From assembly GCA_030644725.1 (NCBI GenBank), contig CP130629.1, positions 124,001 through 188,000 of the forward strand: a DNA stretch of 64,000 nt, written 5' to 3'. Shown here in pieces: positions 1 to 64,000 of this stretch (within the stretch, counting starts at the first letter, position 1; each line of letters begins with the position of its first letter). The notes beneath the pieces are model-generated. The model did no database searches, was not told the origin of the DNA, and saw only the letters and a list, made by a program, of their open reading frames with translations. The stretch comes from Candidatus Electrothrix communis (GTDB taxonomy: Bacteria > Desulfobacterota > Desulfobulbia > Desulfobulbales > Desulfobulbaceae). A program made the translations under genes and the position numbers.

Positions 1-933
1 CAGGAGGAAATTTTTGAGCCCTTCAGGCAGAGTGGGGAACGTTTGCAGTACTCGGAAGGAACCGGGCTCGGCCTTGCCATCAGTTGTGAACTGGTTCGTC
101 TCATGGGGGGAGAACTTCACGTGAAGAGCCCTCTTGATCCGCATTATCAGCAGGGTGAGGAGTTTGAGGAATCGGGAAGTCGTTTTTTCTTCACGATCCC
201 AGTAGAGATCATAGATCGGAGCGGAATGGCTCTTGAAAATCAGCATGTTGTTACCGGGTATACTGTTATTCAAGGAGGTACACCCAAAAAAATTCTGATT
301 GTCTCCGGGAGCACCTCACATCAGGCAGTTTTGGGGAATATCCTTTCTCCGTTGGGATTCCAGGTAGAGGGGGTGGCAAGTAAAGACATGCTGGCTGACA
401 TGTTAGCTGAGATGTCGGAACAGTTACGGCCCGATGCGATTATGGCCGTCCTGCCCACAGCAGAATGTGAAGAGCTGACTGTCCTACAGAAAATAAAAGA
501 GCAGGGGGAAATGAAACTCTTGCCGGTGATCGCCCTTGCCGATGAAGCGGTTTTTTCCGCTTTAGAAGAAAATCAACAGGGATATCTCTACACAGCCCAT
601 GTTGTTAAGCCATTTTCCGGCTATGATCTACTCTCTGTCCTTGCGGGACACCTCCCCATAGCACTGGTATATGATAATGATGATAACGATAGAGAGGTAG
701 CCGAGGGTGAGTTTGTGGCCATGGTTATACCTCCTCCAGATGAAGAACTGGAGGCATTGCTCTTCAAGGTTCAGCAGGGTGATGTGGCCGGGATTAACCG
801 ACAGGTTTCCTCCTTATTGTCGATGGATTCAGGGAAGTATAAGGAGTTTGCCATGCGGGTTAAGCTGCTTGTAGAAGATTTTCAACTGAATATGATCGCC
901 GATTTAGTCAAACGATACGGAAGTTTTTCATGA
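1..933 (+). CDS. Hybrid sensor histidine kinase, C-terminal part (cut by window edge)
   Basis: The frame is open from base 1, so the gene begins outside the window. The first codons read IFEPFRQSGER and then EGTGLGLAIS, the end of a HATPase_c ATP-binding domain. A receiver-like domain follows (bases about 280-650, starting KKILIVSGS). At the usual phospho-acceptor place it reads DAIMAVLP instead of a DLxLLD pattern, so it may be a non-phosphorylatable pseudo-receiver, though it keeps a VVKPF lysine motif. The last about 70 residues (IPPPDEELEALL onward) look like the helical tail seen at the end of many hybrid kinases. The stop overlaps the next start (ATGA at 930-933), so the two kinases are probably translationally coupled. 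The signal sensed cannot be told from this fragment. Confidence 0.85.
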   Translation, partial: QEEIFEPFRQSGERLQYSEGTGLGLAISCELVRLMGGELHVKSPLDPHYQQGEEFEESGSRFFFTIPVEIIDRSGMALENQHVVTGYTVIQGGTPKKILIVSGSTSHQAVLGNILSPLGFQVEGVASKDMLADMLAEMSEQLRPDAIMAVLPTAECEELTVLQKIKEQGEMKLLPVIALADEAVFSALEENQQGYLYTAHVVKPFSGYDLLSVLAGHLPIALVYDNDDNDREVAEGEFVAMVIPPPDEELEALLFKVQQGDVAGINRQVSSLLSMDSGKYKEFAMRVKLLVEDFQLNMIADLVKRYGSFS

Positions 934-3239
934 GCCATCAGAAAAAAGATATCATTCTGATCGTAGACGATCAGCCTATTAACCTTAAGATTCTACTCTC
1001 TTTTTTGCAGGAGCAGGATTTTGAGCTTCGTATATTGCAGAGCGGTGTTCAGGCTCTTGCTCTGTTACAGGAGACTCTTCCTGATATTATCCTGCTTGAC
1101 GTGATGATGCCGGAACTGGATGGCTTTGAGACCTGTCGCAGGATTAAAGCCGATGAGCGGCTTGTTGATATCCCGGTTATTTTTATGACCGCCCTTGATA
1201 CTGTGGAAGATAAGGTGACCGGTTTTAAAGCCGGTGGTGTTGATTACATCACGAAGCCCTTTCAGCAGATAGAGGTTTTGATTCGTATCAATACCCATAT
1301 TAATCTGCGCAAAAAAGCCTTAAAACTCAAGGAGACCCAGGGGGAACTCCTTCTTCAGAAAAATAAGCTGGAGGCCCTGATCAATTCAATTCCGGATCCC
1401 ATCTATATCAAAGATGTGAACAATAAATATATTGGTTGTAATCGGGCATTTGAAGAAATAGCAGGGAAGCCGGAGCAGGAGATTATCGGGAGAGAAGACC
1501 ATGCTGTTTTTTCTTCAGAAGTTGCTGCTTCTTTCAAAACAAAGGATCAGGAAATGCTTTCCTTGGGCCAAGCAAAACGGACCGAGGAGCTAATTATCGC
1601 CCCTAACGGAGAAAAGCTGTTTTTTGATATTCGGAAAACGCCCTATATTGGGCCTGATGGTAACTTGCTCGGCCTGATAGGGATTTTTCGTAATATTAAC
1701 GAGCTGAAGAAGGCGCAGCAGGAGGCAGAAGAGGAGCGGGAGCGGCTCAGTGTAACCTTGCAGTCTATTGGTGACGGGGTTATAACCACGGATGTGCATG
1801 GAAAAACAGTGTTTATCAATAGGGCTGCTGAGCAGCTAACAGGCTGGGAAAATGTCGATGCCGTCGGGAAAGCTTCAGATGAGATATTTAGAATTTTTGA
1901 CGAAAAAACAGGTGAGAAAGCTCCCTGCCCGGTTGCGAGAATTTTACGGGCCGGGAAGCGATTGGCCCTGTCCCGGGATGCTGTTTTGCAACCTAAAGAT
2001 GGAACGAAAATAAGCATCGCTGACAGTGGAGCCCCTATCCGGGATAGAGAAAATCAGGTCATCGGTGTTGTTATTATTTTTCGGGATATAACGCAGGAAA
2101 TAAAGATGGAGCAGGAACGGGGGAAAATTCGAAAGCTGGAATCAGTCGGAGTTCTTGCTGGTGGCATTGCCCATGATTTTAACAATCTGCTTTCCGCTAT
2201 CCTTGGTAATATTGAATTGGCTTCCTCCGGAATCACAGAGGATAGCAGGGTATCGTCCCTGCTTGCCGATGCGCAGAAGGCCACTGAAAGAGCAACAAAA
2301 CTGACCTATCAACTGCTGACCTTTTCCAAAGGTGGTGAGCCCATTAAAGAAAAAACCTCTCTGCCCGACTTAGTCAGTGAGTCAGCAAATTTTGTCCTGC
2401 ACGGCTCCTTGGTGTCCTGTGAATTTTCTTTTGCCGATGACCTGTGGATGATCCTTGCAGACAGCGGGCAGATCAGTCAGGTGATTCAGAACATTATTCT
2501 GAATGCCAAAGACGCCATGCCTAGCGGCGGGAGGATAAGGGTGGAGTGTAGTAACGTGAAAGATCTTGCTTCGGGGCTGTTATTACGTCGACATAAAGAG
2601 AATTTTGTCCGGATTGCTCTTCAGGATACCGGTGTCGGTATTCCCCGTGATATCATAGATAATATCTTTGACCCGTATTTTACCACTAAGAAAGAGGGGA
2701 ACGGGCTCGGGCTGGCTATCTGTCATTCTATCATCAAGAAACACGGTGGCCATATTACAGTTCATTCGGACCCGCAACAGGGAACAACCTTTTCCATATA
2801 TCTCCCTACGCTTCCCGCCCATGAAAGTAAGGCGGCTGAACCGCAGGATCAGGAAAAGACAGTCTCTTCAACAAAAATCATGGTCATGGACGATGATTTG
2901 ATGCTGCGTGATTTGGCACGGTCCCAGCTGGCTGCGTTGGGGCATGATGCGGTTCTTGTTAAGGACGGAGCCGAGGCCATCAGTACGTATCAGGAGATGC
3001 AGGAGAGTGATGGTCCGATTGATCTTGTTATCTTGGACCTGACTATTCCGGGTGGTATGGGGGGGAAGGAGACCGCGCAGAAACTCCTTCAGCTGAATCC
3101 AGAAGCGAAACTCATTGTTGCTAGCGGTTATTCCAATGATCCGGTCATGGCGGAATACCGTGAGTACGGATTTCGGGCGGCGGTGGCCAAGCCGTTCACC
3201 TTGAAAGAATTGGGTAAGGCCATTGCTGCGGCCCATTAA
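930..3239 (+). CDS. Hybrid histidine kinase: REC-PAS-PAS-HisKA-HATPase-REC
   Basis: 769 residues with no membrane segment, so a cytoplasmic phosphorelay protein. An N-terminal receiver (residues about 8-125) has the acidic pocket VDDQP, the acceptor in ILLDVMMPELDG and the lysine in DYITKPF. Two PAS domains follow (about 148-260 and 270-395). The HisKA box is GGIAHDFNNLL, with the phosphorylated His near residue 415. HATPase_c has the N box LNAKDAMPSGG and the G boxes DTGVGIP and GNGLGLAI. A second receiver (about 650-765) carries VILDLTIPGGMGG. The start overlaps the stop of the preceding kinase by 4 bases. The two ORFs probably act in one relay, with this protein taking phosphate from its neighbour through the N-terminal receiver; that link is inference. 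Confidence 0.92.
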   Translation: MSHQKKDIILIVDDQPINLKILLSFLQEQDFELRILQSGVQALALLQETLPDIILLDVMMPELDGFETCRRIKADERLVDIPVIFMTALDTVEDKVTGFKAGGVDYITKPFQQIEVLIRINTHINLRKKALKLKETQGELLLQKNKLEALINSIPDPIYIKDVNNKYIGCNRAFEEIAGKPEQEIIGREDHAVFSSEVAASFKTKDQEMLSLGQAKRTEELIIAPNGEKLFFDIRKTPYIGPDGNLLGLIGIFRNINELKKAQQEAEEERERLSVTLQSIGDGVITTDVHGKTVFINRAAEQLTGWENVDAVGKASDEIFRIFDEKTGEKAPCPVARILRAGKRLALSRDAVLQPKDGTKISIADSGAPIRDRENQVIGVVIIFRDITQEIKMEQERGKIRKLESVGVLAGGIAHDFNNLLSAILGNIELASSGITEDSRVSSLLADAQKATERATKLTYQLLTFSKGGEPIKEKTSLPDLVSESANFVLHGSLVSCEFSFADDLWMILADSGQISQVIQNIILNAKDAMPSGGRIRVECSNVKDLASGLLLRRHKENFVRIALQDTGVGIPRDIIDNIFDPYFTTKKEGNGLGLAICHSIIKKHGGHITVHSDPQQGTTFSIYLPTLPAHESKAAEPQDQEKTVSSTKIMVMDDDLMLRDLARSQLAALGHDAVLVKDGAEAISTYQEMQESDGPIDLVILDLTIPGGMGGKETAQKLLQLNPEAKLIVASGYSNDPVMAEYREYGFRAAVAKPFTLKELGKAIAAAH

Positions 3240-3308
3240 CGGGTTGCCGCCAGCAGGGGAAGAGCAGATATTCAGATCGTCAGATACGCAGTTTTTCTGT
3301 TTCCTGCT

Positions 3309-4265
3309 CTATGCTTCCTTGAGTAATGCATCCAGTTTTTTCGGCGATGACAGGCATTCGCGCCCTAGGCCGCATTCAGCCATGATTGTGCAGAAGCGTA
3401 AGAATTCGCTCATAAGTCGGGTCGTGGTTTTGTCCTTATGCTGAATTATTGAGAGTTGTCGTCGCATATTAATATCCTTGATGGATAGGCCTTTCAACCA
3501 GCCGTGCTCCTCTTCCCGGCAGATGGTCAGTTCAGAAAGGCAGGCAGCTCCCACGCCAGCTTCCACGGCTTTCTTAATGGCCTCTGTGTGGCCTATTCGG
3601 GTCACGACATTGAGCAACGCTGCATGTTCTCCTAATTTGTTTTTGAAGATTTCCGCAGTGCCTGAGCCGTCTTCACGGAGAACCCAGGCTGTTTTCACGA
3701 GATCGTCTGGAAGGATGAACCGGTTCTGTTCAGCAAGGGGGTGGGAGGAGCTGACGATAATCCGCAGTTCATCCTCAAACCAGGGGGTCTTCCGGATGGC
3801 CTCGTCTGTAATACCGCCCTCGACAAAGCCGAGATCCATTACCCCTTGCGTAACAAGTCGTTCGGCTTGCTTGGTGTTGGCCACCATCATATTGATATGT
3901 GCTTCAGGGTGCATCCGCATGAAGAGTGCAATGGGGTAGGGTAGGACGTAATTTCCGATGGTCGAACTGGCGATAATTTCCAGTGATCCGGCGATGATTT
4001 CTTCTTTTTCGCTCAGCAGGGCTTCGACATTGCGAACCTGGTGGGTGATGCTTTTGGCTATGGGCAGTAGATAGCGGCCCCGGTCATTGAGGAGCAGACT
4101 GCGACCGTGGCGGTCGAAGAGGGGGCCGCCCAGCTGATTCTCCAGCTCAGCCAGAGCCATGCTGACCGCAGATTGGGTGAGGAAGAGTTTTTTACTGGCT
4201 TTGGTGACCTGTTTGGTCTCTGCTACAGCTATAAATATTTGAAATTGCCTGAGCGTGATAGCCAT
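3309..4265 (-). CDS. LysR-family transcriptional regulator
   Basis: 318 residues from the ATG at 4265. The frame stays open to 4553, but the upstream part (rich in Cys and His, no domain) is not LysR-like, whereas MAITLRQFQIF is the normal LysR beginning and has a GGAA-type ribosome site in front. The winged helix-turn-helix is at residues 1-62 (TKASKKLFLTQSAVSMAL, then LFDRHGRSLLL). A periplasmic-binding-like effector domain fills the rest (ADLGFVEG-type core: VMDLGFVEGGI). The family binds a small effector and usually regulates a divergent neighbour and itself; here that neighbour is dsbD, 530 bases away. The effector is not recognisable. Confidence 0.9.
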   Translation of the reverse strand: MAITLRQFQIFIAVAETKQVTKASKKLFLTQSAVSMALAELENQLGGPLFDRHGRSLLLNDRGRYLLPIAKSITHQVRNVEALLSEKEEIIAGSLEIIASSTIGNYVLPYPIALFMRMHPEAHINMMVANTKQAERLVTQGVMDLGFVEGGITDEAIRKTPWFEDELRIIVSSSHPLAEQNRFILPDDLVKTAWVLREDGSGTAEIFKNKLGEHAALLNVVTRIGHTEAIKKAVEAGVGAACLSELTICREEEHGWLKGLSIKDINMRRQLSIIQHKDKTTTRLMSEFLRFCTIMAECGLGRECLSSPKKLDALLKEA

Positions 4266-4795
4266 TATCGTTCCTTGGCTTCTGGGGGCTGGTTCAATGA
4301 GATCTCTTCTCTGTAACATAGTGGCTTTTGGAGACGTTGTACAATACTTATTCTCCACGCTCATATAAAAAGAGAGCGTTTTTCCTGTGGTCCCGGCGGG
4401 ACGGAGCATAATAATGCAGCCTATAGCACAGCTTCTTAGTAAGAAGGTAAGGTGTCTGTGCTCAGCGTTTTGCCCTTGTTTTTCCCGTATACATACAGTA
4501 AGACTTGCCACAAGGATTGTTTCATGGCTGGAAGTATGCATGCAACCGTTCATTTGCGAGAGAGGCTGTATACAGGATGCTCGTAGGAGGGATGGTTCGC
4601 GAACTATCCCCTACAGTTCTGTACCGAAAACGGAGGTTATTTTTTTTGGAATTTCCTCATTATCGTTTTTCGTCTGCGCAGAAACGGGCCGTCAAGACTC
4701 TTGATTTTTTACTTTGAACAAGATGAACCACAAGAAGAACCCGTAGAGGGTTTGCCTTCCTCCTCTCGGAGTTCAAAAACCTATATTCTTTAACT
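4266..4795. other. Intergenic region between divergent LysR gene and dsbD
   Basis: 530 bases without a convincing gene. Short open frames in both directions lack ribosome sites and domain-like composition. The region must hold the promoters of both divergent genes, and a LysR operator (T-N11-A type) would be expected here, but I could not single one out. Confidence 0.5.
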
Positions 4796-6667
4796 ATGCT
4801 GGATAACAAAAAAATATTCTCTTTGTTGCTGCTTGCTGTACTGCTTCTGCTGATGCCCGGTCGGGATTGCAGGGCAATATCTGAGGCAGGGGCTTCTTCC
4901 ACCGGAAAAGCGGTCAATGTCCGAGCCTCTTGGTCTGTCACAGCGGCACATCCCGGTGATCAGGCTGTTCTCGCTGTTGTTCTTCAGATTAATAAAGGTT
5001 TTCATGTTAATGCCGATGAACGGCAGATCATCTCTGTAGAAGATCTCAAGCTCTTTCCCACCAAGGTCGCTGTGACCGGGGCTGATAAGGGCTTAAAGAT
5101 TGAAGCACCCCTTTATCCTTCGGCGGTTCCCCTGAAGGTGCCTTATCTTGCTGATAGAGTCATGTCCTTTCAGGGGGAGACCATTGTGTATCTGCCTGTC
5201 CGTCTGGAAGAAGCTTTGCCTGCCGGGGAACAAGCAGGATTGAGCCTGCAAGTGCAATATCAGCCCTGTTCTGAAGAGTATTGTCTGCTCCCGGAAAAGA
5301 TAGAGATTGAGACGAGTTTGTCAATTGTCGCTCCGGACACTGTGGTTGAAAATATTCATCAGGAGCTTTTTGTCGGCTATGAACCCGGACTTGTCCCGGA
5401 GGTATCCAAGGATATAGCCTTTGGGATGTTCGGCTGGACCTTTTCCGTTGACAGCTCCTCCCGGGGCGGGGTGGTCTTATTATTGATTATTGCGGCCTTT
5501 GGCGGCATGCTGCTTAATTTTACCCCCTGTGTCCTCCCTCTGATTCCCATTAAAATCATCAGCCTCTCCTATGCAGCGAAGAATCGGCGGCAATGCATTC
5601 TGCTCGGTGTCTTTATGTCACTGGGCGTCTTGGTGTTCTGGCTCGGTTTAGGTGTTATGATTGCGCTGGTCAGTGGTTTCAGTGCCACCAATCAGCTGTT
5701 TCAATATCCTGTTTTTACTATTACGGTCGGGCTTGTTATCGCCGTCATGGCCGGGGGAATGTTTGACTTCTTCTCCCTGCAATTGCCAGCATTTGTGTAT
5801 ATGATTCATCCAGAGCAGGACACGCTGAAAGGCTCGTTCGGTTTGGGAATCCTTGCCGCTGTTCTTTCTACCCCCTGTACCGCACCTTTTATGGGGGCCG
5901 CAGCAGCCTGGGCCTCCACCCAGCCTCCTGCCTCCACCTTGGCCGTCTTTGCCTCGATAGGTATAGGTATGGCTTTGCCCTATTTCCTTCTCTCTGTTTC
6001 ACCGCATTTGGTCAGCAAAATGCCGAAAACTGGCCCGGCCAGTGTCCTGGTTAAGCAGGTTATGGGGTTATTTATGTTGGCCGCCGCTGCCTATTTTGTC
6101 GGGGTCGGGATGGAAGTGTTGCTGTCTTCTCCCGCAGATCCACCAGGGAAACTTTATTGGTGGCCAGTGATGTTTTTTGCTTTCTGCGCAGGCGGCTGGA
6201 CAGTCTGGCGCACGGTGCAGATTGCCTCGGGGAAGAAGGTGAAATATTTTTTTACCGGGCTTGGGTTGGCTCTTATGCTGGTTTCTGTGCTCGGGGTGTG
6301 TCGTCTCACCCATACCGGTCCCATTGATTGGACCTATTATACACCGGAGCGTCTTGAATTAGCCCAGGAAGAGGGGCAAACCGTTGTTATGGTTTTTACG
6401 GCGGAATGGTGTCTGAACTGTAAGGTTTTGGAGCGGGGAATACTGGAAAGTCCCAAGATTGTTAAGCTCCTGAGTGATGAGCGGGTTCTGTCCATGAAGG
6501 TTGATATCACGGGTAATAATCCGGAAGGCAAGGCGAAGCTCAAAGAAGTCGGCAGTTTGACCATACCGTTACTGGTTGTGGTGGATGCAAAGGGGAAACA
6601 GGTGTATAAAAGTGATTTCTATACGGCTAATCAGCTTTATGAGGCTGTGCAGGGTACCTTGGAGTAA
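4796..6667 (+). CDS. dsbD: Thiol:disulfide interchange protein DsbD
   Basis: 623 residues with the complete three-part DsbD layout. A signal peptide (about 27 residues, LLLLAVLLLLMPG core) is followed by the periplasmic alpha domain with its cysteine pair in PCSEEYC. The central membrane domain (residues about 215-520) has the two redox cysteines in NFTPCVLPLIP and STPCTAPFMG. The C-terminal thioredoxin-like domain has the active site AEWCLNCK. The protein moves electrons from cytoplasmic thioredoxin across the inner membrane to periplasmic thiol partners, for example for cytochrome c maturation or disulfide isomerisation. No strong ribosome site precedes the ATG. The gene is divergent from the LysR regulator and followed by a convergent DUF1566 gene. 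Confidence 0.95.
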   Translation: MLDNKKIFSLLLLAVLLLLMPGRDCRAISEAGASSTGKAVNVRASWSVTAAHPGDQAVLAVVLQINKGFHVNADERQIISVEDLKLFPTKVAVTGADKGLKIEAPLYPSAVPLKVPYLADRVMSFQGETIVYLPVRLEEALPAGEQAGLSLQVQYQPCSEEYCLLPEKIEIETSLSIVAPDTVVENIHQELFVGYEPGLVPEVSKDIAFGMFGWTFSVDSSSRGGVVLLLIIAAFGGMLLNFTPCVLPLIPIKIISLSYAAKNRRQCILLGVFMSLGVLVFWLGLGVMIALVSGFSATNQLFQYPVFTITVGLVIAVMAGGMFDFFSLQLPAFVYMIHPEQDTLKGSFGLGILAAVLSTPCTAPFMGAAAAWASTQPPASTLAVFASIGIGMALPYFLLSVSPHLVSKMPKTGPASVLVKQVMGLFMLAAAAYFVGVGMEVLLSSPADPPGKLYWWPVMFFAFCAGGWTVWRTVQIASGKKVKYFFTGLGLALMLVSVLGVCRLTHTGPIDWTYYTPERLELAQEEGQTVVMVFTAEWCLNCKVLERGILESPKIVKLLSDERVLSMKVDITGNNPEGKAKLKEVGSLTIPLLVVVDAKGKQVYKSDFYTANQLYEAVQGTLE

Positions 6668-6699
6668 GCTGGGGTCTTTTCGATATTATCTTTTATGTC

Positions 6700-6725
6700 G
6701 GGCAGACACGCAGGTCTGCCCCTAC
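6700..6725. repeat. Intergenic palindromic repeat (GTAGGGGCAGAC family), copy 1
   Basis: An inverted GGGCAGAC...GTCTGCCC hairpin ending in CCTAC, lying between the convergent dsbD and DUF1566 genes. The same family recurs near 21.9, 37.4, 40.75, 40.8, 46.0 and 56.0 kb, always between genes. It could also serve as a transcription end. Confidence 0.75.
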
Positions 6726-6734
6726 ATCGCCCGC

Positions 6735-7889
6735 TTACTTTATTGTTCGCACGCAACGGACATAATTGAACACATAACGCAGATCCCCTTGTGGCCCGAA
6801 ATATTGCGGGTAGTCGTAATAAATTCCCTCCTTTGGGTCACTGCGCTGGGCCCCGGCTCCATGTACATCCAGCAGCGTGTCATTTATCATGCCTTGCGCT
6901 TCCCCAAAGGCGATATAGACTGCGCCGTCATAATGATTTCTCCCATCCTGATGATTAGTTCCGGTCCAGAAGTAGGGGTACTGGGCGTTCCCGTCTGGAT
7001 CAGTAATCTCAGTTGTGAAAAAAAGCGGATCAATGGCCGGTGAAGCTGTGGTCTGCGGCGAACGCGTATAATCGACAATGCTTTGTAGCTCTTTGGCATT
7101 GGGTAAGCGCCAGTCTGAGTATCCGGCCAATTCCAAGTTCTCTGCATATTCTAAGGCATCATGCCAGTCCAAGGCAAGCCCCTCATCTGCCTGCTGCCAC
7201 ATTAAGCCCGTTGCCAGATCGGAGATGCTTCCGTCTTCATTATCCATAAAGTTGTTTTTCCCGTAATTCGTATTGCCCCTGACAAGGCGGAAATATGCCT
7301 TTCGTTCTTGCTGAGTACCCGGCTCATATTTTGGGTACCCCTTGATTCTGCCGTCGATAAAGTTGACCCCGAATACTGTTGCGTCTCCGTTCATGGTAGT
7401 GCCGACATATTCAGTTGCTGACCAGGTTTGAGCGTCGATCAGGCGTTGGCCGCTACTGATGTCGCCGAAGGGTTGAATGAAAGAGGTTGTATCCAGGTAG
7501 AGAGTGTAGGTCTCTTCGTTTTGTCCATCTCCATTGGCTCCGGTAAAGAGGATCAGCGAGTAGAGTTCTTTGATGGTGGGGAGTCGCCAATCCGTATACT
7601 CACCAAGGTCAAAGCTGGCCACCAGGGCATTCACTTCTGACCAGGTCATCTGTTCGCCCATATCCTGCTGCCACATTAGGCCGGTAATAGTATCGGTTAC
7701 CGTACCGTCATCGTTAACGGTGTAGGAAGGCTGGTTGCCGGTGTAGGTGCCGTCTTGGCCGTAGAAATCCTCGCCTTCAAGAGGGGCTGATATTATCTCA
7801 GAGTTGTTGTAGGAATCAGTCACGCCGGTGTCAACGATGGGGTAGGGGAGAGAGGCTTCCTCAACGGAATTTTTATTAAGGAGCAGCAT
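6735..7889 (-). CDS. Secreted protein with two DUF1566 (Lcl C-terminal) repeats; true start probably ATA at 8042
   Basis: 384 residues from the first ATG. Two copies of the DUF1566 module are visible: TGLMWQQDMGEQMTWSEV with DWRLPTIKEL, and TGLMWQQADEGLALDW with DWRLPNAKEL. The fold belongs to the C-type-lectin-like/Legionella collagen-like-tail group and is common in exported proteins of deltaproteobacteria. With the ATG at 7889 there is no signal peptide. The same frame is open for another 51 codons upstream, up to an ATA at 8042, and reads as a textbook signal peptide (KK..., then ATILLTLLSHGAISTLLWLV, then PASIAAS). A strong AAGGAGGG lies 4 bases before that ATA. So either an ATA start is used or the original ATG has mutated. 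The function is unknown. Confidence 0.8.
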   Translation of the reverse strand: MLLLNKNSVEEASLPYPIVDTGVTDSYNNSEIISAPLEGEDFYGQDGTYTGNQPSYTVNDDGTVTDTITGLMWQQDMGEQMTWSEVNALVASFDLGEYTDWRLPTIKELYSLILFTGANGDGQNEETYTLYLDTTSFIQPFGDISSGQRLIDAQTWSATEYVGTTMNGDATVFGVNFIDGRIKGYPKYEPGTQQERKAYFRLVRGNTNYGKNNFMDNEDGSISDLATGLMWQQADEGLALDWHDALEYAENLELAGYSDWRLPNAKELQSIVDYTRSPQTTASPAIDPLFFTTEITDPDGNAQYPYFWTGTNHQDGRNHYDGAVYIAFGEAQGMINDTLLDVHGAGAQRSDPKEGIYYDYPQYFGPQGDLRYVFNYVRCVRTIK

Positions 7890-8042
7890 ATAAACAGCAG
7901 GCAGGGCTCCTCTGCCTGTTCCTGACGCTGCGATGCTTGCTGGTACGAGCCAGAGGAGCGTCGATATAGCTCCGTGGCTTAACAGGGTCAGGAGGATGGT
8001 CGCTATGCTTCTTTTCAGTGAAAAGGGGTGTGTCTTTTTTAT

Positions 8043-8436
8043 GATTCCCTCCTTGGGGTGCTGGGACTGTTATGATGCGTTTTTTCTCCGACTGCATTCT
8101 TGCTTTTGCTCTTAACTTAGCAGGGGAAGATGACAGGATGGGGGGAGGGAAGATGAAAGGATTGTCATTTGTAAAAAATAGCGGGGCAATAGGGCTCTAG
8201 CGCCTATTGTTACCCCTAGTGGAAGGCTCAGGCTTATCAAGGGAAATCGGCAGCAGGCGGACAGGACGCTCATCGGGCGATGAAGAGATGAGGGAGTGAT
8301 ATTCCCTTTGCGGGCCACCGCCACTGCAATCAGAAGAAAGTGATTGCGATCTTAGAAAAAAACCCTCATTATAGTCATATAAAGGAAACGTCCTGAAGTG
8401 CAAACTGTTCCACTCATCTTTACAAGGAGGAAAAAG
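8043..8436. other. Gene-free stretch between DUF1566 gene and CSLREA fragment
   Basis: About 390 bases between divergent genes. No coding frame, tRNA or repeat of the families found elsewhere in the window was recognised. It should contain both promoters. Confidence 0.5.
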
Positions 8437-8706
8437 ATGGACACCCTACTGAGGCACTTACTTTTCGTGACCGTGCTGTTGATGCTGGCACCAAACGCGG
8501 CCCAAGCCGCAACCATCACTGTGGATGGAAGCACCTGCACCCTGGCTGAAGCCATCGATTCAGCCATCGATTCAGCCATCGATTCAGCCAACACCGACAC
8601 GGCCTTCGGAAATGGCTGTGTTGACGGCTTTGGCGATGATACGGTTATCCTTCAGCAGGATGAGCTGCTGGTAAATATGGGACAGACCATGTTTGTTTCT
8701 TGTTGA
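8437..8706 (+). pseudogene. Truncated CSLREA-type exported protein (5' fragment)
   Basis: A good ribosome site (AAGGAGG) precedes the ATG at 8437. The product begins with a signal peptide (LLFVTVLLMLAPNAAQA) and then CTLAEAI...GFGDDTVIL, the opening domain of CSLREA/choice-of-anchor proteins, which normally continue into a long beta-helix of several hundred residues. Here the frame ends after only 89 codons, where it runs into the 3' remnant of an oppositely oriented gene, so this is a 5' stump. A 12-bp unit is repeated three times in tandem at 8551-8586, adding AIDS-AIDS-AIDS before the expected motif. Confidence 0.7.
8551..8586. repeat. 12-bp tandem repeat, three units
   Basis: GCCATCGATTCA is repeated three times perfectly, inside the truncated CSLREA gene. 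It is in frame (four residues per unit) and looks like replication slippage in a decaying or phase-variable-type coding segment. Confidence 0.9.
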
Positions 8707-9176
8707 AAAAATAATATTAGAAAATCAATCGAGTCTGACCCTATTGATTTTTCATCACTACATATTTCTGGATAGATTTGTGTAAGAAAGTTATCACGCA
8801 CATACCCTTCAAATTTATTACCTATCCATTTGACACTATTTGTAAAACATGTTTTGTCATCATCAGGGCAACCGATTACTCTAATATGCCCTTGTGAAAA
8901 ATCATTTCTGGTATGAGCGGGAACGGCCATATCCTGAAGTAAATGCATTATGTAACCGAGTGTTTGAAATGTTTCCGCAAAAACAATTTCTCGAAATTGA
9001 GGCTCCGAATATGTCAGTGCGGCATAATATTCCTTTCTTGCTACAACCCAATTTCGTCCTTCATCCTCACTAGGTGTACTTAACCCATTAATGTCGCTCG
9101 ACATTGGTTCTCCGTCTTTATTCTTAATTCCCGTTGCCCAAGAAATATTAGAATATTTTGTTCTGAACGGGGATGT
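8652..9176 (-). pseudogene. 3' part of a zinc-phospholipase-C-like gene split by an IS91 element
   Basis: This remnant reads TSPFRTKYSNISWATG, later GYIMHLLQDMAVPAHTRND. The HLLQDMAVPAHxRxD stretch is the metal-binding signature of the zinc-dependent phospholipase C/S1-P1 nuclease-like fold. The 5' half of the same gene lies at 11618-11967 on the same strand. Joining the two at the shared dinucleotide AC restores the frame (...LYCW-T-SPFRTKYS...). The 3' end is also missing: the frame runs into the CSLREA stump around 8650-8700. The gene is therefore interrupted once and truncated once. Confidence 0.75.
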
Positions 9177-9177
9177 T

Positions 9178-9240
9178 GCATAACGAATAAGGTTAGATTG
9201 TGCGAGCGCAGCGAGCCACAATCTGAACCGTTTGTTGGAC
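9178..9240. other. attC-like imperfect palindrome at the IS91 edge
   Basis: 63 bases bounded by GCATAAC and GTTGGAC, close to integron attC core sites RYYYAAC and GTTRRRY (the right one fits exactly, the left one misfits at one position). Inside, GGTTAGATTGTG pairs with CACAATCTGAACC, leaving one extrahelical G, which is a typical attC feature. It may be a relic of a gene cassette, or simply the terminal hairpin of the IS91 element. Confidence 0.4.
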
Positions 9241-9481
9241 AAGCCCGGCATTATATAGAAAACATCTTTTTTGGCTGAAGGCTGCCTAGTCAGACAGATG
9301 GACCGGAAGGCTGTTTTGGAACCGAGAATTTGATCTTTGAAATTGATTTTCCCTATGCATAAAGCTGTAGTCGGTGAAAAATAGTATTTTTTAAGTACAG
9401 GTATCCAGCGCCGGTTGAACCGGTTTTTTCGAAAGCTGGCGATGTCGCTTCAGGGTTACATAACCATGCACACCTCCATTT

Positions 9482-10570
9482 TTATGCGATGCAAACAGCT
9501 GGCCGGAGAGGAGGCGGCTTCCTCACCCTAGTCCGAATGATTTTCATTTCCGCCCCGCAGTTCGGGCAGATGATAGCAGCTTTTTTGGGTTGCTCAGCAC
9601 TGAATAATGTAAACGGGTTGACCCTAAGCACCAGTTGGAGAAATCGGATGAGCTTTTTGCTGCACGGATGCAGAAAACCGTAACAGCGTGCCCTGCGAAA
9701 CCCTTTGGGCAAGACGTGCAGCATGAGCAGAGAGAGGAATTCTTCTCCGGTCACCTCCCTGGACCTGTATTTGCCGGTTTTGGCGTGAAGATACCTGAAG
9801 GTAACCATGCCGTTTTCGCACTTCAGGATATCCTTTTCCTGAATTACGCCCCGGTAGAGATATTTGCCGAGATAGATGATCGCCTTGTCTCCGTTGCCGA
9901 CGCTCTTGCAGTCGACAACCCACTTTTCCGGGCAATCCTTTGGCAGTTTCAGGCCTTGCTCAACTATGGCCGTAAGCATCTTTGCCCGAAAAACCTTTGC
10001 CAAGGCCTTGTGGTTAAAGAGGTATTCAGCCCCCTTTTTATGCCACAACCCTGTTTTTTTGTTGATGCTTGCTCCGGGCATGACCACATGGATGTGGGGG
10101 TGATGATCAAGATTTCTTGCATGGGTATGGAGGATAGCGGTAAATCCCGCTTCTCCGCCGAGTTTTTTGTCATTTGCAGTAAAGGTTTTCAGAGTCTCTT
10201 TGACCGAAGCGAACATCTGTGAATAAACGATTTTCTGATTTCTCCAGGCAAGATCCCTGAGTTGAGCAGGCAGGGTAAAGGTAACCAGAAAATAGGGAGC
10301 CGGCAGCCGCTTGTTCAGTTGCTTTTCGATCCAGTTGCTGCTTTCATGGTTCTGACAGTGCGGACAGTTTCTATGGCCGCAGGAATGAGGAATATAGATT
10401 TCTGTTCCGCATTCATGGTTCGCACACCGCGCAAGCATCTGCAGGCTGTGTTCCGTCCTGCACTTGGCCATGGCCCACAGCGCTTTTTTGTGGCTGGGCA
10501 GAACGAAAGCCTGATATTGCGCTAAAAACTGTTCCTTGAATCGATTAATAATCGTGGAGAGCAAAATCAT
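9482..10570 (-). CDS. IS91-family transposase (HUH, Y2 rolling-circle type)
   Basis: 362 residues from the ATG at 10570 ([11 protein letters not shown]), which overlaps the recombinase stop as ATGA. An N-terminal zinc-binding domain has CANHECG and [10 protein letters not shown]. The HUH metal motif is [11 protein letters not shown], and the two-tyrosine motif is [10 protein letters not shown] second CPNCG finger lies near the C-terminus. The family nicks DNA at one end of the element and transposes by rolling-circle replication. The length is normal and the frame intact, so this copy may be active. Confidence 0.92.
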
Positions 10571-11476
10571 TTGACGCCCTCCCAAGTGATATCAAAGGTA
10601 TCGGTCAGGGAGTTGACGGCCTGACGGGCGTTGCTGTTGGTGACAGCGGTAAGATGGGTATATCGGGATGTGGTCAGGATGCTGACATGACCGAGTATCT
10701 GTTGGAGTTCAACAAGGTCAACCCCGGCTTCCAACATATGGGTGGCATAACTGTGGCGCAGGGAATGGCATGATTTTTTTTTATGTTGAGCTGTCCAACC
10801 ACAGCCTTCATGGCAGCTTGAATACCTCCTCGATTTAAAGGCGTTTCAACCAAGTGGACGTTTTTCAGTCCCCGTTTCCTGTTTGGAAAGAGGAATTTGG
10901 GGTGCTGGTGAACGGACCAGAAATTTCTTAGAATCTGAAGGGTTTTTTCAGGCAAAGGAACCAGCCTGTCCTTGTTGCCTTTGGCGTCGCGAATGTGGAC
11001 CCGCATATTGCTGGCGTCAATGTCGCTTGTTTTCAGGGCAATGCCCTCGCCGAGGCGCAGCCCCAGTGAGTAGGCTGTGAAAAAAAAGACCTTGTAGCTC
11101 AGTTTGCCGGTGGCGGCAACCAGTTGATGGAGCTGCTCGACCGTGAGAATATCTGGAATCCTTGAAACCTTGGGCGGTTTGATCAGGGGATATCCTCCCA
11201 GGTTCTGTTCAGCACCCTGGAATAAAAGAACTTCAGCCCATACAGGTCGAGCTTGACTGCGCTCCATGAGCGACAATCCAAAAGTTCGTTAAAGTAATCA
11301 AGGAGCTGGTCGGATGTGAGATTGTCGATTTGACACTCGAAATAATTGCCGATTCGCCTGATCGACCGTGAATAGGCATCAATGGTCTTTGGTTGTAAGC
11401 CGTTAAGTTTCAGATGTTTGATATGTTTTTGATAAAGCAGATTGAAGTGTGGATCGCTTGGCATCGTGCAGTTCAT
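10567..11476 (-). pseudogene. Tyrosine recombinase of the IS91 element, two frameshifts
   Basis: Read across frames this is one integrase of about 300 residues. The N-terminal SAM-like core-binding domain (MNCTMPSDPHFNLLY..., 11183-11476) should continue after WEDIP into LIKPPKVSRIPDIL, but a C run at about 11186-11192 is one base short and gives a stop. The catalytic domain has the first Arg in YSLGLRLGE and [16 protein letters not shown] run of nine A (minus strand, 10773-10781) throws the frame off just before CHSLRHS. The correct continuation ([17 protein letters not shown]) ends at the TGA that overlaps the transposase ATG. Both shifts sit in homopolymers, so sequencing error, decay or programmed slippage are all possible. 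Confidence 0.75.
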
Positions 11477-11617
11477 TGTAACCTCCTCTGTGTAATAATA
11501 GGATAATGGCAGTGCACTTGCATTGCCGTTATACTATTATTGCAAAAGATATAGGCTGCTACAAGATATTCACCGCAGAGGTGGATGTACGGGGTTTGTC
11601 TGCCGCGTAGCGGCTTC

Positions 11618-11967
11618 GTCCAACAATACAAATTAACATACCAAGCCGGGTCTGTCAGCTTTGACTCTTCCCAAGGCTTCCAAGGATCATGAAAATGACT
11701 GGCGGCTCGGCACATCGGGTTGTCTTCTTTTTCTGAACCGTCTTGCAACCACTTGATTATGGAGTGAGTGGACTTCCCGTTATATAATTTTTCTCTAATT
11801 TCTCCCTCGAACCCCAGCTGAGACGTTAGTGCATCTTTAAAGTCCTTTGCCCTATCAACAGCTTCTTCCGTAAAGGCTGGATGGGTCTCAATATCATCCC
11901 AACCTCTCGTCTGGGAAGGAGTCAGAGCAAACAAGACAATAAGGAAGAAAAAAAAACGATTATACAT
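11618..11967 (-). pseudogene. 5' part of the split zinc-phospholipase-C-like gene
   Basis: The ATG at 11967 has GAGG in front and overlaps the end of the upstream lipoprotein gene. A signal peptide (FFFFLIVLFALTPSQTRG) is followed by WDDIETHPAFTEEAV and SHFHDPWKPW. The W-x(5)-HPAxTxxA beginning and the HFHDP motif are typical of zinc-dependent phospholipase C-like secreted proteins. The true coding sequence stops at LYCWT. The remaining residues up to 11473 are read from the inserted element. Its other half is at 8652-9176. Confidence 0.75.
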
Positions 11968-11968
11968 A

Positions 11969-12550
11969 TCAGTTTCCTCTTTCTCGGAGCATTCTCGATT
12001 CATTAAGATAAAATGGCACTTCATATTCTATCGCCTTACGATATTTTGAATCGCCACCGTTCATTCCCACGTCAGTAAAATCGACATTATCGTCAATAAA
12101 TTTGCCATGACTGGTATAGCTATCTTTTTCATCATCCCACGGCGTCAGAAAAATATCCTGATCTGTCATAGAAAAGTCTTTTCTTTTTTCTATCCGCGCC
12201 ATTCTTCTATCATTCCTGTAACAGCCAAGGTAAATCAGCCGTGAATCCCAGCCGACATAACCGGGTTTATACACTTTGATATGGGGCCTCTGCAGGGCCA
12301 GAAATCCCCATGCTCCGGGAATTGACAATTTACCCTCACTGTCGGATACATCTTCTGCAACTTTGGCGGTATCGGTATGAGTGAGGCCCGGAAATCCGTC
12401 GGTGGACGTCCAGTGGGCAAGAGCAACAGCCCCCTCAATAGGCCGTTTTGTCTCCGCATCCAGTACCCTGAAGGTGGTGGAACCGGCGCAACCGCTCAAC
12501 AAAACAACAATAAGAAATAAAGGTATCATGGTGTACTGCTTCAGCACCAT
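11969..12550 (-). CDS. Predicted lipoprotein, function unknown
   Basis: 193 residues from the ATG at 12550. A 45-base extension upstream is possible but belongs to the end region of the preceding gene. The N-terminus is a lipoprotein signal (IPLFLIVVLLSGC), so the mature protein would be anchored to a membrane through that Cys. After it, FRVLDAETKRPIEGAVALAH looks like a carboxypeptidase-regulatory/transthyretin-like beta-sandwich opening. The stop lies just before the phospholipase-like ATG, and the upstream stop is 23 bases away, so the three genes form a tight unit. I do not recognise a family for the rest. Confidence 0.8.
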   Translation of the reverse strand: MVLKQYTMIPLFLIVVLLSGCAGSTTFRVLDAETKRPIEGAVALAHWTSTDGFPGLTHTDTAKVAEDVSDSEGKLSIPGAWGFLALQRPHIKVYKPGYVGWDSRLIYLGCYRNDRRMARIEKRKDFSMTDQDIFLTPWDDEKDSYTSHGKFIDDNVDFTDVGMNGGDSKYRKAIEYEVPFYLNESRMLRERGN

Positions 12551-12573
12551 ATCGCCCCGCTTCTTCCTGTTTC

Positions 12574-13548
12574 CTAAAAATCCCTGATCCGCCATATTCC
12601 GTCCCTCTCCTTTTGGAAGTAGATATGAGAAGTAATTGTTTCCGTTTTCCCCTTGAAGTTCATCTCTTTTCTGATCCGATATTTTGCAGTATCATTTTTT
12701 TGAGAAATCAACTCAATATCCTGCATATCACGGGCCATATGCGCCAGCCCTTCTTTCCCTGCCGACGAAAAGATCTCCTGGAATACTCTCCGCTGACCAT
12801 ACGTGAAGTATCCCAGCGCTTTTTCAGCATCCCCAGCAATCAGGGCCTGTTTCATTCCATCCCACTTCCCCTGGAGCAAGGCATCAAGGGTATCCCGACC
12901 ATAGGCCAGTACCGCCACCTGATCAGTATAATGCTCTCCGGTTTCGTCCCGTACATTAACGGAAAAGATGTAGATGCCGGGCTCGGTCATGGAAATATTC
13001 CAGGTATCAGGTTCTTTACCAGCCTCAATGACCGGGTCTGCCGGGCCGGAGGACGTTATGATTGGTCGGCTTGATTCTATAAAATTTTTGCTGAATTCCA
13101 GTGTATTTTCCATAGGAGCCAAGCTGGACCAAAAGTCTGTCTTGAGTTCAACTCTGCGGATGGACGGCTGCACGTCAGCTGAAATGGTCTGCGTGACTCT
13201 TTTACCGTTCGTATCAAAGGCTCCGACAAACATCGCCTTACCCTCTTCTGTTTCCCCTTTTTTGGGCAACCGTACATGATTGGCAGCAAACCGACCATCG
13301 TATACCAAGGCTACCTCCCCGTTGACCATCACCCCGATCTCCAAGCCATCCTTATGGCTGACTGAGCCGGTGACCAGCACCTCGGAGCGTGTGATAATAT
13401 CTCCGGCACCTGGAGAGAGATCAGTCAGGGTAATGGGAGCCGGGGAGTCCTCAATGTCCCCAGAAGAGGCAGCTATTCCCCATGAACCGTTCAGCAAAAG
13501 AATAGAAACGAGCAATGGCGCAAGGAGGTATCGCTTGAAAAACGGCAT
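12574..13548 (-). CDS. Exported protein with Ig-like and conserved C-terminal domain, paralogue of the giant protein's end
   Basis: 324 residues from the ATG at 13548. A signal peptide (LLAPLLVSILLLNGSWGIAAS) leads into a glucodextranase-B-like/Ig domain (GAGDIITRSEVLVTGSVS...). The C-terminal about 220 residues (DTLDALLQGKWDGMKQAL, QKNDTAKYRIRKEM, ERDGIWRIRDF) match the end of the neighbouring giant protein almost residue for residue. Even the DNA after the two stops is similar. This is a local tandem duplication. The shared domain has an NTF2-like feel (a helix, then a strand-rich segment ending in WRIRDF), but I cannot name it. Confidence 0.8.
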   Translation of the reverse strand: MPFFKRYLLAPLLVSILLLNGSWGIAASSGDIEDSPAPITLTDLSPGAGDIITRSEVLVTGSVSHKDGLEIGVMVNGEVALVYDGRFAANHVRLPKKGETEEGKAMFVGAFDTNGKRVTQTISADVQPSIRRVELKTDFWSSLAPMENTLEFSKNFIESSRPIITSSGPADPVIEAGKEPDTWNISMTEPGIYIFSVNVRDETGEHYTDQVAVLAYGRDTLDALLQGKWDGMKQALIAGDAEKALGYFTYGQRRVFQEIFSSAGKEGLAHMARDMQDIELISQKNDTAKYRIRKEMNFKGKTETITSHIYFQKERDGIWRIRDF

Positions 13549-13577
13549 CCGACAAACGCCGCCCTTTCCGCCTCTGC

Positions 13578-16500
13578 TTAAAAATCCCTGATCCGCCATA
13601 TTCCGTCCCTCTCTCGTTGAAAGTAGATATAGAAGGTGATGAGTTCCGTCGCCTCATTAATAACCATCTCTTTTTTGATACGATATTTTGCAGTATCGTT
13701 TTTTTGATAGATCAACTCTACATCTTGCATATTCAGAGCTATCTGTGCCAGATTGCTTTCAGCTGCTGTGAAAATTTCCTGAAAAAGCTCGCGCTGACCG
13801 AAGGTGAACTCTTCAAGTGCTCCTGCACTATCTCCAGCAGTCAACGCCTGCTTCATTCCATTCCACTTGCCTTGCAGTAACGCATCAAGGGCATCCCGGT
13901 CATTGACCAGCACCGCAACTTGATCAGTATAGGTTTCTCCGTTTTCATCCCGCACTTCGACAGAAAAGATATAGATGCCGGGTGCGGTCATTGAGATGTC
14001 CCAGGTGTCGGGTTCCGTACCGGTCTCAGCCACCATATTCGCCGGGCCGGAGTAGGTTATTTCCGGTTGGCTTGAGGTTATGAAATTTTTACTGAATTTA
14101 AGCATATTTTCCATAGGAGCCAAGCCAGACTCAAAACCAGACTCAAAACCAGACTGTAGCTCAATTTGACGGGTTGTCGGCTGGACCGTAACCGAGGCGG
14201 ATTGCAGGCCCCGGTTCCCGTCTGCGTCGAAGGCGTTCACCGTGATCGTACCTTCTTCCGATAACGGCACATGATTGGCGACAAACTGATTGCCATACAT
14301 CAAGGCCGTAACACCGTTGACCAGTATCCCGGTCTCTAGGCCGTTTTCATGGGTGACGGTTCCGGTCACCAGGATATCGGACCGGGTGTTGATTGCTCCT
14401 TCAGTTGGAGAAGTGATAGTAAGAGTCATCGGACTAGGAACCACGGTAACGACGGCTTGGGCGGTAACAGTTCCCCCCTGCCCGGTTGCAGTCAGGGTGT
14501 AGGTTGTATCCTGAAGCAGATAAACAGATTGCTCACCAGCAGCACAGTCAACAGCCCCGATATTCGGCTCTATCGTGCAGTCCTGCGCATCCTGAGTGGT
14601 CCAGCTCAGCGTTGTCGAGTATCCGAACCCGATAGATGCAGGATCAGCATTGAGTGATGCTGTGGGCTCCGGGTAGGTTACGGTCACCGTGATACTTTTG
14701 GAAGTCGTTCCTCCCTGACCGGTGGCTGTAGCAACATAGGTCGTGGTTTCCGTCGGGCTGACGGTCAGAGAGCCCTGGAGCTGCTCCTCGCCTATTCCCT
14801 GATTAAAAACTATACTGTCCGCATCGAAGCTGGTCCAAGTAAGCACGGCGGATTCGCCCGCCATGATATTTGTGGGTTCCGCTGTCAGGTTTACGGTCGG
14901 TGAAGGCGGTATAACCGTCACGGTCACTGTGTCCGTCGCGGTGCCGTCAGTGTTGACAGCGGTGGCGGTATAGGTGGTGGTGACTTCAGGGGTCATAGTT
15001 GCGGAGCCGTTGAGGGCCGCCGTGCCGACATCGGGTTCGATGAGCAGGGAATCAGCATAGCTGCTTTCCCAGCTGAGAACAACAGAATCGCCCCGGATGA
15101 TTCTGATTTTATTTGTGGTCAGATTGACGGTCGGTGTCGGATTGGCCGGGATAACAGTGACGGTGACCTGATCTGTGACTGTGCCGCCCGGACCGGTGGC
15201 GGTCATGGTATAGGTGGTCGTGACCGGAGGTGTGACGGTCTGCACCCCGCCCGGCTCGACTTCGCCGATGCCCTGATCAATGATGCAGCTGGTCGCATTG
15301 GCGAACACCCAGCTCAACTCGACGCTCTCTCCTTCATTGATTGTCGCGGCGGAAGTTTTGAGGTCGGCTGTGGGAGCCACAAAGCTGACATAGACACCAC
15401 GTCTGTAGATGCCCCCGGAGCCTACCATTTCAAATAAATAGTAGGTGGGAGAGGAGGTCGGAGTGACCTCCATGGAACCGTTGCAGTCTACCTCGCCTAT
15501 ATCTGGAGTGATGGTGCAGGTCTCGGCATTGGTGCTGGTCCAGGTCAGAGTAGTACTGTCACCGACTTTGAGCTGGAGCGGTTCGGCAGTAAGGGTCCCC
15601 CTTGGAGGCGTATAATACAGGGTGACGGAGCGTGCAGCCGATCCGCGTTCATTTACGCTGGTCAGGGTGTAGGTCAGGGGAAGGGTTTCCGGGGTGATGG
15701 TCAGGCTGCCACTCGCCTCCACCGGTCCGACTCCCTGGTTCATGGTCAGCGTGTCCGCATACTTCACTGTCCAATTTAAGGTTACGCTGTCTCCCGGATT
15801 TATGGTATTGGACGGCGAAGCAGAAAAAGAGATGCTGGGGAGGTGTTGCTGCAGGGTGACATTTCGTGAATAAGAAGACCGTTCATTTTCAACGATCATG
15901 GTGTAGGTGACGGGAAAAGTTTCCGGGCTGACTTCCATACTCCCCACTGTAGGGACTTCACCTATCCCCTGGTTCAGAATTGCGGTATCAGCACATCCTG
16001 CAGACCAGTTCAGGATTGCACTGCCTCCGGTATCAAGGTAATAGGTGGACGAATAAAAACTTAAGCCCGGAGAGTTGGGGTATTCGACGGTTCGGCTGAC
16101 AGTACCGCCGAGACCGGTGGCGGTTATTGTATAGATGCCTGATGTTGCCGGATAAATAAGTCGAGAGCCGCTGGATTCAACACTGCCTATGTCAGGTGAA
16201 ATAGTCACCTCTGTCGCATTGGTTGTCTGCCAAGAAAGGGTCTTTTCTTCACCCGGTGTCAGATTGCAGGTCGGGGTGACAGCAATGGAAGCAGTCGGCG
16301 GGGCGGGCGGATAAGCATAGACTCTGGCCCAGTATTTATTGCTGCCGCCCGCATTGGTTGCGGTGAGATAGTAGTATGACCAGCCTGTTGTGGTCGGTGT
16401 CACTTCCACAGAGCCTGATACCGGCACCTCGCCGATCTCATGATCAATGCTCCGGTCAGTTGAACATGGCGAATTCCAGTACAGTGTTGTGCTCCCTCCC

Positions 16501-18332
16501 AAAGGAATAGAAGCAGGCGAGAAATAAAAGGATCTCCAAGGAACCGCCGGAGTTGTCCGCTTTGTCAGGGCCGCATCATTGAAAGCGGTCAGGGTGTAGA
16601 GGGTGGGCGCTTCCGGTGAGGGGATGGTCAGGCTGCCGTTTGCCGGTACTTCTCCTATGCCCTGATCAATGAAAACCGTGGCGGCAAGGGTCGTTGACCA
16701 AGTCAGGGTGATATTGCCGCCCGGATTTACGCCGGAGCAGGGATCTACAAAAAAATTAGCCGTAGGCTGGGAGTAAACATAGACACGGAACCGCTGCGTG
16801 ACTTCACCGCACCGACCGTCCTCCACCTTGACTGTGGTGTAATACCATCCGCTTTGCGTGCTGAACGGTGTCCATTCAATCATGCCCGTATCCGGGTCAA
16901 TCACCATGCCGTCCGGTGCCTCGGTCAAAGAATATGTCAGGGTGTCGTCATCTGGATCTGCGGCCTGTACCTGATAGGTGTAGAGGGTACCCCAATAGGC
17001 ATAGCCGTAGGTGATGCTTGAGGTGATGCTCGGATAGTCTATCCGGCCCGGTTCCGACTGCCGGAACAGCGTGTTGACCGGGATTATTTCCCCGGTCTCG
17101 CCGTCCAGATCAAAGACATGCCATCCGGTTCCGTAACCGGACGGCACCGTGAATACCAGAGGTTCGTTGCTGCCGGAATAGACCTTTACTTCCGCGCCGG
17201 AACGGGCGAGCCATTGGGTGTAATAGATGTTGCGATTGGTGAAGTCATGAACATAATAGCGGTAGGTGCCAGCCGCCGCATCGGTGATGGTGATGGTCTC
17301 AGGGCCGAAACCGTTCCGGTCGTCTAGGTCAAGATTGGCGGTGGGTATATTTTTGTTCCAGTAGTAGCAGTGGTGGCGACAGCCGGTTTCATTGGGAGCG
17401 GTCAGGTGGGACTCCAAGTCGGCAGGGCTTTCTCCCCAGGTAAGGATAATCCGGATCTCGCCTTCAGCCAGAACCGGTGAAAGAACCAGATCCTGGTTGG
17501 TCAGCTGTTCGTTTTCAGCAACGGTGACAGTCCGCTGATTGTCTATATATCCTTCATAACCGGTAGAGATGATATACGTACCTGCCGCCAAGTCGGAAAA
17601 CAGGAAAGTACCCTCGACATCGGTCACCGCAGTCGCCACGACCGCGCCCGGACTGCCGTTGTCATTCACATGCAGAGCTGTCTGCACACCGGAAAGAGAA
17701 TCTCCGGTTACCCCGTCGATGACTCGACCGGACATACTGCTGTCACCGGGAAGAAGCGCGCAGAGCGTCGCGTCCGCACTGACGAGATTATCCGTTTCAT
17801 CCGCCTCGTCCAAGATGCCCGCTCCGGTGCCGTCGTCATCAACACGGGCGTAAATAACTGTTTCATCCCCGAACGCATCTGACCAGCGAAAGGTTATGGT
17901 TTCATATTCACCTGCCGCCAAGGCATTGCCGCTTGTCGCAGTGCCGATCAGGACACCCTCTTCCTCCGGGTTGCGGTTATAAAAGGCCACCTGCACACCG
18001 GCGGAAATATCCTCCTCGCCGGAATTGGTCATCCGCAGACTGATGTCGATATATTCTGGACAATGTTCACTGTCGATCAGGAGACCGGATGCCATAAGGT
18101 CTACTGTGGGATCGGGAACGTTTTGAATTATCTCAATGGTTAGAAACGTTCCCGGCTTGCTCTCAAGCTCCACCCTCAGAGTGTTTTCCTCCAGAAGAGT
18201 GACCGGCATTTCAAGGATATAGGCCTGATGTTTGATATCATCGTGGGTGAACAGCACCTCGCCGTTCAAACTGATCACCCCGCTGGTGACCATTGTTTCC
18301 TTGTCCTGATCTTCGCTGCCGTTGCGGATCAC
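13578..18332 (-). CDS. Giant exported-type protein with many Ig-like repeats, probably lacking its 5' end
   Basis: 1584 residues from a GTG. The frame stays open upstream for about 16 codons (TFTAQSGEAWLVIRNG) to a TAA. It begins inside a domain and has no signal peptide or ribosome site, so the true 5' end has been lost. In order: an N-terminal beta domain; a CARDB domain (about 95-195); a carboxypeptidase-regulatory domain (about 200-290); a YfaP/DUF2135-like domain (about 290-420); a putative Ig (EWTPFSTQSGWY); about eleven repeats of about 75 residues with NQGIGEV...GS...TTYTxTA; a glucodextranase-B-like domain; and the C-terminal domain shared with its neighbour. It is probably a surface or matrix protein. 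Confidence 0.75.
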   Translation of the reverse strand: MIRNGSEDQDKETMVTSGVISLNGEVLFTHDDIKHQAYILEMPVTLLEENTLRVELESKPGTFLTIEIIQNVPDPTVDLMASGLLIDSEHCPEYIDISLRMTNSGEEDISAGVQVAFYNRNPEEEGVLIGTATSGNALAAGEYETITFRWSDAFGDETVIYARVDDDGTGAGILDEADETDNLVSADATLCALLPGDSSMSGRVIDGVTGDSLSGVQTALHVNDNGSPGAVVATAVTDVEGTFLFSDLAAGTYIISTGYEGYIDNQRTVTVAENEQLTNQDLVLSPVLAEGEIRIILTWGESPADLESHLTAPNETGCRHHCYYWNKNIPTANLDLDDRNGFGPETITITDAAAGTYRYYVHDFTNRNIYYTQWLARSGAEVKVYSGSNEPLVFTVPSGYGTGWHVFDLDGETGEIIPVNTLFRQSEPGRIDYPSITSSITYGYAYWGTLYTYQVQAADPDDDTLTYSLTEAPDGMVIDPDTGMIEWTPFSTQSGWYYTTVKVEDGRCGEVTQRFRVYVYSQPTANFFVDPCSGVNPGGNITLTWSTTLAATVFIDQGIGEVPANGSLTIPSPEAPTLYTLTAFNDAALTKRTTPAVPWRSFYFSPASIPLGGSTTLYWNSPCSTDRSIDHEIGEVPVSGSVEVTPTTTGWSYYYLTATNAGGSNKYWARVYAYPPAPPTASIAVTPTCNLTPGEEKTLSWQTTNATEVTISPDIGSVESSGSRLIYPATSGIYTITATGLGGTVSRTVEYPNSPGLSFYSSTYYLDTGGSAILNWSAGCADTAILNQGIGEVPTVGSMEVSPETFPVTYTMIVENERSSYSRNVTLQQHLPSISFSASPSNTINPGDSVTLNWTVKYADTLTMNQGVGPVEASGSLTITPETLPLTYTLTSVNERGSAARSVTLYYTPPRGTLTAEPLQLKVGDSTTLTWTSTNAETCTITPDIGEVDCNGSMEVTPTSSPTYYLFEMVGSGGIYRRGVYVSFVAPTADLKTSAATINEGESVELSWVFANATSCIIDQGIGEVEPGGVQTVTPPVTTTYTMTATGPGGTVTDQVTVTVIPANPTPTVNLTTNKIRIIRGDSVVLSWESSYADSLLIEPDVGTAALNGSATMTPEVTTTYTATAVNTDGTATDTVTVTVIPPSPTVNLTAEPTNIMAGESAVLTWTSFDADSIVFNQGIGEEQLQGSLTVSPTETTTYVATATGQGGTTSKSITVTVTYPEPTASLNADPASIGFGYSTTLSWTTQDAQDCTIEPNIGAVDCAAGEQSVYLLQDTTYTLTATGQGGTVTAQAVVTVVPSPMTLTITSPTEGAINTRSDILVTGTVTHENGLETGILVNGVTALMYGNQFVANHVPLSEEGTITVNAFDADGNRGLQSASVTVQPTTRQIELQSGFESGFESGLAPMENMLKFSKNFITSSQPEITYSGPANMVAETGTEPDTWDISMTAPGIYIFSVEVRDENGETYTDQVAVLVNDRDALDALLQGKWNGMKQALTAGDSAGALEEFTFGQRELFQEIFTAAESNLAQIALNMQDVELIYQKNDTAKYRIKKEMVINEATELITFYIYFQRERDGIWRIRDF

Positions 18333-18431
18333 CAGCCATGCTTCACCTGATTGGGCTGTGAACGTATTTGTGTAATGCAGTTATTGAGTTGCAACACAGA
18401 TCAAAAAATATAGTAACTACTCAGCCTAACG

Positions 18432-18470
18432 AAAAAGGCCGCTTTCAAAAGTTATGAAAGCGGCCTTTTT
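18432..18470 (-). terminator. Rho-independent terminator of the IS66 transposase
   Basis: AAGGCCGCTTTC pairs perfectly with GAAAGCGGCCTT, flanked by T runs on both strands, directly after the tnpC stop codon and inside the IS. It is symmetrical, so it could stop transcription in both directions and insulate the IS. Confidence 0.85.
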
Positions 18471-19943
18471 TTATACTGCGACATCGGGAATAAAAGGATC
18501 GCCGTTGAAGGCGTCTTTAATCGCCTCGAAAATGTTTTTTGAATTTTTACGAGCCGTGGAGATATATCCCCGGATAGAAGCGAACCGTTCCGCACCTTCA
18601 ACAGTTCGGAAACAACCCGAAACCTTCTGTTTGACCTTCATCATACGCACATCCCTTTCCGCCGCATTATTGTCGAACGGAACCCGAAAATCGTACATAA
18701 AGGCGAGAGTCTCCGACTTGTAATCCCGGAGCCGTATCAGCAGATTGAGCGGCGGCGGTCTTTTCAGTCGTCCCTTCTTTTTTTCTTTTGGAGGCGTGAA
18801 GGGATTGTCCGCGAAGCCCCGACAAATGATTTCATCGTATCGCCGTTCAAAACCTTCGATCTGTTCCGGCCCGAAACGATCCCGGTCCGGCTTCAGTTTT
18901 TCGACCTCCTCTTTTATCTCAAGCAGTAAGTCGGCCATGTCTCCAGCCCATGCCTGTTCATACTGTTTGCCTATGAATTTAAACTCGCGAAGATGGTGCG
19001 CGTTGCACAGCCCATGACGGCAATTTTTATATCCGAAGTACGATTTCCAGTGATCATGCAGCATCCTTCCTTCGAATTCACTGAGGATTCCGGCTGCATC
19101 CATCGCTTCTTTTCCCCGCTTTTCATGCACGTTATAATGAGTGAGGAGGTCCGACGAAGCTACATGCAGCCAATGGAGTTTTCCTTTGACCCGCAGTCCG
19201 GTTTCGTCCACTTTCAGAACCTCGGCATTACGCAGAAGCTCCGCTGTCGCCTCGGTCGAGGGCCGGACGCACTCGGAAAGTTCTTCAGATGCCTTCAGCA
19301 GCGAACCCTCCGAAATTCCGTGCCCGATCAGATCTTCAAAAATCTGTGCAGTGCGTTCAAGCGGAATATGATGCTGATTCCCGAAATACGTGGCCCATGT
19401 CTTCACGCCTCTGCCGTATCGAACGCCCCGTCCCACACTTTCCGGAAATTTTCCCGTATTTTCCATGCCGCATTCGGGACAAATTATGATTTCCGCACGA
19501 TGCGAGGTGACTTCGATTCGTATCGCCGGAATATCATAAACCTGTCGTTCTTCCTCTCCGACGGCGGCGACGTCCTCAAGCGATGTCTGGCAGTTGTCAC
19601 ATGTGTCGGGTTTATACGTTTCCGTATGATCTGGGTTTTCCGACCGCTTAAGAGTCCGCCCTTCATGACCCGGCTGCCCGCCGTTCGACTTTTGACCAGA
19701 CTTTCTCAGGCTTTCCGTCTTGTTCTGTTTACCGTATCCGTCGCTTGAAGGCGGTTTACCGCTGTTGCGGCTGTTTTTCGACAGCCGGGCCTGTAAATCC
19801 TTCAATACTCCGGCCTGTTTTTCCAACTGAGCGGCGAGTTCTTTAACCTGCGCGGTTATACTGCCGAACAGGGCAATAATTGCCTCTTCACCTTCCGCAA
19901 AGGCCGTACGGACTTCTTTCTCTTCGGGGATACTAAAATTCAT
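18471..19943 (-). CDS. tnpC: IS66-family transposase TnpC
   Basis: 490 residues, full length. An N-terminal coiled coil (QVKELAAQLEKQAGVLKDLQ) and the family linker NSRNSGKPPSSDGY are followed by a zinc-finger-like CDNCQTSLED...CPECGMENTG. The DDE domain has its acidic residues in KVDETGLRV and MLHDHWKSY, with AHHLREFKF after. The IS66 C-terminal motif FDNNAAERDVRMMKVKQKVSG is recognisable (its core reads NNAAERDVRMMK). It cuts and rejoins the ends of the surrounding element. Confidence 0.95.
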   Translation of the reverse strand: MNFSIPEEKEVRTAFAEGEEAIIALFGSITAQVKELAAQLEKQAGVLKDLQARLSKNSRNSGKPPSSDGYGKQNKTESLRKSGQKSNGGQPGHEGRTLKRSENPDHTETYKPDTCDNCQTSLEDVAAVGEEERQVYDIPAIRIEVTSHRAEIIICPECGMENTGKFPESVGRGVRYGRGVKTWATYFGNQHHIPLERTAQIFEDLIGHGISEGSLLKASEELSECVRPSTEATAELLRNAEVLKVDETGLRVKGKLHWLHVASSDLLTHYNVHEKRGKEAMDAAGILSEFEGRMLHDHWKSYFGYKNCRHGLCNAHHLREFKFIGKQYEQAWAGDMADLLLEIKEEVEKLKPDRDRFGPEQIEGFERRYDEIICRGFADNPFTPPKEKKKGRLKRPPPLNLLIRLRDYKSETLAFMYDFRVPFDNNAAERDVRMMKVKQKVSGCFRTVEGAERFASIRGYISTARKNSKNIFEAIKDAFNGDPFIPDVAV

Positions 19944-20170
19944 AACAGCAAAATAATCTTAACCCGTTGCTTCTGTCAAGAGGCTTGGCGACTGGCTGAG
20001 TAGTTACAAAATATATTTGTCGATTAATAATTGTTGTTGAACATAGAGAGAGAGTTTTGTCAATGTTTTTATATATCAGTAGGTTGTTTGTGGCATCGCG
20101 TACTCTGGAGAATCAAGAAATTTCTTTGCGGCACAAGGAAATTAAGAATAGGGAAGAATAAAGGGGGAAA

Positions 20171-21888
<1,718 letters not shown>

Positions 21889-21932
21889 TTGATAAGGGAT
21901 TGAAGACGGATTACCCCTTGTGTCGGGGTGCC

Positions 21933-21958
21933 GTAGGGGCGAACCCCTGTGTTCGCCC
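21933..21958. repeat. Intergenic palindromic repeat (GTAGGGGCAGAC family), copy 2
   Basis: Starts GTAGGGGCGAACCCC and ends TGTTCGCCC, in the gap between purA and rpoZ. Same family as the copies near 6.7, 37.4, 40.8, 46.0 and 56.0 kb. Confidence 0.75.
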
Positions 21959-22072
21959 TGATCCTATCCTATGATTTTTTAGCAGTTTCAGATTTTTCTG
22001 ATTATATTTTAGAAGAGCGAGTGCCTGGCGGATTTTTGTTCGTCAGGTTCTTTCTGTTCAGGAGAGTGGAGT

Positions 22073-22351
22073 ATGGCTCGTATTACCGTGGAAGACTGTC
22101 TTGCTCAGGTTGGTGATGATAACCGCTTTGCCTTGGTGCATCTTGCTGTTGAGCGTATTCGCCAGCATCGCAAAGGAGAACCGTACCTGTTGGAGGGGAA
22201 AAATAAAGAGGTCGTCATGACGTTGCGTGAAATTGCCAAGGGCTATGTGACCTTTGATAACATTAAGGATCTTCCTGCACAGCGTCGGGCCGAAGAAGCG
22301 TCTGAACGGGCTGGAAGCAGTGAGAAAAACAATGAAGCCGAGCAGGAATAA
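22073..22351 (+). CDS. rpoZ: RNA polymerase omega subunit
   Basis: 92 residues starting [19 protein letters not shown], the standard RpoZ opening, then [15 protein letters not shown] and the assembly segment TLREIAKG. The tail is acidic and variable, as in the family. Omega wraps the C-terminus of beta-prime and takes part in ppGpp binding. A ribosome site (GGAGAGTGGAG) precedes the ATG. dnaJ follows 21 bases later, so the genes are probably co-transcribed. Confidence 0.93.
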
Positions 22352-22372
22352 CTTTGAACGTTAGAGCCAGCT

Positions 22373-23500
22373 ATGAGTAGAGATTATTATGAAATCCTGA
22401 ATGTCTCTCGGGATGCTGACGGAGATGTCATAAAAAAAGCGTATCGCAAGCTTGCGATGAAATATCATCCTGATCGTAATCCGGATGATAAAGCGGCGGA
22501 AGATCGCTTCAAAGAAGCTGCTGAAGCATACGAAGTGCTCAGCGATGCGCAGAAACGGCAGGTTTACGATACCTACGGTCATGACGGGCTGAAGAATACC
22601 GGTTATTCTGGACCGGGCAATGCCAGTGATATCTTTTCACATATCAACGAGATGTTTGGTGATATGTTCGGATTCGGCGGAGGCCGGGGGCGACAGCGGG
22701 ATCCCAACGGACCTGTTCAGGGAAATGATCTTCGTTATGATCTGGAAATCTCCTTCATGGACGCAGTGCATGGGGTTGAGAAAGAGGTCGAGATCAGCAA
22801 GCCTGAAACCTGTCATACCTGTGAGGGCTCTGGAGCCCGTCCTGGCCATCAGCCGCAGACCTGTCCGACCTGTCAGGGGCGGGGGCAGGTGATCCGTTCG
22901 CAGGGCTTTTTTCAAGTCAGCAGCACCTGTCCGCAATGTCGGGGTGCAGGGCAGATTGTGGTTGAACCCTGTGCGGATTGTAAGGGCGAAGGCCTGCTGA
23001 ATAAGAAGAAAAAGGTCATGCTCAAGATTCCAGCCGGGGTTGACACTGGGGCCAGAATGCGTCTGAGCGGAGAGGGTGAAGGAGGCCGCCGAGGCGGGCA
23101 TGCCGGGGACCTCTACGTGATCATTCATGTTCAGGAACATGAGTATTTTCTTCGTGATGGCCGGACGATCTATCTCCCTTACCCTGTTTCTATGGTCAAA
23201 GCGGCCTTGGGTTGCGAAGTTGATGTTCCCACTGTCAATGAAAGCGCTAAGCTGAAAATTAAGGCCGGGACCCAGTCGGGTGAACGGTTGACGCTTCGCG
23301 GTGAAGGCGTTGTCGGTCTGCGTGGAGGGCGTCCAGGAGATATGATTGTTGAAATCCAGGTCCAGACCCCTACAGGTTTGACTAAAAAGCAGAAGGAACT
23401 GCTCCGAGAATTTGAAGAACACTGCGACCAAGAAGAAGAAGGATTTTTTTCCAAGATATTGCACGGACATTTTAAAGGGAAGGAAAGGGATAATGCCTGA
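22373..23500 (+). CDS. dnaJ: Chaperone protein DnaJ
   Basis: 375 residues. The J domain (1-70) has the HPD triad in [11 protein letters not shown] Gly/Phe region ([18 protein letters not shown]) follows, then four zinc-finger CxxCxGxG repeats ([32 protein letters not shown]), then the peptide-binding C-terminal domains. It delivers unfolded substrates to DnaK and stimulates its ATPase. dnaK and grpE are not in this window. Confidence 0.97.
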
Positions 23501-23535
23501 TTTTTATCTGTTCGAATACCTTCACTTGAGATAGA

Positions 23536-24018
23536 ATGACCGTGGTACACAAATTGACCCATTTTGATGCTGCCGGGAATGCCCGCATGGTGAATGTCGG
23601 CCTCAAGGATGAGACCGAACGGATTGCTGTTGCTGAAGGGCGTATTACCATGACGCCCACCGCTTATGCGATGGTACGGGCAGGCACGATGAAAAAAGGT
23701 GACGTGCTCGGTGTAGCCAGAATAGCCGGTATAATGGCGACCAAAAAGGTCGACACCTTGATACCGCTCTGTCATCCCTTGGCTATCACCAGGGCGGATA
23801 TATCCTTTTCCTTTGATGATGACAAGAATGCGGTCGGGATTGAGACTACAGTTGGTATTGTCGGGAGAACCGGCGTGGAAATGGAAGCATTAACAGCTGT
23901 TTCTGTCGCGGCTTTGACCATCTATGATATGTGTAAGGCCGTAGATAAGGGCATGGAAATTTCTGATATTCGTCTGAAGAGAAAAAGCGGCGGCAAAAGC
24001 GGTGATTACAGCCGGTAG
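23536..24018 (+). CDS. moaC: Cyclic pyranopterin monophosphate synthase MoaC
   Basis: 160 residues, normal length. Family motifs are [32 protein letters not shown] (with the active-site His) and [26 protein letters not shown]. MoaC makes cyclic pyranopterin monophosphate, the second product in molybdenum cofactor synthesis, together with MoaA. It lies between dnaJ and the DksA-type gene with short gaps. Molybdenum/tungsten cofactor is needed for formate dehydrogenases, which would complement the Wood-Ljungdahl genes further on. Confidence 0.96.
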
Positions 24019-24042
24019 AGTCGGTGATTGGAGGAGTGACTC

Positions 24043-24405
24043 ATGGAAAAAGAACAACTGCAGGAATTCAGAGAGCAACTTGAGGCAATGCGTGGAGAGA
24101 TTATCTCCGACGTTGAACAGACGCTCACGGATATGGTCAGCCAGCATGGCAACATTCCGGACCCTAATGATCGGGCGACTATTGAGTCGGATCGCGAGTT
24201 TGAATTGCGTCTGCGCAGCAGGGAGCGTAAGCTGCTGGCTAAAATAGAATTGGCTATCGGCAGGATTGATAAAGGGACCTATGGTGTCTGTGCGGACTGC
24301 GAGGAAACCATAGGGCTCAAGCGGTTACAGGCTCGACCGGTTGCAACCTACTGTATTGACTGCAAGCTTGAGCAGGAACGGCGGGAAAAAAACCTAGGAA
24401 AATAA
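24043..24405 (+). CDS. dksA: DksA/TraR-family zinc-finger transcription factor
   Basis: 120 residues. An N-terminal coiled coil (QLQEFREQLEAMRGEI) with acidic residues near its tip (NDRATIESDREFE) is followed by a four-cysteine zinc finger, CADCEETIG...CIDCKLEQE. The protein enters the RNA polymerase secondary channel and works with ppGpp on stringent promoters. GGAG precedes the ATG by 8 bases. The stop touches the galT start (TAAATG), which suggests coupled translation. The symbol is by family, not proven orthology. Confidence 0.88.
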   Translation: MEKEQLQEFREQLEAMRGEIISDVEQTLTDMVSQHGNIPDPNDRATIESDREFELRLRSRERKLLAKIELAIGRIDKGTYGVCADCEETIGLKRLQARPVATYCIDCKLEQERREKNLGK

Positions 24406-25407
24406 ATGCCTGAATTACGGAAGGATCCTATTCTCGGGCGTTGGATAATTATTGCCAGGGAGCGGAGTAAACGACCCACGGATTTTGTTGTTGATACTCC
24501 GGTAACCGGCGGCGGTTTCTGTCCCCTTTGTCCGGAAAACGAAAAGACTACGCCCGGTGAGGTCCTGGTCTATGGGCGTGATCCGCACAGACCGTCCAAT
24601 ACATCCGGTTGGAAACTCCGGGTTGTGCCCAATAAGTATCCTGCCTTGGTGATCGAAGGGGAACTTGAGAAGCAGGGAGAAGGGTTATATGATCGCATGA
24701 ACGGGATCGGTGCCCATGAGGTTGTGATTGAAAGTCCTGATCATGCTGATCAGTTCAGTTTTCTCCCTCATGAGCAGATGATTCTCACCTTCAGGGCTTT
24801 TCAGGAGCGCATTCGGGACCTGTCCCATGATGATCGCTTCGTCTATGTGATGGTGTTTAAGAATAACGGCAGAGCAGCCGGAGCCTCTCTTGAACATACG
24901 CATTCCCAGCTGGTGGCCTTGCCCGTGATGCCGCGTATGCTGGCGGCCGAGCTTCAGGGAAGTAAGTCCTATTACGCCTACAAGGATCGTTGCGTTTTTT
25001 GTGACATTATTCGTCAGGAAGTGCAGCAGGATACACGTTTGGTTTGTGAAAACGAGCGCTTTGTTACTTTGGCCCCCTTTGCACCCCGCACACCCTTTGA
25101 GATGTGGATTTTACCGAAGAAGCATAGCTCGTCCTATGTGAGTCAGGATGAGGATTCTTTGGCTGACCTGACCCAGATTTTTTCCGAGACACTCAGGCGG
25201 CTTGATGCCTGTATTCCGGGAATTCCCTATAATTTTGTCCTTCATACCCAACCCCTTCAGTCTGGGGCGCTTGATCATTATCATTGGCATTTTGAAATTG
25301 TTCCTAAGCTGACCAATATTGCTGGATTTGAATGGGGAACGGGTTTTTATATCAATCCGATGCCTCCTGAGGATGCATGTCGGTATCTACGTCAGGTCGA
25401 ACTGTAG
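24406..25407 (+). CDS. galT: Galactose-1-phosphate uridylyltransferase
   Basis: 333 residues. It opens PELRKDPILGRWIIIA and has the zinc cysteines CPLCPENE, GRAAGASLEHTHSQLVA in the N-terminal half, a second CVFCDII and the active-site histidine triad in DHYHWHFEIVP. It exchanges UDP between glucose and galactose 1-phosphates (Leloir pathway), or acts as a related nucleotidyl transferase in sugar activation. The start overlaps the end of the DksA-type gene, and a response regulator follows after 12 bases. Confidence 0.93.
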   Translation: MPELRKDPILGRWIIIARERSKRPTDFVVDTPVTGGGFCPLCPENEKTTPGEVLVYGRDPHRPSNTSGWKLRVVPNKYPALVIEGELEKQGEGLYDRMNGIGAHEVVIESPDHADQFSFLPHEQMILTFRAFQERIRDLSHDDRFVYVMVFKNNGRAAGASLEHTHSQLVALPVMPRMLAAELQGSKSYYAYKDRCVFCDIIRQEVQQDTRLVCENERFVTLAPFAPRTPFEMWILPKKHSSSYVSQDEDSLADLTQIFSETLRRLDACIPGIPYNFVLHTQPLQSGALDHYHWHFEIVPKLTNIAGFEWGTGFYINPMPPEDACRYLRQVEL

Positions 25408-25419
25408 GAGAGGAATACT

Positions 25420-25776
25420 GTGAGAAAAAAAAAGGTACTGCTTGTTGATGACGAGGAGAGTATCCTCTTATTATACAGCGAGGAAATAGAGGAAGAAGGC
25501 TTTGCGGTTGAGGTTGCCCATAATGGTGATCAGGCCTTGGAAGTCTTTAAGGCATCACCACCGGATTTGGTGATTCTTGATATCAATATGCCGGGAATGA
25601 ACGGCATTGAGGTGCTCCGCCAGATGAAGGCCGTTAACGCTGACCTGCCTGTGATCCTCAGTTCCGCATATCCGGAATATAAAGAAGATTTGGGAGCTTG
25701 GGCTTCAGACGAGTATATCGTCAAATCCTCCAACACAGACGAGCTGAAAGCCGCTGTTCATAAGTACCTCGACTAA
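25420..25776 (+). CDS. Single-domain response regulator (CheY-like)
   Basis: 118 residues from a GTG with AGGAG 9 bases upstream. It is a lone receiver domain: acidic pocket LLVDDEES, acceptor Asp in LVILDINMPGMNG, Thr/Ser position ILSSAYP and the conserved lysine in YIVKSSN. No output domain follows, so it must act by protein contact or in a phosphorelay. No kinase is adjacent. Confidence 0.92.
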   Translation: MRKKKVLLVDDEESILLLYSEEIEEEGFAVEVAHNGDQALEVFKASPPDLVILDINMPGMNGIEVLRQMKAVNADLPVILSSAYPEYKEDLGAWASDEYIVKSSNTDELKAAVHKYLD

Positions 25777-25925
25777 GGTACCTTGATTACGCCGGAACCC
25801 CGGAGACGGGATTCTGCGGCACAACAATCCTTTCGTCATTTTGGCCATTTTTGCCAGTCTCTTTTGTGGATCGCGCTGGTTTTTTTGCATTTCTATGACT
25901 GCCTTTTTGACAGTCAATCTCTGTC

Positions 25926-26603
25926 ATGAAAGATATTCAGAACCTTCAGGATGATCGCCGAATCAGTATTCGCAAGGTCGGCGTAAAAACCATTTCCTAC
26001 CCCATAACCGTACTGGACCGACAAAAGAAGCTGCAACATACTGTGGCCACAGTGGACATGTATGTGAACCTCCCGCATCGCTTTAAAGGGACGCATATGA
26101 GTCGTTTTGTCGAGATTCTGAATAGGTTCCACGGTAAATTTGATCTGCACAAGTTTCATCTGATTCTCCAGGAAATGAAGGATCAGCTTGATGCCGAGGC
26201 AGCCCACCTGGAAGTACGATTCCCCTATTTTCTTGAGCTCTCTGCTGAGGACGGCTCCGGTATGGAGCGCTATGAATGTCGTCTGCACGGTTCGTTGCAG
26301 GAATGCGATGATTTGGTCATGGAACTGAATGTGCCGATCACCTTGCCCAAATCCATGGGGCGTTGGGGTTATGCTCAGGTCTCTGTTCGCTTCAATGAAT
26401 TTATTTGGCTTGAAGACCTGATCAGCAAGGTTCAGCAGGCCATCAGGGCGGGATCAGAATGGTGCGCATCTGTTGAGTCCCTGTGCGGGCACCTTGGTGA
26501 TACCCTGAAAGCCACCTCGGAAATCAGCTGGTTCCGCGTTGAGGTAGAAAATCTTGCCAATGGCTGTTCCACCTTTGCCACGGTCGAAAGTACCCTTTCC
26601 TGA
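25926..26603 (+). CDS. Divergent FolE2/MptA-type GTP cyclohydrolase homologue
   Basis: 225 residues. The opening (DIQNLQDDRRISIRKVGVKT, then YPITVLD) and the segment YVNLPHRFKGTHMSRFVEIL match the FolE2 (GTP cyclohydrolase IB) family. In that family the metal-binding Cys lies in a VPVTSLCPCSKEIS segment and is followed by GAHNQR. Here the corresponding place reads NVPITLPKSMGRWGYAQVSV, with neither the Cys pair nor the HNQR. It is also 40-80 residues shorter than classical members. It is therefore a relative that has lost or changed the metal site, and folate or pterin activity cannot be assumed. Confidence 0.75.
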   Translation: MKDIQNLQDDRRISIRKVGVKTISYPITVLDRQKKLQHTVATVDMYVNLPHRFKGTHMSRFVEILNRFHGKFDLHKFHLILQEMKDQLDAEAAHLEVRFPYFLELSAEDGSGMERYECRLHGSLQECDDLVMELNVPITLPKSMGRWGYAQVSVRFNEFIWLEDLISKVQQAIRAGSEWCASVESLCGHLGDTLKATSEISWFRVEVENLANGCSTFATVESTLS

Positions 26604-26639
26604 AAAACAGGTTTATTAACCTTGCCCGGTCACGGCAGC

Positions 26640-27416
26640 TCATAATGACAGCAATCTCCTCCTCGCTCGCTCTTTCATGACATGATCCCGGTGATCAGTG
26701 CTGGGAAGGCGAGCTGTCTGGTTGTACGCTTCTTTTGCCTTTTCAGGTTTGTCAAGGGACTCATAGGTATGTCCTAAGAGGAAAGAGGTGTAGACCGGCC
26801 TTGTGGTCCGGAGTGCTATTGCCCTGCGGAATGAGCGGACAGCATCGTCGTATGTCCCTTCGGGCAGGTCGCCGAAAAAAAGACGGGCAAAGGCCTTTAA
26901 AAAGCTGTTCAGGCTGGCCACCTCTTTATAATAAATTCCCAAAACCACATAGGCATCAGCGTAATCCGGGTTCATCCTAATGGCCTTTTGGATATTTTTT
27001 TCCACAAAGCTTGAGAGCTTAACCTTTTCTTTGCTTCCCCGCAAAAGGGCAAGATTGCCGCAGCTTACCGCCAGCCAATAATAACTTTCCGCTTTTTCAG
27101 GAAATTTTACCTGTAATTCTTCAGCCTGTCGGACTGCATGTTCATAGTAGGGCTCTGACTTCTCCGAAGAGAGATCCTCTCCGACATCATTATAGGCCCT
27201 GATTACTTTGGTCTGACACTCGAAGTTCCCCGGCGTAATTTCCAGAGCTTTTTTATACGAGGTTAAGGCTTCCAGGTTTTCGAATTGGTGATAAAAAATA
27301 TCGCCCTGCTTTATGAGTTTCTGGCTTGTTTGGGCATCAGTTATCACAGGAAAAAATGCAACCAGAAAGAAAGCAAGACTGATAAAAAAATGTTTGAATA
27401 ATGAGAGCATATGCAT
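26640..27416 (-). CDS. Secreted or periplasmic TPR-repeat protein
   Basis: 258 residues. It starts MHMLSLFKHFF, with a second possible ATG two codons in, followed by a signal peptide (FISLAFFLVAFFPVITDAQ). TPR-type helices follow: GDIFYHQFENLEALTSYKKA, then NPDYADAYVVLGIYYKEVA and SFLLGHTYESLDKPEKAKEA. It is the last gene of a minus-strand run that starts with the large kinase at 35.3 kb. The role is unknown; TPR proteins usually serve as assembly scaffolds. Confidence 0.85.
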   Translation of the reverse strand: MHMLSLFKHFFISLAFFLVAFFPVITDAQTSQKLIKQGDIFYHQFENLEALTSYKKALEITPGNFECQTKVIRAYNDVGEDLSSEKSEPYYEHAVRQAEELQVKFPEKAESYYWLAVSCGNLALLRGSKEKVKLSSFVEKNIQKAIRMNPDYADAYVVLGIYYKEVASLNSFLKAFARLFFGDLPEGTYDDAVRSFRRAIALRTTRPVYTSFLLGHTYESLDKPEKAKEAYNQTARLPSTDHRDHVMKERARRRLLSL

Positions 27417-27469
27417 AGTTCCAACGTAGTTGGTCTCTGATTGATTGTGTAGCGGTTCGATACGGATGT

Positions 27470-28837
27470 TTATTTTGCCAGGGGAGCCTCAAATATTTCC
27501 TGCATCGTTAGGCCATTGCTAACAGCCTCCTTTTTGATCAACCTGTTTGCCGCTTTAATAAAGAGAGAATGCCAAACGTTAGATGAAATGAGAGGAGCTG
27601 GTTTTTTAGCCAAGAGGCGAACAGTATTTTCGTGTACCGGTTCTCCCTTTGCTAGAGCCCTCGCTGTTGCTTTCAGAGAACGCGTTACGTAAAAGAGTGG
27701 GGGACGAATAGAATCTCTGAATCCTTTGAATCCAGTAAGTGAGTTTCCGCTGATAAGTGCTTCTCCTGCACCCATAGCAAGGCCTCCAGCCCAAAGCATA
27801 CCTGACTCTGATGCAAAATTCTGGCAGATGGCAAGAGCTACTCTGTTCTGATATGGTTCAAAGGCACTGTTAATAATGGGGAGAATTATTTTGGGATCTC
27901 TGGTTGGTACATTTTTTCTGTGTAAGGATATCACTTCGAGTGCTTTGGTTGCCAAAAAGGGTAATGAGTCAACATAGAGAGGGCAAGCTAACAGTATTAT
28001 GTCTGCTCGCTCTACTGCAAGACAGAGATCATGTTGTGCCTTACAGTGCATCAGGCTTTCATCAAGAGTCAGTGACTCTGTTTCAATGTTCTGTTGTTGT
28101 AATATGTTTAACAGGTAGCTTCCTAACACTGTAGATGTGCTGCTATGTTTTTTTTTGGGACTGCCTATAATGAGCAAGGCTTTACGCTTTCCTGTGGGTA
28201 TTTTCGGTATTGAGGAAGACTTATGAACCAATGCAGATAAGGTGTTACGTAAGGGGAGCTTGTCTGTTCTGGAGAGTAACGCGTGAAAAAGATTTCGGAG
28301 TTTTTCCGAGGAGCCCTTGGTGCTGCTTATTACTTCAGCACTGTAGTGCGACGGCGGAAGGTTGAGAGCGTTACGTCCGACAAGGATTTTGAAACATTCT
28401 TCCTGTTTTTTATCAGGGGCTGGATGCACTCCGATTCCTACTATATGCGGAAAGGTTGAATAACGCGGTGGATGGTGAGTTTCCCCATGTGATTTTCTGA
28501 AAAAAGGAAGTGCCACTGGCAGGAAACGATCGATTATTTTTTTCAGTTCAGATGAATACCCTCCAAATACTATAGGGGTAAAGAAGATAACCGTATTGCT
28601 GTTCACGATCGCTTGAAGGATATCAGTCCCTGCATCAGTATGAATGCATCTTCCAGGTGTTTTGAAAAAACAGTTAAAGCAACCGATGCAATGGTTAATT
28701 TTGATGTTACGTAATGTAAAAATTTTTGTTTTTGCTTTGTATTGATGCTGGAGGACATCGATCAGAAGGGTAAGTATTGAGTCGAGGTCTTTATCGCTCT
28801 CTCGTGCTCCATCTAAAATAATAACTTTTTTATTCAT
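27470..28837 (-). CDS. Double flavodoxin-fold protein (NAD(P)H-dependent FMN reductase type), copy 2
   Basis: 455 residues holding two flavodoxin-like domains in one chain. The first has VIILDGAR, the cysteine cluster CIGCFNCFFKTPGRC (typical of iron-sulfur flavoprotein-like reductases) and FFTPIVFGGYSSELKKIIDR. The second starts KALLIIGSPKKKHSSTS and has LLACPLYVDSLPFLATKALE. The neighbouring gene at 28869 is a close full-length paralogue, so this is a tandem duplication. The electron acceptor is unknown. Confidence 0.85.
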   Translation of the reverse strand: MNKKVIILDGARESDKDLDSILTLLIDVLQHQYKAKTKIFTLRNIKINHCIGCFNCFFKTPGRCIHTDAGTDILQAIVNSNTVIFFTPIVFGGYSSELKKIIDRFLPVALPFFRKSHGETHHPPRYSTFPHIVGIGVHPAPDKKQEECFKILVGRNALNLPPSHYSAEVISSTKGSSEKLRNLFHALLSRTDKLPLRNTLSALVHKSSSIPKIPTGKRKALLIIGSPKKKHSSTSTVLGSYLLNILQQQNIETESLTLDESLMHCKAQHDLCLAVERADIILLACPLYVDSLPFLATKALEVISLHRKNVPTRDPKIILPIINSAFEPYQNRVALAICQNFASESGMLWAGGLAMGAGEALISGNSLTGFKGFRDSIRPPLFYVTRSLKATARALAKGEPVHENTVRLLAKKPAPLISSNVWHSLFIKAANRLIKKEAVSNGLTMQEIFEAPLAK

Positions 28838-28868
28838 TTTTTTTAATTAATACGAAACAGTATCGCTG

Positions 28869-30248
28869 TCACTTGTTTTTTTTATAAGGGCGCTTGAACA
28901 TCTCCTCTACTCTCAAACCATTCTTCACGGCCTCTTCTTCCAATAATCTTTTTGAGGTTTTTATAACATAAGTACGCCAGCTATCCCATGATATAAAGGG
29001 TACAGGTCTTTTGGCTATGAGTTGCACAGCTTGTTCAGGGACCGGATATCCTTTTGCTACCGCTGAGGCTGTCATCTTCAAAGCTTTCAATACATAAAAA
29101 AGCGGAGGACGCTTAAAACTGCCAAACCCCTTGAGTCCAGCAGGCGATTTTCCACTGATCAGCCCTTCTCCTGTGCCCATGGCAAGCCCTCCAGCCCAAA
29201 GCATACCGGACTCTAATGCAAAATTCCGGCAGATAGCAAATGCCACGGTATTCTGATATGATTCAGGAAGTCCGTTATTGATAACAGCTAAAAATATTTT
29301 AGGCCTTCCATTTGTTACGTTTTTCCTATGTGAGGCTATCACTTCGAATGCTTTTGTTACCAAAAAAGGTAATGAGTCGAAATAGAGAGGGGATGCTAAC
29401 AGGACTGTGTCTGCTCGGTCTACAGCTAAGCAGAGATGACGTTGTTGTTTGTCGTTCAAGGCACCTTGAAGATTCACAGATTCAGTTTCAAAATTTTGTT
29501 TTTTAAATTTTTTTATCAAATATCCTCCTAGCACAGATGAAGTGCTGATATTGTTAGATTTTTGGCTTCCCGTAATGAGCAGTACCCTCTGGTTTCTTGT
29601 CGGTGCCGTTACTGTTGGGGTGATATTTTGAAATATAGCGTTTAATTCTGTAGATAAAGGCGGTTTGTCTGTTCTGGAGAGTAAGGCGTGAAAGCGCTCA
29701 CGAAGTTCTTTAGGGGAATCCTTGGTGCTGTTTATCACTTCAGCACAGTAATGCGACGGTGGAAGATTCAATGCGTTGCGCCCGACGAGTGCTTTGAAAC
29801 ATTCAGAGAGGTCTTTATCGGGGGCAGGATGCACTCCGATACCTATAATATGAGGAAAATCCGGATAGCGCGGTGGATGATGAGTTTCCCCATGTGCCTT
29901 TTTGAAAAAAGGGAGTACCGTCGGCAGCAGGCGATCAATGACTTTCTTCAGTTCTGATGAATAGCCGCCAAAAACTATAGGGGTGAACAGAACGACTCTG
30001 TCGCTGTTCAGAATCGCTTGAAGAATCTCAGCACCTTTATCTTTGTTATGAACGCATTGCCCGGGGGTTTTAAGCCAGCAGTCAAAGCATCCGATACAAT
30101 GATTAAGCCTGATGTTACGTAGCTTGAAGGTTTTTACTTTGCCTGCACCGCATTGACGCAGTACTTCGGACAGGAGAATGAGGATGGGTTCGGATATCAC
30201 ATCCTCAGATAGTGAACCATCGAGAATGACAGTGTGCAGGTTGGACAT
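28869..30248 (-). CDS. Double flavodoxin-fold protein (NAD(P)H-dependent FMN reductase type), copy 1
   Basis: 459 residues, colinear with the 28837 paralogue. The N-terminal domain has CIGCFDCWLKTPGQC and LFTPIVFGGYSSELKKVIDR. The C-terminal domain starts VLLITGSQKSNNISTSS and has LLASPLYFDSLPFLVTKAFE. The two copies are highly similar in the NxLNLPPSHY...EVI segment but differ in the second domain's nucleotide loop, as expected of an older duplication. The start lies 27 bases after the stop of the kinase-GGDEF gene, so the flavoproteins are probably expressed with that sensor. Confidence 0.85.
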   Translation of the reverse strand: MSNLHTVILDGSLSEDVISEPILILLSEVLRQCGAGKVKTFKLRNIRLNHCIGCFDCWLKTPGQCVHNKDKGAEILQAILNSDRVVLFTPIVFGGYSSELKKVIDRLLPTVLPFFKKAHGETHHPPRYPDFPHIIGIGVHPAPDKDLSECFKALVGRNALNLPPSHYCAEVINSTKDSPKELRERFHALLSRTDKPPLSTELNAIFQNITPTVTAPTRNQRVLLITGSQKSNNISTSSVLGGYLIKKFKKQNFETESVNLQGALNDKQQRHLCLAVDRADTVLLASPLYFDSLPFLVTKAFEVIASHRKNVTNGRPKIFLAVINNGLPESYQNTVAFAICRNFALESGMLWAGGLAMGTGEGLISGKSPAGLKGFGSFKRPPLFYVLKALKMTASAVAKGYPVPEQAVQLIAKRPVPFISWDSWRTYVIKTSKRLLEEEAVKNGLRVEEMFKRPYKKNK

Positions 30249-30274
30249 TTGTTATTTTTTTTGAGCTGGAGTTA

Positions 30275-33200
30275 TCATTTTGGAATCGTTGCGAGCGTTC
30301 TGCCTGCGGAAACGTATTTTTTTCGGCAACAGGTCTCCGAGGACGATTCTTCTCCCCATACGACCACGCAATTTCTTCCAAGTTCTTTAACCCGATATAA
30401 TGCTTTATCTGCATTTTTCACCAACGCAGTCCGGTCGTTATCTGTCATTTCAGCAACTCCTACGCTGACAGTTATATTCAGGACGTTAGTACCGTTGCTG
30501 GTCTCGTGGATAACTTTATGTTCACGTACAGCCCTGTTTATTTTTTTTCCGATGACTCCGGCCTCCTTTTTTTCTGTATCCGGGAGTATTACGGCAAATT
30601 CATCACCGCCGTAACGGGCTGCCACATCATGCTTGCGCACTTTGTTTCTGATTACTTGGGCCACACTTTGTAAAACAGTGTCACCGACCTGATGCCCATA
30701 AGTGTCATTAAATGTCTTGAATTTATCAACGTCAATAAGTATTAAACTTAATTTTTTATTATCTTTCCAGGAGGCCTCGGCACTGTGGAGTAAAAAATTA
30801 TCAAAATACGCCCGGTTGTATATACCTGTTAACGCATCCATAACAGAATCTTTGAATAAACGTGCATTTTCAATAGAGACGCCCGCCTGGCTGGAGATTA
30901 ATTCCAACACCCAAAGATCCTCTCTGTTGAACAGACCGCTGATCATACGATTATCAAGGTAGATCACCCCCAGCAAGGTATTTCTGTGCTGTATCGGTAC
31001 ACAGAGCACAGAACGCAAACTGTAATTGATAACACTTGCTTGGTCTTTAAATGCGTTGTCTGTTACGGCATCTTCTATAATTAACGGTTCCTTTTCCTTT
31101 TCCACTTTTTTGATAACACTGCGGCTGGTGAAAAAAGTATTTTGATCTGTTTCTATACATTCAACATTTCTTGACACCCTCACTTCCAGTTCTTTAGGAA
31201 AGCTCCTGTCTTCCGGATAAAGGAATAATATGCCCTTTTCCGCTCCGAGCAGCTCGATAACCTTGTCCATTATTTTTTCGAGAAGTTCATCAAGGTTCAA
31301 GATAGAACTGAGGTAACGGCTGGTTTCAAGAGCGGTGATGATTTTTCTTTCAGAGCTGAACCTTTGTTGCGGTGTTGTTTCCTGTTCGTGGAAAATTTGT
31401 TGGTTTGAGGGGTGAACTTTCTTTATGCCTAATAGGTTTAACGTTTTTTTGTGGTCTATTTTTGCTCCGATGTCTTTAAATAGATTTCGAGCCTCTGTAA
31501 GGTAATGTTTTGCTTCTTCCTTGTGACCGTTATTGTTGTCTTTGATAAGGTAAGAGCCCATCTCCATCAGGAGATATGCGAGGCGGTATCTATCTTTCGT
31601 ATGTTCCCTGAGAAATGCAACTCCTCTTTTCCAATTATGAACCCCTTTCTTTCTTCTCCCGGTAAGCCAATTATATGTACCGTTCACTTGATAAGACCAC
31701 CCCGTAATAAACTTGAATTTTCTACTCCATTGGAGAGATCTGTTGCAGAACCATCGTGCTCTTTTGATATATTTCTTTTTTTGGCTCTTCTCCAGATTAG
31801 GAATGTTGATGATGCTTTCAAGGTATATTTGTGCTCCCAAAGGAAATAACTCCAATATCCAGGCTCCATTACTGTAATGCGAAGGAAACAAACAGACAGC
31901 TTTTTCAATAATTTCAATCGAGGCAAAGTATTCTTTTTTTCTTAAATAAGCTGAGGATAAAATGGATAACGACATTATAATGTTAGGCATATCTCCCGTT
32001 TTTTTTAACAGAGCAGTGCTTTCTTTTATTTCTTCAACTGTCTGGTCAGTTACTTCCCCTGTCAGGAAAAGAGCCTTTCCTTTGCCCATTAGTGCCCAGC
32101 CTAAATTCTGCAGCACGTTAGATTCTTTTGCCAACGCTATAAATTCTTCGCTGACTGCAAGGGCTTCTGTCAGATTTCCCGTAAGCAGAGAATTTTGAAC
32201 TCTAAATGCATAACCTACTCCGAGGTCCAGATATTCACCCGCTCCTTTAAGTAACTGTATACCTTTTTTTGCATATTCTAAACCTTCCAGCGGTCTGTTC
32301 AAAATAAGTAAAGCAAGGCTGAAGCCGGCATAGGCTGTCCCTTCCCGGAGTTTGTCACCTGTCATTCGTGCTGTATCTATTCCTAACATTGCATACCTCA
32401 CGGCCTTGGACTCCCATGGAATAGAGGCCCATATAACTCCACCGAGCACATAGCAATGAACTAACTCTGAGCATGGGGTTGTTTTTTCGGCTAAATTTAG
32501 ACATTTCAGGTGACAGTACAGGCTCTTTTTCATATCCTTGAAGAAATACCATTTATACAGTATGTTAAGCAGGCGAAGCACAATGGTGTCGTCACAAGTT
32601 TCTCTTGTGTAGCCTCTTTTTAAAGGCTTAGGGGAAAGCCAAGTATGAAAATGGAACATTTGTAAGCTGAACTCAATCAGCAGGTTTATAATAATTGCTA
32701 ACTTTCCTTGAGGTATTTTTATTCCTGATAACTTCAGTGCCTGCTCCAGGGCCTGAAAACTTTTTTCAACATCTCCCTTTTCAAATAATGCATCACCTAT
32801 TTTTGCAAGAATCCTAGTCTTATGCGCTGAATTTTTTTCTGAAACAAGAGAGTTGCATGATTCGAGTATGTCCAATGAGTTGTTGAATTTTCCGATTATT
32901 TTGTACAGCTCCCCTAAGTTTTCCAGCAAATTGACGTACTGTTCAGATCTGCTTTCTTTCTTTTCTAATATATTCTTTGCATAAAGGTAGTAAGTTATTG
33001 CATCCTGACAGGCATAATTTGCCTTTGCTCTTTCTCCGGACATAAGCGCATATTTTAATCCGCTTTCTTCATCGCCCCCTTCCATCAGGTGATAGGTCAG
33101 TTCAAAGAGTTTCTGTTCTTCTCTTTCGTTGTAGTCATCCTTTAGGAGATAAGCGATTTTTAAATGATATTTTGCACGCTCCTGCTCGGATATCCGAGAC

Positions 33201-35260
33201 AGAAATGTTTCTCTGATGCGGTCATGCGCAAATCTGATCTTGCTCCTGTCGCTAAGTGAGTATTCCAGTAGGTTTCTTTTGACAGACTGATCAATCAGGC
33301 TCTGCACGATAGCGTGATCTTTATTTATCAGACTGTACAGGAGATGAAGTTTAAATTCTTTTCCTATTATAGAGCTTATCTTAAGTAGTTGTTCGATTTG
33401 ATCCGGTAGTTCGCTGGTACGTAACAACATCATGTCAAGGATGTTGTTCGGCAAATGCAGACTATTAATCTTATCCTGATCAACAGTACAGGTGCCTTGC
33501 TCCCAAAAAATAGCTTTCTGTTCGACAATCTCCTTAACGAGAGTGATAGTGAAAAAAGGATTGCCCGCAGCTTTTTCAGATACATATTTTGCAAAGTCAT
33601 GCACTTGGGTACTTTTTTCTTTGAGCAGATTTGTGACCATATTTATAACCCTGTCATGGGACAAGGGGTTGACCTGGATATCCGTGATCGCATTTCCTCG
33701 GATTTTCGCTGTTCGTTGAATTTTGCTCAGGGGGTGACTCTCATTGACCTCGTTGCTTCTATAGGTACCCAGGATAAGCAAATTCGATGAACCTATATGA
33801 GTGCTTATATGCTCCAGGAGACGTAAACTCCCCTCATCCGCCCATTGCAGATCATCCAGAAAAAGGACCCCCGCCTGGTCCTCCCGAATGAGGTTGCAGA
33901 TAAAATGGGCCGCAGTAATAGTGAATCGGATGTTCTCTTTTTCCGGTTCCAAGGGAGGTAATTCCGGAACAGGGCCGAGGAGTTCCTTCAGATTCGGATT
34001 CAGCCTGATAAGTATGGCGCCGAGTTCTCCAGCCAGCTCTTTGATTCTTTTGATTTCCTGAGCTTTTTTTTGGACACTGGCTTTGGTTGTTTTTTGAATA
34101 AATTCGTCAAGGGCATGCCTGAACGCCTGATAGGGCACTTTATTTTCCTGAGCCATGCAGTGGCTCTCAATAAAAATTTCTCCTTTGTTATAACCTCGTA
34201 TATAAACATATTCTTTTATCGCCTTTACCAGCCTGGTCTTTCCTACCCCTGGTTCACCACCGATAAGACAGATTCCTCCCTGTTTTCGCGCAGCCTTATT
34301 GATCAGTCCCTTGATCTTGATCAGTTCCTCTTCCCTGCCGACAAATTTAGTCTGGTAGGAAAGACGTATTTCATTACGATCCGACTCGCCTATAGTGAAG
34401 TTACGCTCATTATGCAAATATCTTTTAATGTCATAGAGAAGCCCGTTGGCACTTTGATATCGTTCATCCTGATCCTTTGCTAATAGCCGGTTGGTGATAT
34501 GACTAATAACATCGGGGAGATGCGGGTTCAGGCGATGCAGAGGAGCAGCTCTCATAGCTGCTATCTGGTGGAGCAGCTCCGCTGCGGTGGAAGATTGGAA
34601 GGGAAGTTGACCTGTTAACAGATAATAGAGAATAACGCCGACAGAGTAGAGATCACTCCGTTCGTCAAGCTGTTTACGGATAATGCCGGTCGCCTCTGGA
34701 GACATATAGGAAAAGGTGCCGGACATATTTTCGTTTTTTTCGAAATTACCCAGCTCCATGATATGAGCCAAGCCGAAATCCAGCAGCTTTATTTCAGGGT
34801 GCGTTTTTACACTGTTCACAACGAAAATATTGCTCGGCTTTACATCCCGATGAATAATATTATGAGAATGGACGCAATGTAAGGCTTCAGCTACTTTTCC
34901 GACAAGGGCTAAGGCTTCATCTGTACTGAACTTAACACCTTTTTTCAACAGACCGGCCAGGCTGTCTCCCGCCAATACTTCCATGGCCAGATAGGGTATG
35001 CCGTTATAATCTCCTGTCGCATGAAATTTAATAATATTAGGATGATCAAGCTTGCTGATTACCTTGACTTCGTTTCTGAACTTGACAACCAGCTCAAGGT
35101 AAGGAAGGGTGTTGACAGGGTTCAGAAATTTAAGCGCAACTTCTTTGTCATTCTCCTTGTCTAGCGCCCGGTAAACAACAGACATCCCTCCCTTCCCGAG
35201 TTTATCCAGGATGAGATACCTGTCGTCAATAAGCTCATTTATATGTAGCGTATTCAACAT
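30275..35260 (-). CDS. Ser/Thr protein kinase - AAA-type ATPase - TPR-like - GAF - GGDEF protein
   Basis: 1661 residues. An N-terminal eukaryotic-type kinase (1-280) has the glycine loop LGKGGMSVVYRA, the lysine in VALKFLN, the catalytic loop HRDVKPSN and DFGLAH. An ATPase domain (about 310-600) has Walker A GGEPGVGKTRL and Walker B GVLFLDDLQWAD, as in MalT/PknK-type proteins. About 650 residues of helical repeats follow (ALKLSGIKIPQG...), then a GAF domain (about 1340-1490) and a GGDEF domain with RYGGDEFAVIL, the active-site form for cyclic-di-GMP synthesis. No membrane segment is visible. It probably links protein phosphorylation to c-di-GMP. It heads a four-gene minus-strand run. Confidence 0.93.
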   Translation of the reverse strand: MLNTLHINELIDDRYLILDKLGKGGMSVVYRALDKENDKEVALKFLNPVNTLPYLELVVKFRNEVKVISKLDHPNIIKFHATGDYNGIPYLAMEVLAGDSLAGLLKKGVKFSTDEALALVGKVAEALHCVHSHNIIHRDVKPSNIFVVNSVKTHPEIKLLDFGLAHIMELGNFEKNENMSGTFSYMSPEATGIIRKQLDERSDLYSVGVILYYLLTGQLPFQSSTAAELLHQIAAMRAAPLHRLNPHLPDVISHITNRLLAKDQDERYQSANGLLYDIKRYLHNERNFTIGESDRNEIRLSYQTKFVGREEELIKIKGLINKAARKQGGICLIGGEPGVGKTRLVKAIKEYVYIRGYNKGEIFIESHCMAQENKVPYQAFRHALDEFIQKTTKASVQKKAQEIKRIKELAGELGAILIRLNPNLKELLGPVPELPPLEPEKENIRFTITAAHFICNLIREDQAGVLFLDDLQWADEGSLRLLEHISTHIGSSNLLILGTYRSNEVNESHPLSKIQRTAKIRGNAITDIQVNPLSHDRVINMVTNLLKEKSTQVHDFAKYVSEKAAGNPFFTITLVKEIVEQKAIFWEQGTCTVDQDKINSLHLPNNILDMMLLRTSELPDQIEQLLKISSIIGKEFKLHLLYSLINKDHAIVQSLIDQSVKRNLLEYSLSDRSKIRFAHDRIRETFLSRISEQERAKYHLKIAYLLKDDYNEREEQKLFELTYHLMEGGDEESGLKYALMSGERAKANYACQDAITYYLYAKNILEKKESRSEQYVNLLENLGELYKIIGKFNNSLDILESCNSLVSEKNSAHKTRILAKIGDALFEKGDVEKSFQALEQALKLSGIKIPQGKLAIIINLLIEFSLQMFHFHTWLSPKPLKRGYTRETCDDTIVLRLLNILYKWYFFKDMKKSLYCHLKCLNLAEKTTPCSELVHCYVLGGVIWASIPWESKAVRYAMLGIDTARMTGDKLREGTAYAGFSLALLILNRPLEGLEYAKKGIQLLKGAGEYLDLGVGYAFRVQNSLLTGNLTEALAVSEEFIALAKESNVLQNLGWALMGKGKALFLTGEVTDQTVEEIKESTALLKKTGDMPNIIMSLSILSSAYLRKKEYFASIEIIEKAVCLFPSHYSNGAWILELFPLGAQIYLESIINIPNLEKSQKKKYIKRARWFCNRSLQWSRKFKFITGWSYQVNGTYNWLTGRRKKGVHNWKRGVAFLREHTKDRYRLAYLLMEMGSYLIKDNNNGHKEEAKHYLTEARNLFKDIGAKIDHKKTLNLLGIKKVHPSNQQIFHEQETTPQQRFSSERKIITALETSRYLSSILNLDELLEKIMDKVIELLGAEKGILFLYPEDRSFPKELEVRVSRNVECIETDQNTFFTSRSVIKKVEKEKEPLIIEDAVTDNAFKDQASVINYSLRSVLCVPIQHRNTLLGVIYLDNRMISGLFNREDLWVLELISSQAGVSIENARLFKDSVMDALTGIYNRAYFDNFLLHSAEASWKDNKKLSLILIDVDKFKTFNDTYGHQVGDTVLQSVAQVIRNKVRKHDVAARYGGDEFAVILPDTEKKEAGVIGKKINRAVREHKVIHETSNGTNVLNITVSVGVAEMTDNDRTALVKNADKALYRVKELGRNCVVVWGEESSSETCCRKKYVSAGRTLATIPK

Positions 35261-35843
35261 GGTGCTTTGCCGGGTTGTTTATCCGATTTCGATGATAACG
35301 GGCTGTTGTAGTTCTAGTTCTATGTAAGCTGATCTGAGGAGCGATGATGTCCTGCGTGCCGCATTTACAGAAAGCAGGTTGTGTTAATTTAACTTTGTAA
35401 TACCATATAAACAATACCTTCGCCATTCTGAATGGAGACCTTTCAGTAGAGGTTACAGTGTTTCAAAGAGTTAACAATTGACCTGTGCATTAAAAAACGG
35501 CCCGGTATTTGGCGAACAGAATTTTAATTATTTTCATCTATACTCAGCTGGTTACAGTAACAATGCACGAACAAGTATTACAGCCCAATTAGCAGGCAAG
35601 TTGGGAGAAGAGTTAGCTGTGAATCTGCTCGTTGAATGGCGAAGGTATTGTATAAAAACATATATTTTCTTTTCGTAGGTGGGTGGTGTGTAATTTGAGT
35701 GGCAGGGTAGAGAAAAAATGATTTTACAACAGGAAGGTCTGTTTGTCGAGATGCATAAGGTTGTTCATTATGTGTGACTATGTTATCCTAGCCTGACGCC
35801 GGAGAAGAGTGCCGGGAGCATATTAATACGCAACATTTTTCAT
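35261..35843. other. Gene-free stretch between the kinase gene and cysS
   Basis: 583 bases between divergent genes. One 66-codon open frame (35478-35678) lacks a ribosome site and any recognisable domain, so I do not call it. No tRNA or long palindrome was seen. Promoters for both flanking genes are expected here. Confidence 0.5.
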
Positions 35844-37325
35844 ATGAAGATATATAACACACTGACACGAAAAAAGGAAACGTTCTCCCCTATGGTGGAA
35901 GGTCAAGTCAGGCTTTACGTCTGCGGGATAACCTCCTACGACTATTGCCATATCGGGCATGCCCGCTCGGCTCTAGTTTTTGATATGGTGGTCCGTTATT
36001 TACGGTATCGTGGATATGAAGTTGTTTTTGTGCGAAATTTTACTGATATTGATGATAAAATTATAGCCAGGGCCGCAGAGCAGGGCGTTGATTCCGGTCA
36101 GTTGGCAGAGCGATTTATCGGTGAATTTTACACGGACATGGATGCGCTCGGGGTGCTCAGGGCCGATATTGAACCCAAAGCCACTGAGCATATCCAGGAG
36201 ATGATTGATCTGGTTCAGGATCTTGTCGATAAAGGGCTTGCTTACCCTGCTGGAGGAGATGTTTATTATCGGGTGGGTAAATTCCCTGATTACGGGATGC
36301 TTTCCGGACGGAAGCTGGAAGATATGCAGGCCGGTGCCCGGATAGATATCAATGAGCGGAAAGAAGATCCTATGGATTTTGTCCTCTGGAAGGGTGCAAA
36401 GCCTGGGGAACCCAAATGGGCGAGTCCTTGGGGCGAGGGGCGGCCAGGTTGGCATATTGAGTGCTCTGCCATGAGTCGCAAGTATCTCGGGGAGAGTTTT
36501 GATATCCACGGTGGAGGTAAGGATCTGATCTTTCCCCATCATGAGAATGAGCTGGCCCAGTCTGTCGGTGCCAATGAATGCCCCTTTGCTAACCTCTGGA
36601 TGCACCATGGCTTTGTCACCATCAAGGATGAAAAGATGTCCAAGTCCTTGGGGAATTTTTTGACAATCCGGGACGTGCTCCGGGAGTACCCGGCAGAAAT
36701 TCTGCGGCTTTTTATCTTCTCCACCCAGTATCGTAACCCCTTGGATTTCAGCGAGACGGCCCTGCAGGATGCTCAAGTCGGTCTAGACAGGATGTATGAT
36801 TGTCTGGCTGGAATTACCGGGCTTGTTCAAGCAGCAGATGCCGATTCAGGCGGTACTGACGCAGGCACCTCGGTGATCGGGCAGAAGGATCGGAAGAAAA
36901 TCGAATCGTTGCGCCAGCGTTTTGAGACGGCAATGGATAATGATTTTAATACGGCCCAGGCCATGGGACATCTCTTTGACGGCGTCAAGATTTTGAACAA
37001 GGCGTGCAGGTTGGTGGGCTCGCAGCAGGGAGTTACTGAAGACCTGGAACTGCTTCAGCAGGCCGGGAAAACCTTGCAGGACTTGGCCAGCTTGCTCGGT
37101 GTGTTGCAACAAGATCCGGTGCAGTATCTCCAGGAGAAAAAAGACAAGCTCTTGGCCTCGATCACCCTGTCTGAGGAAGAGATCAACAGTTTGATCGCAG
37201 AGAGGACAGCGGCTCGAGAGAGCAAGGATTGGGCTGCAAGCGATGCCGTCCGGGATAAGCTCTTGGTGCATAATGTGGAGTTGCACGATGGCCCGTACGG
37301 AACAACCTGGGATGTGAAAGGGTAG
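35844..37325 (+). CDS. cysS: Cysteinyl-tRNA synthetase
   Basis: 493 residues, normal length. Class I landmarks are YVCGITSYDYCHIGHARS (HIGH) and KMSKSLGNF (KMSKS). Zinc ligands include the Cys of YVCG and the WHIECSAM and HHENELAQS segments. It charges tRNA-Cys. The gene stands alone; a palindromic repeat follows. Confidence 0.97.
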   Translation: MKIYNTLTRKKETFSPMVEGQVRLYVCGITSYDYCHIGHARSALVFDMVVRYLRYRGYEVVFVRNFTDIDDKIIARAAEQGVDSGQLAERFIGEFYTDMDALGVLRADIEPKATEHIQEMIDLVQDLVDKGLAYPAGGDVYYRVGKFPDYGMLSGRKLEDMQAGARIDINERKEDPMDFVLWKGAKPGEPKWASPWGEGRPGWHIECSAMSRKYLGESFDIHGGGKDLIFPHHENELAQSVGANECPFANLWMHHGFVTIKDEKMSKSLGNFLTIRDVLREYPAEILRLFIFSTQYRNPLDFSETALQDAQVGLDRMYDCLAGITGLVQAADADSGGTDAGTSVIGQKDRKKIESLRQRFETAMDNDFNTAQAMGHLFDGVKILNKACRLVGSQQGVTEDLELLQQAGKTLQDLASLLGVLQQDPVQYLQEKKDKLLASITLSEEEINSLIAERTAARESKDWAASDAVRDKLLVHNVELHDGPYGTTWDVKG

Positions 37326-37367
37326 GGCGTTAGAGTCGGGGCAACCCTTTATATTTGCCCGGTATAC

Positions 37368-37395
37368 GTAGGGGTAATTCATGAATTACCCCTAC
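37368..37395. repeat. Perfect intergenic palindrome (GTAGGGGTAATTC family), copy 3
   Basis: GTAGGGGTAATTC followed by ATGAATTACCCCTAC makes an almost perfect self-complementary 28-mer between the convergent cysS and GDP-fucose synthase genes. The ends (GTAGGGG/CCCCTAC) are those of the palindrome family found throughout the window. Confidence 0.8.
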
Positions 37396-37466
37396 GGCAG
37401 CTTCGCCATTTTATGCTGAGCAGGCTCAGGGGCCTGCCCCTATAATTCTGATCTGAAGCGAATCGC

Positions 37467-38429
37467 TTATTTCCTCAATCCATCTTCATTGGCTAAAAAC
37501 CAAGCATAGGTATCTGCTATACCTTGCGGAAGGGTGATCTGGCTGTCCCAGCCTAGGGCTGAGAGTTTGGAGACATCAAGAAATTTCCTCGGTGTGCCGT
37601 CCGGCATGTCCTTATTATAACGCACGGTCCCCTGAAAGCCGACTGCATCGGCCACCAGTCTGGCCAATTCAGCAATACTCACCTCTTCACCAGAGCCCAC
37701 ATTAACGATAGCAGGATCGTTGTAGTCCTCCATCAGGAAGACACAGGCTGCCGCAAGGTCATCCACATGGAGGAACTCCCGTTTCGGTGTACCTGTGCCC
37801 CAGATTTCCACTTCCGGGAGGCCTTGTAGCTTTGCCTCATGGAATTTACGGATCAGGGCAGGCAGGACATGGGAGTTTTGCAGATCGAAATTATCCCCTG
37901 GGCCGTACAGGTTGGTGGGCATTAGGCTGATGGCGTTAAAGCCGTGCTGCTTATGATAGGCCTGGCACATCTTGATACCGGCAATCTTGGCTATGGCATA
38001 CCATTCATTGGTGGGCTCCAGCTCACCGGTGAGCAGATGCTCTTCCTGCATGGGTTGGGGGGCGAATTTCGGGTAGATGCAGGACGACCCGAGAAAAAGG
38101 AGCTTCTTGCTTCCGCATTGATGGGCTGCATCAATGATGTTGGTCTGGATCAGGAGGTTGTCGCGGATAAAGTCGGCTGGCAGGCTATCATTGGCATGAA
38201 TACCGCCTACCTTTGCCGCAGAAAGAAAGACATACTCGGGCCGGTTGTCCATAAAGAAGGCGTGGACAGCAGCTTGATCGGTCAGGTCCAGCTCTGCATG
38301 GGTGCGGGTCAGGATTTTATTGCAGCCTTGCTGCTCCAGGGCACGGCAGATGGCGGAACCCACCAAGCCTCGGTGGCCTGCAATATAGATGACGGCGTCG
38401 CTCAGGGATGAAGAAGGTGCTGTAGGCAT
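37467..38429 (-). CDS. fcl: GDP-L-fucose synthase
   Basis: 320 residues. The Rossmann NADP-binding motif is [11 protein letters not shown]. The catalytic residues are in [13 protein letters not shown] (Ser) and YAIAKIAG (Tyr, Lys), and the substrate region is [10 protein letters not shown]. It converts GDP-4-keto-6-deoxy-mannose to GDP-L-fucose for surface polysaccharide. The usual partner gmd is not in the window. Confidence 0.93.
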
Positions 38430-38630
38430 GAGAGGTAACGAGGACTTGAGTTTATTTATCTCCCCCAGCCTTTTTTAAGAAGACAGGAGGGGAGGGGGCT
38501 TATTTATACGGTGGTAAGGCATCAGGGCACTGAGGCCTTAATCAGCTTCAGCTTCAGCACCAGCTTTAGCGCATCTTCAAAGCATCATAACGGAGCGCCG
38601 CAACTTGTTCAATAATATATTGCTGTGAAC

Positions 38631-40715
38631 TCAGCCTCGTTTGGCCCGATAGCGGAGCCAGAGTTCTTCGGCCAGTCCCTTGAGGTCAGCACCGAAGCCC
38701 ATAAACTCCGGCTCGGCCTTGACGTGTTTTTTGATCACCGAAATCAGCGACTCCTTGTTGTTGATGCCCGCAGGCGCTTTTTCCAGTAGCTTCAGCATTT
38801 TCTCCTCATCCACCGTATTGAGTAACTCAAGGAGCGAATAGGCCTTTTTCGCCCCTTCCGGGACAAAGCGATCCACCCCCGCCTCCAGGTTGATGCGCAG
38901 AGTTTCGCAATCCACGCTGAGTGATGGATTATCTGGGAGCGGAATGCGCTCGCTCACCTTCAATCCTTCAAAGCCCGTGTTGATCTCCCGCAGGGTGAGC
39001 ATAATCACGGTGAGAAAGGCCTTGGGCTGGGTGCCGGTGACGGCGATATGGATACGCCGGGCCTCGGTATCTGCCCGCACCACCGCTGTGGACTCCAACA
39101 GGGCATGCTCCAGCACCACCCCGCTGCGCCAGCGTAACCTGTCTTTGATTTCCTGATGCCGTTTGACGATGAAGCGGGGCATGACCGAGGGCGGCAGGAA
39201 GTCTTTATATTCCAGGAGGAAGCAAAGTGCATTATGGTCATCAAAGGTAAAGGAGGGTTCTGAGACTTCCAGCAGATCGGGGATAAGGATCTGCCCGTCT
39301 TCCAGTTCATAGCACAGCTCGAACTTCCGCATCAGCTCAATGAAATAGCCGTGATCCCGCCACTGGTAATGATAGGTGTCGCCTTCCTGAAAGCGGAGGA
39401 TTTGCCGAAGATCATCCTTGCTGAACAGGCCGTTGCGCTCAGCAATGGAGGGCGCATTGATAATTTTGTACACGGCCTCGGTCACCCATTTGGGATCCAG
39501 GACATGATTATCCGCCAGATCAAACTCGGTAAAGTGAATAACAATGCCCAGGTCGTGGAGGAAATCCACCAGGACTTTCTGGCTGATCTCGCCCGTCACC
39601 CCGGCCTCTCGACACACGGTTTCGCAATCCTCATAGCTGATACAGGGGTCGTTCATCTCCTCCAGCTGCGCTTTTGCCCGGAACCAGCTTGCGGGCCATT
39701 CATTGCGGGTCAGCGGTACCTTGCCCAGCTCTTCGCGCAGGGCTTGGCGGAAGTTTCGAATACCGTTGTTGGTGCGGCAGGATGTGCGATAGAACCCAAC
39801 AATGAAGGGATATTTCTTTTGGAGAAAAGGCCGGTTGAGATCAAAGCCGGGATTGGTGTCGTACTTGTTGAGCACCACCAGTACTGGCGAGCCGCCGCCA
39901 AAGGACTCGATATAGCGCAACCAGTATTCGGGCCGCTCGTCCCGCCTGCCGTCCAGGACTAGGACATAGAGGCTGCGGCGGGAAAGGAAAAACTGGTGGG
40001 TGGCGTGCATGATCTCCTGGCCGCCAAAGTCCCAGAGGTTGCAGCGCAGGGAGTGGTCACCGGTTTCCAGCTTCCAGTTCTTGATGCGGATACCGTGGGT
40101 GGTTTCTTCGCGCTTGTTGAACGGCTCTCCCCGAAGGCAACGGGTGAGCGAGGTCTTGCCGGATGCGCCTTCGCCTACCAGGATGACTTTTACCTCGGAG
40201 ACTGTTCGAGTGCCTTCTTCGGCTGAGGCGAAGTATTCTCGGATGGCTTCTATGCCTTGGGTTGCGAGTTCGTAGGGTGGGGAGGTTAGGGGGTTGTGGT
40301 GAAGGTAAAGCCGTTGCAACTTGGGTGTTTGACTGATTTCATGGGGCAGGGAGGAAAAAAGGTTACCTCTGAGGCTAAGTTTGGTCAGGTTTTTGAGCTG
40401 AAAGAGTTCCGGCGGCAGGGAGGAAAGTTGGTTTTCGCTGAGGTTCAGCGAGGCAAGGTTTGTTAGCTGGATAATTTTTGGCGGAAGAAGAGAAAGCTGG
40501 TTGCGGCCAAGGTTAAGCCAAGTCAGATTTTTTAGTTGAAAGAGTTCTTGAGGCAGGGATGACAGGTGATTGCCCCAGAGGGAAATCCTGGTTATACTCT
40601 TTATTTTAAAGAGTTCTGGAGGCAGCTCGGTCAACTCTTGCCCCACAAGATCAAGTTCGGTTGCCCCTATTTTAGCCGCGTTGTTAATCCGTCGCAACGC
40701 CTCTTCATGCCCCAT
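38631..40715 (-). CDS. ROCO-type protein: leucine-rich repeats with Roc GTPase and COR
   Basis: 694 residues. It opens EALRRINNAAKIGATELDLV, the usual start of bacterial ROCO proteins. Five or six 23-residue leucine-rich repeats follow (LTWLNLGRNQLSLLPPKI and similar), then a Roc Ras-like GTPase domain (about 175-340) with P-loop GEGASGKTS, switch LWDFGGQE and NKYD. A COR-type domain and a short C-terminal extension finish the protein. The bacterial family is a GTP-controlled dimer relative of LRRK2; cellular roles are mostly unknown. Confidence 0.92.
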   Translation of the reverse strand: MGHEEALRRINNAAKIGATELDLVGQELTELPPELFKIKSITRISLWGNHLSSLPQELFQLKNLTWLNLGRNQLSLLPPKIIQLTNLASLNLSENQLSSLPPELFQLKNLTKLSLRGNLFSSLPHEISQTPKLQRLYLHHNPLTSPPYELATQGIEAIREYFASAEEGTRTVSEVKVILVGEGASGKTSLTRCLRGEPFNKREETTHGIRIKNWKLETGDHSLRCNLWDFGGQEIMHATHQFFLSRRSLYVLVLDGRRDERPEYWLRYIESFGGGSPVLVVLNKYDTNPGFDLNRPFLQKKYPFIVGFYRTSCRTNNGIRNFRQALREELGKVPLTRNEWPASWFRAKAQLEEMNDPCISYEDCETVCREAGVTGEISQKVLVDFLHDLGIVIHFTEFDLADNHVLDPKWVTEAVYKIINAPSIAERNGLFSKDDLRQILRFQEGDTYHYQWRDHGYFIELMRKFELCYELEDGQILIPDLLEVSEPSFTFDDHNALCFLLEYKDFLPPSVMPRFIVKRHQEIKDRLRWRSGVVLEHALLESTAVVRADTEARRIHIAVTGTQPKAFLTVIMLTLREINTGFEGLKVSERIPLPDNPSLSVDCETLRINLEAGVDRFVPEGAKKAYSLLELLNTVDEEKMLKLLEKAPAGINNKESLISVIKKHVKAEPEFMGFGADLKGLAEELWLRYRAKRG

Positions 40716-40751
40716 CGCTTGCTCCTCCGTCCTATTTTTGCCGTAAATCGG

Positions 40752-40867
40752 GTAGGGGCACGGTGTGTCGTGCCCCTACAATGTCCCGTCAATCCCATGC
40801 CCCGTAGGGGTAGACCCCTGTGTCTACCCTTTTTCACAATATCCCGGGCAAAAACAGGGGTTTACTC
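40752..40867. repeat. Cluster of intergenic palindromes (GTAGGGGCAGAC family), copies 4 and 5
   Basis: One palindrome at 40752-40779 (GTAGGGGCACGG...GTGCCCCTAC) and a second composite one at 40804-40867 (GTAGGGGTAGACCCC...GTCTACCC, then CCGGGCAAAAACAGGGG). The rest of the gap, 40868-41202, holds no gene that I can support. Confidence 0.75.
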
Positions 40868-41202
40868 CTGCGATATCCCGTAAAGCTAATCCATTCCACC
40901 CAGCGATAAATCACTGGGCTATTCTCGGTAATCCCTACGGGATAGAAGCAGCGTCCCGGAGGGACAGCACGATCATAGACCGGTGTTTTAACGTCGGCCG
41001 GAGCTACATCACCCCGTCAAGTACCCGTACAACCGCAACAGAATACCACTATGAAGAAAAATCAGAAAGCCTAGATCACTGCAACGCCTGTGAAGTCGGT
41101 CGCTGTCTGGTAAGGAAAGATACTACGGGAATGAGCAAGGAAAGGAGGGCAGGGGAGAGCATACCGACCGAATGGCGCGGTATGCCCTCTACTTCATCAG
41201 CA

Positions 41203-41751
41203 TTAATACTGATACTGATAAAATGGCTGTGACAGGTATTGTTGTTCCTGATACTGCTGTTCCTGATACTGCTGCCCCTGGTGCTGTTGTCCCTGATACT
41301 GATGATATCGGTACTGGTAGGTCTCTTCTTTCTTGTCATACTTAGAGCAACGTTCGCCCGTCCAGTTGACAAGATAGTCCCACTGGGCCTCGGTCATTTT
41401 TTTGCCGTAACCGATCTCCTGGAAGTTATCAGCCAGGAAGAGCATGACGCCTCTGGAGGTGGAATTACCGTACCAGCCGTCAATAGGACCGGAACAGTAG
41501 CCTAAAGCTCTCAGCATGCATTGGAGCTTTTTTACCTGCTGACGTTTATGCATCCGTTTGCCGGGGAACCCGTCACGGTACTCCAGTTCTGCATAAACCT
41601 TGGCCGCAGGCGGCGTTGTGTACTGTGATTGTCCGCATGATTGACAGGTGTTGCAGGGAGTGCGACTGTACCCTGTGCCCGCAAAGACGAACACGGCGAG
41701 CATAACAACCCCGCACCCAATGATTTTGTGCAATGCTTTTCCGTTCTTCAT
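41203..41751 (-). CDS. Small exported protein with peptidoglycan-binding-like domain and Gln/Tyr-rich tail
   Basis: 182 residues. A signal peptide (IIGCGVVMLAVFVFAGTGYS) is followed by a cysteine-rich segment, CNTCQSCGQ. Residues about 65-125 (QVKKLQCMLRALGYCSGPID, then GWYGNSTSRGVMLFL) follow the PG_binding_1 pattern. The C-terminus (after about 140) is a low-complexity run of QYQEQ and QHQGQ units. It probably acts at the cell wall; the exact role is unknown. The repeat-rich tail is likely to vary in length between strains. Confidence 0.75.
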   Translation of the reverse strand: MKNGKALHKIIGCGVVMLAVFVFAGTGYSRTPCNTCQSCGQSQYTTPPAAKVYAELEYRDGFPGKRMHKRQQVKKLQCMLRALGYCSGPIDGWYGNSTSRGVMLFLADNFQEIGYGKKMTEAQWDYLVNWTGERCSKYDKKEETYQYRYHQYQGQQHQGQQYQEQQYQEQQYLSQPFYQYQY

Positions 41752-41915
41752 CGTTTAACCTCACAAAAAAAGTAACGTTAGTTTTTTGTTGTCCCTGCCT
41801 GATTTTTCTGCATGGTGCTACGGCAAGAAACAACCCCTAGTAATGCTTTGTTTTACGTTTTGTTTTTCTACTTCTCGATTCGCTGAGAAAATTCACGGTC
41901 CATCGGATGATTCTC

Positions 41916-42473
41916 CTACAGTATATCAAGATGTTTTTTGATGGCTCCGGCCCAGACCTGATAGCCACGGGTGGCCAGATGGACCCCGTCATTGAAGAAA
42001 CAGGGTTTGGTCACAGGGAGACATTGCTCGGTAAAGGGAGCGGTCATGTCGAGAAAACGGCAACCGCTTCGTTTTGCCGTATCACGCAGCTCGTTATTGG
42101 CAGTAGTGATGGATTCCTGAGCCAGGCCCCGTATCTGCATGGGCATGAGCGAATTCAGGGTAATACTGCTGTTCGGGCAGAGGTCGGTCAATCTCGGCAG
42201 CATGCTTCCCAGGATGACAGGAAAATAGGGGCTCCCCATGAGCAGGTTATTGGTCCCTGTCATAAGCAGGATATAATCCGGTTCTGTACCAGCGTCAAGA
42301 ACAGCGTCAATCTCATTGACCAGGCGGGCTGACAGCTCTTCGGTGTGCTCCCCGGCAATACCTCGATTAATGATCTGCATCTCCGGGAGCAGGCTCTCCC
42401 AGTCCCCCCATTCGACCAATGAGTCGCCGAGCATGAGCAGGGTTTTTGCGGTCTGTCCAGTTTGTATTGTCAT
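41916..42473 (-). CDS. SGNH/GDSL-family hydrolase
   Basis: 185 residues. The nucleophile block is LLMLGDSLVEWG, the glycine of block II is in IINRGIAGEHT, the Asn block is LLMTGTNNLL, and the Asp-His pair is in FFNDGVHLATRGYQ. No signal peptide is seen, so it is cytoplasmic. Such enzymes cleave esters (lysophospholipid, acyl or acetyl groups); the substrate cannot be told. Confidence 0.9.
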   Translation of the reverse strand: MTIQTGQTAKTLLMLGDSLVEWGDWESLLPEMQIINRGIAGEHTEELSARLVNEIDAVLDAGTEPDYILLMTGTNNLLMGSPYFPVILGSMLPRLTDLCPNSSITLNSLMPMQIRGLAQESITTANNELRDTAKRSGCRFLDMTAPFTEQCLPVTKPCFFNDGVHLATRGYQVWAGAIKKHLDIL

Positions 42474-42958
42474 GTAGCTTTCGGTTCCTGCTCTTGTTGC
42501 TTTGTCGGTTTATCTCAGCTCGATTAAGGGCAGTCGAAAAATATAAAATTTGCCCATCAGGGCAGGTTGCGTTACCGGTCTTCGACTGTCTTTCTTTATC
42601 TTCCATGAAGAGTTCTTTGTCAAGGGTTACAGGTCAACGTCCTGAAAGTCAAGTTCTTTTTTGCTTGTCCTTGAGAGGGGGGAGGTGCGAGATCTTAATG
42701 GGGCCGCAGTGAAAAAAAGAGTGACGGAATTGAAATGCGGTATCGATGCCACAAGGTGTGATGTCACAGAGGAGAATTTTTTATATTTTGAGTGGTATTG
42801 AGTTGATTAAGAAGAGTTCTTTTGGATAAAGCGTTCCAAAATGAGCGGCACAAAACGGTGAGTCGATTCTTACGAAAATGAAATTCGGCTTGAAAAAAAA
42901 CTGAAAAAGAATATAATAGCTCTTCTTGTTAAAAATAGTCAATGTCAAACAATTCATA

Positions 42959-43039
42959 AAACCGGCTGCCTCTTGTTTGCCGGTTTACTGTATGTGGACA
43001 GTGGAAATGGTCACATACGGACTCTTTTAAGGAGCAGCC
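42959..43039 (+). promoter_or_regulatory. Structured 5' leader of the folD / Wood-Ljungdahl operon
   Basis: Two hairpins lie in the last 80 bases before folD: AAACCGGC/GCCGGTTT (42959-42986) and GTATGTG/CACATAC (42990-43018). GGCTGC at 42964-42969, inside the first hairpin, is also complementary to GCAGCC at 43034-43039, directly after the AAGGAG ribosome site. So a competing fold could mask translation. It is not a riboswitch class I recognise. The remaining gap from 42474 has no gene. Confidence 0.4.
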
Positions 43040-43921
43040 ATGAGCGCAAAAATCATCAGCGGAACCGAAACCGCAAAGGCGATAAGGGAAGAACTGAAGA
43101 AAGAAGTTGCCGAGCTGGCCGGTAAGGTGGTTCCGGGCCTGGTTACTATTCTAGTGGGAGAAGATCCTGCTTCTCAGTCCTATGTGGCAGCCAAAAATAA
43201 AACGGCGCACGCTCTGGGAATTCATTCTGAGCAGGTTACCCTGGATGCCGAGACCAGCGAGGAAGACTTGCTGGCTCTGGTGGAAAAATATAATAACGAC
43301 GATAAAATTCACGGTATTTTGGTGCAGCTTCCTTTGCCGAAGCATATTGACGAGGGGAAGGTGTTATATGCCATTAATCCGGATAAGGATGTGGATGGTT
43401 TTCATCCGGTCAATGTCGGTAAAATGGTGGTCGGCGAGCAATGTTTTCTGCCCTGCACTCCGCACGGTGTACTTGAGCTGCTTACTCGTTCTGGGGTAGA
43501 GACCTCCGGTGCTGAAGTGGTTGTTGTTGGGCGTTCCAATATTGTTGGTAAGCCGGTAGCTAACTTGATGATGCAAAAGCGTGCTGCGGGCAATGCCACG
43601 GTCACCCTTTGTCATACCCGGACCAAGGATATGGATTTTCATACCAAGCGGGCTGATATCCTGATCGTTGCCGCCGGTGTTGCCAATATGATCAAAGCTG
43701 ATCAGGTAAAAGAAGGCGTGGTTATTATTGATGTCGGTGTGAATCGCGTCGGAATGACCGAGTCGGGCAAGGCCAAGCTGGCCGGTGATGTAGATTTTGA
43801 GTCAGTTAAAGAAAAGGCTGCCGCCATCACACCGGTGCCCGGCGGTGTCGGCCCAATGACCATCACCATGCTGATGAAAAACACCGTGCAAGCTGCCAGA
43901 CAGTTTGCCGGATTGGCGTAA
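43040..43921 (+). CDS. folD: Bifunctional methylene-THF dehydrogenase / methenyl-THF cyclohydrolase FolD
   Basis: 293 residues, normal length. Family motifs are VGEDPASQSYVAAKNK (with the catalytic Lys), GILVQLPLPKHID, KDVDGFHPVNVG and GRSNIVGKPVANLMM, with PVPGGVGPMTITML near the end. It interconverts methenyl-, methylene- and formyl-tetrahydrofolate in the methyl branch of the Wood-Ljungdahl pathway. It is the first gene of the plus-strand cluster and has AAGGAG in front. Confidence 0.96.
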   Translation: MSAKIISGTETAKAIREELKKEVAELAGKVVPGLVTILVGEDPASQSYVAAKNKTAHALGIHSEQVTLDAETSEEDLLALVEKYNNDDKIHGILVQLPLPKHIDEGKVLYAINPDKDVDGFHPVNVGKMVVGEQCFLPCTPHGVLELLTRSGVETSGAEVVVVGRSNIVGKPVANLMMQKRAAGNATVTLCHTRTKDMDFHTKRADILIVAAGVANMIKADQVKEGVVIIDVGVNRVGMTESGKAKLAGDVDFESVKEKAAAITPVPGGVGPMTITMLMKNTVQAARQFAGLA

Positions 43922-44018
43922 GAGCGTTACACGATAATTTTTAAGGATATGGAAACAGGCGACCTCGATAGCCTCGGGGTGCCTGCTCTCAGATTTCTGT
44001 TTTTGAGGAGACCGTACT

Positions 44019-46001
44019 ATGGCTAAGCCTAATCGCTGCGAAAGCTGCAACGATATAACCACCAGCTCAACACGCGACCTGCTGAATCAGGATCTTGCCA
44101 AGCAGGTGCGTACCGCCTATGACCGTATTGAGGATCGGGGTATGTCCGCCTGTCTGTTCGGCTCAGGAGGTACCTGCTGCCGTAACTGCAACATGGGGCC
44201 CTGTCAGATTATTGATGGTGTTGAATCTATGGTCGGAATTTGCGGCGCGACAGCAGATACGGTTGCGGCTCGAAATTTCGCACGGACCGTGGCAGCCGGT
44301 ACTTCGGCCCATACTGATCATGCTCGCGAAATGGTGCGCGGTTTCATTGCCACGGCAAAAGGGGAAACGCCGCACGAGATCAAGGATGTAGCGAAGTTGC
44401 ATGACATGGCTCAGCTCTTCGGCATCGAGACCGAAGACCGGGACAAGAACGAGATCGCTCTTGAACTGGGTGAGCGAGCTTTGGCAGAGTTTGGCAGCCA
44501 GGATAGTACTCCGCTGACGATGCTGAAGCGGGCTCCAGAAAAGCAGCAGAAGATCTGGAAGGAGCAAGGGGTTGAGCCACGCGGTATTGATCGCGAAGTG
44601 GTGGAAATGATGCATCGTACCCATATGGGTGTGGATCAGGAGTATCGTAACATCACAAAACAGGCCAGTCGTTGTGCCCTGGCAGACGGTTGGGGGGCTT
44701 CCATGCTTTCCACCGAGTTGACCGACATTATGTTTGGTACGCCAGTACCCAAGCGAGCCATTATTGATCTCGGCGTGCTCCGGGAGGATATGGTCAACGT
44801 CACCGTCCACGGTCATGAGCCGCTCTTGGCTGAATCTCTTTGTCTGGCAGCTGAGGACGAGGAAATTTTGGCTCTGGCGAAAAAAGTCGGTGCCAAGGGA
44901 ATCAATCTGGCCGGTGTTTGTTGCACCGGTAACGAGATCCTGATGCGTCGGGGTATTCCTGTGGCAGGCTCCTTTATCCAGCAGGAAATGGTTCTGGCCA
45001 CCGGTGCCGTCGAGGCTATGGTTGTGGACGTCCAGTGCGTCATGCAATCCCTCGCCCAGGTCGTGAAAGACAAGCATACTGATATCATCACCACCAATTA
45101 CCGGGCCAAGATGCCCGACGGTGTTCATATTCAGTTTGATGAGCATGATGCCTACAACTCGGCCAAGGAAATTTTGACCCGTGCCGTTGGCAATTTTAAG
45201 AAACGGGGCGCGTGTTATATCCCGAAAGACAGTAAATTCGATGTGGTTGTCGGCTTCTCCCACGAGACCATTAATTACATGCTCGGCGGTCGTTTCCGTC
45301 AGTCCTACCGTCCGCTGAATGATAATATCATCAACGGTCGTATTCGCGGAGTCGGTGCTCTGGTCGGTTGTGAGCATTATAAGCATTCCGATGATGTGCA
45401 TTTTGAGATCGCCAAAGAACTGATCAAAAATAACGTGCTGGTGCTGGCCACTGGTTGTGCAGCCCAGGCTCTTGGCCGTCGGGGATTAATGCGTCCAGAA
45501 GCAGCGACGGAGTATGCCGGAGACGGGCTGCGCGAGGTCTGTGAGACCGTGGGTATGCCACCGGTCCTTCATGTCGGTTCTTGTGTGGATAACTCTCGTC
45601 TCCTGATCGCCCTGACCGCTATGGTCAAAGAAGGTGGGTTGGGTGACGATATTGCTGATCTGCCTGCGGTGGGATCTGCGCCTCTGTGGATGAGTGAAAA
45701 AGCGGTTGCCATTGGTCAGTATTTTGTTGCCAGCGGTGCCCACGTCATCTTCCAGGATCTGCCCATCAACGGGGCCAAGAAATTTTCTGAGTATCTGTTA
45801 AAAGATATCAAAGAGGAGTTCGGGGCCTGTTGGGGCGTTGAAAGCACACCTCAGGATATTGCCAAGGCCATGATCGCGGCTATTGATGGAAAGCGTGAGG
45901 CCTTGGGTATCAATAAGAAGAAAGAGCGTGTACTCATGGATATGGCTATGCGTCGTGAGCTTGAAGGCGGCGGTACAGCCGGTGCCGGTTGCGGCGGTTG
46001 A
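44019..46001 (+). CDS. cooS: Anaerobic carbon monoxide dehydrogenase catalytic subunit
   Basis: 660 residues. The N-terminal cysteines (CLFGSGGTCCRNCNMGPCQI) bind the B and D clusters. GVCCTGNEILMRRGIP, VVDVQCVMQSL, GCEHYKHSDD, TGCAAQALGRRG and HVGSCVDNSRL are C-cluster (Ni-Fe-S) surroundings. It reduces CO2 to CO for acetyl-CoA synthase, or runs in reverse. The next genes encode the partner subunits. Confidence 0.95.
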   Translation: MAKPNRCESCNDITTSSTRDLLNQDLAKQVRTAYDRIEDRGMSACLFGSGGTCCRNCNMGPCQIIDGVESMVGICGATADTVAARNFARTVAAGTSAHTDHAREMVRGFIATAKGETPHEIKDVAKLHDMAQLFGIETEDRDKNEIALELGERALAEFGSQDSTPLTMLKRAPEKQQKIWKEQGVEPRGIDREVVEMMHRTHMGVDQEYRNITKQASRCALADGWGASMLSTELTDIMFGTPVPKRAIIDLGVLREDMVNVTVHGHEPLLAESLCLAAEDEEILALAKKVGAKGINLAGVCCTGNEILMRRGIPVAGSFIQQEMVLATGAVEAMVVDVQCVMQSLAQVVKDKHTDIITTNYRAKMPDGVHIQFDEHDAYNSAKEILTRAVGNFKKRGACYIPKDSKFDVVVGFSHETINYMLGGRFRQSYRPLNDNIINGRIRGVGALVGCEHYKHSDDVHFEIAKELIKNNVLVLATGCAAQALGRRGLMRPEAATEYAGDGLREVCETVGMPPVLHVGSCVDNSRLLIALTAMVKEGGLGDDIADLPAVGSAPLWMSEKAVAIGQYFVASGAHVIFQDLPINGAKKFSEYLLKDIKEEFGACWGVESTPQDIAKAMIAAIDGKREALGINKKKERVLMDMAMRRELEGGGTAGAGCGG

Positions 46002-46022
46002 GCCGCGAAAAGCATTAATGCG

Positions 46023-46079
46023 GTAGGGGCAGATCCCCGTGTCTGCCCAGTCTGGGCGAACACAGGGATTCGCCCCTAC
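46023..46079. repeat. Paired intergenic palindromes (GTAGGGGCAGAC family), copy 6
   Basis: GTAGGGGCAGATCCCC...GTCTGCCC at 46023-46048 and GGGCGAACACAGGG...CGCCCCTAC at 46054-46079 form a mirrored pair between cooS and the metF-acsD gene. The copy near 56.0 kb has the same two-part build. Confidence 0.8.
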
Positions 46080-46156
46080 GGCATAAAAGAATTAAGGCAT
46101 TGAGTTCAGCAGAACAAAATTCTGCCCGCAGGGTGGATCAGGTATAAGGAGGATTG

Positions 46157-48784
46157 ATGAAATCGGGGAGCAATTTGGAGCGGGTGCTCAGGAGCGGCGC
46201 ATTTGCCGTGACCGGTGAGCTGGGACCGCCGAAGAACAGTGACCCTGATGTGGTCAGAGAGAAGGCGAGAATCCTGAAAGGCAACGTAGATGCGGTCAAT
46301 ATCACTGATTGTCAGACCGCGATAGTCCGGATGTCATCCATCGGTGCCGGGCTGCTGGCCCAGGCCGAAGGGTTGGAGCCGGTTATTCAGATGACCTGTC
46401 GGGACAGAAACCGGATCGGTATGCAGTCGGATCTGCTGGCTGCATCTGCGCTGGGATTGAAAAACTTGCTCTGCCTGACTGGCGATCATCAGAAATTCGG
46501 TAATCATCCCGGCGCAAAAGGCGTATTTGATATGGATTCTATCCAGCTGTTAGGGATGATCCGGGATATGCGAGACGGGAAAAAATTTCAATGCGGCGAG
46601 GAAATTAAAGGGAAAGGAACAGATCTCTTTCTTGGTGCAGCTGCTAACCCCTTTGCCTATCCTTATGAGTTCCGAGCGGTGCGCATGGGGAAAAAGATTG
46701 CCAACGGCGCTGATTTTATCCAGACCCAGATAATTTATAATCTGGATCGATTTACCGAGTTCATGAAGACAACCTGCGAGCTTGGCCTGCATGAGAAGGC
46801 CTATATCCTCGCTGGCGTGACCCCGCCGAAGTCTGTGGGGATGGCACGCTACATGAAGAAGTTTGTGCCCGGCATGGATGTAACCGATGAGGTTATCAAG
46901 CGGATGCAGGGGGCAAAGGATAAAAAGCAGGAAGGAATTAACATCTGTGTTGATATTATCAATCAGGTCAAAGAAATTCCCGGTGTGGCCGGTGTTCATG
47001 TCATGGCCATTGAGTGGGAGGAGGCGGTTCCTGAAATTTGTGAGAGAGCAGGCCTGCTTCCGCGCCCGACCTTTGATGATGATGCAGCAAGCGTACCTGA
47101 GACCATTGTTGCGGCAAGGGAAACCATAGAGGTACGAACTGCTGCTGGTGCTGCCGATGATGTTCTGGAACAAGCCAAGGCCGAAGCTGAAAAAATTATA
47201 GCCGCCGCCCGGACGGAAGCTGCCGCTCTTTCTGCTCAGGCTGCTCAGTCCGGTGAAGCGACAACGGAAAATGCTGCTGCCAGCGGACAAGCGGCAGATG
47301 ATGCAGGAGAACATGCGATGAATGAAAAAGGACGCCGTGAGGCGTTAGAGTCAGTCAATCAGGGCCTGAATGCCTTGAAAAAGGCCTACGGCCTGAGCGA
47401 TGATCAGTTTGATGCATTGATGAATTTTGTTGATGCGGCATCGGTACTGAATAAAGAGCCAGAGGGGCTGACACAACAACCTGTCGGAGCAACTCCTGCA
47501 CCTGCTGCTCCCGCAGCTGAAGAAAAAGCTGATGATACCGCAGCAAAAGCGGCGGCGGAGAAAGCTGAAGCTGAAGCAAAGGCCAAAGCGGAAGCTCAAG
47601 CCAAGGCTGATGCAGAGGCCAAGGTGAAAGCCGAAGCTACTGCTCAGGCAGAGGCGGAAGCAAAAGCAAAGGCGGAAGCAGAGAAAAAGGTTGCCGCAGA
47701 AGCTGCTGCCAAGGCAGAAGCAGAAAAGAAGGCCGCAGAAGCAAAAGCAGCTGAAGCAAAGGCAGCCTCGGTTGCCGCTCCATCTGATCTGGATGCTCCG
47801 GTTCTGTCCACCGATGAAACACCTTTTTCCGAGCGCGTGACCAAGGTGCCTGCATCCAGCTATAAGACGGCGTATTCCGGCGCGATCCGCGAAGTGACCA
47901 TGGGTAACGGCGATAAGGCCGTGACCGTGGGCGGTGCCACTTCTCTGCCTTTCCATCTTTTTGAAGGCGAGATAGGCAATAAGCCGCTCATCGCTATGGA
48001 GATCATGGATGTTCGACCGGATAACTGGCCCGACACCCTGACCCAATATTTTGATGATGTTATGGACAGCCCAGTGGATTGGGCCAAGAAATGCGTTGAT
48101 GTGTATAAGGCTGATGCCCTGAATATCTGGCTCAACGGTACAGATCCCAACGGGGAAAATCGTTCGGCGGCAGATGCGGCCAAGGATGCGGCAGCTGTGA
48201 TTGAGGCTGTTGATGTACCGATCATCATTTGGGGTTGCGGTAATTCCGAGAAGGATACGGAAACCCTGCGTGAGGTCACCTCCTTGATCGGTGACAAGAA
48301 GGTCTGTCTTGCTCCTCTTGAGGATGCCAACTACCGCGCTATCGGTGCAACGGCAATGGCTTTTCAGCATCCTATGGTTGCGGCCTCGCCCATTGACGTC
48401 AACCTGGCCAAGCAGTTGAACATTCTCCTGGAGAATCTCGGGGTGCCGCTTGGTACGGTTATGATGGATCCGTCAGTTGGTGCGCTGGGCTACGGTATTG
48501 AATACACCTATTCGGTTATGGAGCGTATTCGCATAGCAGCATTGACCCAGAAAGATGAAAAACTCCAGGTGCCGATTATCTGTAACCTCGGACGTGAGGT
48601 TTGGAAGGCCAAAGAGGTTGGGCTGCCCACTGATGAACTGCTGGGTGATCAGGAAAGTCGTGGCATTATGATGGAGGCGATCACCGCATCCTGTATGCTT
48701 ATGGCCGGTGGTGAAGTCCTGATCATGCGCCATCCCAAGGCGGTCAATATGACCAAGGCGCTCATTAACGGTCTGGCCGGTTAA
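46157..48784 (+). CDS. MetF-AcsD fusion: methylene-THF reductase joined to corrinoid protein small subunit
   Basis: 875 residues from the ATG at 46157, after GGAGG. Residues 1-310 are a MetF-type methylenetetrahydrofolate reductase (TGELGPPKNSD, NITDCQTAIVRMSS, CLTGDH, GAAANPFAYPYE, FIQTQIIYNLDRF). A linker (about 325-540) contains a helical SDDQFDALMNFVDAA segment and a long Ala/Lys/Glu-rich coiled-coil run. Residues from about 545 are AcsD, the TIM-barrel small subunit of the corrinoid iron-sulfur protein (GNKPLIAMEIMD, DALNIWLNGTDPNG, VMMDPSVGALGYGIEYTYS). There is one continuous frame. The chain would put methyl-THF formation and the corrinoid methyl carrier on one polypeptide. No MetV gene is adjacent. 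Confidence 0.88.
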   Translation: MKSGSNLERVLRSGAFAVTGELGPPKNSDPDVVREKARILKGNVDAVNITDCQTAIVRMSSIGAGLLAQAEGLEPVIQMTCRDRNRIGMQSDLLAASALGLKNLLCLTGDHQKFGNHPGAKGVFDMDSIQLLGMIRDMRDGKKFQCGEEIKGKGTDLFLGAAANPFAYPYEFRAVRMGKKIANGADFIQTQIIYNLDRFTEFMKTTCELGLHEKAYILAGVTPPKSVGMARYMKKFVPGMDVTDEVIKRMQGAKDKKQEGINICVDIINQVKEIPGVAGVHVMAIEWEEAVPEICERAGLLPRPTFDDDAASVPETIVAARETIEVRTAAGAADDVLEQAKAEAEKIIAAARTEAAALSAQAAQSGEATTENAAASGQAADDAGEHAMNEKGRREALESVNQGLNALKKAYGLSDDQFDALMNFVDAASVLNKEPEGLTQQPVGATPAPAAPAAEEKADDTAAKAAAEKAEAEAKAKAEAQAKADAEAKVKAEATAQAEAEAKAKAEAEKKVAAEAAAKAEAEKKAAEAKAAEAKAASVAAPSDLDAPVLSTDETPFSERVTKVPASSYKTAYSGAIREVTMGNGDKAVTVGGATSLPFHLFEGEIGNKPLIAMEIMDVRPDNWPDTLTQYFDDVMDSPVDWAKKCVDVYKADALNIWLNGTDPNGENRSAADAAKDAAAVIEAVDVPIIIWGCGNSEKDTETLREVTSLIGDKKVCLAPLEDANYRAIGATAMAFQHPMVAASPIDVNLAKQLNILLENLGVPLGTVMMDPSVGALGYGIEYTYSVMERIRIAALTQKDEKLQVPIICNLGREVWKAKEVGLPTDELLGDQESRGIMMEAITASCMLMAGGEVLIMRHPKAVNMTKALINGLAG

Positions 48785-48872
48785 TGAAGATTGCCTACTT
48801 GCTTAACGTAATGCAAGGCTGAAGTCTTGAATCTGAACTCTGAACCGTCTCTACCCTAAGGGAGTTGTCTCA

Positions 48873-51080
48873 ATGTCGAAGATTATCTGCTCCGCAGCGA
48901 TTCGCGGTGCCCAAAAAATCGTGGATATGGCTGAAGCGTCCTACGAGGAGGCCTTAAAGAAGTACGGCCCTGAACAGGAAGTTTCTTTTCCCAATACTGC
49001 ATATTACCTGCCGATTATTTATTCCATGCTTGGAGCAAAGGTGGAAAAACTCGGCGATATGAAAGAAATTTTTCAGGAGTGTCGCAAGCTCCTGCCGGCT
49101 GTTGTTTCCGAGGATATTTGGTTGCCCTACTTGGCTCCTGCCTTGGATGCCGGAATGGCTACCTATTTTGCCGAGGAAATGTACGAGGCAATTGAGTACC
49201 TGAATTCACCGAATTACTACACCAAGACCGAAGATCCCACAGCAGATAATATCTGGTTGGGCGCGGCAGACGATATTATTTTTCGGAAACGTGGCGTCGA
49301 GTTTGTTGACGGCACCGCTCCAGGTTTTGCCGCCATTGTCGGCTCACCGTCAGATCCTGAGGTTGCTTCCAAGATTGCTTTGGAATTGCAGGAAAAAAAT
49401 CTCTATATCTTCATGCATACTGATTCCGATGGGAATTATATGCCTGATATGCTCGCGAAAAACGGCGTACAGGTCGGTTGGAACACCCGCCTGGTGCCTT
49501 TTGGTAAGCGCTATACCTCGGTGGTTTTCTCCATCGGTTTCGCCTGTCGCGTGGCCATGGCCTTCGGTGGTGTGAAGCCGGGTGATTCCAGAGCGAACCT
49601 TATTTACAACAAAGACCGAACCTACGCCTTTGTTATGCCCTTTGGGCAGGTCAGCGACGAGTGGTATGCCAATGCTGCCGGTGCTATCAACTGGGGTTTC
49701 CCGACGATCTCCGATTATGCTATTCCAGAGATCCTGCCTACAGGTATCTGTACCTATGAGCATGTGGTATCCGATATACCCCATGACGAGATCGTCCAGA
49801 AGGCCATTGAGGTGCGTGGCCTGAAGGTCAATGTCGCCAAAATTGATATTCCCATGTCCTTTGGTCCGGCCTTTGAGGGTGAGCGTATCCGGAAAGACGA
49901 TCTCTTTATGGAATGCGGTGGTGGTCGAACCACCGGTGTTGAGGTCTTGATCTCCAAGGAAATGGACGAGATTGAAGACGGTCTGGTGACCCTGGAAGGT
50001 CCGGATATCTCTGACATCGAATTAGGGCAGAATCTGCCCATCGGTATCCTGGTTGAGGTTGCTGGTCGCGAGATGCAGTCGGATTTCGAGCCTATCCTGG
50101 AGCGTCAGTTTCATCATCTGATGAACTATATCCAGGGCATCATGCATATCGGTCAGCGAAACATCATGTGGGTTCGTATCGGTAAGGGTGCTGTGGAAAA
50201 AGGGTTTTCCTTTAAGCATCTCGGTGTAGTCCTGCATGGTAAGTTGCATCAGGAATTTGGTGCGATTTTGGACAAGGTCCAGGTGAAAATTTACACTGTG
50301 CAGGATAAGGTGGAAGAGGTTATGGAGATCGCCAAGCAGGTGTATGAAGAGCGTGACCTGCGCCTCGGCTCCATGACGGATGAGACCGAAGATGTTTTCT
50401 ACTCCTGTACTCTATGTCAGTCCTTTGCACCCAGCCATGTCTGCGTGATCACACCGGAGCGTATCGGTATGTGTGGCGCCTATAACTGGTTGGATGGCAA
50501 GGCCTCTTTTCAGATCAATCCCACCGGTCCGAACCAGCCCATTGATAAGGGCGAGTGTACAGATGCTGATAACGGATATTTCACTGGTATCAATGAGTTT
50601 GTTAACCAAGCTTCCCGTGGCGCGGTGCCTGAGGTCAGTTGCTATTCTTTGATGAATAATCCCATGACCGCCTGTGGCTGTTTTGAGGCTATTGCAGCCA
50701 TGTTGCCGCAATGTAACGGTATCATGGTGGTTAATCGTGATTACAGGGGTATGACCCCTTCCGGCATGAAGTTCACCACCCTGGCCGGTATGGCTGGCGG
50801 CGGTATGCAGACACCGGGTTTCATGGGTGTATCCAAGCATTACATGTCCAGTAAAAAACTGTTTAAGGCTGAAGGTGGCGTTAGGCGAATGGTCTGGATG
50901 CCGAAAATTCTCAAGGATGAGATCAGCGAGAAGCTCAAGGCCTTATGTGAGCATGAGGGAATGCCGGAGCTTTACGACATGATTGCCACAGAAGAGCAGG
51001 GCACCACAGAGGAAGAGATCCTTGCCTTCTTGAAGGAGAAAGGTCATCCTGCTCTGGAAATGGAAACAGCCATGGGCTGA
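48873..51080 (+). CDS. acsB: Acetyl-CoA synthase (CO-methylating), catalytic subunit
   Basis: 735 residues, full length. It opens SKIICSAAIRGAQKIV. The A-cluster cysteines are in FYSCTLCQSFAPSHVC and GMCGAYNWLD, with the nickel ligands of MTACGCFEAI. It joins CO from CooS, a methyl group from the corrinoid protein and CoA to acetyl-CoA. GGGAG precedes the ATG by 9 bases. Confidence 0.96.
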   Translation: MSKIICSAAIRGAQKIVDMAEASYEEALKKYGPEQEVSFPNTAYYLPIIYSMLGAKVEKLGDMKEIFQECRKLLPAVVSEDIWLPYLAPALDAGMATYFAEEMYEAIEYLNSPNYYTKTEDPTADNIWLGAADDIIFRKRGVEFVDGTAPGFAAIVGSPSDPEVASKIALELQEKNLYIFMHTDSDGNYMPDMLAKNGVQVGWNTRLVPFGKRYTSVVFSIGFACRVAMAFGGVKPGDSRANLIYNKDRTYAFVMPFGQVSDEWYANAAGAINWGFPTISDYAIPEILPTGICTYEHVVSDIPHDEIVQKAIEVRGLKVNVAKIDIPMSFGPAFEGERIRKDDLFMECGGGRTTGVEVLISKEMDEIEDGLVTLEGPDISDIELGQNLPIGILVEVAGREMQSDFEPILERQFHHLMNYIQGIMHIGQRNIMWVRIGKGAVEKGFSFKHLGVVLHGKLHQEFGAILDKVQVKIYTVQDKVEEVMEIAKQVYEERDLRLGSMTDETEDVFYSCTLCQSFAPSHVCVITPERIGMCGAYNWLDGKASFQINPTGPNQPIDKGECTDADNGYFTGINEFVNQASRGAVPEVSCYSLMNNPMTACGCFEAIAAMLPQCNGIMVVNRDYRGMTPSGMKFTTLAGMAGGGMQTPGFMGVSKHYMSSKKLFKAEGGVRRMVWMPKILKDEISEKLKALCEHEGMPELYDMIATEEQGTTEEEILAFLKEKGHPALEMETAMG

Positions 51081-51294
51081 TTAGCGCTAAATCGGGGCTG
51101 ATCGGCATTGAGGTGGCGTTGAATCGACGCTTAATCAGTACTGATTTCGTACTGATTTGCGTGAGAGAAGAGAGCACCGCATCCGGCAGGCAGATCTGCC
51201 GGATGCGCCCAAGATATAACAGGTACTCAGAGAACAAACGAACAGCCGCCGGGCGAATCCATTGAAAAACGGCAGCTGCATGGGAGGATAGATA

Positions 51295-52644
51295 ATGGCG
51301 TTAACCGGTATACAGATACTCAAAATGCTGCCCAAGAAGAATTGCGGCGAGTGTGACATACCTACCTGTCTCGCCTTTGCCATGAAAGTGGCTGCCGGGC
51401 AGGCCGAAATAGAAGCATGTCCTTATGTAAGCGATGAGGCAAAGGCTACCATCGGCGAGGCTTCAGCTCCTCCGATTCGTACCATCAAAATTGGTGCCGG
51501 TGATGCGCAGTTCACCGCAGGCGGTGAAACCTGCCAGTTCCGGCATGAGAAGCGGTTTGAGAATCAGACCGGCTTGGCTGTTCTGATTGCGACAGACGAG
51601 GATGCCGCCTCCATTGACGGCAAGATTAAGCGAGCCAACGATTTTGAGTACGAGCGTGTCGGGGTAATGATGCGTAATAATCTGGTCGCTATTAAGGATA
51701 AGGGTGGTGCTTCTCTGGCTGATATGGCCAAGAAGGTTATGGAAGGTGCTCCTAAGCAGGCTATCATTCTCATGAGTGATAATGTGGAGAGCCTCAAGGC
51801 TGGAGCCGAGGCCTGTGGTGACAATAAGCCGTTGCTCTACGGTGCCACCGGCGAAAACGCGGAGGCCTTTGTCGACCTTGCCAAGGCAACCGGTTGTGCA
51901 ATCGGTGTGAAGGGCAAGAACCTTGATGACTTGGTGGAGACAGCGGATAAGTTGATCGCTGCCGGGGTCAAGGATATGGTTATTGACACCGGTGCCCGGA
52001 CCCTTAAGGGAGCCTTTGAGGATAATGTAGTGGCCCGTCGCGCTGCGGTTAAGGATAAATTCAAGGCCCTTGGTTTTCCGACCATCACTTTTCCCTGCGA
52101 AATGTGTGATGATCTGATGATGGAAGCCATGATTGGTTCTGTTTTGATCGCCAAGTACGCAGGCATTACGGTCTTCTCGGATCTTCAGGGTGAGATACTG
52201 TTCCCGCTTCTGCTTGAGCAGCTGAATATCTTTACGGATCCGCAGCGGCCAATGGTTGTGGCTGAGGATATTTATCCGGTCACCGGACCGGATGAAAATT
52301 CACCGGTACTGATCACCTGTAACTTCTCGCTCACCTACTTTATTGTGTCCGGTGAGATTGAGGGCTCCAAGGTGCCCAGCTGGTTGCTGATCAAGGATAC
52401 TGAAGGTCTGTCCGTATTGACTGCTTGGGCTGCTGGTAAATTCGGTGCCGATCTGATTGCCATGTTTGTCAATAAATCCGGAATTTTGGATAAAGTCAAG
52501 CATCGTGAGCTGATCATTCCGGGCTATCTGGCCACCATCAAGGGTGAGCTGGAAGAAGAGCTGCCTGACTGGACCATTACCATCGGTCCTCGTGAGGCCG
52601 GACATCTGCCTTCCTTCCTCAAGGAATGGAAACCAGCTGCTTAA
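51295..52644 (+). CDS. acsC: Corrinoid iron-sulfur protein large subunit
   Basis: 449 residues. The N-terminal 4Fe-4S domain has KKNCGECDIPTCLAFA and EACPYV. A TIM barrel and a C-terminal B12-binding domain follow (SLTYFIVSGEIEGSKVPSWL, GYLATIKGELEEELPDW). With the AcsD half of the upstream fusion it carries the methyl group on cobalamin from methyl-THF to AcsB. A GGGAGG ribosome site lies 8 bases before the ATG. No gene for the methyltransferase AcsE is seen in the window. Confidence 0.94.
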   Translation: MALTGIQILKMLPKKNCGECDIPTCLAFAMKVAAGQAEIEACPYVSDEAKATIGEASAPPIRTIKIGAGDAQFTAGGETCQFRHEKRFENQTGLAVLIATDEDAASIDGKIKRANDFEYERVGVMMRNNLVAIKDKGGASLADMAKKVMEGAPKQAIILMSDNVESLKAGAEACGDNKPLLYGATGENAEAFVDLAKATGCAIGVKGKNLDDLVETADKLIAAGVKDMVIDTGARTLKGAFEDNVVARRAAVKDKFKALGFPTITFPCEMCDDLMMEAMIGSVLIAKYAGITVFSDLQGEILFPLLLEQLNIFTDPQRPMVVAEDIYPVTGPDENSPVLITCNFSLTYFIVSGEIEGSKVPSWLLIKDTEGLSVLTAWAAGKFGADLIAMFVNKSGILDKVKHRELIIPGYLATIKGELEEELPDWTITIGPREAGHLPSFLKEWKPAA

Positions 52645-52939
52645 ATCGGGCTGACGGTGCAGTTTTGATGTGTACAAGACAGCCCTGTCGTCGCAAGATG
52701 ATGGGGCTGTTTGGTCTGGGAAAGACAAAAGGTCGATTCCTGTCCCCTATATAATGGGCTTGAAGGATGATAGCATGGACCTGATGTGAGTGTGTATAGA
52801 GGAAAATAAAAAACGATGAGCTATAAGCCTGTAACGTATGTTGGGGGCTATGAAATTTTCGTAGGTTTGCTCTTTATTTTAGCAATAATTAGACTGTTAT
52901 TATAACAACTAATAAGTACAATAAACACTGGAGATTGCA

Positions 52940-55900
52940 ATGGGAAAAGGAATGGAACACAGGGCCGGATCAGTCATGGTCGTGGGCGGAGGTATCGCCG
53001 GGATACAAGCTGCCCTTGACCTGACTGAACTTGGTTATTACGTCTACCTGCTGGAAAAAGCACCGGTTGTGGGCGGGGTTATGGCCCAGCTCGACAAGAC
53101 CTTTCCGACCAATGACTGCTCTCTCTGAATACTTGCACCTAAGCTGGTAGAGGCCGGTCGGTCTCCAAATATAGAGATGATAACCAATGCAGATCTTTTG
53201 GCATTGGACGGAAAACCGGGTGATTTCACTGTTAAGGTACGGAAACGCCCTCGTTATATTGATGCGGACAAGTGTACAGCCTGTGGGTTGTGTACCCAAT
53301 ACTGTCCCAAGCATCTTTCAGATGCGTACAATGAAGGATTGGCTCTGACCCGTCCTATTCATATTGACTATGCCCAGGCCGTGCCTGCGACATATTATAT
53401 TGATCCTTCAGCCTGTATGTCTGTGCAGCACGATACCTGCCAGATCTGCGTGCCGGTTTGCCAGAGTCATGCCATTGACTTCAGCCAGCAGCCGGAAGAG
53501 GTTGAGATCAAGGTCGGGGCAATGGTGTTGTCACCAGGCTTCGGCAGGATTGATGACGCCACGCTGGAGAAATACTCCTATGGCGAGCACCCGGACGTGG
53601 TGACCGCTGTTGAGTTTGAGCGTATGACCACGGCTTCGGGACCCTTCCTCGGCGAGGTGAAATGCTTCTCCGACGGTCGCCATCCCAAATCCATGGCCTT
53701 TATCCAATGCGTTGGTTCCAGGGATCTGGGTTGCAATAACGGTTACTGTTCTTCGGTTTGCTGTATGTACGCAATCAAGGAAGCAATGGTTGCCAAGGAG
53801 CATGATCCGGAAGTAGACATCACAGTCTACTACATGGATATCCGCACCCAGGGTAAGGATTTTGATAAGGCCAGGGAACGGGCTGAGGCTATGGGCGTAA
53901 AGTTTGTCCGCGCCAAGGTCGCCGGTGTGACTCCTTGGGGGAATAACCTTCGCCTGACCTACTCCACCTTGGATGGCAAACACGAATTCAAGCCCTATGA
54001 TATGGTGGTTCTTTCTGTGGGCCTGGAAGCGCCTAAGGATGCCCAAGGTATTGCCGAGATGACCGGTATTGAACTCAATCATTATGATTTTGCCAAAACC
54101 GATACCTTTAGCCCGTTAAACACCAGCGTTGAGGGTGTGGTTGTGGCCGGGGCGTTCCAGGGACCCAAGGATATTCCCGAGTCAGTTACCCAGGCATCGG
54201 CAACAGCCGGTATTGTTGCCGGGATGCTGCAACAACAGCGTGGGTTAGGGATTGTCCATAAGTCCTACCCGGACGAGAAGCCCATGGACGAAGAGGTCCG
54301 CATAGGAGTCTTTGTCTGCCATTGCGGTATCAATATCGCCTCGGTGGTAGATGTCCGTAAGGTGGAAGACTCGGTTGAGGGCATGGAAGGGGTTGTCTAC
54401 CATACCGATTCTCTCTATTCCTGTTCTGCGGATGCGGTGAAGACGCTCAAGGATCGGATCATTGAACATAACCTGAACCGGGTAGTCATTGCCGCCTGTT
54501 CACCCAGAACCCATGAGCCGCTCTTTCAGGAAACGCTCAAGGATGCAGGCCTGAACCGTTGTTTGATCGAGATGGTCAATATTCGCGATCAATGTTCTTG
54601 GGTCCATGCTGGCGAGCCGGAAGCGGCCACGGATAAATCACAAGATCTGGTGCGTATGGCTGTGGCCAAGGCCAGAGGAATGCGGCCTTTGCCGGAGCAG
54701 ACCGTGCCGGTTACCCCCAAGGCCTTGATCATCGGGGCAGGCATTGCCGGGATGACCGTGGCGCTGAACTTGGCAGAGCAGGGTTTTGATTCTGTATTGG
54801 TGGAAAAAGGGGAAAAACTGGGCGGCAGCCTGGGTCTGCTGAATCATACCCTGGATACCCACGAGACTGCTTCTCATCTGCAAAAGCTGGTGGCCAAGGT
54901 TGAGGCGAATAAGCATATTGACGTGCTGACCAAGGCTGAGTTGAAAGATTTTTCTGGCTTTATCGGTAATTTTTCCTCTGTGGTTGGAGAAGAGGGCGGT
55001 GCCGAGCATACGGTTGATCACGGCGTTGTGGTCCTGGCAACTGGTGGGCATGAGCATCGTCCTGAAGGCTATCAGCTGGAGGAGAACAGCAAGGTGCTCA
55101 CCCAGACGGAATTGGAAAAACGTTTGGCAGGAAAAGCAAAAAATCGGGCGCCCAAATCTATCGTTATGATCCAGTGTGCCGGATCTCGCGGAGATGACCT
55201 GAAGTATTGTTCCAAGGTTTGCTGTAACCATGCGGTCAAAAATGCGTTGACGATCAAAGAACTGAATCCGGCCTCACAGGTGATTGTTCTGTATCGTGAT
55301 ATGCGGACCTACGGTTATGCTGAGGATGCCTATCGGGAGGCCCGGCTTAAGGGCGTTATTTTTATCCCTTATGAACTGGATAGGAAACCCGTGGTCTCTG
55401 AAGAAGGGAAAAAATTGCAGGTCACATTTTTTGACTCCCTGCTTCAAGAGGAGGTCGAAATGACCCCTGAGCTGGTCGCTCTGTCCGTGGGTATTGTCCC
55501 CGATGGAACCGAGGATCTGAGCAAATTGCTCAAGGCCCCGCTTACCGATGACCGTTTCTTCCTGGAGGCCCATGTTAAGTTGCGGCCTGTTGAATTGCCG
55601 GTTTCCGGTGTCTATGTCTGCGGTCTGGCCCACGGCCCGAAACCGGTGGATGAGACCATTGCCCAGGCCCAGGCAGCTGCGGCCAAGGCGGCCATCCCGC
55701 TGGTCAAGGGTGCCGTCAGCATTGATCCGATTGTTTCAGTGGTGGAGCAGGAAAAATGCATCGGTTGCGGTATCTGTGCCAGCCTTTGTCCTTTTGGTTC
55801 CATTGAGATGATCAAGGTGGACAAGAAGCGCAAGGCGCAGACCATTGCTGCATCCTGTAAGGCCTGCGGTATCTGCTCCAGCCATTGTCCGACCTTTGCC

Positions 55901-55990
55901 ATCTCTATGGGCGGGTTCACCAATGAGCAGATTATGGATCAGATTACTGCCTTCGGTAATGTGAAGGTAGCAGAACCGGTCGAGGCGTAA
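52940..55990 (+). CDS. hdrA: Heterodisulfide reductase subunit A-like protein, selenocysteine form
   Basis: 1016 residues when the TGA at 53126-53128 is read as Sec63. Before it the frame reads FPTNDCSL and after it [11 protein letters not shown], which together are the HdrA motif NDCSxC-ILAPK with Sec in the Cys place. The chain holds an N-terminal FAD fold ([15 protein letters not shown]), 4Fe-4S clusters ([22 protein letters not shown]), a second HdrA-type FAD half ([13 protein letters not shown], near 600) and two C-terminal ferredoxin motifs ([24 protein letters not shown]). It probably bifurcates or relays electrons with MvhD. No HdrB or HdrC is adjacent. Confidence 0.93.
53150..53165 (+). 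promoter_or_regulatory. SECIS-like hairpin for hdrA
   Basis: GAGGCC pairs with GGTCTC around a GGTC loop (one G-U pair). The loop starts about 30 bases after the UGA, in the range used by bacterial SECIS elements, whose apical loop normally has GGU. It is within the coding sequence. Confidence 0.65.
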
Positions 55991-56011
55991 AGCGTAATCT
56001 GGTAACGCACT

Positions 56012-56071
56012 GTAGGGGCAGACCCCTGTGTCTGCCCTGATTATCGGGCGAACAGGGGGATTTGCCCCTAC
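56012..56071. repeat. Paired intergenic palindromes (GTAGGGGCAGAC family), copy 7
   Basis: GTAGGGGCAGACCCC...GTCTGCCC at 56012-56037 plus GGGCGAACAGGGGG...GCCCCTAC at 56046-56071, between hdrA and mvhD. Almost the same build as the copy at 46.0 kb. Confidence 0.8.
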
Positions 56072-56110
56072 GCCTGATTTGAAAAAACAACATCTATGCG
56101 AGGTGTTTTG

Positions 56111-56710
56111 ATGAGCAACGATTTCAGTCCCAAAATTCTGGGTTTTTTATGTAACTGGTGCTGCTATGCAGCTGCCGATGCAGCCGGGGTCTCCCGGTTT
56201 CAGTACCCGCCCAACCTGCGCACCATCCGGGTTATGTGTACCGGTCGGGTTGATCCCGCCTTTATCCTGCGCGGTTTTATCGAAGGCGCAGACGGTATTT
56301 TTACCGGCGGCTGACAACACGGAGAATGTCATTACCAGGTAGGTAATTACGATGCAATGGGTGTGGATGCGCTGGTCAGAAAGGTACTGGAAGACGTGGG
56401 TATCCGCAAAGAACGTTATGATTTACAATGGGCTTCAGCTGCTGAGGCACCGCGCTTTGTTCAGTTGATTACTGGATTTACCGAGCGCATGAAAGATCTC
56501 GGCCCGCTGGGCGAGGCTGAGGGTCTGTCTCAAGAAGAGATCAAAGCAAAGTTGGAAAAAGCCTTAGCTGTGGTCTCGGACCAGAAGGTCCGGGTCAGCT
56601 TTGGCAATGCTGCCAAGGCAGTGCGTAAGGATGCGGTTTGGACACCGGAGCATATTGACGAGGTTGTCACAACCAAGATGGCTAAAACCCTGGATAAGGC
56701 TTTGGCCTAA
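56111..56710 (+). CDS. mvhD: MvhD-type iron-sulfur electron-transfer protein, selenocysteine form
   Basis: 199 residues with the TGA at 56312-56314 read as Sec68. The frame reads GADGIFTGG before it and QHGECHYQVGNYDA after it. MvhD normally has GCHPGDCHYxxGN there, so Sec replaces the first Cys of the 2Fe-2S ligand set. The start is the ATG at 56111, 7 bases after GAGGTG, rather than the ATG at 56096. N-terminal cysteines are in LCNWCCYAAAD. About 60 residues beyond the usual MvhD length form a helical, charged tail. It is the partner of HdrA and passes electrons between it and a hydrogenase, formate dehydrogenase or MetF. Confidence 0.93.
56331..56347 (+). promoter_or_regulatory. SECIS-like hairpin for mvhD
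   Basis: ATTACC pairs perfectly with GGTAAT around an AGGTA loop that contains the GGU expected in bacterial SECIS loops. It starts about 19 bases after the UGA, so the loop is at the usual distance. Confidence 0.75.
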
Positions 56711-56747
56711 GCCTACTTGCTTTAATAAAATATTTTGTTGTTGATAC

Positions 56748-56785
56748 AAGGCACTGTTTTCTTCGGAAAATAGTGCCTTTTTGTT
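56748..56785 (+). terminator. Rho-independent terminator of the Wood-Ljungdahl cluster
   Basis: GGCACTGTTTTC pairs with GAAAATAGTGCC around TTCG, followed by a T run, about 40 bases after the mvhD stop. It closes the folD-mvhD unit. Confidence 0.85.
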
Positions 56786-56904
56786 TTTGCATAATATTAT
56801 TATCCTTTCTTGCCATGTATACATTTTATTTATGTTGAAAAATGTTTTAAAAAATTGATCTAAGGATAGTTTTTTAAATAAATATTTTTGTTGTTGTTCA
56901 TGTG

Positions 56905-56941
56905 AGGCGTTGTTTTCTTTTGAAAACAGCGCCTTTTTTTA
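56905..56941 (+). terminator. Second, diverged copy of the terminator
   Basis: GGCGTTGTTTTC pairs with GAAAACAGCGCC and is followed by seven T. The surrounding bases (a TTGTTGTTG lead and a gap of the same size) echo the first terminator, so about 160 bp seem duplicated. The AT-rich gap from 56942 to 57278 holds no gene that I can support. Confidence 0.75.
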
Positions 56942-57278
56942 TTTTTATATGATATTATTAATTTTTCTTAATTTGTGGTATGGGGGTGCTGTCTTTTTTT
57001 GTCATATTTTTTTTATTGGTTTTTCTTTTTGGTGTAAAAAATTGTTTTTATTGACTTTAATTTTATTAAATATGAAAAAAACTGTACTAAGTCATTTGTT
57101 GGTGATACAAAAAGATATGAAGCGAATAGGTATTGATTGTTTCTTCTATTTGAAGATATTTATTTTCTCATTATTTTGAGTAAAGTAAGAATCTGAGTAC
57201 ATGTCGTTTTTTATTCACCAATTCTTTTGCTCTTGTTTAGGATAGCAAAAGGATATTTTCTAACTAAAGGAGAAGGAA

Positions 57279-57776
57279 ATGAAAATAAGAATTAATTTTA
57301 TGCTTAGTGTAATGGCTCTTGGTATTTTGTTAATGACAGTACCCGTTAATGCTTTTTCCGCAACGCAGATGTTTGAACAGGCACTGCAATCCTTGCCCCA
57401 GAAAGATCGTGATACAATCATGGATAAAATGGCTGAGCGGCATATACGACTCATGGAAGAACAAAAAGGGCTTGAGGCGTTAACTTCGGTTGAGAAGGAT
57501 CAGTTGGCAACAGCAATGGCTCTTCAGGAAAAACCATTATTAGGGATGTTCCTTGATCAACGCGAAGTGCCAGCCCACTTAATGGACAAGGTGAGAGGTA
57601 AGGTGATGGATACTATTGCCGCTGATATTGTATCTCATAATAATGAGTTATGTATGCCGATTATTCAACCGTATATGTCCAAGGAAGTAAGGAAGAGGAT
57701 TCAAGTGACGACTATCCCTATGTTTACTTCAGGGATGATTGAAAGGGTTCGGGCGCGTTTTCAAAAAGAGTTATAA
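57279..57776 (+). CDS. Small secreted protein, function unknown
   Basis: 165 residues. AAGGAGAAGG lies directly before the ATG. The signal peptide is FMLSVMALGILLMTVPVNAFSA. The mature part is helical and rich in Met, Gln and charged residues (QSLPQKDRDTIMDKMAERHI, QKGLEALTSVEKDQLATA). It ends YMSKEVRKRIQVTTI... and resembles the shorter protein that follows in composition and in its PxxxMxDKVR motif (VPAHLMDKVRGKV against IQPVMIDKVRDQI). The DNA is more AT-rich than the neighbourhood. No known family. Confidence 0.75.
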   Translation: MKIRINFMLSVMALGILLMTVPVNAFSATQMFEQALQSLPQKDRDTIMDKMAERHIRLMEEQKGLEALTSVEKDQLATAMALQEKPLLGMFLDQREVPAHLMDKVRGKVMDTIAADIVSHNNELCMPIIQPYMSKEVRKRIQVTTIPMFTSGMIERVRARFQKEL

Positions 57777-57824
57777 ACTTTTTAATTAGATTGATTGTTC
57801 TTAACACGAAAATGAGGAAGGAAA

Positions 57825-58145
57825 ATGAAAAAGATAATAATAAGATTACTGCTCGGACTGACGGCTGCTGGTTTGATTATGGCTGGTTCCGCTGCTGCAA
57901 TAGAGGTGGACGTCAACGCTGTTGCAACAATTGATCAATTATTGGTTCAGATGCAACAGGAGATGCAGCAGGAGATGATTAACACAAACTACGCTACGAG
58001 GTTGCTGAAAAATCAGATGCGTGCCCAGATGATGGCAGAGCGTGTCCCTCGGAACTTCATGAAGGACAGCATTCAGCCTGTCATGATAGATAAAGTCCGT
58101 GACCAAATAAAGTTGCAGCAGATGGAGACCGTGACTCTTCGCTAA
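57825..58145 (+). CDS. Small secreted protein, function unknown, related to its neighbour
   Basis: 106 residues, 48 bases after the preceding gene, with GAGGAAGG before the ATG. The signal peptide is LLLGLTAAGLIMAGSAAA. The mature part is a Gln/Met-rich helix (LLVQMQQEMQQEM) ending in PVMIDKVRDQIKLQQME. It probably forms a two-gene unit with the gene at 57279. No family is recognised. Confidence 0.7.
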   Translation: MKKIIIRLLLGLTAAGLIMAGSAAAIEVDVNAVATIDQLLVQMQQEMQQEMINTNYATRLLKNQMRAQMMAERVPRNFMKDSIQPVMIDKVRDQIKLQQMETVTLR

Positions 58146-58202
58146 AAGTCTCTGGTGCCTTTTTGTTTTGCCTGAACCCGTTGGGGGGAGAACTGGTCGA
58201 GT

Positions 58203-58256
58203 AAAAAAGTTGTAGGAGCTTGCCAAAGGAACAAGGCGGTTCTTACAGCTTTTTTT
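58203..58256 (+). terminator. Long hairpin terminator after the small secreted proteins
   Basis: AAAAAAGTTGTAGGAGCTTGCC pairs imperfectly with GGCGGTTCTTACAGC plus a T run. An A run lies on the other side, so it may work in both directions. Confidence 0.7.
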
Positions 58257-58340
58257 ATTTTGAGAGGAGCCAGGGCTGTAAGTAGTTGACTGAATATAAC
58301 CGACACGTTACCCTTGGATTTGAAGTTTTCATTTTTTTAA

Positions 58341-58375
58341 GTGATGCCCTCCGTTGGAGTGCATCGCTTTTTTTA
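58341..58375 (+). terminator. Rho-independent terminator-like hairpin upstream of ppnP
   Basis: GTGATGCCCTCC pairs with GGAGTGCATCGC and is followed by seven T. With the hairpin at 58203 it fills most of the gap between 58146 and 58482; nothing else was seen there. Confidence 0.7.
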
Positions 58376-58482
58376 TTGTAAAACATGAGGGCAAGATTCG
58401 TTTCTCGCAATATGTTTTGAAGTCACATTGAGTTTGGAGACCCGCTGCATTGGATAGCGTGGTTTCTTTGCAAGGAGATAAT

Positions 58483-58797
58483 ATGACAGAGTTTAATAAT
58501 GTAACGGTCAAGAAAGCAGCGAATATCTATTATGATGGCAAGGTGACCAGTCGGGTTGTTACCTTTGCCGACGGCAGCACCAAGACCTTGGGCATCATGA
58601 TGCCCGGTGACTATGAGTTCGGTACCGAGAAAAAAGAGCTGATGGAGATCCTCAGTGGTGAGGTTTCTGTGCTGCTGCCCGGTTCTGAGGAGTGGGAGGC
58701 TATTGCGCCGGGGGGTTCCTTTGAGGTGCCTGCTGATTCGAAGTTTGGGATTAAGATCGGCACGGTTACCGATTATTGTTGCTCGTATCTTGATTAA
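58483..58797 (+). CDS. ppnP: Pyrimidine/purine nucleoside phosphorylase
   Basis: 104 residues from the ATG at 58483, 6 bases after AAGGAG. It is a single cupin of the PpnP (formerly DUF1255) family: NVTVKKAANIYYDGKVTSR, TLGIMMPGDYEFGTEKKE, EILSGEVSVLLPG and the end VTDYCCSYLD. It splits nucleosides with phosphate in salvage. A GC-rich hairpin follows at 58804-58833. Confidence 0.92.
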   Translation: MTEFNNVTVKKAANIYYDGKVTSRVVTFADGSTKTLGIMMPGDYEFGTEKKELMEILSGEVSVLLPGSEEWEAIAPGGSFEVPADSKFGIKIGTVTDYCCSYLD

Positions 58798-58803
58798 GGA
58801 TGC

Positions 58804-58833
58804 AGGCCGCCGGTTTTTTTATTCCGGCGGCCT
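58804..58833 (+). terminator. Hairpin after ppnP
   Basis: AGGCCGCCGG pairs perfectly with CCGGCGGCCT; the T run is in the loop rather than after the stem, so it is a less classical terminator. Confidence 0.6.
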
Positions 58834-59005
58834 GAGCTGTGGTTTTTCCGACCCGTTTTAATCTTGTTTTTCTTCGAGAAGATCCGGGGCTATACTATTG
58901 TAATTGATAATATTCATCGTAAGTGAAAGCTACGGTGACGGATAGCTATATTTGGGTGATAGCTGTGCGGAATTTTGTCTGATGACAACAGAAAAAGGAG
59001 AGCAA

Positions 59006-62000
59006 GTGTCTGATGAACGCAATATGCCAGATTGGGACAGATTTAAGGATCTATTTGCCGAAGACATGCGCTGGGCGAATCGATCTGTAACCCTTGAAGA
59101 AGTTGCATTGGCGAACAAACCACTTGTCCGCGATCTTGCCAAATATGATCCTGTCATTGCAGTTCCCCTGCTTGCCAGCCTCCTGACCGTCCCGGAATAT
59201 CAATCCAATTGCATTCGCCTTGAAATCCTTGTTGCTTTAGCCGTTGTTCATTGTCGTGGCAGGAAAAAGGCAAATATTGCCGAAGCGATCCGCTGGTTTT
59301 CTCTGATCGGCAGATCGCAATGCGTATCGGGTGAAGATCCGGCTGAAGATGTCTTTGTCTCCCTCGTATATGACAGCAACGGAGATTATCGTCTCATTGA
59401 GGGGGCTTGGGAGTCTGCGGGATTTTATACGCAGCGCGTGTTGGACGTAGTCGCCACGATGCCTGACATCAAACGATTTTGGCAAATCAAAAGAAGGGTC
59501 CGGGCTTTGTTGGTCATCTCCGATATAGTCTGTGAAAAAGCAGGATTGTGTCGTTATCAGCTTGGCTCCGACGAGCTGCACTCGGTTTTATCATCGCGGA
59601 TGCTTCCAAGACGCAATGCTCTCATCTCTCGTGTGAAAATTAGCTTTGCTGAACTTGAAGAACACGGCATCAGCCTTGATGAAATCAAGCCGTTTATCTT
59701 GTCTCCGAAGATGCACAACGAGTTGCCAACGCAGGAAGTTGAACTCAGCTTGCTGAATCGTCGTCCTCTGATTGTGCATAATGCAAAGTATTTGACGGTC
59801 GCGCTTCCCACAGCAATATCTGTTGCGGTCCGAGATTATGTGATTGCCAATATTATTGAAGGAGGGCTAGTTGAAACTTTTGATCAAAAATTAGCGCAGA
59901 GATATTCAGAACTTTTTTTTGATACTCCCTTGCTTGGCGGTCCGCCGAGATCATCGGTCCGTTGGGTGAGGTCGGGTGAGCATCGATTATCAACCTTCGG
60001 TGTCGGGTTTGACGAAGGGCACTTTATCTCATTCCATTTTTTTCTTCCATCAGTGCAGATTCATTCCGATGGCGGTTTCAAGGGTGTTTATCAGATTGAA
60101 GACTCTTTGGACGAACTGATCGAATCCTCAATCAATGAGGCTGTTAATTACTTTGTTGGTCAAAATGATTTCAAAGCCGGGATTATTCTTTTTGTTGGCT
60201 GCGGATGGGGTAAAGGTTATATCGGAGATTTAATGCCGAATCATCCGCAGTTGCGTTTTCAAAGTATATCCGTAGCTGACCTTGTGCGGCTGAGTTGGCT
60301 CGGCGACATGAACCCCGGCTACTTCTGGGGGATTCAGGATGGATTGGAAACTATCGAAAAAGCAGGAGTCGAAATCATAAATCCTAATGGGATATTGAAT
60401 CTGATAGGCTGGATACGCAGAAACGACGGTCATTTCGTTCCACATGCCCAACTGCCGGAGGGCAAGATCTCGCCAGAACGTCCCTTAATGCTCAACCCTC
60501 CTTTAAATCTCCTGCGGGAAGTGCGAGCTGACTCAGATCAAGGTTACGACTGCCACTGTATGATTGACAACACCGGCAAGAGGTACATTATCCGGCACGA
60601 ATCGCCAAATCCATTTTTCAGTAGCGAGACTTTCCGGCGACTTTATGTTTCCTTTGACGATATGCTCCAAAATGGGACGTTTACAACTGTGTACGAAGGT
60701 GATCTCAAACTTTGGCTGTCTGTTGCGGCACCAAATATTTCCCAAAAAGATACTGAGCACCAGCTCTGGAAAATGGCGCGTGAGTGGCTGCACCGCATCG
60801 GAAATGTGTTGGACAAACACTCTGAAGCTGCATCAGCAAAGCAGCCGATCAAGGTCTATGTTGAGTTCCTTGATTCTGATTTGGAGCATGAATGTGGAAA
60901 AAAGCCTACTGTTGACGATCTGATTCCTCTTTGCGGAATTGAACCTCATAGCGAGCCTCATGCCTGCAAGGTAGTCTTTCAAAGAGGCTTTCTGGATGGC
61001 TGCCGCATTGCCGAAAATATTGTTGAGCGACTCTTTGTTCGCACTCTAACGCAAGCCTTTTTGCATCTTCTTGGAGCAGAGAATTGTGCTTGTGAGTCAG
61101 AGAAAATTGAATCCTTTGTTGTTCCAAATGATAATGCCCGCAGTTTTCATATTTTTCATGTACATAACTTTATCACTTATGTTCGCGATACGCTCCCCAA
61201 AAAAATAATCGAAATTGATCCGATTGATGATGCGGCAGTGAAAATTGGTCTTGGCTGGCGTGTCCTCGAAAAAGGGCAAGGCAATACTATCAAAGGCAAA
61301 AGGGACTGTACGAATTTCCTCCGAAAGATCGTTGATGTCTTGCTGGACGAAATCTTTGACGCGCTCGAACCATTTAACCGCCTTGTAGCCCTCAAACGCC
61401 TCGTTGCCAATTGCGAGAAAGCAAATGCCGAAGTAGACCACTGGGAGCGGACATCCGCAGCAGTTCTTGGCTTGCATGGTAATGAGCAAGGTACAGTTGA
61501 AGATTATATCAAGCAGATGAACAAGTTTGCGGGAGCCAATATTGCAAGCCGTATTTTAATTGAGATCGCTTTGTGCGTTTGTCCGGCTAAAGGTGGAACC
61601 AGAATATCTGATATCGAGTTGAGCAAGTTGATTGCGCGGGCATCCTTGCTGGCTCGTATCGGCGGTCTTTCCGATGCAATCTACTATAGTGCTCTTGCTC
61701 CTGAACTCACAGTATCTCCTTTGGGAGATATCCTTTTTCAAAATGAATTCGGTCAGTCAGTTGTTGAACCGATGCTGACTCGGCATATAGGAGACGGGTT
61801 TATTGCCAATGCTCCGTTGCAGAAAAAAAATTATGAAGAGCCTAAGATCGCTTCTCAGATCAAAGGGAATTTGGAGAACGAGTTCACAGAAGCTTGGAAA
61901 ATTGAATTTGGATTTGAGCTGGATGAAGCTCGTTTCATTATTGATGTGCTGGAGGATAAAGGAATAAAGGAGAATGCTGCAATCTTCACTATGCAGCAGA

Positions 62001-62824
62001 GTGCATACTTGGAACTTCTTTCCTCTGAGGGCGTTTCCGAAGATATTGCCGGGAACTTTCTTGATCAGTTCTCCCTTTCTCCTCGCCCACGCTGGGATAA
62101 ACCACTTAAGGGCTTCAGTCTCAAAGATATTTTTCCTTGGCGTTATGGCCGTCGGCTGTCTTTTGTCACCCGCCCAATCCTCAAAACAGATGACAGTGAT
62201 GATCCGCTGCTGATTATTGCCCCTAACGCGTTGCGGATTGGTTTTGCTTACGTGTTTGATGGTGCGTACTACGGGAGATTTGAGCAGGACTTTTTTCGTA
62301 CAACAGAAATGCGAGATGCTTGGTGGGGAAAGGCGGGAGAAGGCCACACGTTCAATGCAGAGGTTGCGCAGGCATTATCGGAAGCCGGATGGCAAATTCG
62401 TGAGAACATCGGATTGCCCGAGCTTATCAATCGAAAAGATCGAAAAATAGAGATCGATTTTGGAGATGTTGATGTGCTGGCTTGGCGAGCTGATCGCAAA
62501 GACATCTTGGTCATAGAGTGTAAAGATCTCTCTTTTGCACGGAATTATTCGGAGATATCTTCTTTGCTTTCAGTTTATCAAGGTGACACTGATTCAAAAG
62601 GCAAGCGAGATAAACTGAAAAGGCATCTCGACCGTGTTGCGCTTCTTCAAGAGCATCTTGATCAGATACAGAAATTTACGGGAGTGACAGAACCTCATCT
62701 TGTATCGTGGCTTGTATGTAGCGGTATTGTTCCTATGCAGTACGCAAAGATTGATGCTCTGGCAAATACTCGGGTTGGCGGGGTTGAGGATATTTTGAAA
62801 TGTTATAAGGCTGTAATTGTTTGA
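59006..62824 (+). CDS. Large protein of unknown function with C-terminal PD-(D/E)XK-like nuclease motif
   Basis: About 1272 residues from the GTG at 59006, 5 bases after AAGGAG. The frame is open to 58952, but that part has no ribosome site. No signal peptide or membrane segment is seen. Most of the chain matches no family I know. In the last about 110 residues, IEIDFGDVDVLAWRADRKD is followed by ILVIECKDLSF, which fits the D...ExK core of restriction-endonuclease-like folds, with a helical tail after it. The gene is alone between ppnP and a RAYT transposase, as accessory or defence genes often are. It could be a DNA-acting defence effector; that is inference from the motif and position. Confidence 0.7.
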   Translation: MSDERNMPDWDRFKDLFAEDMRWANRSVTLEEVALANKPLVRDLAKYDPVIAVPLLASLLTVPEYQSNCIRLEILVALAVVHCRGRKKANIAEAIRWFSLIGRSQCVSGEDPAEDVFVSLVYDSNGDYRLIEGAWESAGFYTQRVLDVVATMPDIKRFWQIKRRVRALLVISDIVCEKAGLCRYQLGSDELHSVLSSRMLPRRNALISRVKISFAELEEHGISLDEIKPFILSPKMHNELPTQEVELSLLNRRPLIVHNAKYLTVALPTAISVAVRDYVIANIIEGGLVETFDQKLAQRYSELFFDTPLLGGPPRSSVRWVRSGEHRLSTFGVGFDEGHFISFHFFLPSVQIHSDGGFKGVYQIEDSLDELIESSINEAVNYFVGQNDFKAGIILFVGCGWGKGYIGDLMPNHPQLRFQSISVADLVRLSWLGDMNPGYFWGIQDGLETIEKAGVEIINPNGILNLIGWIRRNDGHFVPHAQLPEGKISPERPLMLNPPLNLLREVRADSDQGYDCHCMIDNTGKRYIIRHESPNPFFSSETFRRLYVSFDDMLQNGTFTTVYEGDLKLWLSVAAPNISQKDTEHQLWKMAREWLHRIGNVLDKHSEAASAKQPIKVYVEFLDSDLEHECGKKPTVDDLIPLCGIEPHSEPHACKVVFQRGFLDGCRIAENIVERLFVRTLTQAFLHLLGAENCACESEKIESFVVPNDNARSFHIFHVHNFITYVRDTLPKKIIEIDPIDDAAVKIGLGWRVLEKGQGNTIKGKRDCTNFLRKIVDVLLDEIFDALEPFNRLVALKRLVANCEKANAEVDHWERTSAAVLGLHGNEQGTVEDYIKQMNKFAGANIASRILIEIALCVCPAKGGTRISDIELSKLIARASLLARIGGLSDAIYYSALAPELTVSPLGDILFQNEFGQSVVEPMLTRHIGDGFIANAPLQKKNYEEPKIASQIKGNLENEFTEAWKIEFGFELDEARFIIDVLEDKGIKENAAIFTMQQSAYLELLSSEGVSEDIAGNFLDQFSLSPRPRWDKPLKGFSLKDIFPWRYGRRLSFVTRPILKTDDSDDPLLIIAPNALRIGFAYVFDGAYYGRFEQDFFRTTEMRDAWWGKAGEGHTFNAEVAQALSEAGWQIRENIGLPELINRKDRKIEIDFGDVDVLAWRADRKDILVIECKDLSFARNYSEISSLLSVYQGDTDSKGKRDKLKRHLDRVALLQEHLDQIQKFTGVTEPHLVSWLVCSGIVPMQYAKIDALANTRVGGVEDILKCYKAVIV

Positions 62825-62854
62825 TATGAATGCACCGACAGCCATAATAGCCGG

Positions 62855-62951
62855 GTAGGGTGGGCAATATTTCGTTCATCCAACCCTGTTCTGATAAAAA
62901 AGCTGTCGCGTTGCCAACGTTGTTCAAGTTATTATTCGTTGCCCACCCTAC
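62855..62951. repeat. REP-like palindrome, left copy flanking RAYT
   Basis: 97 bases bounded by GTAGGGTGGGCAA and its complement TTGCCCACCCTAC. The copy at 63587 has the same ends and near-identical interior (CAATATTTCG, AAAAAGCTGTCGC, CAACGTTGTT). Confidence 0.9.
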
Positions 62952-62995
62952 GTTGAATACGTGATACGTAAGAATATTTGAGCCGGAGGATATAA

Positions 62996-63544
62996 ATGTC
63001 AAATTATCGTCGAGCGTTCTTGCCGGGTGGAACCTTCTTCTTTACGGCAGTGACCTTCCGTCGGAGGTATCTTTTCGATAAATCGGAATGCCGGAAAACA
63101 TTACGGCAGGCAATTGAACGGACGCGGCAAAAACACCCTTTTCGCATTGATGCATGGGTGCTGCTGCCGGAGCATATGCATTGCATCTGGACATTACCTC
63201 AAGGTGATGCTGACTTTTCAAAACGCTGGAGCCTGATCAAATCGCGTTTTTCCAAACAGACCAAAACAGCATTGCATAAACCCGAATGGATGAATCCTTC
63301 CAAACAAAAACATCGGGAAAGCACCGTATGGCAAAGACGGTTCTGGGAGCATTTGATCCGAGATGAGGAGGATTATCGGACGCATGTGGATTATATTCAT
63401 TATAATCCGGTAAAGCACGGCTTGGTAGGCCGGGTCAAGGACTGGCCGTATTCAACCTTTCATCGTTATGTGGCAGCGGGTCTTTATCCTGCAAACTGGG
63501 GCGGTGGAGCGGTCGCTGATTTAGATCATGATATTGGCGAGTGA
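62996..63544 (+). CDS. REP-associated tyrosine transposase (RAYT)
   Basis: 182 residues. The HUH-type motif is PEHMHCIWTL and the catalytic tyrosine region is HVDYIHYNPVKHGL, both typical of Y1 transposases of the RAYT/TnpA_REP group (related to IS200). The opening YRRAFLPGGTFFFTAVTFRR is the family's usual start. CGGAGG precedes the ATG. It is expected to bind and mobilise REP palindromes, and it is bracketed by two of them here. Confidence 0.95.
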   Translation: MSNYRRAFLPGGTFFFTAVTFRRRYLFDKSECRKTLRQAIERTRQKHPFRIDAWVLLPEHMHCIWTLPQGDADFSKRWSLIKSRFSKQTKTALHKPEWMNPSKQKHRESTVWQRRFWEHLIRDEEDYRTHVDYIHYNPVKHGLVGRVKDWPYSTFHRYVAAGLYPANWGGGAVADLDHDIGE

Positions 63545-63586
63545 AACCTGATGGCGTGATCAATAATTTTGGGGGTAGACAACCTG

Positions 63587-63684
63587 GTAGGGTGGGCAAT
63601 ATTTCGGTTCATCCAGCTTTGTTTTGATGAAAAAGCTGTCGCATTGTCAACGTTGTTTACGTGATTGCTCGTTGCCCACCCTAC
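63587..63684. repeat. REP-like palindrome, right copy flanking RAYT
   Basis: 98 bases with the same GTAGGGTGGGCAA / TTGCCCACCCTAC ends and the same orientation as the copy at 62855. The span 62855-63684 can be seen as one RAYT-REP module. Confidence 0.9.
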
Positions 63685-63827
63685 GGTCTAAGGGAAAGAT
63701 TTCCATAGGGAAATTACAGGCCGGTTATGCTGCGGTGCTCGGCATGACCATGCATACGGATGCAATTGTCTGGCGACGTGCGCAGCTACGGCGAAAACCG
63801 ATTGCAAAGCTGTTGGAGGAGGTATAA
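63685..63827 (+). pseudogene. C-terminal fragment of an unidentified gene
   Basis: After the REP copy the frame reads GKLQAGYAAVLGMTMHTDAI and then VWRRAQLRRKPIAKLLEEV before a stop at 63825-63827. The N-terminal part of this open frame is only REP sequence, so the original gene has probably been cut. It sits 3 bases before the FGE-like segment. It could be the tail of a retroelement accessory or reverse-transcriptase gene, but I cannot confirm a family. Confidence 0.35.
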
Positions 63828-63830
63828 GCT

Positions 63831-64000
63831 ATGGAACTGGTGTGTGACCAAAAAACCGGCGTGAACCGTGTCGTTCGCGGCGGCTCGTGGAACAATAGGG
63901 CGCAGAACTGCCGTTCCGCCTACCGTAATAGGAACGAGCCAGGCAACCGTAACGACAACCTTGGTTTCCGCTGTGTTCGAGCTCACGAATGGGTTGGATG
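63831..64000 (+). CDS. FGE/C-type-lectin-like segment, possible DGR template or variable repeat (runs off the window)
   Basis: ATG at 63831, 7 bases after GGAGG; at least 56 codons, unfinished. The translation [13 protein letters not shown], then [16 protein letters not shown], then [10 protein letters not shown] is the C-terminal part of a formylglycine-generating-enzyme/C-type-lectin fold. It is far too short to be a whole FGE, and its Asn codons are AAC/AAT throughout. That is the look of a DGR template repeat (or of its variable-repeat target). The rest would lie past the window edge. Confidence 0.5.

Follow-up and report, generated by a model that had tools for sequence, protein, structure and literature searches.

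In the window, that is, the whole 64,000-nucleotide stretch of Candidatus Electrothrix communis DNA analysed here (contig CP130629.1), we found one gene that probably has two in-frame products: a fusion of 875 residues joining methylenetetrahydrofolate reductase (MetF) to AcsD, and a free AcsD of 488 residues started inside the same frame. Both products are predicted from the nucleotide sequence, in which a fusion frame, a conserved internal initiation signal and selection on both can be read. We infer that the two products accumulate, with the short form in excess, and that the tether raises the local supply of methyl-THF.

The gene is a single open frame without internal stop when translated (46157-48784, + strand) and belongs to a genome assembled as one contig of 4.85 Mb. 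The gene order at this locus is folD, cooS/acsA, metF-acsD, acsB, acsC, hdrA and mvhD, which places AcsD in a CODH/ACS cluster, directly upstream of acsB and acsC. The features are the following:

43040..43921, + strand: folD (PF00763 and PF02882)
44019..46001, + strand: cooS/acsA, CO dehydrogenase catalytic subunit (TIGR01702 above cut-off)
46147..46152, + strand: Shine-Dalgarno sequence AGGAGG of the full-length start, 4 bases before ATG 46157 (read in the sequence)
46157..47071, + strand: MetF domain, residues 1-305 (PF02219, E 4e-35)
47072..47317, + strand: linker 1, residues 306-387, variable in length, stop-free in 78 Desulfobulbales-type sequences
47305..47309, + strand: internal Shine-Dalgarno sequence AGGAG, 8 bases before the internal ATG
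47318..47320, + strand: internal in-frame ATG (Met388), start of the predicted short AcsD (488 residues, 47318-48784)
47318..47476, + strand: 'mid' segment, residues 388-440, N-terminus of the predicted short product (MNE..R..AL..V..GL..LK....L...QF.AL)
47477..47848, + strand: linker 2, putative Ala/Lys/Glu-rich rod, residues 441-564 (from composition)
47849..48784, + strand: AcsD with the stop codon, residues 565-875 (PF03599; 4djd_D, E 4e-83)
48873..51080, + strand: acsB, acetyl-CoA synthase (NF040764 above cut-off)
51295..52644, + strand: acsC, corrinoid iron-sulfur protein large subunit and AcsD partner (NF003195 above cut-off)

From the N- to the C-terminus, the fusion consists of MetF, a variable linker, a short conserved helical-looking segment, an Ala/Lys/Glu rod and AcsD. 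That MetF and AcsD share one frame, as an earlier note made from the letters of this DNA had proposed, is borne out by the 875-residue translation and by the matches of its two ends to PF02219, PF03599 and 4djd_D. The MTHFR family PF02219 covers residues 7-299 over profile positions 2-287 of 287 (121.9 bits, cut-off 24). Glu21 is aligned to a glutamate of Thermus MTHFR and Asp110 to an aspartate of both the Thermus and the human enzymes; the two residues are invariant in 47 aligned fusions, and we take them to be the catalytic glutamate and the flavin-site aspartate of MetF, respectively. The NCBIfam equivalog for the NAD(P)H enzyme (TIGR00676) is not reached (56.3 bits for a cut-off of 293.7), and the electron donor therefore cannot be taken from the name; judging from these scores, the fused enzyme is a divergent MetF. 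In the C-terminal part, the best stretch of CdhD/AcsD (PF03599) matches residues 579-822 (E 3e-42, 145 bits, cut-off 24.8, profile 1-225 of 387) and the closest solved relative is 4djd_D, the small subunit of the corrinoid iron-sulfur protein (E 3.9e-83 over 289 residues). Among the NCBIfam subunit-delta models, NF003376 is above its cut-off (381 bits vs 280), whereas AcsD stays below those of NF040759 WLP_AcsD (318 vs 430), NF003377 (483 vs 527) and TIGR00381 (211 vs 253).

The two catalytic domains are about 260 residues apart (82 + 53 + 124), most of them variable. The mid segment is conserved in an alignment of 86 frames, 71 of them distinct, and has distant forms in many other fusions. 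It matches no Pfam family above cut-off, and its weak TAL-repeat, TPR-like and HTH scores were taken as chance; by eye it looks helical. The 74-residue core of linker 2 (residues 465-538) is 50% Ala, 20% Lys and 20% Glu, with no Leu or Ile. Its length and composition agree with the earlier description of a long Ala/Lys/Glu linker, but not the coiled coil that went with it: because periodicity analysis gave a period of every second residue and no heptad signal, the term 'rod-like Ala-rich helix' fits this putative structure better.

The same domain order, which the earlier note had suggested looking for in other genomes, was found in one frame in 94 distinct sequences of related genomes ('distinct' meaning not identical, so that near-copies are counted apart). 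A hand count of the search table for 144 genomes of the same class gave 79 with the fusion (66 in which a single unbroken match spans most of the query, and 13 with two matches in one open frame), 15 that were incomplete (contig ends, gaps or breaks), 29 with MetF-level scores only and 21 without match at the threshold. Fifteen of the 29 genomes with MetF-level scores only were searched for a stand-alone AcsD, and all 15 contain one, of another type. Outside the class, at least 25 fused genomes with very different linker lengths and one split gene were found among the matches listed for 296 genomes of the phylum and in further stretches. The named-genome collection gave 78 distinct loci, taken from the best 80 of 417 stretches encoding relatives. 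In viral contigs, no relative of the fusion was found. The Desulfobulbales-type set, also of 78 sequences, comprises the distinct fusions with the protein motif G[ED]..MNE, rows with unknown residues being left out. The other 16 of the 94 distinct fusions lack MNE and are from outside the order or branch with those that are; they grow to 30 when further stretches are added.

A tree of AcsD with 89 rows groups every fused form, together with one split form, in a single clade (support 100/99), apart from 22 stand-alone proteins, which points to one origin for all the fused AcsDs in the tree. Within it, the Desulfobulbales-type fusions form a clade of 37 rows (100/98) whose sister group has long linkers. 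In acetogens and other sulfate reducers, MetF and AcsD have homologous domains but are stand-alone proteins encoded by separate genes; the stand-alone AcsDs of the tree also differ in carrying a C-terminal extension of 179-217 residues (20 of 22), which the fused AcsDs lack, and in a barrel that starts no more than 55 residues from the frame start (21 of 22). The split form, L165, comes from a one-contig genome and is nested in the fused clade, where local support is moderate (98/77). Its MetF ends with TAA and its acsD restarts 15 bases further on at MQNEKELLK, just before the matching segment. This nested position suggests the fission of a once-fused gene, the direction being inferred on a midpoint-rooted tree. 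L165 is the one two-gene form that was traced. Several other candidates were rejected: in L098 the mid segment is shifted by one base, in L059 and L073 linker 2 is interrupted by N gaps, and L058 and L022 (Ca. Electrothrix aarhusensis) have a frame shift inside MetF. The AcsD part of L033, close to a contig end, contains a stop, and other incomplete loci break off at contig ends. Genomes of the same order with a separate MetF and a stand-alone AcsD exist, and the fusion is therefore dispensable there.

The earlier note had pointed to an internal start near 47325. The start is well marked, by AGGAG and by its conservation, but lies at 47318. Met-Asn-Glu is found at this place in 78 of the 94 distinct fusions, and all 78 have ATG with AGGAG (61) or GGAG (17) upstream. 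The motif that defines the set includes Gly384 and Met388, so their amino-acid invariance is partly built into it; codon choice is free of that selection, as is an additional test in which 20 stretches were fetched without regard to the motif. Nine of these were copies of sequences already used and the 11 new fusions, which are relatives rather than independent lineages, all have GGAG and ATG. The site is also present in 37 of 37 rows of the Desulfobulbales-type tree clade. For comparison, the 78 genes have 2349 further in-frame ATGs, 134 of which are preceded by GGAG at the same distance; when these ATGs are taken by aligned position, GGAG is present in at most 22 of 78 sequences. When any frame is considered, no other aligned ATG has GGAG upstream in all 78 sequences; the next two (63 and 54 of 78) are out-of-frame ATGs overlapping the same site.

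Constraint on the nucleotides themselves is visible in codon usage. Inside the signal, all 78 sequences use GGA for Gly384, a codon that makes up 15% of the Gly codons in these genes, and this column is the most extreme of the 474 codon columns scored; the kinship of the sequences inflates such counts, for which the remaining codon columns of the set provide a control. Elsewhere, 49 Gly columns are conserved, and their most frequent codon reaches about 63% at most. Wherever residue 383 is Ala, its codon is GCA or GCG (59 of 59 in the first 71 sequences; 36% expected). As a positive control we used the true start, where the Shine-Dalgarno sequence is AGGAGG in 32, AGGAG in 13, AGGA in 26 and absent in 7 of the 78 homologues: for amino acids encoded by at least four codons, codon 3 ranks second and codon 5 fifteenth, and codon 2 is sixth for the remaining amino acids. 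Over codons 381-388, the synonymous difference pS is 0.047 (11 close pairs, few sites) vs 0.25-0.26 in the AcsD and MetF domains, about one fifth of the enzyme-domain level.

The RNA around the internal start is also predicted to fold weakly, with a mean energy of -9.5 kcal/mol, compared with -8.4 at the first start and -14.8 at random in-gene sites; the effect is moderate, 81% of the random sites on average folding as strongly or more strongly than the internal start. The seven lowest-GC3 windows of the gene start at codons 375-381, just upstream of the internal ATG. An internal promoter instead of a ribosome site was considered and rejected: a simple scan gave 2 promoter-like sites for 1.7 expected, neither just upstream of 47318. 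No structured RNA was detected between 43000 and 58000 at Rfam gathering scores.

A conserved internal site was found neither in the 16 distinct fusions without MNE nor in the enlarged set of 30 distinct fusions that are not of the Desulfobulbales type, and the short product is therefore not needed by every fusion. In four fusions from Thermodesulfobacteriaceae-like genomes (L132-L134 and L152), an ATG at residues 356-364 is preceded by GGAGG or AGGAG; four cases are too few to judge.

Linker 1 has 22 distinct lengths in the 78 sequences, and the frame is kept through all of them. Stops occur in it in 0, 71 and 78 of the 78 sequences for frames 0, +1 and +2, respectively; as these sequences were chosen as open frames, the evidence lies in the length changes and in dN/dS rather than in openness alone. 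In 11 close pairs, dN/dS is 0.30 for linker 1, about 0.04 for MetF and 0.07 for AcsD. Because the frame survives 22 lengths with a dN/dS of 0.30, linker 1 is, by these measures, under selection at the protein level and the full-length frame is kept by selection. In the earlier note, a strong internal ribosome site was to count against the fusion. Such a site is present, but with the frame open and the linker selected it adds a second product and does not abolish the fusion.

These results also bear on other explanations of the locus. That a stop was lost through a sequencing or assembly artefact, a possibility raised in the earlier note, is hardly credible: a few relatives have broken frames (L058/L022, L098), but their breaks lie at other places and consist of single-base shifts or N gaps, and the 94 distinct fused sequences, some from one-contig genomes (G000, G005, G007, G012, G039), rule this reading out. 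It is unlikely that the gene serves in practice for two separate proteins, AcsD from the internal start and MetF with a trimmed tail, the fusion being a transient by-product. The strength of the internal signal and the two-gene form of L165 speak for it, but linker 1 evolves under the constraint described above, and a useless readthrough should be lost somewhere, whereas the Desulfobulbales-type breaks that were examined look like sequence errors or gaps. AcsD could also be released by proteolysis of the fusion.

Shine-Dalgarno-like pausing has been proposed in bacteria, and the fusion might be the only product, with GGAG and the weak structure slowing the ribosome so that MetF folds before AcsD. 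A site between the two domains agrees with such a role. However, a pause needs no start codon, yet ATG and Asn-Glu are kept in 78 of 78 sequences at a fixed spacing; the composition of the region resembles that of the true start, and the site lies about 80 residues past the end of the MetF domain, all of which makes pausing quite improbable. We give very little credit to direct channelling, in which AcsE would be bypassed and the corrinoid on AcsD would receive its methyl group straight from MetF. A covalent link and adjacent places in the pathway speak for it, but about 260 mostly variable residues separate the two domains, the free AcsD form would carry no MetF, and the genome has a separate AcsE homologue. 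The latter is encoded elsewhere, around G000:C1 3471473-3472084; among solved structures it is closest to those of AcsE (PDB 2e7f, E 4e-41), and its best NCBIfam matches are AcsE models, with scores below their cut-offs. The methyl transfer proper should belong to this separately encoded protein. The pathway logic of the earlier note, which placed the two enzymes one step before and one step after the methyl transfer, holds; of its idea that both sites are held in one complex, a loose tether at most is left, and the gap and the separate AcsE argue against channelling.

If one gene has two products, as we consider likely, initiation at ATG 46157 would give the MetF-linker-AcsD fusion, and initiation at ATG 47318, directed by AGGAG 47305-47309, a free AcsD that retains the mid segment and the rod. 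AcsD and AcsC pair one to one in the corrinoid protein, and either AcsD form may pair with AcsC as corrinoid iron-sulfur protein. With the fusion as query, the genome gave four matches, the fusion gene and three other MetF-like genes; no second AcsD is among them and only the fusion covers the AcsD part. As the only AcsD found with this query, the fusion gene would have to supply all AcsD. MetV-family genes (PF12225) are present elsewhere in the genome, away from the fusion. A strict fusion with a single acsD would impose one MetF per corrinoid protein; the internal start would lift this constraint and provide more AcsD than MetF. The fraction of corrinoid protein with a tethered MetF could then feed methyl-THF locally to AcsE. 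By our own estimate, a helix of about 110 residues would measure about 16 nm, and one enzyme in a 20-nm sphere corresponds to about 50 micromolar, a local concentration that would be useful but modest. Because the AcsE homologue is encoded separately, the best reading is that the fusion would act as a tether and dosage device and not as a shortcut for methyl transfer.

More tentatively, and with considerable doubt on our part, the two products might co-assemble via their shared mid segment and rod into a self-dosed Wood-Ljungdahl metabolon with HdrA and MvhD. A few MetF-bearing AcsD copies among many free ones would then lie in one acetyl-CoA synthase body, the neighbouring selenocysteine-type HdrA and MvhD would take part, and the MetF-to-corrinoid ratio would be set by one internal ribosome site that was already in place when the Desulfobulbales-type fusions had their common ancestor and has been kept ever since. 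MvhD is a subunit of the Moorella MetFV-HdrABC complex. With that system the present locus shares the link between MetF and an Hdr system, its HdrA and MvhD genes being downstream of the acs genes; it differs in the fusion of MetF to AcsD and in MetV-family genes that lie elsewhere in the genome. The Moorella complex is described as a methylene-THF reductase in the passages available of PMC10553843.

The type of device proposed here, an in-frame internal start that adds a second form of a subunit, is already known according to the relevant passages on phage endolysins (PMC9430671) and Cas11b (PMC11899642). In the endolysins, an in-frame internal start with its own ribosome-binding site gives a full-length and a C-terminal product, as we propose for the fusion, and in some of them one full-length subunit assembles with several short ones. 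These lysis enzymes are unrelated, and their two products were shown experimentally, whereas ours are predicted from sequence. Cas11b is likewise made by in-frame internal initiation, which supplies an extra subunit of the same complex; it belongs to an unrelated CRISPR effector and is reported there as experimentally shown, unlike the present case.

The fusion itself is known, although the earlier note was not aware of a described case: 'mthfr/acsD ... fusion' is listed in the genome paper of Desulfurivibrio alkaliphilus AHT2 (Melton et al. 2016, PMC5016858), which points to an earlier acs cluster of the delta proteobacterium MLMS-1 (Pierce et al. 2008). That gene, which we know from the paper alone, likewise joins the two enzymes within an acs cluster of a member of the Desulfobulbaceae. 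In the portion of the paper available to us, it is named in the abbreviation list only, and the internal start, a second product, the linker and the spread of the fusion are unmentioned. The main text of a paper on the Wood-Ljungdahl pathway in Desulfobacterota (PMC12827605), as far as available, has no word starting with 'fus'. The internal start within the fusion seems new: no mention of it was found in mostly open literature, with no search pairing acsD with an internal start, and we regard it as undescribed provisionally.

With one codon and one start at its centre, the locus offers a simple case of how a carbon-fixation enzyme complex may set the ratios of its components; cable bacteria are among the group concerned. 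The fusion together with one traced split forms a natural series for the study of tethering between enzymes of the same pathway. The locus also suggests that the functional AcsD unit begins at Met388 and that AcsD can go unnoticed in annotated genomes of this kind, under the name 'methylenetetrahydrofolate reductase'. In the available text of the description of a Desulfobulbus epibiont (PMC7117923), acsABC, acsE and metF are listed and the word acsD is absent, as expected if acsD hides in the fusion; the fused gene is present in L056, a record of the Desulfobulbus epibiont.

At the internal start of metF-acsD, an out-of-frame ATG opens a minimal reading frame.

47313-47321, plus strand: two-codon ORF (ATG CGA TGA), out of frame with metF-acsD

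The TGA of this ORF overlaps the in-frame internal ATG of the fusion gene, and an aligned ATG survey found the out-of-frame ATG at the same position in 63 of the 78 Desulfobulbales-type homologues. Outside this type, four Thermodesulfobacteriaceae-like fusions (L132, L133, L134 and L152) carry GGAGG or AGGAG 5-8 bases upstream of an ATG at residues 356-364, a site that is possibly an independent internal start. The linker is about 400-460 residues long in the sister fusions L154-L162, L164, L107 and L109, and some of these long-linker proteins contain repeats that look TPR-like by eye (e.g. VVNLVAKG.. in L107).

Two genes of the window, lying downstream of the acs genes, contain an in-frame TGA.

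52940-55990, plus strand: hdrA, reading through one in-frame TGA at 53126-53128
56111-56710, plus strand: mvhD-like gene, in-frame TGA at 56312-56314 (context GGU-QHGECHY)

The hdrA codon probably encodes selenocysteine, the start called by the ORF finder at 53177 being too late, and the mvhD-like product, encoded next to HdrA, is a probable second selenoprotein. A genome search found that the source genome encodes a SelA homologue.

The same genome has a further MetF-like gene (loci L004 and L194), which appears to combine MetF and a MetV-type DUF5981 (PF12225) in one frame.

About 1073854-1075269 of the source contig (G000:C1): MetF-like gene, 505-residue frame

Elsewhere in the window, the translation points, as judged by eye, to a leucine-rich-repeat protein.

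38631-40715, minus strand: protein of 694 residues that seems to combine leucine-rich repeats with a Roc-COR-like GTPase region
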